From a virus: a stretch of DNA of 36,393 nucleotides. The notes under the pieces are model-generated. The model saw only the letters and a program-made list of their open reading frames with translations, did no database searches and was not told where the DNA came from. The translations under genes and the position numbers were made by a program. Below, piece after piece: positions 1-36,393 of this stretch (the first letter of the stretch is position 1; each line of letters begins with the position of its first letter). The stretch is taken from IMG/VR virus record IMGVR_UViG_3300042905_001093, positions 1 through 36,393 of that record; one strand, 5' to 3'.

Positions 1-14
1 GGCCCGTGGGTTCG

Positions 15-932
15 TCAAGCCCTCGCCTGCGCCTTCGCCGCCAGTTGCCGTTTGTACGCCACGACCTTCGTCATGTCGCCCGTGCGGGACGCCTCCTCGC
101 GCAGCCTCTCCAGCGTCGTATCTGACCCGCCGCTGACGGGTGCGGTGCCTGCCGGCAGGCTGCGCTCGGGCGCGGGGGGCTTGGTTCGGGGTGTGACTTT
201 CAATTGTGCCTCCAGTTTGGCGACGGCAAATGCGAACTTCACCGGGTCGGTGAGGGCGGCCAGTTCCTTGGCCTTCTTCGGGTTCTTGCCCAGCGCGTAG
301 ACGACGAGCGCGGGGTTCTCCGCGCCCTGCAGCACGACGCCCTGCTGGGTAACGTTCAGCGTCTCCATGACCGTGTGCTCGGCCTCGTCGTAGTCGCGCA
401 CCTTGAGCTCGACCTTCGCCTTGCCGTACCCGTCGAGCTTGGCCTGCCACGCCTTCTGCGCCTCTTCGGCCTGGCGCTGCGCCTCGCGCTCGGCCTTATC
501 AGCCGTGGCCTTCTGGGCGTACCACGACTCCAGCGCCGTCTCGTATCGGTCGGTGTCGTAGTCGTGGTCTTCGAGCTTGGGCTTCGGGCCGACAGTGGGC
601 CGTGCGGCCGGCGCGGCCTGCTCCTTGGCCTCGTACTCGCGCACCTTCTTCTGCAGTTCGCGGTGCTGCTTGCGCAGGTCGCGCACCCACTCAGGGGCGG
701 CGCGTTCCTCGTCCTCGGCTGGCGGGGCATCGTCTCCGATGCTGACCGTCACCTCGTCGGGTTCGGGTGCGGCGGCTGCAGGGGCATCAGCCTGGGGAGA
801 CGGGTCAGGCGTGTCTGGTGCGCCCTGAGCCGCCGCAACCTGCTCGCCCTCGTCTGCCTCGGGCGTGTCCTCGTTGCCCTCATGCACCTCTTGCGTGCCA
901 TCGGGCTGCGTTACTTCGATCCTGATTCCCAT
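15..932 (-). CDS. Scaffolding protein (P22 gp8-like)
   Basis: Predicted internal scaffold that directs coat assembly into a procapsid and leaves before or during DNA packaging. The product is 305 aa, close to the P22 scaffold (303 aa). The N-terminal half (to about residue 90) is acidic and rich in Pro/Ala; residues about 90-180 are charged and predicted helical (many E, K, R, Q); the C-terminus is basic (ends KRQLAAKAQARA). No catalytic motif is visible. I chose the ATG at 932 because a GAGGG ribosome site lies just upstream; a TTG 36 bases earlier would lengthen it but lacks such a site. It follows the portal gene and, if the window is circular, precedes coat by 36 bases, which is the P22 order. 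The assignment rests on position, size and composition more than on sequence motifs. Confidence 0.8.
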   Translation of the reverse strand: MGIRIEVTQPDGTQEVHEGNEDTPEADEGEQVAAAQGAPDTPDPSPQADAPAAAAPEPDEVTVSIGDDAPPAEDEERAAPEWVRDLRKQHRELQKKVREYEAKEQAAPAARPTVGPKPKLEDHDYDTDRYETALESWYAQKATADKAEREAQRQAEEAQKAWQAKLDGYGKAKVELKVRDYDEAEHTVMETLNVTQQGVVLQGAENPALVVYALGKNPKKAKELAALTDPVKFAFAVAKLEAQLKVTPRTKPPAPERSLPAGTAPVSGGSDTTLERLREEASRTGDMTKVVAYKRQLAAKAQARA

Positions 933-988
933 CCGTCTTCCCTCTCGGCTGATGCGGTCAGCCGGCAACCGTTCGGCACCGTGCCGAT

Positions 989-3028
989 TCAGAGTTCAGG
1001 TCGCGGCGGCGTCTGCTCGGGCAGGCCGATCATCTTCACCGCGTCCATCGCCATGCGGGTCTGATCCATGTCAATCTTGGAAACCGTCTCGAGCGTCTTC
1101 GCCCGCGCCAGCTCGCTGTCTGCGACGGTCTTGACCACGCCTGCACGGGCCTGCGCGGCCTTGGCGAGCGCTTCCTCGGCGGCGGCCTGTAGGAACACCG
1201 CATTCGGGTCGGGCTGTGCTCCAGCCTGGGCCATCTGTGCGGCCTCCTCCTCGGTCGGCTTCACCACGCCCATCTGCACCAGCTGCTTGCGGAAGAACTC
1301 GGAAATCTCGCTCAGGCCCTCGCCTTCCATGTTCATGAGCGCCGCAGCCTGCAGCACGCGCTGTGCCTCGGGGTCTTGCGTCACGGCCATCATCTGCGTG
1401 AGGGCGCGAACCGTCGCGGCACGCTTGCTGCTCGAGGACGGGCCGACCTCGACGGCGACATCGAACTCGGCCTCTGAGAGATCGTTCTCGTGCTCGAGTT
1501 CGCCCTCGTCGTTCACCATCGGGCGCATCAGTTCGATACTCGACATCTGGCCCTGCGACCCGATGCCCTTCATCTTCCGGCCAGGCTCTGCGTACACCTC
1601 GCGGGCCATGCCGAGCCAGACCTCGCCGGCACGGCGCACGGCCTTGGCGTAGTTCGACATGTAGATGAACGTCTGCATGTCCAGGCGCTGCTGGACCATT
1701 TCGACGGCCTTGCCGCTGACGTTGGCGACGATCTTGTCGCCCTGCTCCTGATTCCCGAGGACGTCTTTCATGTCCTGCTCGGTGATCTGCAGGAGCGCCG
1801 CCATCGCGGGCGGGATCTGAGGGGACTTCGTGTAGGCCAGCGGTCCAGCAGCCTGTGCGCTGCCGTCAGGCCCCGTGATCGGGTTGATGAGCAGGTACGG
1901 GTAATTGCGCAGGTTGTCGTCCTGCCACATCACTTGGTGGCCGGCGACCTGCTCGGGGGTCAGGATGGGCTTCTCGACGCTCGAGAGCGCGGCGATCTCG
2001 GCCAGCTTCGACCGCTGCATGTTCGCCAGGCGCTGGGCGTCTTTCGCCAGCCTGACATGCCCCGCGCAGCGCTCCACGTTGTCGATGAACCAGCGGCGGC
2101 CGTAGACCGGAACGACAGGGATGTGCTTGCCGGCGATGAAACCGGAGTCCTCGAGCACCTTCGCGCCGCTCAGGACATACTTTCGCACCCGCTGACGCTT
2201 CATGCGCTTCTGTCGAACCTCGACAGAACCGACTGCCTCGAGCTGCGCCAGCATCTCATCGTCCAGCTCGCTGTCCCGGTAGCGCTCCTCCTCGCCGTCG
2301 AGGCTGCGAAATATGCGCACGGTTTCGGACACCATCTCGGCGCGGAAATACTCGGCCACGTACACGACGTCAGGCGTGAGCCAGTCAAACTCGTACTGAT
2401 GGATTTCCTTCGGCCAGCTTGCCGGGTCATCCCCGTACTCGGCCTTGTACGCCTCGCGGGTCATGCTCGTGAGCACGAAGCACCGTTTCGCGTCGGCCTT
2501 GTCCTGGCGCTTGGCCTGGAGATCGAAGAACACGCTGCTGTCCGCGTCGAAGATCGGCTCGATGCGGATGCGCTGGCGCTCGTCCTCGTCGTCCTCCTCG
2601 TTCTCGTAGGCCGTGCGCAGCCGGAACGCACCGAAACCGCCGCCGACAGCCTCCTCGAAGGCGTTGTCGTAGGCTTCCTCGGCCCCGCTGTCCTGCTCGT
2701 CGGCCCGGTACAGGTCGTCGCAGGTGTCTGCGAGTCCGTCGTATTCCTTGCCTTCCTTGGACACGAAGTCCACGGTGACGCGGTTGGCGCGGTACTCGCT
2801 GAAGATGCGCTGCACAGCCAACGCGATCTTGTTCACCTCGAGTTTCGGCTTGTTCTCGAACTGCGCCCCGAGCGGGCCTTCCCACTGCGCCCCGGCGATT
2901 GAATAAAATCGTCGGTCAGCCAAACATTGTGTTCTTTCGTCACGAAGTGCCGATTGAATATTATCAAATTCACGCATCGCCTCTTCGTGCACCTGCGCAA
3001 GTTGCTGCTCTTTAGTTGGTCTTGCCAT
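989..3028 (-). CDS. Portal protein (P22 gp1-like)
   Basis: Dodecameric ring at one capsid vertex through which DNA is packaged and ejected. The product is 680 aa against 725 aa for P22 gp1, and reads as the P22-type portal family: charged helical N-terminus, core with conserved segments around RFYSIAGAQWEG and NKIALAVQRIFSEYRANR, and a long helical C-terminus rich in Ala/Gln/Glu (barrel-like). The ATG at 3028 is preceded by AAGGA at good spacing; a longer start at 3052 lacks support. Its first 17 bases overlap the end of the HNH endonuclease gene. Roughly the first 40 codons (2900-3028) are clearly more AT-rich than the rest of the gene and match the base composition of the neighbouring endonuclease gene, suggesting this end arrived with it. 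Confidence 0.93.
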   Translation of the reverse strand: MARPTKEQQLAQVHEEAMREFDNIQSALRDERTQCLADRRFYSIAGAQWEGPLGAQFENKPKLEVNKIALAVQRIFSEYRANRVTVDFVSKEGKEYDGLADTCDDLYRADEQDSGAEEAYDNAFEEAVGGGFGAFRLRTAYENEEDDEDERQRIRIEPIFDADSSVFFDLQAKRQDKADAKRCFVLTSMTREAYKAEYGDDPASWPKEIHQYEFDWLTPDVVYVAEYFRAEMVSETVRIFRSLDGEEERYRDSELDDEMLAQLEAVGSVEVRQKRMKRQRVRKYVLSGAKVLEDSGFIAGKHIPVVPVYGRRWFIDNVERCAGHVRLAKDAQRLANMQRSKLAEIAALSSVEKPILTPEQVAGHQVMWQDDNLRNYPYLLINPITGPDGSAQAAGPLAYTKSPQIPPAMAALLQITEQDMKDVLGNQEQGDKIVANVSGKAVEMVQQRLDMQTFIYMSNYAKAVRRAGEVWLGMAREVYAEPGRKMKGIGSQGQMSSIELMRPMVNDEGELEHENDLSEAEFDVAVEVGPSSSSKRAATVRALTQMMAVTQDPEAQRVLQAAALMNMEGEGLSEISEFFRKQLVQMGVVKPTEEEAAQMAQAGAQPDPNAVFLQAAAEEALAKAAQARAGVVKTVADSELARAKTLETVSKIDMDQTRMAMDAVKMIGLPEQTPPRPEL

Positions 3029-3767
3029 TTTGCGATTCCTTACAATTGGCAAAATGCCAACGTTTCATGAGAGATTGGCCGCCTTGTTTTTTGCAATGCG
3101 GACACTCTACCTTTGGCTGCACGCCTTTTGGAACGCGTAATTTTAACTTTTGATCTTCAGTAAGTTTCTTGCCCTTGTTTGACAAAACGAAGGCTTGATA
3201 CTGTTTTTCGTTTAACTTTTTGCCCTTGTTCACGGCAAGTTTTTGTCGCAACTCAGGCGTGTAGTCTATGGCTTGCCGCGCGCGTGCCATTGCATTTTTA
3301 TGGCTCTCTGTCTTCGGCTTTCCCTTCAGTGCGTCAGACAGTTTTGCTCGTGTCTCGGCGCTTACACCTGCCGCCCTTCTGGCTGCATGCAACTTTTTTA
3401 CAGCCTGATCTGATAATTTCCGGCCGGTATTAGCAATCGAAATTTTCTTTCTGGCTTCGGTTGACAATTTCAAGCCGATTTGAGCTTCTGCTCTTTTCCT
3501 TCGTAACCACCCAAATTTTTTGTTATTGCGCCACTTGCCTTGGGTCATTCCCCATGCCGCAAAAACTAATTTTTGATTTTCTGGATGCAGTTTTACTAGC
3601 AACTGATGCGCTACGAAATGTTCCTCAGGTGTTAGCAACACAAGATTGTTTTTGTCATCACCTCCACCCATGCATTTCGGCACAACGTGGTGTCTCTCAA
3701 CGTATCCGATGATCTCTCGAGACCTCGCTCGACCGATCAGGGCTTCGTAGTGGGACTTGTAATCCAT
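3012..3767 (-). CDS. HNH homing endonuclease with NUMOD3 repeats
   Basis: Free-standing site-specific endonuclease, probably selfish. The product is 251 aa. Residues about 25-62 form the HNH fold: HHVVPKCMGGG, then NNLVLLTPEEHFVAHQLL, with the His pair and downstream Asn and His as expected metal/catalytic residues. Residues about 105-170 hold NUMOD3-like DNA-binding repeats (KISIANTGRKLS, AKLSDALKGKPKT, LAVNKGKKLNEKQ). The C-terminus has a zinc-finger-like C-P-H-C ... H-x3-C (residues about 222-243). Base composition is strikingly AT-rich compared with all neighbours, pointing to recent transfer. It sits between terL and portal, where P22-like phages have no gene, and its last codons overlap the portal start. 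The ATG at 3767 has no good ribosome site; the gap to terL is 31 bases. Confidence 0.92.
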   Translation of the reverse strand: MDYKSHYEALIGRARSREIIGYVERHHVVPKCMGGGDDKNNLVLLTPEEHFVAHQLLVKLHPENQKLVFAAWGMTQGKWRNNKKFGWLRRKRAEAQIGLKLSTEARKKISIANTGRKLSDQAVKKLHAARRAAGVSAETRAKLSDALKGKPKTESHKNAMARARQAIDYTPELRQKLAVNKGKKLNEKQYQAFVLSNKGKKLTEDQKLKLRVPKGVQPKVECPHCKKQGGQSLMKRWHFANCKESQNGKTN

Positions 3768-3798
3768 GCCCGATTATGCTACGCGAGGCGTTCGGTGT

Positions 3799-5031
3799 CT
3801 ATCGCCAGCGGTGGGCGGTGGGAAGGACGAGGCCAGGATCATGCGCAGGCCGGTTCGCCTTGGCCGCGCGGCGCGCGCCTTCGCAGGCATATCGCAGGGC
3901 GTCGATCACGTGGTTTTTCTTGTCCTGCAGCACCGGCAGCACCTTGCCAGTCAGCGGGTCGGTCTTGAAGCTGTAGTGCGTCAGCTCGTCAATCGTGTGC
4001 AGGCACCTCGGATGCACCACGATGTCGTAGGACTTGAGCCACTCGACGCCTTCCTCAACGGACTTCGGCCCCTTCACGGCTGGCATGATCTTCGGAAACC
4101 CGTGCCGGCGCATGTGGCTGATCGTCTCGGGCCTGGATGAGTCGCCAACCATCGGCCACTTCTCTGCCTCGGGCACGGTCATGAACAAGTCAGGCGTGCT
4201 CGTGATCTCGCAGCCGACCATGTACGCCTCGTGGTCGATGTACAGCGTGCGGCCGAAGATGTGGCAGCGCACAAGCACTGTCGGGTCGGTAGCGAAACCC
4301 CAGTCTGCGCCCAGCCGGTGGATCGCATCGCGCGGAGCCTCGAACTCCTCAACGCGCCAGTTCTTGAACACTCGCGCGCTGCTGTTCTGCACGTAGCCGC
4401 CGCGCCATACGTGGGCGTACTTGTCCGGGTCTCGGCCCAGGTCGTACTCCATCTCGGCCCGCAGAACGTCCGGGAACCAGGGATTCTGGTCGAAGTTCAC
4501 CTGCAGCACCACGGCATCCGGTGGCGGCTTCGGGCCGCGCAGCAGGTGATCCACTGGATCACTCGACAGATTCGGGTTCCACGTAAACCACAGCTCCGAG
4601 CCAGGCTTGCGGATCGTTGGCCGCAGCAGGTCCAGGCTGCGCTGGCTCAGGCTCTGCGCCTCCTCCACCCAGGCGCGGTCGTAGCCCTCCAGCGACTTGA
4701 TCGAGTCGGCCGTGTGGTTCTGCATGCCCTGAAAGATCAGCAGGCCATCTCCGCGCACGGACTTGATGACTGCCTCTTGAACCTCGAAGTACGCGCCCGC
4801 GTTCAGGGATTCGATCTTGAGCTCGAGCAGGCGCTTCACCGACTGGGCCAGCGACTTCTGCACCTCGCGCACGCAAACCGAGCGGCTGCTCGGGTCCATC
4901 AGGTGCGCCTCGATCATCATCTCCGCGAACGTGTGGGACTTGCCAGAACCGCGCCCGCCGTGCGCACCCTTGTACCGGGACGGCTTCAGCAGCGGCTCGG
5001 CCCAGCTGGGGGTCTGGATTCTCAGTTCCAT
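3799..5031 (-). CDS. Terminase large subunit (packaging ATPase/nuclease)
   Basis: Motor that drives genome DNA into the procapsid and cuts the concatemer. The product is 410 aa, of the PBSX/Terminase_3 type. ATPase motifs: Walker A GGRGSGKS at residues 25-32, Walker B with catalytic acid in WVEEAQ at about 121-126, and a coupling-type TWNP at about 150-153. The RNase-H-like nuclease follows, with acidic residues in GADWGF (D243), VGDSS (D297) and NHVIDALRY (D377). All motifs look intact. The ATG at 5031 lies 6 bases after the terS stop, so the two are probably translationally coupled; the ribosome site is weak. The ATPase-nuclease pair and P22-like capsid genes fit headful packaging, although large-terminase type alone does not prove it. 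Confidence 0.96.
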   Translation of the reverse strand: MELRIQTPSWAEPLLKPSRYKGAHGGRGSGKSHTFAEMMIEAHLMDPSSRSVCVREVQKSLAQSVKRLLELKIESLNAGAYFEVQEAVIKSVRGDGLLIFQGMQNHTADSIKSLEGYDRAWVEEAQSLSQRSLDLLRPTIRKPGSELWFTWNPNLSSDPVDHLLRGPKPPPDAVVLQVNFDQNPWFPDVLRAEMEYDLGRDPDKYAHVWRGGYVQNSSARVFKNWRVEEFEAPRDAIHRLGADWGFATDPTVLVRCHIFGRTLYIDHEAYMVGCEITSTPDLFMTVPEAEKWPMVGDSSRPETISHMRRHGFPKIMPAVKGPKSVEEGVEWLKSYDIVVHPRCLHTIDELTHYSFKTDPLTGKVLPVLQDKKNHVIDALRYACEGARRAAKANRPAHDPGLVLPTAHRWR

Positions 5032-5037
5032 CGTGGA

Positions 5038-5421
5038 TTACTTGACGATTTCCCGCACGATTTTCGTGATGGATTCTCCGACCTGATGCGTGGTTTCGAT
5101 TTTCTCGCCGTATTTCTTAGGCGCGAGTTTCGCGGCGCGCCATTGATATGCGCTCAATACTACGCGAGCTGCATGCGGGTCCATTTCTCCGTTTTCTACT
5201 CGCTCAGCCACGGACAGAATCTTCTCGTCCATTACCTCGGCCTGGAGTTCCCTCGCGCGCGCGCACCTGTGTGAGAAGTCCGGGTCGTCCTTCTGCCAAT
5301 CCATCACAGCCCAGATGCTCGGCATACGCTTGTCACGGCAGACGGATCGCATCGACTCGCCTTCGCTGATGCGCTTGACGATCTCGTCCATGACTTCGGG
5401 GGTCTTGCGGCTGGCTGGCAT
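5038..5421 (-). CDS. Terminase small subunit (Sf6 gp1-like)
   Basis: DNA-recognition subunit that marks where packaging starts and loads the large subunit. The product is 127 aa. Residues about 8-45 form a helix-turn-helix-like unit (ISEGESMRSVCRDKRMPSIW); the next region (RARELQAEVMDEKILSVAERV) is a helical oligomerisation segment, and RAAKLAPKKYGEKIE is the conserved element typical of Sf6-type small terminases. The start at 5421 is preceded by GGAG with 5-base spacing. The gene opens the late block and lies directly downstream of the structured region 5422-5556. In P22-like phages the packaging site lies in or near this gene; that the same holds here is inference. Confidence 0.92.
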   Translation of the reverse strand: MPASRKTPEVMDEIVKRISEGESMRSVCRDKRMPSIWAVMDWQKDDPDFSHRCARARELQAEVMDEKILSVAERVENGEMDPHAARVVLSAYQWRAAKLAPKKYGEKIETTHQVGESITKIVREIVK

Positions 5422-5449
5422 GTTTGCTCCAAAAGTTAGTGACCACTCA

Positions 5450-5467
5450 GGGGAGGGTAGGGGAGGG
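5450..5467 (+). other. G-quadruplex motif made of two tandem 10-mers
   Basis: Four G-runs (4, 3, 4 and 3 Gs) are separated by loops of 1, 2 and 1 bases, which satisfies the usual G3+N1-7 quadruplex pattern. It arises from two tandem copies of GGGGAGGGT plus A or C. The other arm of the inverted repeat, at 5530-5543, offers three G-runs on the minus strand. Folding is inferred from sequence only. Confidence 0.7.
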
Positions 5468-5487
5468 TCATCCTATTCCACGGGTAT

Positions 5488-5507
5488 CGCGTGCGCGTGC
5501 GCGTGTG
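5488..5507. other. Alternating purine-pyrimidine tract (Z-DNA-prone)
   Basis: Twenty bases alternate strictly C/T with G (CGCGTGCGCG then TGCGCGTGTG). Such tracts favour left-handed DNA under negative supercoiling. The tract sits in the spacer between the inverted-repeat arms. Whether it has a role is unknown; low-complexity drift in an intergenic region is possible. Confidence 0.5.
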
Positions 5508-5556
5508 ACGTATGAAACCGAACAAGTATCCCCTACCCTCCCCTAAACCGAAAATG

Positions 5557-7860
5557 TTAGGGTAAACCCTGATTTCTGGCCTTTTCCGTTGCGTTCAGGT
5601 CGATGCCCTTCAGAGTCATGATCCCGGACATCTTAACCTTGCGCAGCCCAGAAACCAGGGTCATCTTCTCGCCCCACACCGTCTGCGAAGGCTCGTGCTC
5701 GCCGCGAGACTGCTTCCAGCGCCTGAACGATGCGTAGAGGTCTGACGATCTGGCGTGCGTTCCTGCGTCGATTTTGCAGCACTCCTCGATCCACATTGCG
5801 ATGTCCTCGACCTTACCTGGGATGGCTAGTCCGTCTGCATACCACTTGCGTGCGCCCTCAATCGCCCAGGCCATGATCCCAGGCGCTTCGGCTTTCAGCT
5901 TCTCGGGCAGCTTGGCATCCTTGGCTGCGCCTTCGAATTTCTGCAGAAACGGCAGCAGCACCATGCGACGAGCCATCGCAGGGTCTCCACCCTTCAAGCG
6001 CGGCTTGTGGTTCCCGGCGATCAGGTGCTTGTGCGACATCGTGAACGTGAAGTTGTCCTGACGCATGAACCGAGCCGTTAGCGTCTCGTCCCCGGTGAGT
6101 TCCTTAATCCGCGCCTCGGCCCAGAAACTGCCCTCCTCGAGCTCGTTGCTGACAGCTAGGCGCTTGCCGTGAAGCTGGGCAAGTTCGGTCGGATGCCGCT
6201 CGTTCCTGCTCGCCATCAGCGCAGTGGTTGGCAGTTTAAGGGCGTAAGAGCCCATCATCCACATGAGAATGTCGAGCAGCGTAGATTTTCCGTTACTGCC
6301 CTGACCGTGCGCGAAAAACAGTTTCTGCTCGCGTCTGTCGCCGGACAGACAATACCCACACATCCTCTGCACAAACTCTATTGTATCAATATCGTCTGCG
6401 AACACTTGTGATATGAACCGGAGCCAGTTCTCTGTCGGTTGCTGAGTATCTGGAGATACCCGAGAAATCTGCGTCAGATACTGCCCACGATTACGCTCGT
6501 GGAGTTTGCCGGTGCGTAGATCAACGATCCCTGCCGGGGTGTTGATCATCAGCGGATCGCTGTCCCACTGAGCGGCCGGAACCACGATAGCCGGGTCAGA
6601 CTGCGCTAGGAACAGAAGCGCGTTGACGGTCTTTGCGCTGGTAATGGCCTTGCGGATTTTCGCGTCGGCAAGCTGCGCTGATGCACGAGCGGTGCGCCTA
6701 GCAAGGTCGAACCGAATCAGGTGTTCGTCTCGCTTCCAGTGTGTGCCATCATCGTGCATCCAGCCAAGGCCTGGAGACCACCTCAAGCCGGCCCCGTACT
6801 GCGCAACGAACTCCAGCGCAAGCGAGTCGTCCGAGAACTCGGGCGGCAGTGCTTCGACCTCTCCGGTCTCGGGGTCGATGATTTCGGTGGCTTGTGGCGG
6901 TGCGGGCAGGGCCGGTGGCGTTCGCGTGGCGACCGGAGCCCACACCGATGCCCGATTAATCGCCCAGGCCCTGAAGTCCTGCCACGAACTAAATCCCGCG
7001 TCGGCCGCATCCGATCCGTCAGGCTGGCCCGATACGTCCAGCACCTTGACCTCGGCCGCATCCCCGGCGATGATCTGTGCCACACGTTGCATGGCCTTTT
7101 TGCCAGGCTCATCTGCGTCCGGCCACAAGAGCACCTTGCGTCCCTTGAGCGGCGTCCAATCGGCTTTGTCCACCGCCATCGCGCCTGCGGGCCATGTGAC
7201 CACCGCATAAGGCGTGGCAAACCCACGCGCGGCGTCTGCGGCTTTCTCTCCCTCGACCACCAGCACGGCGGCATTGGGACGAGCCGCGAGTTCCTGCAGC
7301 CCGTACAGCGGCCTCGGCGCGGGCCACTGGCCCATGCCCCAGGCGTCTCCGTCCCATGTCCAAGGGATGATCTGCTTTCGGTCGCCTGCAGGGTCGTAAC
7401 GTGCGACGTAGCCCAGCACCTCGCCGTTGCCGTCGAAGTACGTCCAGCGGTGCGATGGCTGCCCGAATCGCGGATGCACACAGGCGCAGTCTGCGATGGC
7501 TTCCGGGACCGGCGTCACGACGCGCCGAGCTGGTTCCGAAGGCGGCGGCGGTCGGTGCGTTCCGTTGACGCTAGCAGCCGGCTTGGATTCCCCGCCGAGC
7601 TGCTTGTAGGCGTCGCCCATCTGCAGGCCGTGGATGGCCGCGTACAGACTGATTAGGTCGCTGCCGTGGTCGCCCGTGGCGAAGTCCGACCATGCGCCGT
7701 TGGACAGGTTGATCTTGAGCGACTGACCGGAAGCCCCGCTTAGGTCTCCAGCCACCCATGCGGTTCCGCGTTTGCGGCCTCCGGGTAGCCAGGATGCGAG
7801 GTGAGATTCAGCCGATGCGAGCAGTTGACGGGCCAGGCCGTCGAAGTCGAGGCCGGCCAT
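5557..7860 (-). CDS. Primase-helicase (TOPRIM + SF3/D5-type helicase)
   Basis: Replication protein that unwinds DNA and probably makes primers. The product is 767 aa. The N-terminus (residues 1-90) contains the conserved phage segment around LSNGAWSDFATGDHGSDLISLYAAI but no classic CHC2 zinc cysteines. TOPRIM: VVEGEK at 201-206 (acid E203) and LLWPDADEPG with D248/D250. A linker rich in Pro (about 310-345) leads to a D5_N-like region. SF3 helicase: Walker A HGQGSNGKS at about 518-526, Walker B-like KRLAVSNELEEG at about 566-577, and MARRM at about 629-633 as probable arginine finger. The start ATG at 7860 follows the 78-aa gene by 2 bases. It is the last gene of the leftward early operon. All core motifs look intact. 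Confidence 0.94.
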   Translation of the reverse strand: MAGLDFDGLARQLLASAESHLASWLPGGRKRGTAWVAGDLSGASGQSLKINLSNGAWSDFATGDHGSDLISLYAAIHGLQMGDAYKQLGGESKPAASVNGTHRPPPPSEPARRVVTPVPEAIADCACVHPRFGQPSHRWTYFDGNGEVLGYVARYDPAGDRKQIIPWTWDGDAWGMGQWPAPRPLYGLQELAARPNAAVLVVEGEKAADAARGFATPYAVVTWPAGAMAVDKADWTPLKGRKVLLWPDADEPGKKAMQRVAQIIAGDAAEVKVLDVSGQPDGSDAADAGFSSWQDFRAWAINRASVWAPVATRTPPALPAPPQATEIIDPETGEVEALPPEFSDDSLALEFVAQYGAGLRWSPGLGWMHDDGTHWKRDEHLIRFDLARRTARASAQLADAKIRKAITSAKTVNALLFLAQSDPAIVVPAAQWDSDPLMINTPAGIVDLRTGKLHERNRGQYLTQISRVSPDTQQPTENWLRFISQVFADDIDTIEFVQRMCGYCLSGDRREQKLFFAHGQGSNGKSTLLDILMWMMGSYALKLPTTALMASRNERHPTELAQLHGKRLAVSNELEEGSFWAEARIKELTGDETLTARFMRQDNFTFTMSHKHLIAGNHKPRLKGGDPAMARRMVLLPFLQKFEGAAKDAKLPEKLKAEAPGIMAWAIEGARKWYADGLAIPGKVEDIAMWIEECCKIDAGTHARSSDLYASFRRWKQSRGEHEPSQTVWGEKMTLVSGLRKVKMSGIMTLKGIDLNATEKARNQGLP

Positions 7861-7862
7861 TC

Positions 7863-8099
7863 TCAGACCTCGCCGTCGATGTCCGCGTTTGCGCGCTCCG
7901 TGAGGATCTGCTCGCGCTGCATGATGAGCCGCGTCACAGCCACGACATCGGCCCCCGTAAAGTCTCGCACTCGACTTTGCAGGAGCATCTTCTTCGCCAT
8001 GTCCAGCGAATCGCCTACTTGCACCAGCGCGTCGTGCCAGTGGCTTTCCCCGCGCAGGTTCTTCAGCGCAAGGTCGAAAGGATGCGTATCAGGGTTCAC
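7863..8099 (-). CDS. Small protein of unknown function (78 aa), upstream of primase
   Basis: I do not recognise the family. The product is 78 aa, mostly helical, without Cys pairs or membrane segments; it ends acidic (NADIDGEV). The start is GTG at 8099 with GAGGTG 6 bases upstream, which is convincing. It is the first gene behind the promoter-like site at 8157-8187 and is separated from the primase-helicase by 2 bases, so the two are almost surely co-translated. That suggests an accessory role in replication, but this is inference from position only. Confidence 0.78.
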   Translation of the reverse strand: MNPDTHPFDLALKNLRGESHWHDALVQVGDSLDMAKKMLLQSRVRDFTGADVVAVTRLIMQREQILTERANADIDGEV

Positions 8100-8127
8100 G
8101 TTTTCACCTCACAAACAAACAGACGGA

Positions 8128-8151
8128 CGGGCCGGAACGTCATCCGGCCCG
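8128..8151 (-). promoter_or_regulatory. 9-bp hairpin at the probable 5' end of the primase transcript
   Basis: A perfect 9-bp stem (CGGGCCGGA paired with TCCGGCCCG) has a 6-base loop. No U-run follows on either strand, so it is not a normal terminator. It lies immediately downstream of the TATACT element, so a transcript starting 6-8 bases beyond that element would carry it at or very near its 5' end, ahead of the GAGGTG ribosome site. A 5' stem-loop of this kind can protect mRNA from decay; a role as attenuator or protein site is also possible. Confidence 0.6.
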
Positions 8152-8156
8152 CTTAT

Positions 8157-8187
8157 AGTATAGCCCGCTCATGCGGGCGGTCGTCAA
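8157..8187 (-). promoter_or_regulatory. Promoter-like site with palindromic spacer, leftward
   Basis: On the minus strand, TTGACG (8187-8182) and TATACT (8162-8157) are 19 bases apart, longer than the usual 17. The spacer contains the palindrome GCCCGC-atga-GCGGGC (8178-8163), which could bind a repressor or an activator that corrects the spacing. It would drive the 78-aa gene and primase-helicase separately from the upstream operon. Confidence 0.5.
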
Positions 8188-8190
8188 GCC

Positions 8191-8571
8191 CTACCAGGGC
8201 ACATCATCGTCCATGCTATCGAACCCGGTTCCGCTCGATGCACGCGGCGCAGTCTCCCGAGCCCTGCGCTCCGCGATGGCCTGAGCGTCCCTCTCGGCCT
8301 GAGACGGACGCCTCGGTGCGGCCGGTGCCGGCGCTGCCGCAGGAGCCGGCGCAGGCGCAGCGGCGGGGTAAGAGGCATCCTTGGGCTGAACGCTGAGGGA
8401 CATGTACTTCTGCCCCTCGAGCTTCGTGCCCTCGCGTCCCTCCTTAATCCAGGCCGACAGCCAGTATTCAACCCCGGCCACGTTGATTGAGCCACGGTAG
8501 TCGGGGCGGGATTCGTTGCCCTGCTTGTCGTTGCGGGTGAGCATGCCCCGGTTGGTGTTGTCGTAGTTCAT
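8191..8571 (-). CDS. Single-stranded DNA-binding protein-like (acidic tip DDDVPW)
   Basis: Probably coats single-stranded DNA during replication and recombination. The product is 126 aa. Residues 1-65 form a compact basic/beta-rich domain containing YRGSINVAGVEYWLSAW and QKYMSLSVQPKD, a pattern common in phage SSB-like proteins. It is followed by an Ala/Pro-rich linker (about 67-88) and an acidic C-terminus ending in DSMDDDVPW. That tip mimics the DDDIPF tail by which bacterial SSB recruits partners. The start ATG at 8571 has GAGGAG 8 bases upstream. It lies between the ParB-like gene and the primase promoter. The OB-fold itself cannot be proven by eye; the tip and linker are the strongest evidence. 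Confidence 0.72.
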   Translation of the reverse strand: MNYDNTNRGMLTRNDKQGNESRPDYRGSINVAGVEYWLSAWIKEGREGTKLEGQKYMSLSVQPKDASYPAAAPAPAPAAAPAPAAPRRPSQAERDAQAIAERRARETAPRASSGTGFDSMDDDVPW

Positions 8572-8583
8572 GCGATGGTCTCC

Positions 8584-9462
8584 TCAGAATTCACCTGCTG
8601 CCGGGAACAGATCAAGATGTGTCCCGTACAGCTTCGACATGGGATTGCCTTGCAGGAAATTGCTCAAGGCGCTCATGGTCTTGTTGTACGTTTCCTCGCG
8701 CACCGACGGACTGCTGGCCCCGCGCAGTGAGCGTGTGAAGTCGCGCAGCCGTATTGCCGCCGATTCGTGCTCACCTCGCACAATCCCCGTGCGCAGCACC
8801 TCCATGAACCTTTGAATCTTGTCCCTGTCTTGCGAGTATGCGGCCTTCGCACACACAGCCAAAACAGCAGAGCTCATGCCGGCAGTCTTGCGAGTTCCAG
8901 AACACACGAAATCAACAACATCGGCGTGATCTTGGTAAGCATCCAGCAGCTCATTGAATGACTTGGAGCCCTGATCTCTCGGGCCGTACCTGATCAGGCG
9001 CGCCACGCCGGCCTTGCGGCTCTCGAGCTCTGCTCCGAGAAAATTCGCCACATCGTTGATCGTGCGAGTCAGTCCGCGATCCATTGCCGCAATCGTTTCG
9101 CGCGGCACGTTTCGGGCCACCAGCAGCTCCTGTTGGCGTCCGCTGCGAACGATGGCGTTGAGTGTGTGCTGACCGTTTCCAAGAGCGCCCGTCTCAAGGA
9201 AGCAGATTGCCACGGGCTTACGTTCCCAATGGAGTGTCTCCATGTCCCGCGCATACTGCGCCACAGTTGGCTCGCGCAGGCGACGGTTGCCCGTGTTCTG
9301 TTCCAGCCACTTCTTCGCAAGCGCCGGGGTCACGATTTCGACCGTCAGCGTCATCTGTCCATACTGAAGCATACGTCTCTCCTCATGATGCGGCGTCTCT
9401 GCCGCTATCTGTGCCGCCACTATCTCGGCAGCCCTAGCCCTAATCGCCGTCATGTCGATCAT
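8584..9462 (-). CDS. ParB/sulfiredoxin-fold-like protein
   Basis: The product is 292 aa. The N-terminal half resembles phage ParB-like proteins: TVEIVTPALAKKWLEQNTGNR at about 39-59, followed by a segment ending in GALGNGQHTLNAIV at about 92-105, in the position of the DGQHR-type motif of the ParB/Srx fold. Here the motif reads NGQHT, so the usual Asp and Arg are replaced. The C-terminal half is helical, with regularly spaced basic residues (IRLRDFTRSLRG), and may bind DNA. The start ATG at 9462 has AGAGGA upstream. It overlaps the preceding 80-aa gene by 23 bases. Members of this group have been described as nucleases, CTPases or partition factors; no specific activity can be assigned here. 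Confidence 0.65.
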   Translation of the reverse strand: MIDMTAIRARAAEIVAAQIAAETPHHEERRMLQYGQMTLTVEIVTPALAKKWLEQNTGNRRLREPTVAQYARDMETLHWERKPVAICFLETGALGNGQHTLNAIVRSGRQQELLVARNVPRETIAAMDRGLTRTINDVANFLGAELESRKAGVARLIRYGPRDQGSKSFNELLDAYQDHADVVDFVCSGTRKTAGMSSAVLAVCAKAAYSQDRDKIQRFMEVLRTGIVRGEHESAAIRLRDFTRSLRGASSPSVREETYNKTMSALSNFLQGNPMSKLYGTHLDLFPAAGEF

Positions 9463-9682
9463 CTATGTCCTCTCTGCGCCTCTGGCGCGGTTGTGCGGGC
9501 CTGCGCCCGAGGTGAAACTGATGGCAGAAAGTGCAGTGGTATACCTGCCGAGACTTGCCGCGTCTGGTGCCACGCACGGCGACGAGCTGGGCCTGAGTGA
9601 ACGATGAAAAACTGACCTTACCATCGCACGCCGAAGCCCGGTACGTGTCGCGTGGCGAGTGCGCGGGCTGGTGGTCGCTCAC
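9440..9682 (-). CDS. Small zinc-finger-like protein (80 aa)
   Basis: The product is 80 aa. The pattern is ACDGKVSFSSFTQAQLVA, then a basic stretch, then YHCTFCHQFHLG, giving C-x2-C-x3-H plus an upstream Cys as likely zinc ligands. This layout is common in small phage proteins of unknown function. I place the start at GTG 9682 (preceded by GGGGGAG at short spacing), because residues upstream in the same frame are out of character and overlap the VRR-NUC gene. It is 34 bases after the VRR-NUC stop and overlaps the ParB-like gene by 23 bases. Its role is unknown; a nucleic-acid-binding accessory is plausible. Confidence 0.68.
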   Translation of the reverse strand: MSDHQPAHSPRDTYRASACDGKVSFSSFTQAQLVAVRGTRRGKSRQVYHCTFCHQFHLGRRPAQPRQRRREDIDDRHDGD

Positions 9683-9716
9683 GGCTCCCCCGCACCGATA
9701 CGAACACGCGCTGTGC

Positions 9717-10211
9717 TCACGGCTCCCCCAGTATCTCAATCGCATCCTCCACCGACTGCACAATGCCAGCAACGCCGCCGTTGGCCTGACACGCGCCGAT
9801 GAGCATCTCCTGCTCGATGGTGCCCTTGCGCACACCGGGCCGCTTGCACTCCAGCAGGAACAGCCGCCCATCGGTGAGCTGCCCGAGGTAATCGCTTGCG
9901 CCGCGCGTGATGCCAGACATGCCGCGCATGTACAGCCGATAGAACACCGTGTAGCGATCCCCGTCCTGCACCGCGCCAGAGTTCAGGCGCATGAACCACG
10001 CCACGCGCCGATGCACCCGCAGCAGGTCGAACACTGCGCGCATGACGTCGGCTTCAGTGGCGTCTGTGCTGGGCTGGCGTTTGGCTCGAGGTTTTGGAGG
10101 CGGCGGCGCGGTGAGCTCGACCCGTGGCCGGTCACTGAGTGCGGCGTAGAGGTCCATGCTCGCCTGGTTGCGGGCGATGGTTTCGCGGAGGGTTTCGCGG
10201 CGGCGGGTCAT
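9717..10211 (-). CDS. VRR-NUC domain nuclease
   Basis: Structure-specific or restriction-type nuclease of the PD-(D/E)XK superfamily. The product is 164 aa. Residues about 1-50 are basic/Pro-rich. The domain follows: TEADVMRAVFDLLRVHRRVAWF (the conserved Glu is in TEAD), MRLNSGAV, GITRGASDYLGQLTDGRLFLLECKRPG (catalytic D and E-x-K) and QEMLIGACQANGG (conserved Gln). All catalytic positions look intact. The start ATG at 10211 overlaps the methyltransferase stop (ATGA), so translation of the two is coupled. In phages, stand-alone VRR-NUC proteins are thought to resolve branched DNA before packaging; pairing with a methyltransferase leaves a restriction role open. Confidence 0.88.
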   Translation of the reverse strand: MTRRRETLRETIARNQASMDLYAALSDRPRVELTAPPPPKPRAKRQPSTDATEADVMRAVFDLLRVHRRVAWFMRLNSGAVQDGDRYTVFYRLYMRGMSGITRGASDYLGQLTDGRLFLLECKRPGVRKGTIEQEMLIGACQANGGVAGIVQSVEDAIEILGEP

Positions 10212-11020
10212 GCGAGATGCTCCGCGATACGCCGACCGATCCACCGCACCACCGGCACCGCCCAGGAGTTGCCGAGGGCCTTGTAGCGCGGGCCGTCGGG
10301 GCACTCGCTTGCGGGCTTCTTGCGCCACGGGATGGCGGTGTAGCCGTCAGGGAAACCTTGCAAGCGCTCGCACTCGACGGGGGTTAGGCGGCGCACTTGC
10401 ATGGACACAGGTGGCAGCACGCACGCACCCTCGCCGCCGGCATCACGGCGCAGGCAGTTTGCAAGGTCATCGCCAACCTTGGGAGTCGTGTCGTCTTGGA
10501 CGAAGACCGCCGCCGTCGCACACCCTTGCCCGTTGCCGGTGCCGATGGCGTGGCAAACATCGGTGTTGCTGATCGGGTCTTGGGTGGGGTGGAAGGCGAT
10601 GTAGTTCTGCTGCTGCGCGCCAGCATCAGCTGCCAGCGCGCCGACCACCTGACCGTCGCCGCCGATCTGACGCACCTCGCTGCGGCTGTTCTGAGTGAAC
10701 GCCACCGCCACCCCCTGCGTAGCGTGCGTGTCCACGGTGTACGCCGTTCCGTCGTCGTTCCATCCGCGCCCGTTCTGGGCCTTGTTCATGGCGCGAACGT
10801 CCTGCAGTGCCACCGGCTGCATCACCACCGCGTGCTCCGCATTCGATCTTGCCAGCGTGTGGCACGGGTCACCGGGCTCGCGCGACTGCCGATTTACGGG
10901 CGCGGTGATGTTGAAGAAGTCGTAGGTGACCGGCTGCATCACCGCCGTCGTCGTGCTGTTCTCCACGCCGCTCGGGATGCGAGCGCGCAGGCTGCTGGAT
11001 AGGTCGGTGAGGCTCGCCAC
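10208..11020 (-). CDS. DNA cytosine methyltransferase, C-terminal part (out of frame)
   Basis: This frame carries the variable target-recognition region and the last conserved C5-methyltransferase motifs: RRLTPVECERLQGFPDGYT (motif IX) and RYKALGNSWAVPVVRWIGRRI (motif X). It continues the upstream frame if one G is removed from the G8 run at 11126-11133; the joined protein would be about 603 aa and would read smoothly through the junction (NAGGQRRLDAESETL). A GTG at 11020 could start a separate product, but nothing suggests an independent gene. The stop overlaps the VRR-NUC start. Confidence 0.8.
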   Translation of the reverse strand: MASLTDLSSSLRARIPSGVENSTTTAVMQPVTYDFFNITAPVNRQSREPGDPCHTLARSNAEHAVVMQPVALQDVRAMNKAQNGRGWNDDGTAYTVDTHATQGVAVAFTQNSRSEVRQIGGDGQVVGALAADAGAQQQNYIAFHPTQDPISNTDVCHAIGTGNGQGCATAAVFVQDDTTPKVGDDLANCLRRDAGGEGACVLPPVSMQVRRLTPVECERLQGFPDGYTAIPWRKKPASECPDGPRYKALGNSWAVPVVRWIGRRIAEHLA

Positions 11021-12020
11021 GCTGGCTGTGCCATCTGTGCCGTGGAGGGTGATGCCGACAGGCCCATCGAAGCCGCCCCCGATGGTAGGAATCAGCGTCT
11101 CCGATTCCGCATCCAGCCGCCGCTGCCCCCCCCGCGTTGAGGCACATGGAAACGACGGCGTGCTGGTCTACGCAGTTCTGCGTATACGCCACATCAGCAA
11201 GCACCTCACCATGCTGCGGCCCGGCTTCTGGCTTTCTGCCGATGGCGGCGCCCTTGATGCACCATGTCTGCTGAATTACTCCTCCGTCGCAGTCAAAGTC
11301 GGTTCCGAGGCCGCCGCCTGCAGTGCTGCGTGAAGGGATGGTGGGAGCGACTTTCCCCGCTTCTCTGCTCGGCGCAGAATCCCGGCGCACGCCGTCGAAC
11401 TCAAGAAGAACCGCTGCGGGATCGAACCCGTCTCGAGCACTTGCGACAACGAACACACGCTTGCGTCGTTGGGCCAGGCCGAAATATTGGGCATCCAAGA
11501 CGCGCCAGGCAACTGTTCTTTCGGGTCCAGCAACCACACCCGCGTCGGTCCACCCGGTCGCGGCCAGCGGGTCGATGGGGGTATCGCATCCAGCAAGCGC
11601 GGAGATGAAGCATCCGAAGGCGTTGTCGCGGGTTGAAAGGACTCCGGGCACGTTTTCCCAGAAGACGATGCACTCTGGTTCGCCTCGGGTTCGTCGAACA
11701 TCATCAATTGCATTTGCGATCTCGCAGAAGGTGAGCGACAGGTTTCCCCGCGCGTCGTCAAGGGACCGGCGCAGGCCGGCAACGCTGAAGGCTTGGCAGG
11801 GCGTGCCGCCGCAGAACACATCAGGTGCTTCGACCTCACCCAACCGGATGCGCGCTGGCAGCGTGGTCATGTCGCCCAGGTTTGGCACCTCTGGGTAGTG
11901 GTGGGCCAGCACCGCCGATGGGAACGGCTCAATTTCAGCCAGCCACGCCGCACGCCAACCAAGCGGATGCCACGCCACGCTGGCGGCTTCGATGCCGCTG
12001 CATACGCTGCCGAATCTCAC
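10869..12020 (-). CDS. DNA C5-cytosine methyltransferase, N-terminal catalytic part
   Basis: Transfers a methyl group from S-adenosylmethionine to C5 of cytosine. Motif I FGSVCSGIEA (residues 3-12), motif IV with catalytic Cys in GGTPCQAF (C75), motif VI ENVPG (122-126) and motif VIII QRRKRVFVV (184-192) are all intact. In the window sequence the frame shifts at a run of eight Gs (coding strand, 11133-11126, about residue 297), after which it reads non-homologous sequence and stops at 10869; motifs IX and X lie in the other frame. The start GTG at 12020 has GGGAGG 6 bases upstream and overlaps the regulator stop (GTGA). It may be a sequencing error, a phase-variable gene or a true loss. Probable roles are protection from host restriction or marking phage DNA. 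Confidence 0.88.
   Translation of the reverse strand: MRFGSVCSGIEAASVAWHPLGWRAAWLAEIEPFPSAVLAHHYPEVPNLGDMTTLPARIRLGEVEAPDVFCGGTPCQAFSVAGLRRSLDDARGNLSLTFCEIANAIDDVRRTRGEPECIVFWENVPGVLSTRDNAFGCFISALAGCDTPIDPLAATGWTDAGVVAGPERTVAWRVLDAQYFGLAQRRKRVFVVASARDGFDPAAVLLEFDGVRRDSAPSREAGKVAPTIPSRSTAGGGLGTDFDCDGGVIQQTWCIKGAAIGRKPEAGPQHGEVLADVAYTQNCVDQHAVVSMCLNAGGAAAAGCGIGDADSYHRGRLRWACRHHPPRHRWHSQRGEPHRPIQQPARSHPERRGEQHDDGGDAAGHLRLLQHHRARKSAVARAR
11126..11133 (-). repeat. G8 homopolymer within the methyltransferase gene
   Basis: Eight consecutive Gs on the coding strand (eight Cs on the plus strand). With seven Gs the two methyltransferase frames join. Such tracts slip during replication and are also error-prone in sequencing, so the length in the population is the key question. 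Confidence 0.9.
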
Positions 12021-12238
12021 CGATGGCCTCCCACAAACGCCACCGTCAGAAACACCCCAGCGTGCTGCAGTTTCACTAGCGCCGGGATGCCCCGCCTCCT
12101 CCAGTTCGCCACCCGCTGCGGGCCGCCGGCACCGAAACCGAGCCGTCGCGCCAGCGCAGTCGGGCCGCCGAGGTTGTCGATGATTTCGGAGTCGGGGTGC
12201 AGGCTCAGGCTGTGAGCCAGTGGGGGTGATATCGTCAT
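12017..12238 (-). CDS. Cro/YdaS-type small DNA-binding regulator
   Basis: Likely transcription regulator. The product is 73 aa from the ATG at 12238. Residues about 20-65 hold the YdaS/Cro-like helix-turn-helix: EIIDNLGGPTALARRLGF, then PQRVANWRRRGIPALVKLQ, where the WRRRGIP segment is characteristic. A GTG 18 bases upstream gives an alternative start; neither has a good ribosome site, so it may be translated from a short or leaderless transcript. It is the first gene of the leftward operon and faces the rightward promoter containing a perfect palindrome at 12337-12353, its obvious candidate target. No CI-type partner is visible anywhere in the window. It overlaps the methyltransferase start by 3 bases. 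Confidence 0.85.
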   Translation of the reverse strand: MTISPPLAHSLSLHPDSEIIDNLGGPTALARRLGFGAGGPQRVANWRRRGIPALVKLQHAGVFLTVAFVGGHR

Positions 12239-12328
12239 GGGATACGACTGTAACACGGCGTGGATACGGATGGGAAGGGGTCGGCGCAGAGAGTCGCATA
12301 AATCCCTGCGATTCTGTCGGAATAGGGG

Positions 12329-12356
12329 TTGACGGGATAAACGGATCGTTTATAGT
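12329..12356 (+). promoter_or_regulatory. Rightward early promoter
   Basis: TTGACG (12329-12334) and TATAGT (12351-12356) are separated by 16 bases, close to the sigma-70 consensus. A start about 7 bases downstream would give a leader of roughly 26 bases before the ATG at 12389, which has GGAG 7 bases upstream. It drives the rightward early operon. Confidence 0.8.
12337..12353. promoter_or_regulatory. Operator-like palindrome inside the rightward promoter
   Basis: ATAAACG and CGTTTAT are perfect 7-bp inverted repeats with a 3-base centre (GAT). They fill the spacer and overlap the first bases of the -10 element, so a bound dimer would block RNA polymerase. The neighbouring Cro/YdaS-type protein is the likely ligand. 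Confidence 0.7.
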
Positions 12357-12388
12357 TCACCCATCGACACACCAACTGGAGCAACGAG

Positions 12389-12625
12389 ATGAACGCAAAC
12401 CAACTCTTCCAAGACATCAACACCGGTTGCCTCACCGAGGTTGCCGAGGCCGCCACCTCTTACTACAGCGACATCCGCGGGTTGACCGTCCGTCAACAGT
12501 ACTTCATCTATCCCAACGGCACCATTGTGTGCCTAAACGCCGTCGACGGCGGCTACTACACCTCGGTTCTTGAGGATGACAACGAGGCCATCTTCCAGCA
12601 TACCTACCGCCGCTATTTCAACTAA
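12389..12625 (+). CDS. Unknown protein, first gene of rightward operon (78 aa)
   Basis: I do not recognise this family. The product is 78 aa, acidic, with many aromatic residues (SYYSDIRG, QQYFIYPNG, GGYYTS, HTYRRYF) and no membrane segment. The pattern of short beta-like stretches (QYFIYPNGTIVCLNAV) resembles a small antiparallel fold. GGAG lies 7 bases before the ATG. As the gene nearest the strong early promoter it should be the first made after infection, a position where phages often put host-takeover or anti-defence proteins. Base composition is somewhat less GC-rich than the replication genes. Confidence 0.75.
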   Translation: MNANQLFQDINTGCLTEVAEAATSYYSDIRGLTVRQQYFIYPNGTIVCLNAVDGGYYTSVLEDDNEAIFQHTYRRYFN

Positions 12626-12633
12626 CCAAGAGA

Positions 12634-12648
12634 CCTGCCAACGGCAGG
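12634..12648 (+). other. Short hairpin between the first two rightward genes
   Basis: CCTGCC and GGCAGG pair across a 3-base loop in the 50-base gap between the 78-aa and 63-aa genes. There is no U-run, so it is not a standard terminator; it may stabilise or punctuate the mRNA, or be chance. Confidence 0.35.
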
Positions 12649-12675
12649 CCAGTGCCCACCAACCAAGGAAACCAC

Positions 12676-12867
12676 ATGACACCAGACAAGTTGCTCCATC
12701 TCATGGACGAAATGATCAAAATCGACGGCGAAGACCTAATGCGGCTCAAACCCTCCACAGCGCCGCTTGAAGCACTGCTCGCGTTCAACTCTCGTCGCTT
12801 GGCCCGCACGATGGACATGCTCTGCCTGACGATTGCTTTCGTTGCCGATCAAGCCAACAAACGCTAA
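12676..12867 (+). CDS. Unknown helical protein (63 aa)
   Basis: The product is 63 aa starting MTPDKLLHLMDEM. It is largely helical with a hydrophobic C-terminal half (MDMLCLTIAFVADQA) that is borderline for a membrane helix. The start at 12676 has AAGGA 7 bases upstream; an in-frame ATG 24 bases earlier lacks a site. No family recognised. It is the second gene of the rightward operon, 50 bases after the first and 22 bases before the next. Confidence 0.68.
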   Translation: MTPDKLLHLMDEMIKIDGEDLMRLKPSTAPLEALLAFNSRRLARTMDMLCLTIAFVADQANKR

Positions 12868-12889
12868 CCAACCACAGGACACCAAACCC

Positions 12890-13312
12890 ATGCACTACAC
12901 CACCCTAGGCCCCGGCGACCACGCCACATGGACCGCGCACATCGTCGCCAACGACCCCCGCGAAGTCGGCATCGAAGACGACGGCCTCGCCCAATGGGAG
13001 GCTGACGAAATCGCCGCCGAGCAGATCGCCAGCACCGCCGCCGCCGTGGTGGATTGGCTGGGCAACGTCTGCAACGACGACGCCAGCAGCAAGCCCGTCG
13101 AGACGAACTCGATCCACGACGCGCAGCTGCAAGACGCGCCTGCCGCCGTGCTGCTGGCCTGCATCATGACCGGCAGCGACCGGCAGGCCGGGTTCGCCCG
13201 CATGTTCCTGCGTGAGCGGTTCGAGGCCGCCCGCGCCACCGAGATCACCGAACGCAGCGCCGAGCTGATCGAGCAGGCAAACATCCACCGTGACTATTGC
13301 GAAGAGGAGTAA
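12890..13312 (+). CDS. Unknown acidic protein (140 aa)
   Basis: The product is 140 aa and strongly acidic, ending DYCEEE. The N-terminus reads MHYTTLGPGDHATWTAHIV; the middle is helical (EQIASTAAAVVDWLGNV, AAVLLACIMTGSD, FARMFLRERFEAARA). No catalytic or metal motif is visible. The start at 12890 has AGGA about 10 bases upstream. It lies two genes before the exonuclease, so may belong to the recombination module, but its charge would also fit a DNA-mimic inhibitor. This is inference only. Confidence 0.75.
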   Translation: MHYTTLGPGDHATWTAHIVANDPREVGIEDDGLAQWEADEIAAEQIASTAAAVVDWLGNVCNDDASSKPVETNSIHDAQLQDAPAAVLLACIMTGSDRQAGFARMFLRERFEAARATEITERSAELIEQANIHRDYCEEE

Positions 13313-13318
13313 CCCACC

Positions 13319-13534
13319 ATGACCACCAGCATCAGCATTCACAACGTCTCTGCCATCAAGGCCAGCGCCGTGCGCGAAGAACGCCTCGATGGCAGAGAGT
13401 ATTTCGTGCGCACCATCGAAATCTTGGACGACAAGGGGCATAGATTCCTCCTGACGCTGTTCTCCGACATGCGCTCCGGCGTGACCATCGAGACGCCGCC
13501 CGAGGGTCTGTTCATCGCCCAGGAGGCCGCATGA
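13319..13534 (+). CDS. Unknown small beta-rich protein (71 aa) before exonuclease
   Basis: The product is 71 aa with alternating hydrophobic strands (YFVRTIEILDD, RFLLTLFSD, VTIETPPEGLFI). GAGGAG lies 9 bases upstream inside the end of the preceding gene. Its stop overlaps the exonuclease start (ATGA), so it is translationally coupled to it. I do not recognise a family; similar small proteins often sit before phage exonucleases, but their function is not established. Confidence 0.75.
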   Translation: MTTSISIHNVSAIKASAVREERLDGREYFVRTIEILDDKGHRFLLTLFSDMRSGVTIETPPEGLFIAQEAA

Positions 13535-14223
13535 CCACAGACACCACCGTACTCGAGCAACGCACTGACGCCTGGCTGGCTGCCCGCGTGGGCAAGGTCA
13601 CGGCGAGCGGGTTCAAGCATGTCCTGGCCCGAAATAAGCCGACCGCCGCGCAGGCCAAGGCCGGCGAGCCTGGGAACCCGTCCGCCGCCCGCACGACGTA
13701 CCTCTGGCAGCAAGTCATCGAACGCCTGACCGGCCAGCCCGCGCCCGTGGCCCGCACGATAGCGATGCAGTGGGGCACCGATCAGGAGCCCTTCGCGCTG
13801 CAGGCGTACAACGAGGCGCACCTCGTCAACGTCGAGGCTGTCGGCTTCGTCCAGCACCCGACGCTAGCGGTGGGATGCAGCCCGGACGGGCTCGTCACCG
13901 AGCGCAGCCCTGCCACCGGCTCGGCGTCCGATGGCCTCATCGAGATCAAGTGCCCCTTCAACTCTGCCAACCACCTCGAAACCTGGCTCTCCGGGATGCC
14001 CGAGGAACACACGGCCCAGGTTCAAGGCCAGATGTGGATCACCGGCCGCGAGTGGTGCGATTTCGTGTCGTTTGACCCGCGCATGCCCGCTGATCTGCAG
14101 CTGTACGTCCAGCGGGTTCAGCGTAATCCCGAATTCATCGCGGGTCTGGAACGCGAGATCATCACGTTCCTCAGCGAGGTCGATGCCATCGTGCAGAAGC
14201 TGCAGGCGAAGACCTCTTTCTAG
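13531..14223 (+). CDS. YqaJ/lambda-type 5'-3' exonuclease
   Basis: Degrades one strand of a DNA duplex to give the single-stranded tail used by the annealing protein. The product is 230 aa. Core residues: WGTDQEPFA (E86), VGCSPDGLV (D119), IEIKCPF (E138, K140) and AQVQGQMWI (Gln). All are intact, and the length matches lambda Exo (226 aa). The N-terminus (QRTDAWLAARVGKVTASGF) is the standard start of the family. It overlaps the upstream gene (ATGA) and lies 24 bases before the RecT-like gene, the standard Exo-annealing pair of recombining phages. Confidence 0.95.
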   Translation: MTTDTTVLEQRTDAWLAARVGKVTASGFKHVLARNKPTAAQAKAGEPGNPSAARTTYLWQQVIERLTGQPAPVARTIAMQWGTDQEPFALQAYNEAHLVNVEAVGFVQHPTLAVGCSPDGLVTERSPATGSASDGLIEIKCPFNSANHLETWLSGMPEEHTAQVQGQMWITGREWCDFVSFDPRMPADLQLYVQRVQRNPEFIAGLEREIITFLSEVDAIVQKLQAKTSF

Positions 14224-14247
14224 TCACCAACCACCGGAGCCACACAC

Positions 14248-14952
14248 ATGACCGCTCTCGTCCCCGTCTCTGAAATCGAACGCATGGCCGCATCCGTCGC
14301 CAAGTCCGGCCTGTTCGGCATGAAAACCCCTGAGCAGGCGATGGCCCTCATGCTCATCGCGCAAGCCGAGGGCATGCACCCGGCCAAGGCGGTGCAGGAG
14401 TTCCACATCATCAACGGCAGGCCCGCCCTCAAGGCCGACGCCATGCTGGCGCGCTTCCAGGCCGCAGGCGGGTCGGTGCGTTGGGGCACCTACACCGAGC
14501 AGACCGTTTCTGGCACGTTTGCCCATCCGCAGGGCGGCAGCGTCGAGATCGAGTGGACATACGCGATGGCCGAACGCGCTGGGCTGACGAAGAACCCAAC
14601 GTGGCGGCAGTACCCGCGCCAGATGCTGCGCTCCCGATGCATCAGCGAAGGCATCCGCACGGTGTTCCCCGGCGTGGTTGTCGGTGCGTACACCGAGGAG
14701 GAGGCGCAGGACATGGCCCCGCCTTCACGCCAGCAGGTCGTGGAAATCGTTCCCGCTGCTCCCGAGTCCGAACCCGCCGACCTCCTCGCCGCCATCGACG
14801 CCGCGCAGACGGTGGACGAGCTCAACGCCCTCAAGCCACGCATCCGCACGCTGCCGGCCGATCTCCGCGCCGAGATCACCGACGCCGCAAAGCAACGCGC
14901 CCAGCAGATCCGCGACAACGCCACCGTGGAGGCCAGCGATGATCCGATCTGA
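14248..14952 (+). CDS. recT: RecT-family single-strand annealing protein
   Basis: Anneals complementary single strands made by the partner exonuclease. The product is 234 aa. The RecT-type core spans about residues 20-160, with PEQAMALMLIAQAEGMHP, FHIINGRPALKADAMLARF, and RQMLRSRCISEGIRTVFPGV as recognisable blocks. The tail (165-234) is a low-complexity Pro/Ala segment followed by helices. Together with the exonuclease it forms a recombination module for concatemer formation, repair or gene exchange; this fits the mosaic look of the genome. Confidence 0.92.
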   Translation: MTALVPVSEIERMAASVAKSGLFGMKTPEQAMALMLIAQAEGMHPAKAVQEFHIINGRPALKADAMLARFQAAGGSVRWGTYTEQTVSGTFAHPQGGSVEIEWTYAMAERAGLTKNPTWRQYPRQMLRSRCISEGIRTVFPGVVVGAYTEEEAQDMAPPSRQQVVEIVPAAPESEPADLLAAIDAAQTVDELNALKPRIRTLPADLRAEITDAAKQRAQQIRDNATVEASDDPI

Positions 14953-15142
14953 CATCACCACCGAGCCCACTGCAGGGCCGTACAGCGTGCGCAAATCCGG
15001 CGAGCGGTGGCTCGTTGTGCGGCAGATTGCCGGCACCGATCACGCGAGCGTTGTGGCCGACTGCCGCACCGAGCAGGCTGCGCGTAGCGTGGCCGATGAA
15101 TTCAACGGGCTGCGCGCCCGATACGAGGGAGTCCGTGTATGA
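14939..15142 (+). CDS. Unknown small protein (67 aa), beta-alpha layout
   Basis: The product is 67 aa: a beta-rich start (AGPYSVRKSGERWLVVRQ, DHASVVADCRT) and a C-terminal helix (EQAARSVADEFNGLRARYE). This layout is frequent in small phage proteins of unknown role. The start overlaps the recT stop by 14 bases and has GGAGG 6 bases upstream; its own stop overlaps the next start (ATGA). Confidence 0.78.
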   Translation: MIRSDITTEPTAGPYSVRKSGERWLVVRQIAGTDHASVVADCRTEQAARSVADEFNGLRARYEGVRV

Positions 15143-15264
15143 ACCGCCATCCGTACATCGCGCAGCGCAGCGCCCGTCGCCCGCGCCCGTTGGCCGACAT
15201 TGTTCTGGCCATCGCCATCGGCACCGGCTTGGCGTGGGTTCTCGTGAGGTGGGCCGCAGCATGA
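15139..15264 (+). CDS. Small membrane protein (41 aa)
   Basis: The product is 41 aa: a basic N-terminus (RSARRPRPLA) followed by one hydrophobic segment (DIVLAIAIGTGLAWVLV) and a short tail. It starts in an ATGA overlap and ends overlapping the next start, so it lies in an unbroken chain of coupled genes, which supports it being real despite its size. It would insert with the basic end in the cytoplasm. No function can be given; superinfection or host-membrane effects are conceivable. Confidence 0.68.
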   Translation: MNRHPYIAQRSARRPRPLADIVLAIAIGTGLAWVLVRWAAA

Positions 15265-15551
15265 ACGCCACGCACCTCACGGCCCGAATGCTTGACGCCC
15301 TCGAGGCGGTCAAGCGTCTCGAGCCCTGCACCGCGCAGCAGCTGGCCGTCGAACTTGGCGTACAGATGGCCTCGGCCCGCACGTATCTGTCGAATCTCCG
15401 CGTGATCGGGTTCGTCAGGCCCAGCGCGTGCAACCGATGGGCGAGGTGGAGCACCTGCCGCGTGCAGGCCGAGAACCCGGAGATCGTTCAGGTCTCGAGC
15501 GTCTGGGAATACGCGGCCAGGTGCCGCCACAGTCAGGAGAGCAGAGCATGA
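15261..15551 (+). CDS. Winged-helix/HTH protein (96 aa)
   Basis: Probable DNA-binding regulator. The product is 96 aa. Residues about 5-55 form a helix-turn-helix/winged-helix unit: MLDALEAVKRLEPCTAQQLAVEL, then GVQMASARTYLSNLRVIGFVRP, as in MarR/TrmB-like folds. The C-terminal third is irregular with several Arg, Trp and Cys residues. It overlaps both neighbours (ATGA), GAGG lies upstream. As a regulator within the early operon it may control the switch to later genes, but no target is visible. Confidence 0.75.
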   Translation: MNATHLTARMLDALEAVKRLEPCTAQQLAVELGVQMASARTYLSNLRVIGFVRPSACNRWARWSTCRVQAENPEIVQVSSVWEYAARCRHSQESRA

Positions 15552-15739
15552 GAGCGCTGGAAATCGTCCGAGGGTGGTTCACACCACCCGCCGCCCTGGT
15601 CCTCGCCGCCCGCGAGCTGGAGGACGCCAAGCGCGGGCTGCTGAGCGCGCAGTCGAGTAGGGAATATGCCGATGGCATGGTGAAGTATTACGAGAGCAAG
15701 ATCAAGCGGTTGAACTCGTATCTGAAGGAGGAGGCATGA
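15548..15739 (+). CDS. Unknown helical protein (63 aa)
   Basis: The product is 63 aa and predicted largely helical and possibly coiled-coil from residue 20 onward (LAARELEDAKRGLLSAQSS, YYESKIKRLNSYLKEEA). AGGAG lies 8 bases before the ATG. It overlaps both neighbours by 4 bases. Similar helical proteins of about this size recur in phage early regions; no function is known to me. Confidence 0.75.
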   Translation: MRALEIVRGWFTPPAALVLAARELEDAKRGLLSAQSSREYADGMVKYYESKIKRLNSYLKEEA

Positions 15740-15924
15740 GCACACTGGAGAAAGCCGCCCAGCAGGCTCGGTTGGAGGAGCGCGAGGCGTGTGCGCGGGT
15801 GTGTGAATCGGTCATAGAGGAGATACGCGAGACAGCGGACAACGTGTTGTCTCACGAGGATTGCCGATCAATCCAAGCAGCACAAGACTGCGTCGCCGCC
15901 ATCCGCGCAAGGAGCAAGGAATGA
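15736..15924 (+). CDS. Unknown small protein with EREACARVC motif (62 aa)
   Basis: The product is 62 aa, helical, with EEREACARVCES at residues about 15-26 and DCVAAIRARSKE at the end. The same EREACAxVC plus CxxAIRA arrangement occurs in the next gene (15921-16289), so the two look like diverged copies of one module. Four Cys residues might bind metal. Overlaps its neighbours (ATGA) and has AGGAGG directly upstream. Function unknown. Confidence 0.75.
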   Translation: MSTLEKAAQQARLEEREACARVCESVIEEIRETADNVLSHEDCRSIQAAQDCVAAIRARSKE

Positions 15925-16289
15925 CAAGCGAACAACTACCCCCACTGCCGGAACCTTTTATGGAGTTGCACCGCGAAATTTCTCCGCATGTTTATGCGGC
16001 GTGGGCAGAACAGATGCGAACCTATGCGGCAGCGGCACTGGCCCAGGAGCGCGAGGCGTGTGCGAAGGTGTGCGACGCCGTGGCCGAAAGCGCAAACAAA
16101 GCCGCTGTGGCTGGGCAATACTTGATTATCCGAAATGGGGCTGAGGCTCGGAGGTGCAGTGCCGCCATCCGCGCCCAAGCCGCAGACCGCCTCGCCCGCC
16201 ACGGCATCAACCCCTGCCCCGACTGCCACGGCGTCGGCTACGACGCCAGCGGCCAGCTCTGCTGGTGCCAGCAGAATCCGAGCTTCTGA
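15921..16289 (+). CDS. Unknown protein with EREACAKVC module and C-terminal zinc motif (122 aa)
   Basis: The product is 122 aa. The first part (ELHREISPHVYAAWAEQMRTY) is helical; residues about 42-52 read EREACAKVCDA, followed by ARRCSAAIRAQ, matching the preceding 62-aa protein. The C-terminus has CPDCHGVGYDASGQLCWC, a DnaJ-like CxxCxGxG ... CxC arrangement that should bind zinc. It thus looks like the preceding gene's module fused to extra N- and C-terminal parts. GGAG lies 6 bases upstream of the ATG at 15921. Function unknown. Confidence 0.75.
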   Translation: MTSEQLPPLPEPFMELHREISPHVYAAWAEQMRTYAAAALAQEREACAKVCDAVAESANKAAVAGQYLIIRNGAEARRCSAAIRAQAADRLARHGINPCPDCHGVGYDASGQLCWCQQNPSF

Positions 16290-16555
16290 TGCAACTCGAC
16301 CAACGATTTCTGACCCCTCACCCCGCCACGCTGGCCTGGTGGCAGCGCCGCGAGCGGTGCGAGTCGTGCAAGCATTCGCGCCTGAAGCGTGGTGAGGGCA
16401 ATGAAGGAGTGCTACGCTGCAACCGCGCGCAGCACCCGAACCCGCTGGTGCGGCAGATGCTCTCTGCTCGCGCCGGCGCTGACCTGCGACCCTACTGTAT
16501 CGACGCTTCCGACGAGGGCGGGCAGTGTGGTGGGAAACTCTACGAGGAAAAGTGA
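16289..16555 (+). CDS. Cys-rich small protein (88 aa)
   Basis: The product is 88 aa. A C-x2-C (RCESCKHSR), a later Cys (VLRCNR), then PYCID and GGQCGG form a likely zinc-binding set of the kind seen in many small phage proteins. The N-terminus contains HPATLAWWQRRERC. It shares one base with the previous stop (TGATG). A similar Cys set occurs in the late 72-aa protein at 18151-18369. Function unknown. Confidence 0.73.
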   Translation: MQLDQRFLTPHPATLAWWQRRERCESCKHSRLKRGEGNEGVLRCNRAQHPNPLVRQMLSARAGADLRPYCIDASDEGGQCGGKLYEEK

Positions 16556-16791
16556 TGGAACACTATTTCAACGACGGAACCGAGCCGACGATCCTGCGCC
16601 AGCCGCGCATCCCGCTGGGCTGCGACGAGCAGGGTCGCCACCCACAAGCCGCCGAGGCGGCCACCGAGATCGGCATTCCTGACGAGCCCGAGCACGACAT
16701 GCTCAAGGTCATCGCCACCGATGTCCTGCGGGCCGTGGCCGCGATCTGCGCCCTGTGCATCGTGGTGCTGCTGGCGCTGAGGGACTTGTGA
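16555..16791 (+). CDS. Small C-tail membrane protein (78 aa)
   Basis: The product is 78 aa with a hydrophilic N-terminal domain and a single membrane helix at the C-terminus (about 56-77, VLRAVAAICALCIVVLLAL). The N-terminus starts MEHYFNDGTEP and is rich in Pro and acidic residues, so would face the cytoplasm in a C-tail-anchored arrangement. It joins neighbours by TGATG overlaps. No known function. Confidence 0.72.
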   Translation: MEHYFNDGTEPTILRQPRIPLGCDEQGRHPQAAEAATEIGIPDEPEHDMLKVIATDVLRAVAAICALCIVVLLALRDL

Positions 16792-16982
16792 TGGCTGACT
16801 TCGATAGTTGGAGCAAAGAGAGCCTCGTCCAGTTTGCCTACGACGCCCAGCAGCGCCTGCGCGAGCATGACGCCGAGATCAAGCGGCTGCAGATGCTGCT
16901 CGACTTTTCGCAGCAGGACGTCACCTGCGCGCTGGTGGCGTACCGGGAGCTTCTGCGGGGGTTGCCGCAGGAGAGGCACTAG
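16791..16982 (+). CDS. Unknown helical protein, last rightward gene (63 aa)
   Basis: The product is 63 aa, helical/coiled-coil (LVQFAYDAQQRLREHDAEIKRLQMLL). It is coupled to the previous gene by TGATG. Its TAG stop overlaps the stop of the convergent 71-aa gene within the palindrome CTAG, so no room exists for a terminator between the two operons. Function unknown. Confidence 0.72.
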   Translation: MADFDSWSKESLVQFAYDAQQRLREHDAEIKRLQMLLDFSQQDVTCALVAYRELLRGLPQERH

Positions 16983-17194
16983 TCCAGAAACCCCATTGAC
17001 TCATGCACCAGCGTCCTGATGTGCTGCAGCGCCTGCTCGGGGTCGCCGCCGTGCTTTAGGCAGTTCCTGGCCGCGTTGTCGATGTCGCGCAGGGCCGTGA
17101 GCATGTTCTGCGCAAACATCGCCATCAGGGCCTCGCGCTGCTCGTGCTTCTCGAAAATCAGGTGAACTTGCATCTGTTTCTCCTGCGTATTCAT
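16979..17194 (-). CDS. Unknown helical protein, last gene of the late operon (71 aa)
   Basis: The product is 71 aa, mostly helical: QMQVHLIFEKHEQREALMAMF, then NMLTALRDIDNAARNCLKHGG, DPEQALQHIRTLVHE. No motif is recognised. It starts directly after the metallophosphoesterase stop (TGA followed by ATG) and ends in the shared CTAG with the rightward operon. Being last in the late operon it might be expressed from either side's edge; no role can be inferred. Confidence 0.7.
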   Translation of the reverse strand: MNTQEKQMQVHLIFEKHEQREALMAMFAQNMLTALRDIDNAARNCLKHGGDPEQALQHIRTLVHESMGFLD

Positions 17195-18154
17195 TCACAC
17201 CTCGATGATTGACCCTCGGAAATCGACCTTACCCTCTTCGATGACGCGCACCACCTCGGGCCAGAGCAGCGCGCCGTTCTTGAACGTCAGCATGACGAAG
17301 CCGCTGCGCCAGTCGGTGCTGGCGTCCTCCAAGTAATCCCGAAACTGCGGGCCTCGCGGGTCGGCCAGCGTGCCGGTATCAACGCCCCAGCGCGTGCCGT
17401 TGTAGTCGTCCAGCGGGGTGACCTTCAGCGAGTGCAGGTGGCCGGTAACCATCGTCTTGCCGGCGTTCAAGGTGTTGTTCCGCGTGGCGTGGATGCCGCC
17501 CTTCATGCGGTGCTTGATCACCACGTTGTCGTTGATCCACACACTCCAGCAGGGCAGCCAGGCGGGAAAGTGATCCTTGAGGTGAAACCCCTTGACGCCC
17601 TCAAACTCGGGCGCGTTGGCGGCCAGGCGCGTCTCGAAGCGCGAGTCGTGGTTCCCCATCGGCCAGTAGAGCACCGCCTTCCCGGCAACCTCCTCGATCT
17701 CGCCAAGGTGCTCTCGGCAGGCTTTCAGTTCCTCGATGATGCTGGGCTTGCTGTCCCAGCCGATGCGCGGGAATCTCGAGATCGAAGCGCCGTCAAAGGC
17801 GTCGCCGTTGCAGACGATGGCCTTCGGTTTGTACTTCTGTATGAACTGCACCAGAGCCCGGAACGCCGTTGTGCGCACGCCAGGCCAGAAATGCGCGTCG
17901 GAGAACACCAGCACCACGCCGTTGTCAACCTCCAGATGCCGCCGCGCGTTGTGCTCGACTGGCGCGAGGTGTTTGTAGTACCGCGCCCTCGCATCAACGG
18001 CCTCCAGCGTGACACCGTGTTTGCCCTCAATGTAGCGTCGGCGCAGCGACACGGCGCGGGGGCTGACGCCGAGCGCCGTTGCGACCTTAATCGCACTCTG
18101 ATGCGTGCGCCACAGTTCGATGAACTCTTCCTCGGTGCAGGATGCATGTGTCAT
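17195..18154 (-). CDS. Metallophosphoesterase with N-terminal HTH
   Basis: Calcineurin-like metallophosphatase/nuclease fold. The product is 319 aa. The N-terminus (about 1-45) carries a helix-turn-helix (IKVATALGVSPRAVSLRRRY). The phosphoesterase motifs follow in order: SDAHFWPG (D86, H88), NGDAFDG (D118, D121), GNHDSR (N168, H169), IKHR (H215), and TGHLHS (H239, H241). All metal ligands are present. The start ATG at 18154 overlaps the upstream stop (ATGA). It may act on nucleic acids or nucleotides; the HTH suggests DNA. Its place next to lysis genes at the end of the late operon gives no clear role. Confidence 0.9.
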   Translation of the reverse strand: MTHASCTEEEFIELWRTHQSAIKVATALGVSPRAVSLRRRYIEGKHGVTLEAVDARARYYKHLAPVEHNARRHLEVDNGVVLVFSDAHFWPGVRTTAFRALVQFIQKYKPKAIVCNGDAFDGASISRFPRIGWDSKPSIIEELKACREHLGEIEEVAGKAVLYWPMGNHDSRFETRLAANAPEFEGVKGFHLKDHFPAWLPCWSVWINDNVVIKHRMKGGIHATRNNTLNAGKTMVTGHLHSLKVTPLDDYNGTRWGVDTGTLADPRGPQFRDYLEDASTDWRSGFVMLTFKNGALLWPEVVRVIEEGKVDFRGSIIEV

Positions 18155-18369
18155 TGAAGATTCGCCGTGTGTTCGCCGCAGTGGTCCTCGGGAGGCGTCC
18201 AAGGCCATGCCATGAACAGCCCTTCGTCGGGGTCGTAAAGAGGCGACGGCGGGTATCTGCGACACGACCCGCCGATCTCGCTGCTGCCGGGTTCCTTCTC
18301 CTGCTGCCAGTGCCGGCAGTTGTGGCACCCGCGCTCAGGCAGGGGTTTGGCTGGCGGTTTCTTGGGCAC
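18151..18369 (-). CDS. Small Cys-rich protein (72 aa)
   Basis: The product is 72 aa. It contains CHNCRHWQQ, GGSCRRYPPS and DHCGEHT, a likely four-Cys/His zinc site, with the typical HNCRHW start of a widespread phage/bacterial family of unknown function. The start is GTG at 18369 with a weak ribosome site. It overlaps the metallophosphoesterase (ATGA) and lies 26 bases downstream of the holin gene. Confidence 0.75.
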   Translation of the reverse strand: MPKKPPAKPLPERGCHNCRHWQQEKEPGSSEIGGSCRRYPPSPLYDPDEGLFMAWPWTPPEDHCGEHTANLQ

Positions 18370-18395
18370 GCGCCGAAACTAGCACAGGCTCGTGA

Positions 18396-18797
18396 CTACT
18401 TCGTCACACCCTTCGTCTTCTCGAACGTCCTGAGCCCGCCGATCCCCAGCAGGCCCGTCACCACGACCCACAGCAGATCGAGGTTGAGTTCGGGCGGCGC
18501 AGGCCAGCCCTTGATCGCAGCGCCCCAGGCCAGCAGCGGCTGGCCGATGGTGGCGTAGAGGAACCCCAGCGCCCCACACCAGCCGAACGCCGGCCGCCAG
18601 CCGGCGACGAACACCGAGGCGTGCGTGGCCTCGCGGGCGTTGATCTCAAGCTGCGCAATCACCTGCTTGAGTTCACCCTCGGCCGCCATGCGCAGGAACT
18701 CGGCCTCAGCCTCGCGCTTCTTCTCGGGGTCGGGCACGAAGCGGTCAAGCAGCGTCTTGCCCATCTCAAAGAGAGGGCCGAGGATCAGTGGGTTCAT
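18396..18797 (-). CDS. Holin, 3-TM (gene-transfer-release type)
   Basis: Forms membrane lesions that let the endolysin reach the cell wall. The product is 133 aa. The N-terminus reads NPLILGPLFEMGKTLLDRFVPDPEKKREAE, followed by a charged helix, then two clear hydrophobic segments: ASVFVAGWRPAFGWCGALGFL (about 60-80) and LLWVVVTGLLGIGGL (about 108-122), with a third weaker one between (ATIGQPLLAWGAAI). This matches the holin of three TMs family. I use the ATG at 18797 because GGAGG sits 7 bases upstream; a GTG at 18803 overlaps the endolysin stop. Confidence 0.85.
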   Translation of the reverse strand: MNPLILGPLFEMGKTLLDRFVPDPEKKREAEAEFLRMAAEGELKQVIAQLEINAREATHASVFVAGWRPAFGWCGALGFLYATIGQPLLAWGAAIKGWPAPPELNLDLLWVVVTGLLGIGGLRTFEKTKGVTK

Positions 18798-18799
18798 GC

Positions 18800-19276
18800 T
18801 CACACCTCCATCAGATCGCAGATGCGCCGCGCCCAGCCGCGCGAGAACGCGGGCCAGTTCGGCAGGTTGGACATGAACCGCAGGCGCTGGGCCAGCAGCT
18901 TCATCCGCACCGCGTCGGCAGACAACGCACCAGCGGCCGCCAGCGTGCGCGGCCCGAGCGCGCCATCGTCAGGCACGCCCACAGCCCGCTGCAGCCACCG
19001 GACGGCCTGGCCTGGGCCAGAGTTCACAGCAGCGTCGAACATCGCGTAGCGGATGCCGGCAGGCAGTTCGTCGGCCCGCACGGCGTGCCAGTACCGATCC
19101 CGGTAGATGCGCTTGGCGAGGTCGAGCGGCAGTTCGCGCATGTCGCCCCGATAGCCCACCTCGCGCGCCACGGCCTCGGTGATGCCGAAGCGCGTCTTGC
19201 CGCCCGGATCGTCGGGGTGATCGCTGAAGTCGCCTTCATGGCCCAGCAGCTTGCCGAACGCGGTGTCGAAGTTCAT
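18800..19276 (-). CDS. Endolysin, GH108 lysozyme with peptidoglycan-binding domain
   Basis: Cleaves the glycan strand of peptidoglycan. The product is 158 aa. GH108 domain at about 1-85: LLGHEGDFSDHPDDPGGKTRFGIT with the catalytic Glu in HEGDFS, and YWHAVRADELPAGIRYAMFDAAVNSGPGQA. The C-terminal peptidoglycan-binding part follows (LQRAVGVPDDGALGPRTLAA). No signal peptide is visible, so it needs a holin for export. The start ATG at 19276 overlaps the upstream stop (ATGA) and has GGTGGA close upstream. Length matches the family. Confidence 0.93.
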   Translation of the reverse strand: MNFDTAFGKLLGHEGDFSDHPDDPGGKTRFGITEAVAREVGYRGDMRELPLDLAKRIYRDRYWHAVRADELPAGIRYAMFDAAVNSGPGQAVRWLQRAVGVPDDGALGPRTLAAAGALSADAVRMKLLAQRLRFMSNLPNWPAFSRGWARRICDLMEV

Positions 19277-19479
19277 TTTCCACCCATGTGCGAAGCCAGC
19301 CACGACACCACGCCGCCGAAGATCGACGCGATGGTCATGCCCATCCAGAAGCCGCCCTTGCCCTGGTTGGCAAGCTCCAGCAGCGCCTTCATGTCCTTCT
19401 GCAGATCCTCGACCTGAGACTCAAGCGCTCGCACCTGCCCGATCAGCAGGCCGAACTTCACGGGGTCAATGTCGTTCAC
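19273..19479 (-). CDS. Small coiled-coil membrane protein in lysis cassette (68 aa)
   Basis: The product is 68 aa from a GTG at 19479 with GGAGG 7 bases upstream. Residues about 8-37 are a predicted coiled coil (LIGQVRALESQVEDLQKDMKALL); residues about 43-62 are one membrane helix (GFWMGMTIASIFGGVVSWLA). It overlaps both neighbours by 4 bases. The position next to endolysin suggests a second holin-like or regulator protein; a spanin is less likely, as no signal peptide or lipobox is visible. Function uncertain. Confidence 0.72.
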   Translation of the reverse strand: MNDIDPVKFGLLIGQVRALESQVEDLQKDMKALLELANQGKGGFWMGMTIASIFGGVVSWLASHMGGK

Positions 19480-19724
19480 TTCATAGCCTCCAGGGCGAAC
19501 CACGCCAGCCAGCCAGGCGCAGCGGTTGCAACGGCGTCCAGCAGCTCGGGCTGGCCCTCTTTACGGATCGCCTGGTTGGCCTCGTACAGCAGGCCGTAGA
19601 CGGTCGTGTGGTAGGCCAGGAACGGCCCGACGCCCCACAGCAGCAGCACCCAGTAGCTCGTTGCGGCGGCGAAGAGCCACACGACGCCCAGGCCCAGGTG
19701 CAGGAGTTTGTCCTTGGGAATCAT
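19476..19724 (-). CDS. Membrane protein, lysis cassette (82 aa)
   Basis: The product is 82 aa with two membrane segments (HLGLGVVWLFAAATSYWVLLLWGVGPFLAY) and a third weaker hydrophobic C-terminus (TAAPGWLAWFALEAM). It begins MIPKDKLLHLGLG, a pattern seen in small phage membrane proteins and putative holins. It starts in an ATGA overlap with the tailspike stop and ends overlapping the next gene's GTG. A lysis role is inferred from context. Confidence 0.75.
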   Translation of the reverse strand: MIPKDKLLHLGLGVVWLFAAATSYWVLLLWGVGPFLAYHTTVYGLLYEANQAIRKEGQPELLDAVATAAPGWLAWFALEAMK

Positions 19725-22318
19725 GGTCCAGCATCCCTCCAGACACCGCTTGAGTAGAAGTAGAGCTTGTTGTTCGTCGTGTTCACGACGATGGGGGCCA
19801 TGCCTGTGATGGAGGTAGGCACCCCCGTGGGCGTTCCTGCGCAGGTCGGGACGTAGAGAAACCCGTCCGTCGCAGTCGTAGCCAGCGAAGGCAGCCCCGT
19901 GCGCACGCTTCCATTGGTGTCAAGGCGCACCGAGTCGTTGCCCCCCGCCCCCAGCACCATCGGAAGGAACGTGCCCACACCGTTGCGTACTGCCTTGACG
20001 TTGACAAAAGACGCGGTGACCTCCGCACGCATAACGCTGGCGTTGGTTGGGTCTGAGTTGTTGGCTGCGTCAAAACCGGACGTCGTTCCAGTCCCGCTTG
20101 GGATAGCCCCGACGCTTGTGGCGCTATTGGCCTCGCTGGTCTGTAGAAAGAATCGATCTTTGACAATCGCAGCGGTCATGTCGGAACGCATGCGTACCGC
20201 GCCACCTGCAGCGTTGATGAACCGGTATACGCCGTCCCATACGATGACGGAGGGAGGCGTAGAAAAGTCGGCCAGATAGCCGGGGTACGGTTGATTGTTC
20301 AGCGCGGTGGCCTGCGTGACGCCGCCAACCTGTACATTTTCACCCACAGTCCAAGGAATGTCGTTGTTGGGCTTGTAAAGCACCAAGAACGTTCCGACAG
20401 ACGTAACCACGGCCGACGCGCCAGACGTTGCTCCGGTTATCGTGTTGCCAACTGCAATCGCGCCGGTAATGTTGAACGTCGCGTTTGTTCGGTCAAGCGA
20501 AGCCTGCGTGTTGTAGATCAAGAACGGACCCGACGCGGGCGAAGCGTTGTCGGCGGTGGGGGACACTTCGTAGATGTCTTTGCCGGCGTAAACGCTGTTG
20601 CTGCTGATGAAGTTGTCGATCTGCGCGCTGAACTTGCGGTAGCGGATGCTTGACGATGCGCGCAGCATATAGATCGTGCCGCTGGCAGACGGCGCTCCGT
20701 TGACGGTGCCTTGCGAGACACCGCCAACCAGCACAGTGTTGCCATTGGCAAAGTCAGCGTTCAGCGTGTTCTGCGTGAACGTCACGCGGCTGCCAGCGAC
20801 TTTAACTACGCGGCCGGATGCCCCGGTGCTGCCGTCAACGATGACGTCGTTCACGGAAATCGTTCCCGTAATCGTCACGTTCATGCTGACGAACGTGCGA
20901 AACGTATTCCCAACGAACTTGATGGCTCCGAAATTTACGTCAGAGTTGGAAATCTGGATCGGGGACGCGCCGCTGTTGGCGTAGCCCGTAATCGTCGCAG
21001 CCTCCAACGACAACGTGCCAATTTCGCCCGAAGACGATTCAATAAACAGGAACTGTCCCTCAATTCGATCTGCGAGAAGGGAGTCCCAGCGGAACATGGC
21101 GCAGCCGTTGAAGCGGTAACCAGACGCAAACGGGGCCGACGCGCCGCGATTGTTGTTGTGCCAGCAGTTCGTTAGGACGACGTTGGTGTTGGCGCCGTTG
21201 AAAGAATCGCAGTCGTAGTTGATGGCCCATCTGGACACGCTCTGAAACACGTTGCGCAGTTCGCCCACGAACGCAAACGAGTTCGCCGTGGGCGGGCAGA
21301 CAATCCCGTCGAACGCATCCTCAATGTTGAGGTTTTCAATGACAAACTGGAACGAGAACGCGCCGTCTGAGAGTTGCACGCCGATGCCTGTTCTGACGGT
21401 CGTCGGCGCAGAAGAGGTAGTCGCTTGGGCAGCCGCGTCAACAATTAGCGTTTCACCGGACACCAACGCGCCGGCTCCCGCCAAGTAAGTCATGACGCCG
21501 CCTGCAACGCTGACGACCTTTCCGACCGCTCCGCTGGTGTTGCCTTGGAACACATCGCCCGCGTTGAGCGTGCCCGTTACTGTGACGGCAATGGTGCAGG
21601 TTCCGTCCTGCCAGGTGTTGTACTTGAGCCAGCCATTGCGCAGTTTCCAGCCGTAAGCGATAGCGCCGGTCGGGGCCTTGATGATCTGCGTGTTGTTGGT
21701 GTACTGAGTGATCGTAGAACCGTTCAGATCAATCTCGACGCCGTTCCTGAGCAGCAGCGGAGATGAAATCCGATACGCCGCGCCTGGCGGGCTCGTGACC
21801 GTTCCAGACCCAACGCGCTCATAGCCCGTCGTTCCCGCCCATTGCGCCACGGCGTCAATGGCGGCCTGTATCGCCGTCGTTGAGTCCAAAACGCCAGTGG
21901 GATCAGCCCCGAAGTCAACGAACGACACCGAGTCCTGCAGCTTGCTCTCCACCGTCCTCGACTGCGCCCCGCTGCCCGCAGGCTGGTAGATCACCTGCGC
22001 CGCGCTGATGTCGCCCGCCAGATCGGTCCTGGCCAGCGCGCTGTAAACCAGCGATCCCTTGGAGTCCTGAACCGTCAGCGAGTAGTCAGCCGAGCCCGTG
22101 AAGAGACGCCCAGGCGTGCCGCTGTTGGCCGGGTACCCGTTGATCGTGCGCACCGGCAGGGCAGCGGGCTGCGTGAGCGCCGCGTCCCAGTAGACGGCGA
22201 TGGGGTTCGTGATCGGGTTGACGTTTGCCGTGCCGACCCAGATGTACCCGTTCTCCAGCGGACTGCCGTCGCGGTCGCTGAAGATCGGGAACGGCGGGGA
22301 GATGGAGAGGGTGGTCAT
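19721..22318 (-). CDS. Tailspike with P22-type head-binding domain
   Basis: Receptor-binding and probably polysaccharide-degrading spike. The product is 865 aa. Residues about 8-105 match the P22 tailspike head-binding domain: PIFSDRDGSPLENGYIWVG, VYWDAALTQPAALPVRTINGY. Residues about 130-160 (VDFGADPTGVLDSTTAIQAAI) begin a right-handed beta-helix of pectate-lyase type. Three related modules of about 60 aa (245-303, 481-545, 616-677) interrupt the helix. The C-terminus (about 815-865) is a fibre-type end. P22's catalytic acids cannot be placed by eye, so enzymatic activity is uncertain. The ATG at 22318 has a weak ribosome site. It follows the ejection-protein genes and is near the lysis genes. 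Confidence 0.9.
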   Translation of the reverse strand: MTTLSISPPFPIFSDRDGSPLENGYIWVGTANVNPITNPIAVYWDAALTQPAALPVRTINGYPANSGTPGRLFTGSADYSLTVQDSKGSLVYSALARTDLAGDISAAQVIYQPAGSGAQSRTVESKLQDSVSFVDFGADPTGVLDSTTAIQAAIDAVAQWAGTTGYERVGSGTVTSPPGAAYRISSPLLLRNGVEIDLNGSTITQYTNNTQIIKAPTGAIAYGWKLRNGWLKYNTWQDGTCTIAVTVTGTLNAGDVFQGNTSGAVGKVVSVAGGVMTYLAGAGALVSGETLIVDAAAQATTSSAPTTVRTGIGVQLSDGAFSFQFVIENLNIEDAFDGIVCPPTANSFAFVGELRNVFQSVSRWAINYDCDSFNGANTNVVLTNCWHNNNRGASAPFASGYRFNGCAMFRWDSLLADRIEGQFLFIESSSGEIGTLSLEAATITGYANSGASPIQISNSDVNFGAIKFVGNTFRTFVSMNVTITGTISVNDVIVDGSTGASGRVVKVAGSRVTFTQNTLNADFANGNTVLVGGVSQGTVNGAPSASGTIYMLRASSSIRYRKFSAQIDNFISSNSVYAGKDIYEVSPTADNASPASGPFLIYNTQASLDRTNATFNITGAIAVGNTITGATSGASAVVTSVGTFLVLYKPNNDIPWTVGENVQVGGVTQATALNNQPYPGYLADFSTPPSVIVWDGVYRFINAAGGAVRMRSDMTAAIVKDRFFLQTSEANSATSVGAIPSGTGTTSGFDAANNSDPTNASVMRAEVTASFVNVKAVRNGVGTFLPMVLGAGGNDSVRLDTNGSVRTGLPSLATTATDGFLYVPTCAGTPTGVPTSITGMAPIVVNTTNNKLYFYSSGVWRDAGP
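20288..20473 (-). repeat. Tailspike insert module, copy 3
   Basis: Encodes residues 616-677 (FNITGAIAVGNTITGATSG ... TVGENVQVGGVTQAT). It shares the ITGxIxVGxxI, SGAxxxVxSV and VGENVxVGGVTQA steps with the other copies. Confidence 0.7.
20684..20878 (-). repeat. Tailspike insert module, copy 2
   Basis: Encodes residues 481-545 (VTITGTISVNDVIVDGSTG ... ANGNTVLVGGVSQGT). It shows the same step order as copies 1 and 3, diverged to roughly one third identity by eye. Confidence 0.7.
21410..21586 (-). repeat. Tailspike insert module, copy 1
   Basis: Encodes residues 245-303 (VTVTGTLNAGDVFQGNTSG ... VSGETLIVDAAAQATT). The match to the other copies is clearest in TSGAVGKVVSVAGG versus TGASGRVVKVAGS. 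Confidence 0.68.
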
Positions 22319-22338
22319 GGGTGATCCGATGGCGTGAG

Positions 22339-24348
22339 TTACGGAGCTGGCGGCAGCGTCGGAAGCGCGTTCAGCGCGGCATTGATCTTGGCCTTTGTTT
22401 CGTTGCGCTTGCGCATCTTGGCAACCTCTCGAGCAGCCATGACGAGGGGCAACGGAACTCCGGTCAGCGCGGTTTGCGCGCCGGTCTCGAGTAGTGCCGC
22501 AATAAGCGTTCCGGTTGTTCCGGAAGTGTTGACCAGAGTTCCGGGTGGCACAGTGTTGACGTAGCGCACCAGATCGTCCAGATCACGCACGATCTGCGCG
22601 TTCTGCTTGCCCAGCATCAAGTCGAGTCGGCCATTGGCATCAAACTGGCGAACGGCTTGGTGCAGCTGCGCGGGCGACACGAGCGGGTTGTCGTTGGAGT
22701 CCAGACCGAGCCCCTTGGTGGCCTGCTCGCGCAGATGCCGACCGAAAGCGCCCTGGAGTTCGTTCCACGCCTGCTTGCCATCGTCCCCACTGGTCTGCAA
22801 CACCCTGCGCAGGAACGTGATCTCTTCGGGTGAGGAGTTGACGATGCTGGTGCGGAATACCTGATCGGCCGGCACCTTGGGATCGTCCATGCCGCGCACG
22901 TTCTGAATCAGGCGCGCGACGATGGCGCGGCTTTCGTACTTGCGGGCCATCTGCGCTCGAGCAGCGCGAGCGGCGCGGAAGTCTGGGCCAGCAACAGGCT
23001 CTGTCTGTGCGTCAATCATGCGCTTGAGGATGGTTTCCTCGCGCAGCCCAACGCGGTCTCCAATCGGTGCCGTTCCGCTCAGTTCCTTGCGGAAGTCCTC
23101 CATCTGGCCCACCGTCGCCGGCCTGCCGATGAGATTTCCGGCCTCATCCTGTTCGGCAATGCCCATCTTGATGGCAATCTTGCGAGCGGTATCGGGAACG
23201 GCTGCGGACGGCACGCCTGTCACCTTGGAATTGAGGTAGCCGATCAGTGAGTTCTGAATCTGATCTTCACCCGACCCGATGGTAACCACCGCGTTCGTGT
23301 CCACGACCTCTTGCGCTTCGGGCGACTTGCGGGCCTTGTTGTAGAGCACGTTGACGCGATTCTTCTCGGCCTGATACCCGGAAGACAACGCCTTCGTCAC
23401 CGCACTGCCCGTAGCCGCCAGATCAGGTGCCTGCGCCGAAGTCATGTCGATCAGCGCGTCCATGTTCTGCAGGGCCTGGAGGTTGTTCTCCTCGGCACGC
23501 TGACGCAATGGCGCGCCGAGCGGGCCTTTCATGGCCTCTTTCTCAAACGCAAGTTGCTCGGCATCTCGAGTCGCGCCGCCCCGCGTAAGCGTGAACGGCA
23601 CTGGCATCTGCTCCGCAGTTGCCACGCGTCTGCGGGCTGCTTCGGTAGCCTGAGCGCCGACAGCGCCACCGGGGGCCATCGTCATGCCGGGGGCGGCTGG
23701 TGCTGGCGCGGTGCCGGTCACAGCGCGAACGAGACGACCGGGTGCCTCCAGCGTGGCTCGCCCAGCTGCTGTCGCAGCCGGTATCGCCACAGCGCCGACC
23801 CTCTGGGCCGTAGCCGCCGCCAACGGAACCTGCTGTCCCACAGCCTGCATTGCCATGCCGGGGGCCGTGATCTGCGGCAGCACCGGCGGCGCAACCTGCT
23901 GGACGAATTCGCCCATCGCCTCGGTGGCCTCGCGGCCCGCTCGAGTACGCGGCTGATACGTGAACCGCTGCGCCTGCTCCATCGCAGCGCGCTCGACCTC
24001 CTGCGCGGCCTCCGGCGTTCCGAACTGGCCCGACAGGATTGACCCTGCGAGCCCGCCAACGGTGCCGCCGATCAGGCCAGCAGTGCCGCCCGTGGCCCCC
24101 GTGATCGCGGTAAGCGCGGCCTCGCCTGCACCGATGAGACGCTGCCCAAGCGACGGCGCTGGGCCTGTCTCGACAGGACGCACGGCGGGGGGCGCGGTGT
24201 AGGGCTGCTCCGGTACGGCTGGGGCAGCAGGCGCAGCACCAGCAGCCTGCGGAACGAGCCCACGCCGACGCGCCTCGGCAAGCAGCGCGGCCCTGTCAGG
24301 CGGCAGGATTCCACGCCGCTCGGCCTCGAGGAGCAGTTCGAAGTCCAT
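22339..24348 (-). CDS. DNA ejection (injection) protein, P22 gp16-like position
   Basis: Internal virion protein delivered into the host with DNA. The product is 669 aa. N-terminus FELLLEAERRGILPPDR is followed by an Ala/Pro-rich stretch (about 35-75) and a glycine-rich hydrophobic segment (ALTAITGATGGTAGLIGGTVGGLAGSIL, about 78-105) that could insert in membrane. The rest is helical with many Ala, Glu, Arg. It overlaps the preceding ejection gene (TGATG), with GGGAG 6 bases upstream. Size (P22 gp16 is 609 aa), order and composition support the call; sequence family by eye is less certain. Confidence 0.75.
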   Translation of the reverse strand: MDFELLLEAERRGILPPDRAALLAEARRRGLVPQAAGAAPAAPAVPEQPYTAPPAVRPVETGPAPSLGQRLIGAGEAALTAITGATGGTAGLIGGTVGGLAGSILSGQFGTPEAAQEVERAAMEQAQRFTYQPRTRAGREATEAMGEFVQQVAPPVLPQITAPGMAMQAVGQQVPLAAATAQRVGAVAIPAATAAGRATLEAPGRLVRAVTGTAPAPAAPGMTMAPGGAVGAQATEAARRRVATAEQMPVPFTLTRGGATRDAEQLAFEKEAMKGPLGAPLRQRAEENNLQALQNMDALIDMTSAQAPDLAATGSAVTKALSSGYQAEKNRVNVLYNKARKSPEAQEVVDTNAVVTIGSGEDQIQNSLIGYLNSKVTGVPSAAVPDTARKIAIKMGIAEQDEAGNLIGRPATVGQMEDFRKELSGTAPIGDRVGLREETILKRMIDAQTEPVAGPDFRAARAARAQMARKYESRAIVARLIQNVRGMDDPKVPADQVFRTSIVNSSPEEITFLRRVLQTSGDDGKQAWNELQGAFGRHLREQATKGLGLDSNDNPLVSPAQLHQAVRQFDANGRLDLMLGKQNAQIVRDLDDLVRYVNTVPPGTLVNTSGTTGTLIAALLETGAQTALTGVPLPLVMAAREVAKMRKRNETKAKINAALNALPTLPPAP

Positions 24349-25946
24349 CAGCGGCTCCCGGGCGGCATCGCCAGCCGGCGCAGGATTTCGTCATTGGACA
24401 GGCCGCCGTATGGGGAAGCGGGCGGGGCCGGTCGAGGACCACGCCCCGCAGGAGCAACCTGCCCAGGCTGCACAGGAGCGCCAGGAATGGCCGGCGCAGG
24501 CTGCCGAGGTGCCCCGCCATCGCCAGCGGCGTATCGGTTGGAGATGTCTTGCGAAATGCGCGCCGTGAGATCGACGAACGTCTCGCCGGGATTGGCCGTG
24601 AACTCGCCGGCCTGGAAGCCGCTGCGTGCGCGTGCCAACGATCCGCGATTGTTGGTCAGCCAGTCCACGCGGGCGTTTTCGACGGCGCTGTTGATGTCTT
24701 GCAGCTTGGCCATGCCGCGAAGGAACCCAGCCATCGTGCGCGAATCAGCGTTCGCGGGCGGAAAACCCTCGAGCACCAGCGCGATGTCGCGGTCGGTGGC
24801 GGGTCCGGGCGGCAGCGATTGCACGGCTGCGCTGTTGCGCAGGCGGGTGAACTCCTGACGGAGTTCCTGCATATAGCCCTGGTTGCCGGTGGCCTTCTTC
24901 AAGTAGTCCGTGGCCGACGAAAACACGCCGAAGCCGCCGCCCTCTGCGGCTAACTTGTCAGCCAACGAATTGAACTGCACCGCCTGCTGCTTCGCCGTCC
25001 CAGACGCCACAGCAGCCGTGTTGATGTCCTTCTTCGCCTGATCCGGCAGGCTGTTGGCGATCTCACCCACGCGCGCCAGCGTCAGCGCAATGTCGGCGGT
25101 CGTCTTGTCGCGATCCAGCCCAAGCCGAGCCGATTCCACACTGATGCGGTTCTGCGCGGCGCGGATGTTCCAGTTGCGCTCGGTCAGGCCGGCCTGGTTC
25201 AGTTGGTCGGCGAAGCGAGCATCCGATGCGGCTTTGATGGCCTCTGCCTGCGCCTTGCCGAGCCCAGCCACGGCCAGCGCGGGCGCATACTGTGCATCGA
25301 CGCCGGCTTTGATGGCCTTCGCCCTTGCTTCGTCCGCATCGGCTTGAGCCTTTGCCAGCCCCGGCCCGAACATCGCAGTCTGGCGCTGCTGCTCCTCAAA
25401 CTTGCCAATGGACTCGATCACCTTGTCGCCACCCGGCAGACGCGAAACCAGCGTGCCGATGGTTCGGCGGGCCATAGCCGGGTCAAGTTCAGCAATGCCG
25501 GCCCAAGTCTCGAGCGCCTTCGCGCGATCCTCTCGCCCCTGATTGCGTTCCCCTGCAGCACGCTCGCGCAACATCGAGATGGCGACCTCTGGGCTTTTCT
25601 CGACAGCGGATAGCACCTGCCCCCCGAACGTCAGGTCGTTTTCCTTCTGCTCGGTGCTCAGTTTCTCCCAGCTCTGCATCAGAGTCGCCGCCTGATCCTT
25701 CGGCAGCAGCACGGCCACGTTCTGATAGTCGCGGAAAGTCGGATTCGGGTTCGCCATCAGACCGGACAGCGCCTGCTGCATCGCCTGCTGCTGCTGCACA
25801 GCCTGCTGCTGGGCCGCCGCCTGCGCCTCCCGCTGCATGCGCGCGGCTTCGATGTTTGCCATCTGCGCACCAGCGTTCATCCCCTGCAGCACGCTCTCAA
25901 AGGGCGTGGCGACCTGCATCTGGTAGTTGATTGGGCCGAGTGCCAT
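24348..25946 (-). CDS. DNA ejection protein, P22 gp20-like position
   Basis: Second internal ejection protein. The product is 532 aa (P22 gp20 is 471 aa). It starts MALGPINYQMQVATPFESVL, then a Gln/Ala-rich helical stretch (about 30-65, QAAAQQQAVQQQQAMQQAL), long helices with many Ala and Glu, and a Pro/Gly-rich tail (about 490-525). No enzymatic motif. AAGGAGG is 8 bases before the ATG, one of the strongest ribosome sites in the window. It lies between gp7-like and gp16-like genes. Confidence 0.77.
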   Translation of the reverse strand: MALGPINYQMQVATPFESVLQGMNAGAQMANIEAARMQREAQAAAQQQAVQQQQAMQQALSGLMANPNPTFRDYQNVAVLLPKDQAATLMQSWEKLSTEQKENDLTFGGQVLSAVEKSPEVAISMLRERAAGERNQGREDRAKALETWAGIAELDPAMARRTIGTLVSRLPGGDKVIESIGKFEEQQRQTAMFGPGLAKAQADADEARAKAIKAGVDAQYAPALAVAGLGKAQAEAIKAASDARFADQLNQAGLTERNWNIRAAQNRISVESARLGLDRDKTTADIALTLARVGEIANSLPDQAKKDINTAAVASGTAKQQAVQFNSLADKLAAEGGGFGVFSSATDYLKKATGNQGYMQELRQEFTRLRNSAAVQSLPPGPATDRDIALVLEGFPPANADSRTMAGFLRGMAKLQDINSAVENARVDWLTNNRGSLARARSGFQAGEFTANPGETFVDLTARISQDISNRYAAGDGGAPRQPAPAIPGAPVQPGQVAPAGRGPRPAPPASPYGGLSNDEILRRLAMPPGSR

Positions 25947-25959
25947 GTCGTCAGCCTCC

Positions 25960-26667
25960 TTACATCGGCACGCCGCTCGGGATCATCCCCGATGGCAGCC
26001 CGCCGCCGTAGCCGCTCGGTGCACCCCCAAACGACGGGAACGGAATCCGACCCATGCCCACGCCCATGCCGTACATCTGAGCGGGCATCTGGAGCAGGTT
26101 GGCAAACGGTGCCGCCCGGCCGAGCGCCCCGCCTGCGCGAGCCGCGCCCTGCTGCTGGAGCAGACCGGCGACATCACGGCCCGTCTGCATGCCCGCCGCG
26201 CCCACGCCCGCAGCAGACTGCTGTCCGAGCGCCGTGAGCCCGCCGAGGCGAGCATACTGCTGGTCAAGGGCCTCCTGCAGCATCTGCGGCCGGAACTGGG
26301 CCAGCGCGGCCTGCATGTTGCCGCCTCGCAGGCCACCCGTAGCCGACGCCTGCTGCAGCATCGCCTCCTCGCCCTGACGGGTGAGGGCCTGCAGGAGCGG
26401 GCTCTGCTCGACGCCTGCGATGGCCTGCTGCTGCGCCTCTGCGCCCTGCAGCCCGAGCATCGCCTGCATACCCTGGAGCGCGGGCTGGCCGGCCTGGGTG
26501 TACGGCTCCAGAAGCTTGCGCATCTCGTCAAACTGACGGCGCTGCTCCTCGATGCCAGCCTGTGCGGCGTCGGCCTGCTGGCCTGCGGCTTTGCCCGCAG
26601 CGCGGGATTGCATGGCGCTGCCGAGTACGCTCGACCCGGCAACAATTCCGGTTACTGGATCAGGCAT
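25960..26667 (-). CDS. DNA ejection protein, P22 gp7-like
   Basis: The product is 235 aa (P22 gp7 is 229 aa). N-terminus MPDPVTGIVAGSSVLGSAMQSRAAG, a hydrophobic start common to this family, is followed by long Ala/Gln-rich helices (about 30-180), and ends in a Gly/Pro/Met-rich tail (GYGGGLPSGMIPSGVPM). The start at 26667 has GGAGGG just upstream; longer starts are poorly supported. First of the three ejection genes, in P22 order. Confidence 0.8.
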   Translation of the reverse strand: MPDPVTGIVAGSSVLGSAMQSRAAGKAAGQQADAAQAGIEEQRRQFDEMRKLLEPYTQAGQPALQGMQAMLGLQGAEAQQQAIAGVEQSPLLQALTRQGEEAMLQQASATGGLRGGNMQAALAQFRPQMLQEALDQQYARLGGLTALGQQSAAGVGAAGMQTGRDVAGLLQQQGAARAGGALGRAAPFANLLQMPAQMYGMGVGMGRIPFPSFGGAPSGYGGGLPSGMIPSGVPM

Positions 26668-27154
26668 CGCGCCCTCCATCGAATTCGTTGAGATAGGCGT
26701 CGAACTTCTCGCCGTACAGCCCCATGACAAACGGCGCGGCCTTCATTGCAGCCGCTGCCCCGTGGCAGATGCAGACCACCGAGAGCACAATGTCGTAGTA
26801 CCCGGCACGCCAAGCGAAGGCCATCGCGCTCGGATTCCCGGCACGCTCGGCTGCGTCCGACGCCTGCCACTTGAGGATCGCCTGCGAGAGCAGCGGCAGC
26901 AGGACGGCACTGTGCTGCTGGAAGAACGGGCTGGCAGGCAGCGCGAACAGCAGATTCCAGATCGCCGCGTCAAGGTCTGCGCGCTCCACCTTGTCGCCAT
27001 CGGCAACGTCGTCAAGCACCTGGATGCAGTCGTACAGCGCGAGCAGCCACTCAACCGCCGCTGGCGGGAGCCGGAACACTTGCTCAAGATTCTCACGCAG
27101 CATGGCACCTCCCGGTGGCTGCTGGCGGCCGACAGACTCAGCGGATGCCATCAT
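26660..27154 (-). CDS. Conserved virion-region protein (gp14-like position)
   Basis: The product is 164 aa from the ATG at 27154, or 147 aa from an ATG at 27103 that has GGGAGG closer by; I cannot decide between them. The conserved part starts MLRENLEQVFRLPPAAVEWLL, followed by DCIQVLDDVADGDKVERADLDAAIWNLL, LLPLLSQAILKWQASDAAER and FAWRAGYYDIVLSVVCICHG. It is helical with a Cys pair (CICHG). By gene order it corresponds to P22 gene 14, an ejection-related product, but I cannot confirm homology by eye. It ends 8 bases inside the gp7-like start. Confidence 0.7.
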   Translation of the reverse strand: MMASAESVGRQQPPGGAMLRENLEQVFRLPPAAVEWLLALYDCIQVLDDVADGDKVERADLDAAIWNLLFALPASPFFQQHSAVLLPLLSQAILKWQASDAAERAGNPSAMAFAWRAGYYDIVLSVVCICHGAAAAMKAAPFVMGLYGEKFDAYLNEFDGGRDA

Positions 27155-27159
27155 ACCCC

Positions 27160-27495
27160 TCAAGTGATCTCGCGTCCAGACACCCGCAGCGTGAGCGCCG
27201 TGGCATTGCTGGCGATGGTCGAGATGAACCCACCCGGCGCGAGCACATGGCCCACAAGTTCGGGGCACAGGTACGTCTCGTCGGGCTGCACGGTGCGGGT
27301 GTCGATCACCAAGTTGGCATTCCCGGCAGACCCGCCGCTCGTGACGATGTTCACCGAGAACGTGCGCGACACGGTGTCCGTGTTCGTCACGGTGGCCTTG
27401 TCGATGATGGCCCGCACGTTCGTGGCGGTGTACTGCGTGGTCTGCGTGGCCTCCATCTGCTTGGGAGGCACGAGCACGGTAACGGTTACGGTCAT
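27160..27495 (-). CDS. Beta-rich virion-type protein (111 aa)
   Basis: The product is 111 aa, nearly all beta strands and turns: TVTVTVLVPPKQM, TQYTATNVRAIIDKATVTNTDT, TFSVNIVTSGG, LVIDTRTVQPDETYLCPELVGHVL, and a final strand. A type of small structural protein found in tail/head regions of podoviruses, resembling an Ig-like or trimer-forming unit. Overlaps the upstream gene (ATGA). Related in flavour to the 100-aa protein at 33074-33376, which also ends in a ribbon of strands. Function unknown. Confidence 0.75.
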   Translation of the reverse strand: MTVTVTVLVPPKQMEATQTTQYTATNVRAIIDKATVTNTDTVSRTFSVNIVTSGGSAGNANLVIDTRTVQPDETYLCPELVGHVLAPGGFISTIASNATALTLRVSGREIT

Positions 27496-28280
27496 GATTC
27501 GACGCCCCCGATGTTGTTTGCGACTGTGAGGATGATGGACGGGATGCCCGGGTGCGGGGCCACGGCACCGGATGCCAGCAGCCGCACGCCGAGGTCGGTG
27601 ACGCTGAACATGACTTCAACGTAATCGCCGGACTTGAGGTTGAAGAAGTAGTTCAGCGCCAAGAAGACCTCGGCGTTGTTGCCTTTCACCCGCACTTGGC
27701 TCGCGGAGTTTGCGACATCCACGCCATTCAAGCGAAACCACAGGTAGAACTCCTCGTCGGTTGCAACCGTCGAGTCGAGCTGGATGCTGGTCTGGAAGTT
27801 GTAGATGCCCTCGGTGTCCACATAGACCCGCGATGTCGGCGTACCGATGTACACGCCCCGCGACAGATCGGTCGTGTTGAACGTGATCGCGGTGGCCGTG
27901 TTGATCACGGTCGCCGTCTGCGTCGTGGTGTCGTAGAACGACCCGTAGCGACTGCGCTTGAACTCGCGCGGGGGCGGCGCAGTCTCCACGAAGTCAGCGA
28001 TGTGCTTGAGCGCGAGCACCTGCTGCAGCGCCAGCGTGGCCTTGGCCTCGCACGCGGCCAGAGTCGCGGCCAGCGCCTGCTCGGCGTTCTGCACCTGATC
28101 CTGGGCCAGCACGGCTGCGGCCTGCGCCGTTCCAATGGCCTCAATCGCCTCGGCCACCACATCAGGCGCGATGGCCTCGGTGATGGCGAACAGGTTCTCG
28201 AACGCCCGGATCTGGCGCTGGTTCTGCAGGAACGAAGCAAGCTCGTCCCGCGTCAGGCGCAGCGGCGGCGTGTTGGCCAT
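27492..28280 (-). CDS. Possible tail needle: helical N-terminus plus jelly-roll knob
   Basis: The product is 262 aa. The N-terminus (RLTRDELASFLQNQRQIRAFENLF) leads to a helical, probably coiled-coil, segment (about 30-100, EAIGTAQAAAVLAQDQVQNAEQAL). Residues about 110-262 form a beta-rich C1q/TNF-like domain (GVYIGTPTSRVYVDTEGIYNFQTSIQL, FYLWFRLNGVDV, VFLALNYFFNLKSGDYVEVMFSV). It directly follows the gp10-like hub gene, where P22 places the tail needle gp26, and the Sf6 needle ends in a TNF-like knob. The coiled coil is shorter than in those needles, so this is a hypothesis from position and architecture. Confidence 0.6.
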   Translation of the reverse strand: MANTPPLRLTRDELASFLQNQRQIRAFENLFAITEAIAPDVVAEAIEAIGTAQAAAVLAQDQVQNAEQALAATLAACEAKATLALQQVLALKHIADFVETAPPPREFKRSRYGSFYDTTTQTATVINTATAITFNTTDLSRGVYIGTPTSRVYVDTEGIYNFQTSIQLDSTVATDEEFYLWFRLNGVDVANSASQVRVKGNNAEVFLALNYFFNLKSGDYVEVMFSVTDLGVRLLASGAVAPHPGIPSIILTVANNIGGVES

Positions 28281-29794
28281 CAGACGTTCAGCGGCTCAAG
28301 CCGCGCCTCCAGCCTCAGAAACGAGATGTGCGCGTCCGAGTCGCCCCGGAAGCGCTGCATACGCAGAGATTCCATGTTGCCCTGCTGGAACCACACGAGG
28401 CGCTTGCGGGTGTCGCCCGTGGTGCCAGCACCGATGAACCGATCCTGACTCCACGACAAGCCATCGGTGCTGTACGAGGTCGAGATGGTCGGGTTCGATC
28501 CGACCGTCACGCGCCCCGGCAGCGCCACGAGTTCGAGTTCGTGGAAGATCGCGCCCTTGCTCTCGTTGTAGACGATGGGCGTGGAGAACTCCCAGCGGGT
28601 CTTCTGGCCCCACTGGCTGCTGATCTTGCGGTCGAGGTAGCCGATCACGCCGTACTCGATGTCCTCGACGCCGAGCGTGTCCTCGCCGGCCTCCAGCGCC
28701 AGGCCGTCGCCGCCCTCGGTCAGCAGCGTGCCGGTCAGCGTGTCGGACAGTTGCGTGTCGCCCACGATCCAGCGGTCGTAGGCCCAGACGAGGTTCTGCG
28801 CGCGGTAGCGGTGGAAGTCGCATGTGCCGCTCGTGAGCGTGAACCAGACCCGCATCTGCAGCGCCTGGCTGGCCGCGTGGTCGTACACCAGCGTGCGGTC
28901 GGGAAGATGGACGTACAGCAGCTTGTGCGCCCGGTCGATGCGGGTTTCTAGCTTGGCCGTCGCCAGTTGCGCCTCGGTGTAGGTCTGCAGCAGCAGATCG
29001 ACGTCCTGCGTGGCCAGCGAGGCGCTGGTGGAGTTGCCACCGAGGTAGACGCTTGGCGGTTCGTTCCGGCCGCTGCCGAGGAACGCGATCCCCTCGTCCC
29101 CGAAGACGCACGCGGCGTGTGTGCCCACCACGCCCCGCATGATTTGCGCGCCGTCGATCCGCTGGAATGGGAACAAGCTGCCGCCCACGTTGTCGAACAC
29201 CTCGATGGTGTTGCGGTTCAGCGCGTAGATTTCGTTGCGCGACTTGAACAGTCCCACCACGGGGTCGGGGGAGATTTCAGACGATCCGTACTTCAGCGGG
29301 TTGACCTGCGTCGGGTCGCTCAGTTCGGTGACGACGAGAAACTCGCCGTCCGTGGTCATGAAATACCCGTCAACCCACACGACATCTAGCACCACGCCGA
29401 GATCCGGGTCCGTTACCTGCACGAGCCCGAGCGTAGGCGACCAGTAGTACAGCCTGCCGCCGCTGGCGATAGCCAGCCGGTCGAACGAGAAGTCCATCGT
29501 GACGTAAGTGTCCACCGGCCCGCCAACGTCACCGAGCACTGTGATAGCGCCGGCAGACGAGACGGACACGAGACTCGTGCCCATGACCCGGTAGCAGACG
29601 TTGTTCCAGTTGATCCCGCCACGATCCTGCGAGCCTGCGAGCGTGCCGAACTCCAGCACGCCATCGTGCGGGCGCAGGTACTCCTGTGATACCCCTGAGC
29701 CCTTGGGCACGGGCATCAAGTTGACCGGGAACGCCGTCCGGATGTCCGGGCCTGCGTCCGAGTAGATGCCGGCAACTATCGGTATGGAAGCCAT
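28280..29794 (-). CDS. Tail hub / packaged-DNA stabilisation protein (P22 gp10-like)
   Basis: Hub that plugs onto the portal-gp4 ring and links to spikes and needle. The product is 504 aa (P22 gp10 is 472). It shows the family's beginning (SIPIVAGIYSDAGPDIRTAFPVNLMPVPKGS) and a run of beta-propeller-like repeats (DFSFDRLAIASGGRLYYW, WVDGYFMTTDGEFLVVTELSDP, VGLFKSRNEIYALNRNTIEVFDNVGG, HKLLYVHLPDRTLVYDHA). It shares one base with the next gene (TGATG). The ribosome site before 29794 is weak. Confidence 0.93.
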   Translation of the reverse strand: MASIPIVAGIYSDAGPDIRTAFPVNLMPVPKGSGVSQEYLRPHDGVLEFGTLAGSQDRGGINWNNVCYRVMGTSLVSVSSAGAITVLGDVGGPVDTYVTMDFSFDRLAIASGGRLYYWSPTLGLVQVTDPDLGVVLDVVWVDGYFMTTDGEFLVVTELSDPTQVNPLKYGSSEISPDPVVGLFKSRNEIYALNRNTIEVFDNVGGSLFPFQRIDGAQIMRGVVGTHAACVFGDEGIAFLGSGRNEPPSVYLGGNSTSASLATQDVDLLLQTYTEAQLATAKLETRIDRAHKLLYVHLPDRTLVYDHAASQALQMRVWFTLTSGTCDFHRYRAQNLVWAYDRWIVGDTQLSDTLTGTLLTEGGDGLALEAGEDTLGVEDIEYGVIGYLDRKISSQWGQKTRWEFSTPIVYNESKGAIFHELELVALPGRVTVGSNPTISTSYSTDGLSWSQDRFIGAGTTGDTRKRLVWFQQGNMESLRMQRFRGDSDAHISFLRLEARLEPLNV

Positions 29795-29795
29795 G

Positions 29796-30497
29796 TCAGG
29801 AAGTCGGGAACGCCGCAGCAGGCGGCGTGAAGGTGGCGGTGTAGCGGGCTACGCCCTTGGTGATGCGGAGGTCGTCGATGTAGCCGTTGAACAAAAACCC
29901 GGTTGAGTACCACCCGCCAATAACGAAGTATTGATCTGTGTAATTGGTAGTGTCTGCGACGGAAATTATTGAAGTCCCGGCCACGTAGAGTTTAGTCGTG
30001 CCAGAGGACCGGACAATTGCTGTGTGGTACCAAGTGTTGATGGCGGGAATATTGCCCGTGGATTGTGTGAAAGTAGTCCCGTGGTAGATAGTCCACTGGC
30101 CTGTGCCGTTTTCAGCACCCAGACCCGGCCCGCGAACTTGGGAATTCAAATAACCGTCGCTGAGTTGGTAAATACCCTGACCGTTGCCGACCGGGGTGAC
30201 TGCAAAACGAACCCAGCACTCAATTGTGAAATCTCCGGTGCCGAGAGACATGGCAGCGGTTGCGGGGACGGTCAGATAGTCGCCGGTCTCGTCGAACAGC
30301 ATCGAACTCCCGCCGAACTTCGACTGCGCCGTGCTGATCTGCGCGTTGCCGACGGCGGTAATGATCTGAGGGCTACGGCTGTAGTCCAAAATCGTCGTGC
30401 TGCCGTTGGCCCCGTTTCCAGGCAGCAACAGCGACACGCTGCCATAAGACGGGTCGCCGTAGAACCCGGCCAGCGCAGCGTGCGAGGCACCACTCAC
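29796..30497 (-). CDS. LamG/concanavalin-like domain virion protein
   Basis: The product is 233 aa from a GTG at 30497 that overlaps the tail-fibre stop (GTGA), with GGGAG 9 bases upstream. It contains a LamG-like fold (residues about 35-225): SMLFDETGDYLTVPATAAMSLGTGDFTIECWVRF, TWYHTAIVRSSGTTKLYVAG, and GYIDDLRITKGVARYTATFTPP. Such domains usually bind carbohydrate or other surface ligands. Parts (about 29930-30080) are less GC-rich than neighbours, hinting at separate origin. It sits between a tail fibre-like gene and gp10, so is probably on the virion. Ligand unknown. Confidence 0.82.
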   Translation of the reverse strand: MSGASHAALAGFYGDPSYGSVSLLLPGNGANGSTTILDYSRSPQIITAVGNAQISTAQSKFGGSSMLFDETGDYLTVPATAAMSLGTGDFTIECWVRFAVTPVGNGQGIYQLSDGYLNSQVRGPGLGAENGTGQWTIYHGTTFTQSTGNIPAINTWYHTAIVRSSGTTKLYVAGTSIISVADTTNYTDQYFVIGGWYSTGFLFNGYIDDLRITKGVARYTATFTPPAAAFPTS

Positions 30498-31816
30498 GAC
30501 AGATTGCTCCCGCTGATGATCCACGAGGTCGAAGTGACCTTCACCGCCGTCGCCATGCCATAGGCGGCAAGCGTGCGCGAGCCCGTCGCCCCAGACCCGG
30601 CGAGATACATCGTGTCCGTGGTGATCGCAATCGTCACGGTGTTGATCATGTTGATGAACGTGATCGCGGTGCCGACTGGGTAGGGCACGTTGGCATTGCT
30701 GTCGATGGTGAACGTGCGGGCGTTGTTGTCCGTGATCGGGTGGACGATGGACTTGCCGGCGTCCGCTGCAACGGTCGTGTACGCCGCGCTCTGAGCGTTC
30801 TGCGGCAAGCCTCGGAACCCCACGCTGTCCGCGTTCGCCGGGTTGCCGTCAACCTGATCGCCCAGGTACGACTTGCCCGCAGCGATGTACGTTGCCCACG
30901 GGTTTGTAATCGTGACGTTGCTGCCAGCATTCGGAGCGCCGTGGACGTAGATTGTGCTGGCGTTGGTGTAGGTGACTGTCGCGTTGGTGGCGGCGATGCC
31001 CTTCAGCCCGAAACTGCTGACGGTCCCGTGAGACACCGTGCCGCTGGCGGCGGTGGTGTTGTCAACGTAGGTGTTGCCGCTGCGGACGTAGAGATCAGCG
31101 GGCGCGGTCGTTGACAGCGCGGGGCCGTTCAGGCCAACGGCGTTGCCCATCTCCAGCCGACCGTTTGCCTCGACGCGGCCGACCTCAGTTGTGGCCGTCC
31201 CGCCTGTCGGCGTGATCGTGAACGACATGAACGTGCCGTTCGCGCCTGCGGTCCAGTTCTCTGCCGCGTTAAGGCTGATGGACGCCCGAGAGGCCGTCGT
31301 GTACGCAGTGCCGTTGTAACCGCTGCCGGTGACGACACCGATGGTGTCATTGAGCTGCAGCGTGGTCGGTGCTGCCGCAGTGCCGTTAGCACGACGGAAA
31401 TCGACCGCTGTAGCCGCGCCATACGCGGCAATCATGCTGCGAGCGCCAACACCGTTTGACCCGTGTATCGCCAGCACAGACCCGGCCGCAAACACAGAGG
31501 GAGGCACCGCGCCCGCATTCGCACTCGCCACCGTGCTGCCGGTAAGCGTGGCCCCCGAGGCAGTCGGCGTGGTCAGCGTGGGGCTCGTGGCAAACACCGC
31601 AGCGCCCGTGCCCGTCTCGTCGGTCAGCACAGCGCGCAGGTTGTCGCTCGACGGCGTGGCGAGGAACGTGCTCATGCCCGAGCCGAACAGCGTCGGGCTC
31701 GTCAGGAGCGCCGTCATCGACAGCTTCTTCGTCACCCCGCTCTGCACCAGCGGAACGACATCGACGCCGGTCGCTGCGGTAGCGGTCGGGAGCGCGGAGA
31801 TTTTGACGTTGGCCAT
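30494..31816 (-). CDS. Tail fibre-like protein (440 aa)
   Basis: The product is 440 aa, rich in Thr, Ser, Ala, Gly and beta-forming throughout. N-terminus ANVKISALPTATAATGVDVVPLVQSG is an attachment-type module also seen in the 151-aa protein at 32122. A middle section with repeated strands (ATVTYTNASTIYVHGAP, GNTYVDNTTAASGTVSHGT) leads to a fibre end (DNNARTFTIDSNANVPYPVG, SRTLAAYGMATAVKV). AAYGxATAV occurs twice (about residues 130 and 420), so ends share a motif. Probably attached to the tail; receptor unknown. Confidence 0.77.
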   Translation of the reverse strand: MANVKISALPTATAATGVDVVPLVQSGVTKKLSMTALLTSPTLFGSGMSTFLATPSSDNLRAVLTDETGTGAAVFATSPTLTTPTASGATLTGSTVASANAGAVPPSVFAAGSVLAIHGSNGVGARSMIAAYGAATAVDFRRANGTAAAPTTLQLNDTIGVVTGSGYNGTAYTTASRASISLNAAENWTAGANGTFMSFTITPTGGTATTEVGRVEANGRLEMGNAVGLNGPALSTTAPADLYVRSGNTYVDNTTAASGTVSHGTVSSFGLKGIAATNATVTYTNASTIYVHGAPNAGSNVTITNPWATYIAAGKSYLGDQVDGNPANADSVGFRGLPQNAQSAAYTTVAADAGKSIVHPITDNNARTFTIDSNANVPYPVGTAITFINMINTVTIAITTDTMYLAGSGATGSRTLAAYGMATAVKVTSTSWIISGSNLS

Positions 31817-31818
31817 GA

Positions 31819-32118
31819 CTACTTCTTTCCTTTGTTCCGCGCCGAGATGGCCTTGGCCTTCGCCCGTGCGTCTGCCTTGCTCGACGCGCCCCAGGCTTGC
31901 AGAGACAGCAGCAGCCGCGTGGGTTCGCCATCCTTGCGCTCAGGCCCCGGCATGTTGCCCATGCGGGCGAGGAAACTTGCTCGACGGGGGTTGTCGCCTG
32001 ACTTGACAGGGGCCTTGAGGTTCATGCCTTCGGCGCGTGCGGAGGCGCGGCCCTTGGCGTTGAGGCCGCCCGTGGGGCTCTTGCCCTCCTTGCGCTGCCA
32101 GGCTGGGGTCTTGGGCAT
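31819..32118 (-). CDS. Basic conserved phage protein (DUF6321-like, 99 aa)
   Basis: The product is 99 aa, strongly basic, with TGGLNAKGRASARAEGMNLKAP, RRASFLARMGNMPGP and LLLSLQAWGASSKADARAKA, the conserved blocks of a widespread family (I recall it as DUF6321) found in phage structural regions. It lies between two fibre-like genes. A DNA- or virion-binding role is plausible; no function is established. Confidence 0.8.
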   Translation of the reverse strand: MPKTPAWQRKEGKSPTGGLNAKGRASARAEGMNLKAPVKSGDNPRRASFLARMGNMPGPERKDGEPTRLLLSLQAWGASSKADARAKAKAISARNKGKK

Positions 32119-32121
32119 CGC

Positions 32122-32577
32122 CTACCCGATCCGGTACCACGAGTTCGTCGCGGCGTACCAGCGCAGCCGAGCGAACCCGCCAGCCGCAAGCGTCGTGGGA
32201 GAGCCGTACACCGCCGTCGCGCCGTTCAGGGCCACGGTGAGTGTGGTAATGATCTGTGTGCTCGTGAGCAGGATTTCGGTGCCGTCAGCCACGCCCGTGT
32301 TGAGCGGCAGCGTGACCGTGCCCGTGGCCAGCGTGCCAGCGGGCTGCAGCAGCACCCACAGCGCCTGCGTGGTGGGCGTGGGCAGCGAGATCGAGAAGCC
32401 CGTCGTGGGGACGTACAGGCTCGTTGCCATCGTCGGCGCGGCGAACGTCTGCTGGAAGAACTGCAGCAGCGTGTTCAGGCTCGACCGCCTGGCGTCGCCG
32501 TTGGCGGTGTTGTAAACCGCGATCTGGTCGCCGCTCGAGAGTTGCGAGACGACAGGTAGTTGATTGATCAGCGGCAT
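32122..32577 (-). CDS. Short fibre-like virion protein (151 aa)
   Basis: The product is 151 aa, beta-rich. The N-terminus (INQLPVVSQLSSGDQIAVYNTANGDARRSSLNTLLQFF) has the same layout as the start of the 440-aa fibre; the C-terminus (LAAGGFARLRWYAATNSWYRIG) is a typical fibre end. It follows the gp4-like gene by 9 bases. Likely a virion or tail-attached component, but without recognised enzymatic domains. Confidence 0.74.
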   Translation of the reverse strand: MPLINQLPVVSQLSSGDQIAVYNTANGDARRSSLNTLLQFFQQTFAAPTMATSLYVPTTGFSISLPTPTTQALWVLLQPAGTLATGTVTLPLNTGVADGTEILLTSTQIITTLTVALNGATAVYGSPTTLAAGGFARLRWYAATNSWYRIG

Positions 32578-32586
32578 GGTGCGCCC

Positions 32587-33066
32587 TCAGTAGAGTTCGA
32601 TGGGGCCATCAGGCCCAGCCAGCACCGGATCGACCGGCCCCGGCATGAACGGCGTGTCGTAGCGCCACGGCTTCTGCCCTGCGCCCAGCGGCAGCGTGCG
32701 GGGGAACTGCTGCTCCAGCGGGAACGTGGCTCGAGCCAGCAGGGTGTCGTATCCGAGCTTGGCCGTCGTGCGAGTGTCGATCTGCACCGTCTTGCCGTAC
32801 TGCGGCGCGATGCGGATCGCTAGGTTGGCGACGATGGCCTCGTTGGCGCTGTCGGGCACCTGCGTCTCGGTGTCGAGGTCGCTGTCCTGCGGGCTGCTCG
32901 GCAACGGGTAGCCCAGCCGGATGCCCTTGGCATTCCAGGTCGCCATCATCGCGTCCAGCCGGTGCAGCGCGGTGTCGAGCTGCTGCGGCTGGAGGTCGAA
33001 GGTGTAGTTCGCCATGCCGAGTTCGGCAAAGGCTTCCTCCACGAATTGGCGCTTGGTGTAGCTCAT
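32587..33066 (-). CDS. Head-to-tail adaptor (P22 gp4-like)
   Basis: Ring protein that closes the portal after packaging and binds the hub. The product is 159 aa (P22 gp4 is 166). SYTKRQFVEEAFAELGM, TFDLQPQQLDTALHRLDAMMATWNAKGI, and SANEAIVANLAIRIAPQYGK match the P22 gp4 family in order. The start at 33066 has GAGGT just upstream. Gene order places it after coat, with several small genes between. Confidence 0.92.
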   Translation of the reverse strand: MSYTKRQFVEEAFAELGMANYTFDLQPQQLDTALHRLDAMMATWNAKGIRLGYPLPSSPQDSDLDTETQVPDSANEAIVANLAIRIAPQYGKTVQIDTRTTAKLGYDTLLARATFPLEQQFPRTLPLGAGQKPWRYDTPFMPGPVDPVLAGPDGPIELY

Positions 33067-33073
33067 GCCGACC

Positions 33074-33376
33074 TCAGATGCCGGCCTCGCCAGGCTCAAC
33101 GCGCAGGTTCGGGGTTCCGGCCGCAGCGATGTGCGCCACGGTGTCAAGGTCTTGATCTTTCTGGATGATGATCGTCTGGCCAGGCCGCACCATCAGATCG
33201 GCGGTCGTAGCCGTGCTCGTGCCCCGGCTCACGCGGACATGGATCGCGTTCGTGGTGTCGAGGTTCATCAGCCGCAGGCACTTGCTGCCCCGGCCGATGG
33301 TCGTGGTGCCAGATGTGCCCGAGGTGGCGATGGTCTGGCCAGCGCCGGGGAGCGGTAAGAATGGTCCGTAGATCAT
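33074..33376 (-). CDS. Small beta-rich virion protein (100 aa)
   Basis: The product is 100 aa, beta-rich (SKCLRLMNLDTTNAIHVRVSRG, DLMVRPGQTIIIQKDQDLDTVAHIAAAG, NLRVEPGEAGI). Similar short proteins lie between coat and gp4-like genes in many podoviruses and may decorate the head or tail. GAGGA lies 7 bases before the ATG. No family name can be given with confidence. Confidence 0.75.
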   Translation of the reverse strand: MIYGPFLPLPGAGQTIATSGTSGTTTIGRGSKCLRLMNLDTTNAIHVRVSRGTSTATTADLMVRPGQTIIIQKDQDLDTVAHIAAAGTPNLRVEPGEAGI

Positions 33377-33386
33377 GATTCGGTCC

Positions 33387-33785
33387 TCAGATTGGATCGT
33401 CAGCAGCAGGCTCGGCCGCCATCGCGGCGTTGATCTTCGCCAGCAGCGTCTCGTCGCTCCAGCGGCGATCGACCTTCAGGCCCAGCAGTTCGGCCTGCTG
33501 CATCATCTCGGCGCGGGTCGGCGGGGCGTTGTCTGCGGGCGCAGGCTCGGGTTCCGGGGCAACCTCGACCACCTCGGCCTCGACCATCTCCTCGTCCCAC
33601 GGCCCAGCCTGGTCGCAGGCCGTCCAGACGTTCAGGTGCCAGCCATCGGCCAGCGCCGCCTCAACCTGCTCCATCGTGTCGCAGGCCAGCGTTGAGAACG
33701 TCGTCGCGTTGCCGTACCTGTCCAACGGGCCAGGCCAGGTGCCGCCGCGCTTGTAGAGGATGGTCGGCAGTTCGACGCGGATCAT
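33387..33785 (-). CDS. Unknown protein with C-terminal HeH/LEM-like helix pair (132 aa)
   Basis: The product is 132 aa. The first part (IRVELPTILYKRGGTWPGP, EQVEAALADGWHLNVW) is followed by an acidic Pro-rich linker (about 67-88, VEVAPEPEPAPAD), then PTRAEMMQQAELLGLKVDRRWSDETLLAKI, a HeH/LEM-like two-helix unit common at ends of phage proteins. The ATG overlaps the stop of the 54-aa gene (ATGA). Role unknown, probably structural or packaging-related. Confidence 0.75.
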   Translation of the reverse strand: MIRVELPTILYKRGGTWPGPLDRYGNATTFSTLACDTMEQVEAALADGWHLNVWTACDQAGPWDEEMVEAEVVEVAPEPEPAPADNAPPTRAEMMQQAELLGLKVDRRWSDETLLAKINAAMAAEPAADDPI

Positions 33786-33946
33786 TTCTTGCCCTTCTTG
33801 GCGGTCTTGGCCGACTCACGGAACGCAGCGGCGGTCGGTGCGCCCTTCGCGCCAGGCTTGCGCATCTTCTCGCCGCTGCCGGCAGCGATGCGCTCGCGCT
33901 TGGCGTTGATCGCAGCGTATAGGCCAGGAGATCCAGGCTTCTTCAC
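33782..33946 (-). CDS. Small basic protein (54 aa), conserved in phage structural regions
   Basis: The product is 54 aa: KKPGSPGLYAAINAKRERIAAG, SGEKMRKPGAKGAPTAAAF, and a Lys-rich tail. Nearly identical arrangements recur in many phages next to DUF6496-type proteins. The GTG at 33946 overlaps the upstream stop (GTGA), and the stop overlaps the next start (ATGA). Positive charge suggests contact with DNA in the head. Function unknown. Confidence 0.78.
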   Translation of the reverse strand: MKKPGSPGLYAAINAKRERIAAGSGEKMRKPGAKGAPTAAAFRESAKTAKKGKK

Positions 33947-34116
33947 TTCATGCCCTTCTTCGCAGGGGCCTTGCCCGGCTTGCCAGCCTTCATGGCCGCC
34001 GTGCGCGCCGTGTTCAGCGCGATGGCGACGGCTTGCTTCTGCGGCTTGCCGGACTTCATCTCCTTGGAGACGTTGGCACTGATCGACTTCTGCGAGTAAC
34101 CCTTCTTCATCGGCAT
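33943..34116 (-). CDS. DUF6496-like small basic protein (57 aa)
   Basis: The product is 57 aa: KKGYSQKSISANVSKEMKSG, KPQKQAVAIALNTARTAA and a Lys/Pro/Gly-rich tail ending KKGMK. This is the layout of DUF6496. AGGAG lies 6 bases before the ATG at 34116. It is the first gene downstream of the terminator at 34134-34169. Function unknown, possibly DNA-binding in the head. Confidence 0.8.
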   Translation of the reverse strand: MPMKKGYSQKSISANVSKEMKSGKPQKQAVAIALNTARTAAMKAGKPGKAPAKKGMK

Positions 34117-34133
34117 CTCAGTCTCCTGATACG

Positions 34134-34169
34134 AAAACGCGGGCGGCAGCCTCAGACCACCGCCCGCGT
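34134..34169 (-). terminator. Rho-independent terminator after the decoration gene
   Basis: On the minus strand a perfect 10-bp GC-rich stem (ACGCGGGCGG with CCGCCCGCGT) has a 13-base loop and is followed by TTTT. It lies 18 bases beyond the stop of the 300-aa head protein gene. It should reduce readthrough from the highly expressed coat/decoration pair into the tail genes. Confidence 0.82.
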
Positions 34170-34186
34170 GTCACTGGGTTACCCGA

Positions 34187-35089
34187 TCAACGCTGCTGGT
34201 GAGCGCCGACCCAGTCCACCGTCATCGACCGCGCCACCGCCGTGCCGTTCTGCACCAGCAGGGACAGGCGCAGTTCGCCGGTCGGCAGGTTGGCCAGCGA
34301 GGTCGCCTCACCGATGATCTGGCGGTTCTGTGTGTAGAACAGCTTCGCGCCATCGTAGTAGAAGCCGACGTTCACGTAGGTGTCGTTGGCCATCACGATG
34401 CCGGTCGTCACCACCGTCTCGGTCGAAGACGCCTCGATGACGAGGTTCAGCGCGGTGGCGGTGGTCAGGCGGCGGAAGTACACGCCATCCGACACGCCAC
34501 CCTCGGGGTCGGTGTCCGTGACGTACAGGCCGATCATGGTGTCGGCCAGCACGTTGTCCACCTTGAACCGAGCGTCGAACCACAGCGCCTTGCCACCCGT
34601 GAACTTGAAGCACTCGCCGTTGGTCTTGCCGAGCTGCAAGGCGTGCTTGTCGTTGTCGGTGCCCGCGTTGGTCAGCACCAGCGTGCCTCCCACTTCGTCG
34701 CCCGACAGGTCCGTGCCCGCGCCCGTCTCGGTGATCGTCCACGTTGCCGAGTCGTACTCAACGAAGTCCGTGAAGTAGCCGAAGAACGACGGGTTGCCAA
34801 TCGGTGCGTCGAACACGACCGCGCCCATCGGGTTCGCGTCGACGTTGTAGAACACCTGATTCGGGCCGGCTTCGATCTTGATCACGCCGCCGCCCGTGAA
34901 CGGCCCGAAGCTCTTCTCCTCGTCGGACACGGTGCCGAGCAAGGTGTACGAGTTCGGGTAGTTCGGGAAGCCAGCCTGCCGGTAGACAGACGCCGGATTG
35001 CCCGGACCCGTGGTGCGCACCGCAATTGCTTGGGTGGCAGTCAGCGAGACTTGGGCGTCGCCGTAGGGGAAAACAATTTGCTGTGCCAT
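34187..35089 (-). CDS. Head decoration/fibre-like protein with ConA-like domain (300 aa)
   Basis: The product is 300 aa. Residues about 1-105 form a beta domain of the kind found in coat-linked phage proteins (IVFPYGDAQVSLTATQAIAVRT, SYTLLGTVSDEEKSFGPFTGGGVIKIEAG). Residues about 115-295 form a ConA/LamG-like jelly roll (WTITETGAGTDLSGDEVGG, ALWFDARFKVDNVLADTMIGLYV, YVNVGFYYDGAKLFYTQN). AGGAG precedes the ATG. It follows coat by 19 bases and is closed by a terminator, so should be made in large amounts, which suits a surface head protein. Ligand unknown. Confidence 0.77.
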   Translation of the reverse strand: MAQQIVFPYGDAQVSLTATQAIAVRTTGPGNPASVYRQAGFPNYPNSYTLLGTVSDEEKSFGPFTGGGVIKIEAGPNQVFYNVDANPMGAVVFDAPIGNPSFFGYFTDFVEYDSATWTITETGAGTDLSGDEVGGTLVLTNAGTDNDKHALQLGKTNGECFKFTGGKALWFDARFKVDNVLADTMIGLYVTDTDPEGGVSDGVYFRRLTTATALNLVIEASSTETVVTTGIVMANDTYVNVGFYYDGAKLFYTQNRQIIGEATSLANLPTGELRLSLLVQNGTAVARSMTVDWVGAHQQR

Positions 35090-35108
35090 TTCGGTTGCTC
35101 CTGGTGGC

Positions 35109-36371
35109 TCAGTTGAACATCAGCACGCCAGCCATTTCGGGCTGCTTGCACACCACACCGAAGAGGCAGTCCAATCGGTACTTGGTCTTCATGTTGTTGA
35201 TGTCGTACTGCTTCGTCATGACCAGTTCGATACCCTGATCCGTGCTCGCGCGCATCACGGCCGCACCGGCATCTGTCGGCACCGCATAGCGACCCGGCAA
35301 AAGCTCGATGGCGTCCTTGTGCCAGAAGCAGTTCAGGTACGAGGCCGTCGTGTTCAGGAACGTGATCGCGGCGGTTGCCGAGGTCGAGGTGATCCGGCAG
35401 TTCTGGTACTGCGCGGTCGAATCGACACCGGCCTGCGCCGGGATCAGCGGGGGGCTGATCACGAGCGTCGTGGCCGACGGCACGGCGATCACGCGGAACG
35501 TCTTGGGCTGGCCCGTGTCTTCCTTGGTGATCATGTGCACGGCGTTGACGTTGGCAATCGTGAACGAGTCGCCCACCGCGATGCTGGTGGTCGAGTTGAC
35601 CGTCACCGTCTGGAAGCGGTTGTCCACGTTGCTCGTCTCGCCCGTGGCCGAGGTCGAGGTGGCCTTCGGGGTGTAGTAGTTCCCGCCCGCTGCCGTCGTG
35701 TTGATCTGAATGCCGGCACCCGCCGCAGCAGCCTTGCGCTGGGCGTAGTCCAGCTTGTACGTCTCGAACGAGGCGACCTGGCCCACGAACGCCCGACGCA
35801 GCGCGCTGTCGGAGATGTCGTTGCCGAAGCTGCGGGTGTTCTTGGCGAGGTCGCTGGCCATGCCGTTGTAGTCGCGCGTCGAGAGCGCGAGATACCGGCT
35901 GTCCATCGGAACGCCCGTCTCGTTCATCACCGCCTCGACAAGCGCCACATCATCGAAGCCAGTGGCGGCCGAACGCTTGATCGCCAGCGTCCCCTGCTGG
36001 CCTGCGACGGTCAGCACGGCGACGTTGATGTCAGAGGCCAGCTTCTGCTTGGCGGCATCGCCCAGGCGACCCTCTTGCAGCGCATCACGCAGCTCGGTGG
36101 CCGACATGATCCACGGCACCGACTTCTGGTAGCCGATGGTCGCGGGAACGGTGAGCTGGGTGTAGTCGTCGAAGTTGCCCGTCATGTCCGTGCCGTTGTA
36201 CGACACAGCGATGTAGGGCATCGGACGCCAGATGACGTTGTTGGTCCGCTCCATCATCGTCTGGTCGGTGTTGTAGACCGAGACGTTGCGGGACAGTACG
36301 AGGGCGTCTTGGAAGCCTGCAAGCAGGTCTTCGAACGCGACGCGCTCTTCCTTTGAGAAGCTGTTGCTCAC
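35109..36371 (-). CDS. Major coat protein (P22 gp5-like)
   Basis: HK97-fold shell protein. The product is 420 aa against 430 in P22. Blocks matching the family: NVSVYNTDQTMMERTNNVIWRPMPYIAVSYNG, YQKSVPWIMSATELRDALQEGRL and the C-terminal YDINNMKTKYRLDCLFGVV. A beta-rich insertion (about 225-345, with TFRVIAVPSATTLVISPPL) corresponds to the P22 I-domain position. The start is GTG at 36371 with AAAGG 7 bases upstream. If the window ends are joined, it follows scaffold by 36 bases. Confidence 0.94.
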   Translation of the reverse strand: MSNSFSKEERVAFEDLLAGFQDALVLSRNVSVYNTDQTMMERTNNVIWRPMPYIAVSYNGTDMTGNFDDYTQLTVPATIGYQKSVPWIMSATELRDALQEGRLGDAAKQKLASDINVAVLTVAGQQGTLAIKRSAATGFDDVALVEAVMNETGVPMDSRYLALSTRDYNGMASDLAKNTRSFGNDISDSALRRAFVGQVASFETYKLDYAQRKAAAAGAGIQINTTAAGGNYYTPKATSTSATGETSNVDNRFQTVTVNSTTSIAVGDSFTIANVNAVHMITKEDTGQPKTFRVIAVPSATTLVISPPLIPAQAGVDSTAQYQNCRITSTSATAAITFLNTTASYLNCFWHKDAIELLPGRYAVPTDAGAAVMRASTDQGIELVMTKQYDINNMKTKYRLDCLFGVVCKQPEMAGVLMFN

Positions 36372-36393
36372 GGCGAGCCTTTCAGAAATGAGT

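Follow-up and report, generated by a model that had tools for sequence, protein, structure and literature searches.

The DNA analysed here, a linear IMG/VR record of 36,393 nucleotides (hereafter the window), contains a 135-bp gap at 5422-5556 between the stop codon of a primase-helicase gene (ORF 5557..7860, minus strand) and the ATG of terS (ORF 5038..5421, minus strand). Read as transcribed, this strand carries first the primase-helicase gene (7860..5557), then the 135-bp gap, terS (5421..5038, Sf6-type) and terL (5031..3799). The gap thus adjoins terS and then terL, in agreement with an earlier sequence-only reading that had placed the element directly before the packaging genes, and both terminase genes are neighbours outside the unit described below. 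A homing-endonuclease-like gene (3012-3767, minus strand) lies between terL and the portal gene, and a related locus, L051, is collinear with the window on either side of this gene and ~700 bp shorter there. Compared as DNA with known phages, the first 20 kb gave a single match, a cytosine-5 methylase gene (10869-12299, minus strand), which is 71-89% identical to Pseudomonas, Vibrio and Morganella phages.

Short iterons form two arrays in the gap, one on either side of a spacer. Array 1, which is proximal to terS (5449..5468, plus strand), consists of two exact tandem copies of AGGGGAGGGT and is kept in relatives as CCCTCCCCTANNCTCCCCT on the minus strand. Array 2, which is proximal to the helicase gene and inverted (5529..5545, minus strand), reads AGGGGAGGGTAGGGGA, comprises one and a half copies of the AGGGGAGGGT unit and begins ~12 nt past the helicase stop codon. 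The arms of the resulting inverted repeat (5449-5464 and 5529-5544) are 64 nt apart; they had been described as a perfect repeat of 15 bp, and they are indeed perfect but measure 16 bp. This is the longest spaced inverted repeat in the 36-kb window, with a runner-up of 12 bp, and the longest one never exceeded 14 bp in 100 local shuffles of the whole window. The four-run G-quadruplex motif previously recognised in the tandem repeat units was located at 5450-5467, inside array 1, and is the only one on both strands of the window, while the opposite arm has three runs. Among elements of the D5 kind, the G-runs per arm range from three to four. Since homologous arrays such as GTTCTACAC are built from repeats without G-runs, the G-quadruplex was rejected as a conserved feature.

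The spacer between the arrays (5469..5528; 64 nt between the 16-bp arms), presumably the unwinding region, has a GC content of 56%, versus 64% for the window and 15% for the equivalent spacer of the Streptococcus satellite Javan561. Alignment of relatives revealed that its most conserved core (5482..5514, from ATACGTCAC to CGCACGCGATACCC on the minus strand) contains an alternating purine-pyrimidine, Z-prone tract of CG/CA composition (5488..5507, CGCGTGCGCGTGCGCGTGTG). This 20-nt tract, seen where the earlier reading had placed it within the spacer, is the only alternating purine-pyrimidine run of at least 14 nt in the window. The accompanying claim that the combination is unlikely to occur by chance held for the repeat length and for the position of the tract, which arose in 0 of 500 shuffles of the spacer itself, but not for the tract length alone, which is not extreme for a GC-rich genome (4 of 200 local shuffles reached it somewhere in 36 kb). 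Comparable tracts occur in the spacers of phages AcaML1 and BPP-1, of Javan561 and of loci L026, L063 and L127 (0-1 of 500 spacer shuffles) and are absent from some families, so the alternating tract is recurrent but not general.

The primase-helicase encoded beside the gap, the presumed initiator, matched the Pfam families D5_N (1.6e-23) and DUF5906 (6.7e-12) and has a weakly DUF6371-like N-terminal part. Its helicase core matched by sequence the DNA primase of PDB entry 7ola (E 3.5e-7), which we take to be a SaPI-type enzyme. The AlphaFold model of the whole helicase was too poor for use (pLDDT 41). The last 89 residues (5560..5826, minus strand), presumed to bind the iterons, were predicted as a winged helix with a pLDDT of 88. 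The predicted fold matched DNA-bound RFX (8zjr, Z 10.4; 1dp7, Z 9.6), the origin-binding domain of P4 (1ka8, Z 8.2, rmsd 3.2 over 81) and, with a Z similar to that of the P4 match, the C-terminal part of the ASFV primase-helicase. The window helicase is without 11 residues near residue 686 (~5803 on the plus strand) that are present in relatives, among them a contig with TerS and TerL identical to those of the window. Genome contigs were also searched; they offered no usable relative for this helicase, and a Comamonas MAG contained one partial relative of VapE type.

To relate the repeats to the genes around them, relatives were collected by TerS, by helicase and by further helicases met on the way, and ~48 non-redundant loci were cross-tabulated. 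Repeats were scored by inverted alignment, because a statistic based on 8-mers with one mismatch was of low power where repeats are G-rich. These loci fall into five kinds by helicase domain, with the Pfam labels D5_N/DUF5906, VapE-like and DUF3987; each kind is joined to both toprim-like and Prim-Pol N-terminal parts, and different TerS genes stand behind them. The repeats are AGGGGAGGG for D5, AGGGACACT for VapE-1, GTTCTACAC for VapE-2, TGGCACA for D5b and CAACAAAGTCAAC for DUF3987. The repeat kind matched the helicase kind in 47 of 48 loci, whichever primase domain or TerS was present, and repeats of a foreign helicase kind were found in none of the ~48. The exception, L026, carries diverged G-rich repeats and a helicase domain that is 76% identical. 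At the level of sequence, the repeat arrays are therefore strictly associated with the helicase domain, with the reservation that five independent repeat kinds represent few independent events, within which both primase kinds and several TerS kinds recur. Further, an unbiased scan of IMG/VR with the exact 16-bp arm as query returned 34 stretches. A D5 helicase domain abuts in every stretch where the arm has an inverted partner (0-2 mismatches, offset exactly 80), and the stretches with a lone match have no abutting D5 helicase gene, except L171 (on the same contig as L029), where the partner lies beyond the end of the fetched DNA.

The gap is very likely an initiator-specific iteron origin of replication, recognised by the primase-helicase encoded just upstream, as judged from these comparisons and the predicted fold. 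An origin-linked structure had been among the guesses of the sequence-only reading, and this guess has gained strong support, although the function itself is deduced; in relatives, the element follows the 3' end of the upstream primase-helicase gene. By analogy with SaPI Rep (PMC7581432) and PICI replicons (PMC6092414), we propose a mechanism that builds on arrays, geometry, position, helicase association and unit exchange read from the sequences and on a winged-helix fold that is predicted. The C-terminal winged helix of the D5-type primase-helicase would bind the AGGGGAGGGT repeats, and the oppositely oriented arrays would seat two helicase assemblies face to face across the ~60-bp spacer. 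The spacer, including its flexible, Z-prone CG/CA tract, would then be opened, perhaps by melting, allowing the helicases to load and to travel in opposite directions, with synthesis primed by the N-terminal primase part.

Known replication systems offer several parallels. SaPI Rep recognises an ori directly downstream of its own gene via its C-terminal domain (PMC7581432), and the PICI pri-rep-ori supports plasmid replication (PMC6092414). As in the window, the SaPI/PICI pri-rep-ori site lies immediately 3' of a D5/VapE-type primase-helicase gene and has two sets of short iterons flanking a spacer (PMC6092414; PMC7581432), and recognition is attributed to the C-terminal domain of the helicase, for the window on the basis of co-segregation and the predicted fold. 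In contrast, the SaPI/PICI origin spacer is AT-rich, whereas that of the window is GC-rich with alternating purines and pyrimidines; moreover, PICIs are satellites without a full head and packaging set, whereas the window belongs to a tailed phage encoding TerL, portal, major head and head-closure proteins. In SCCmec, the C-terminal domain of the D5-related helicase Cch2 likewise binds direct repeats that lie a short way past the cch2 gene (PMC7581432), as presumed for the window, but this system differs in having three 5-nt iterons, in that direct rather than inverted repeats matter for binding, and in its separate primase-polymerase (PMC7581432). Iteron plasmid origins of the RepA/RepE type also combine initiator-specific tandem repeats with an adjacent melting region, as presumed here, but the presumed initiator of the window is itself a helicase-primase and no DnaA box was found near the element. 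The P4 alpha protein, compared here by fold match alone, likewise joins a primase to a helicase and ends in an RFX-like winged helix, which in P4 is the origin-binding domain. The ori and crr repeats of P4 and their layout differ from the window element.

Several observations count against an origin: the spacer is GC-rich, a pattern search found no DnaA box or IHF consensus within ~600 bp of the element (for DnaA, none across 4800-6300), the GC skew does not clearly change direction there, and some relatives show no clear array in the flank searched. The co-segregation of repeats and helicase is also what one would expect if the helicase bound these repeats for a purpose other than origin function. 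In one such reading, its C-terminal domain would use them for control (autoregulation, copy control or incompatibility), with the true origin elsewhere. In L026 (2646-2882), L029 (6559-7032) and L030 (6594-7067), a small gene directly after the arrays encodes a stand-alone homologue of the winged-helix domain with 27-41% identity, a candidate replication repressor or array-binding competitor, and such a repressor would be in keeping with a control site. However, an operator would not require paired inverted arrays with a conserved unusual spacer, no promoter-like site accompanies the array, which is 3' of the gene, and the equivalent place in SaPI, PICI and SCCmec is a demonstrated or proposed origin. 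We therefore regard a control site as improbable. The late control element suggested earlier received no positive support, as no promoter-like or terminator-like site was found.

The two arms might instead form a structured RNA, a terminator or a cruciform. Indeed, the single strand folds better than its shuffles (z about -4.2), an excess explained by the inverted repeat alone. Compensatory changes in the arms, which the earlier reading had proposed to look for, did not appear: across eight relatives, none of the 16 pairs showed a two-sided change, and pairs were broken without repair, one of them in 5 of the 8. The repeat units are nearly invariant in these eight homologous D5 elements, and the lack of covariation between the arms favours separate repeats bound by protein over a hairpin or cruciform. 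In addition, the tandem repetition within each arm would be superfluous in a stem; there was no Rfam match and no terminator-like site, and a tRNA search found none. A structural role of this kind is thus very improbable.

A packaging (pac/cos) site recognised by TerS, the first guess of the sequence-only reading, would suit an element lying directly before terS in a phage whose TerS and TerL are Sf6-type. It is contradicted by the relatives, in which the element is not inherited together with either TerS or TerL. Loci L004-L006, whose TerS and TerL are 94-96% and 96-99% identical to those of the window, have a different helicase, and the repeats behind it are of the unrelated AGGGACACT kind in the same inverted layout. 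Conversely, L023 and L024 combine a window-type helicase and element with other downstream genes and a distant TerL, and no such TerS lies close by. We consider a packaging site hardly credible.

Pairwise DNA comparison further placed the borders of exchange between such cassettes. Between L131 and L058, 91% similarity extends to a point 1246 or 1285 nt ahead of the stop codon, is lost across the helicase domain and arrays, and returns at +216 or +186. L063 and L042 follow the same pattern, with both pairs sharing ~88-91% identical primase DNA to about -1250 and resuming at about +170 to +215. L061 (VapE-1) and L023 (D5) have 3.4 kb in common, starting just past arrays of different kinds, and the common DNA of L065 and L067, both D5, ends together with the array, at +107/+105. 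The left border corresponds to the linker between the primase and helicase domains; in the window helicase, residues ~320-345 form such a linker of the EIIDPETGEVE / EIIDASTGEIT type, common to both cassette kinds. At the right-hand border, unrelated cassettes join shared downstream DNA at the motif AGTGGTCACTAAC (5435..5447, minus strand), which is also found there in L004, L023, L063 and L135, before different genes, and which may be a recombination border or an operator. As DNA similarity is interrupted at the junction of primase and helicase domains and once more just past the second array, the helicase domain and array move as one unit; related phages appear to swap the helicase domain, or "starter", together with its start site as a single cassette. 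That the whole element is only a recombination border between phage modules, as the exchange borders at its edge and the short shared motif there might suggest, is scarcely believable, since AGTGGTCACTAAC lies outside the arrays, and the arrays, being part of the exchanged unit and different from cassette to cassette, cannot be the shared homology.

The layout of the putative origin recurs in other phages and in a satellite. In Acidithiobacillus phage AcaML1, it follows a 35%-identical helicase, with the repeat GGTCTGACG and a spacer containing CGTACACGCGCGCGCGCGTA; in Acinetobacter phage 4316, it has the repeat TAGTGACGT and, as in the window, stands before terS. The same layout occurs behind a distantly related helicase in NatCom_21982 and, with the repeat TTACTACAC, in Javan561, while in Bordetella phage BPP-1 the arrays lie ~400 bp downstream of the helicase gene (TTTGCCTCG, 22-bp perfect arms). 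The inverted-alignment scores exceeded those of all 40 shuffles in these five. About half of the 18 named-phage relatives sampled had no clear array in the 3' flank searched, which means that the rule is not universal, and several of these have a DNA polymerase I or methylase gene beside the helicase. VapE-type cassettes (L042-L062, L050, L086 and L113) have a conserved CTAAGTTGTTGATT-like motif just past the helicase stop codon; read in reverse complement, this motif agrees with the IHF consensus WATCAANNNNTTR, and it has no counterpart in the window element.

A literature search found no account of this layout in phages, and an earlier description in subscription journals is possible. Across D5, VapE and DUF3987 helicases, tailed phages may carry their origin at the 3' end of the helicase gene, as an inverted pair of iteron arrays, with "helicase domain plus arrays" as a cassette swapped independently of primase and terminase, and with a Z-prone tract replacing the AT-rich unwinding element in the window family; we offer this generalization tentatively, as having somewhat less than an even chance. 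A further question is how a spacer that is GC-rich and alternating would open; its tract may melt, flip to Z-DNA or merely bend. The five natural helicase-repeat pairs make the specificity of initiator for origin directly testable. These data place the layout in ordinary tailed phages, among them the laboratory phage BPP-1 as well as AcaML1 and Acinetobacter phage 4316, and would provide a sequence-based rule by which origins can be located wherever a phage encodes a D5/VapE-type primase-helicase.
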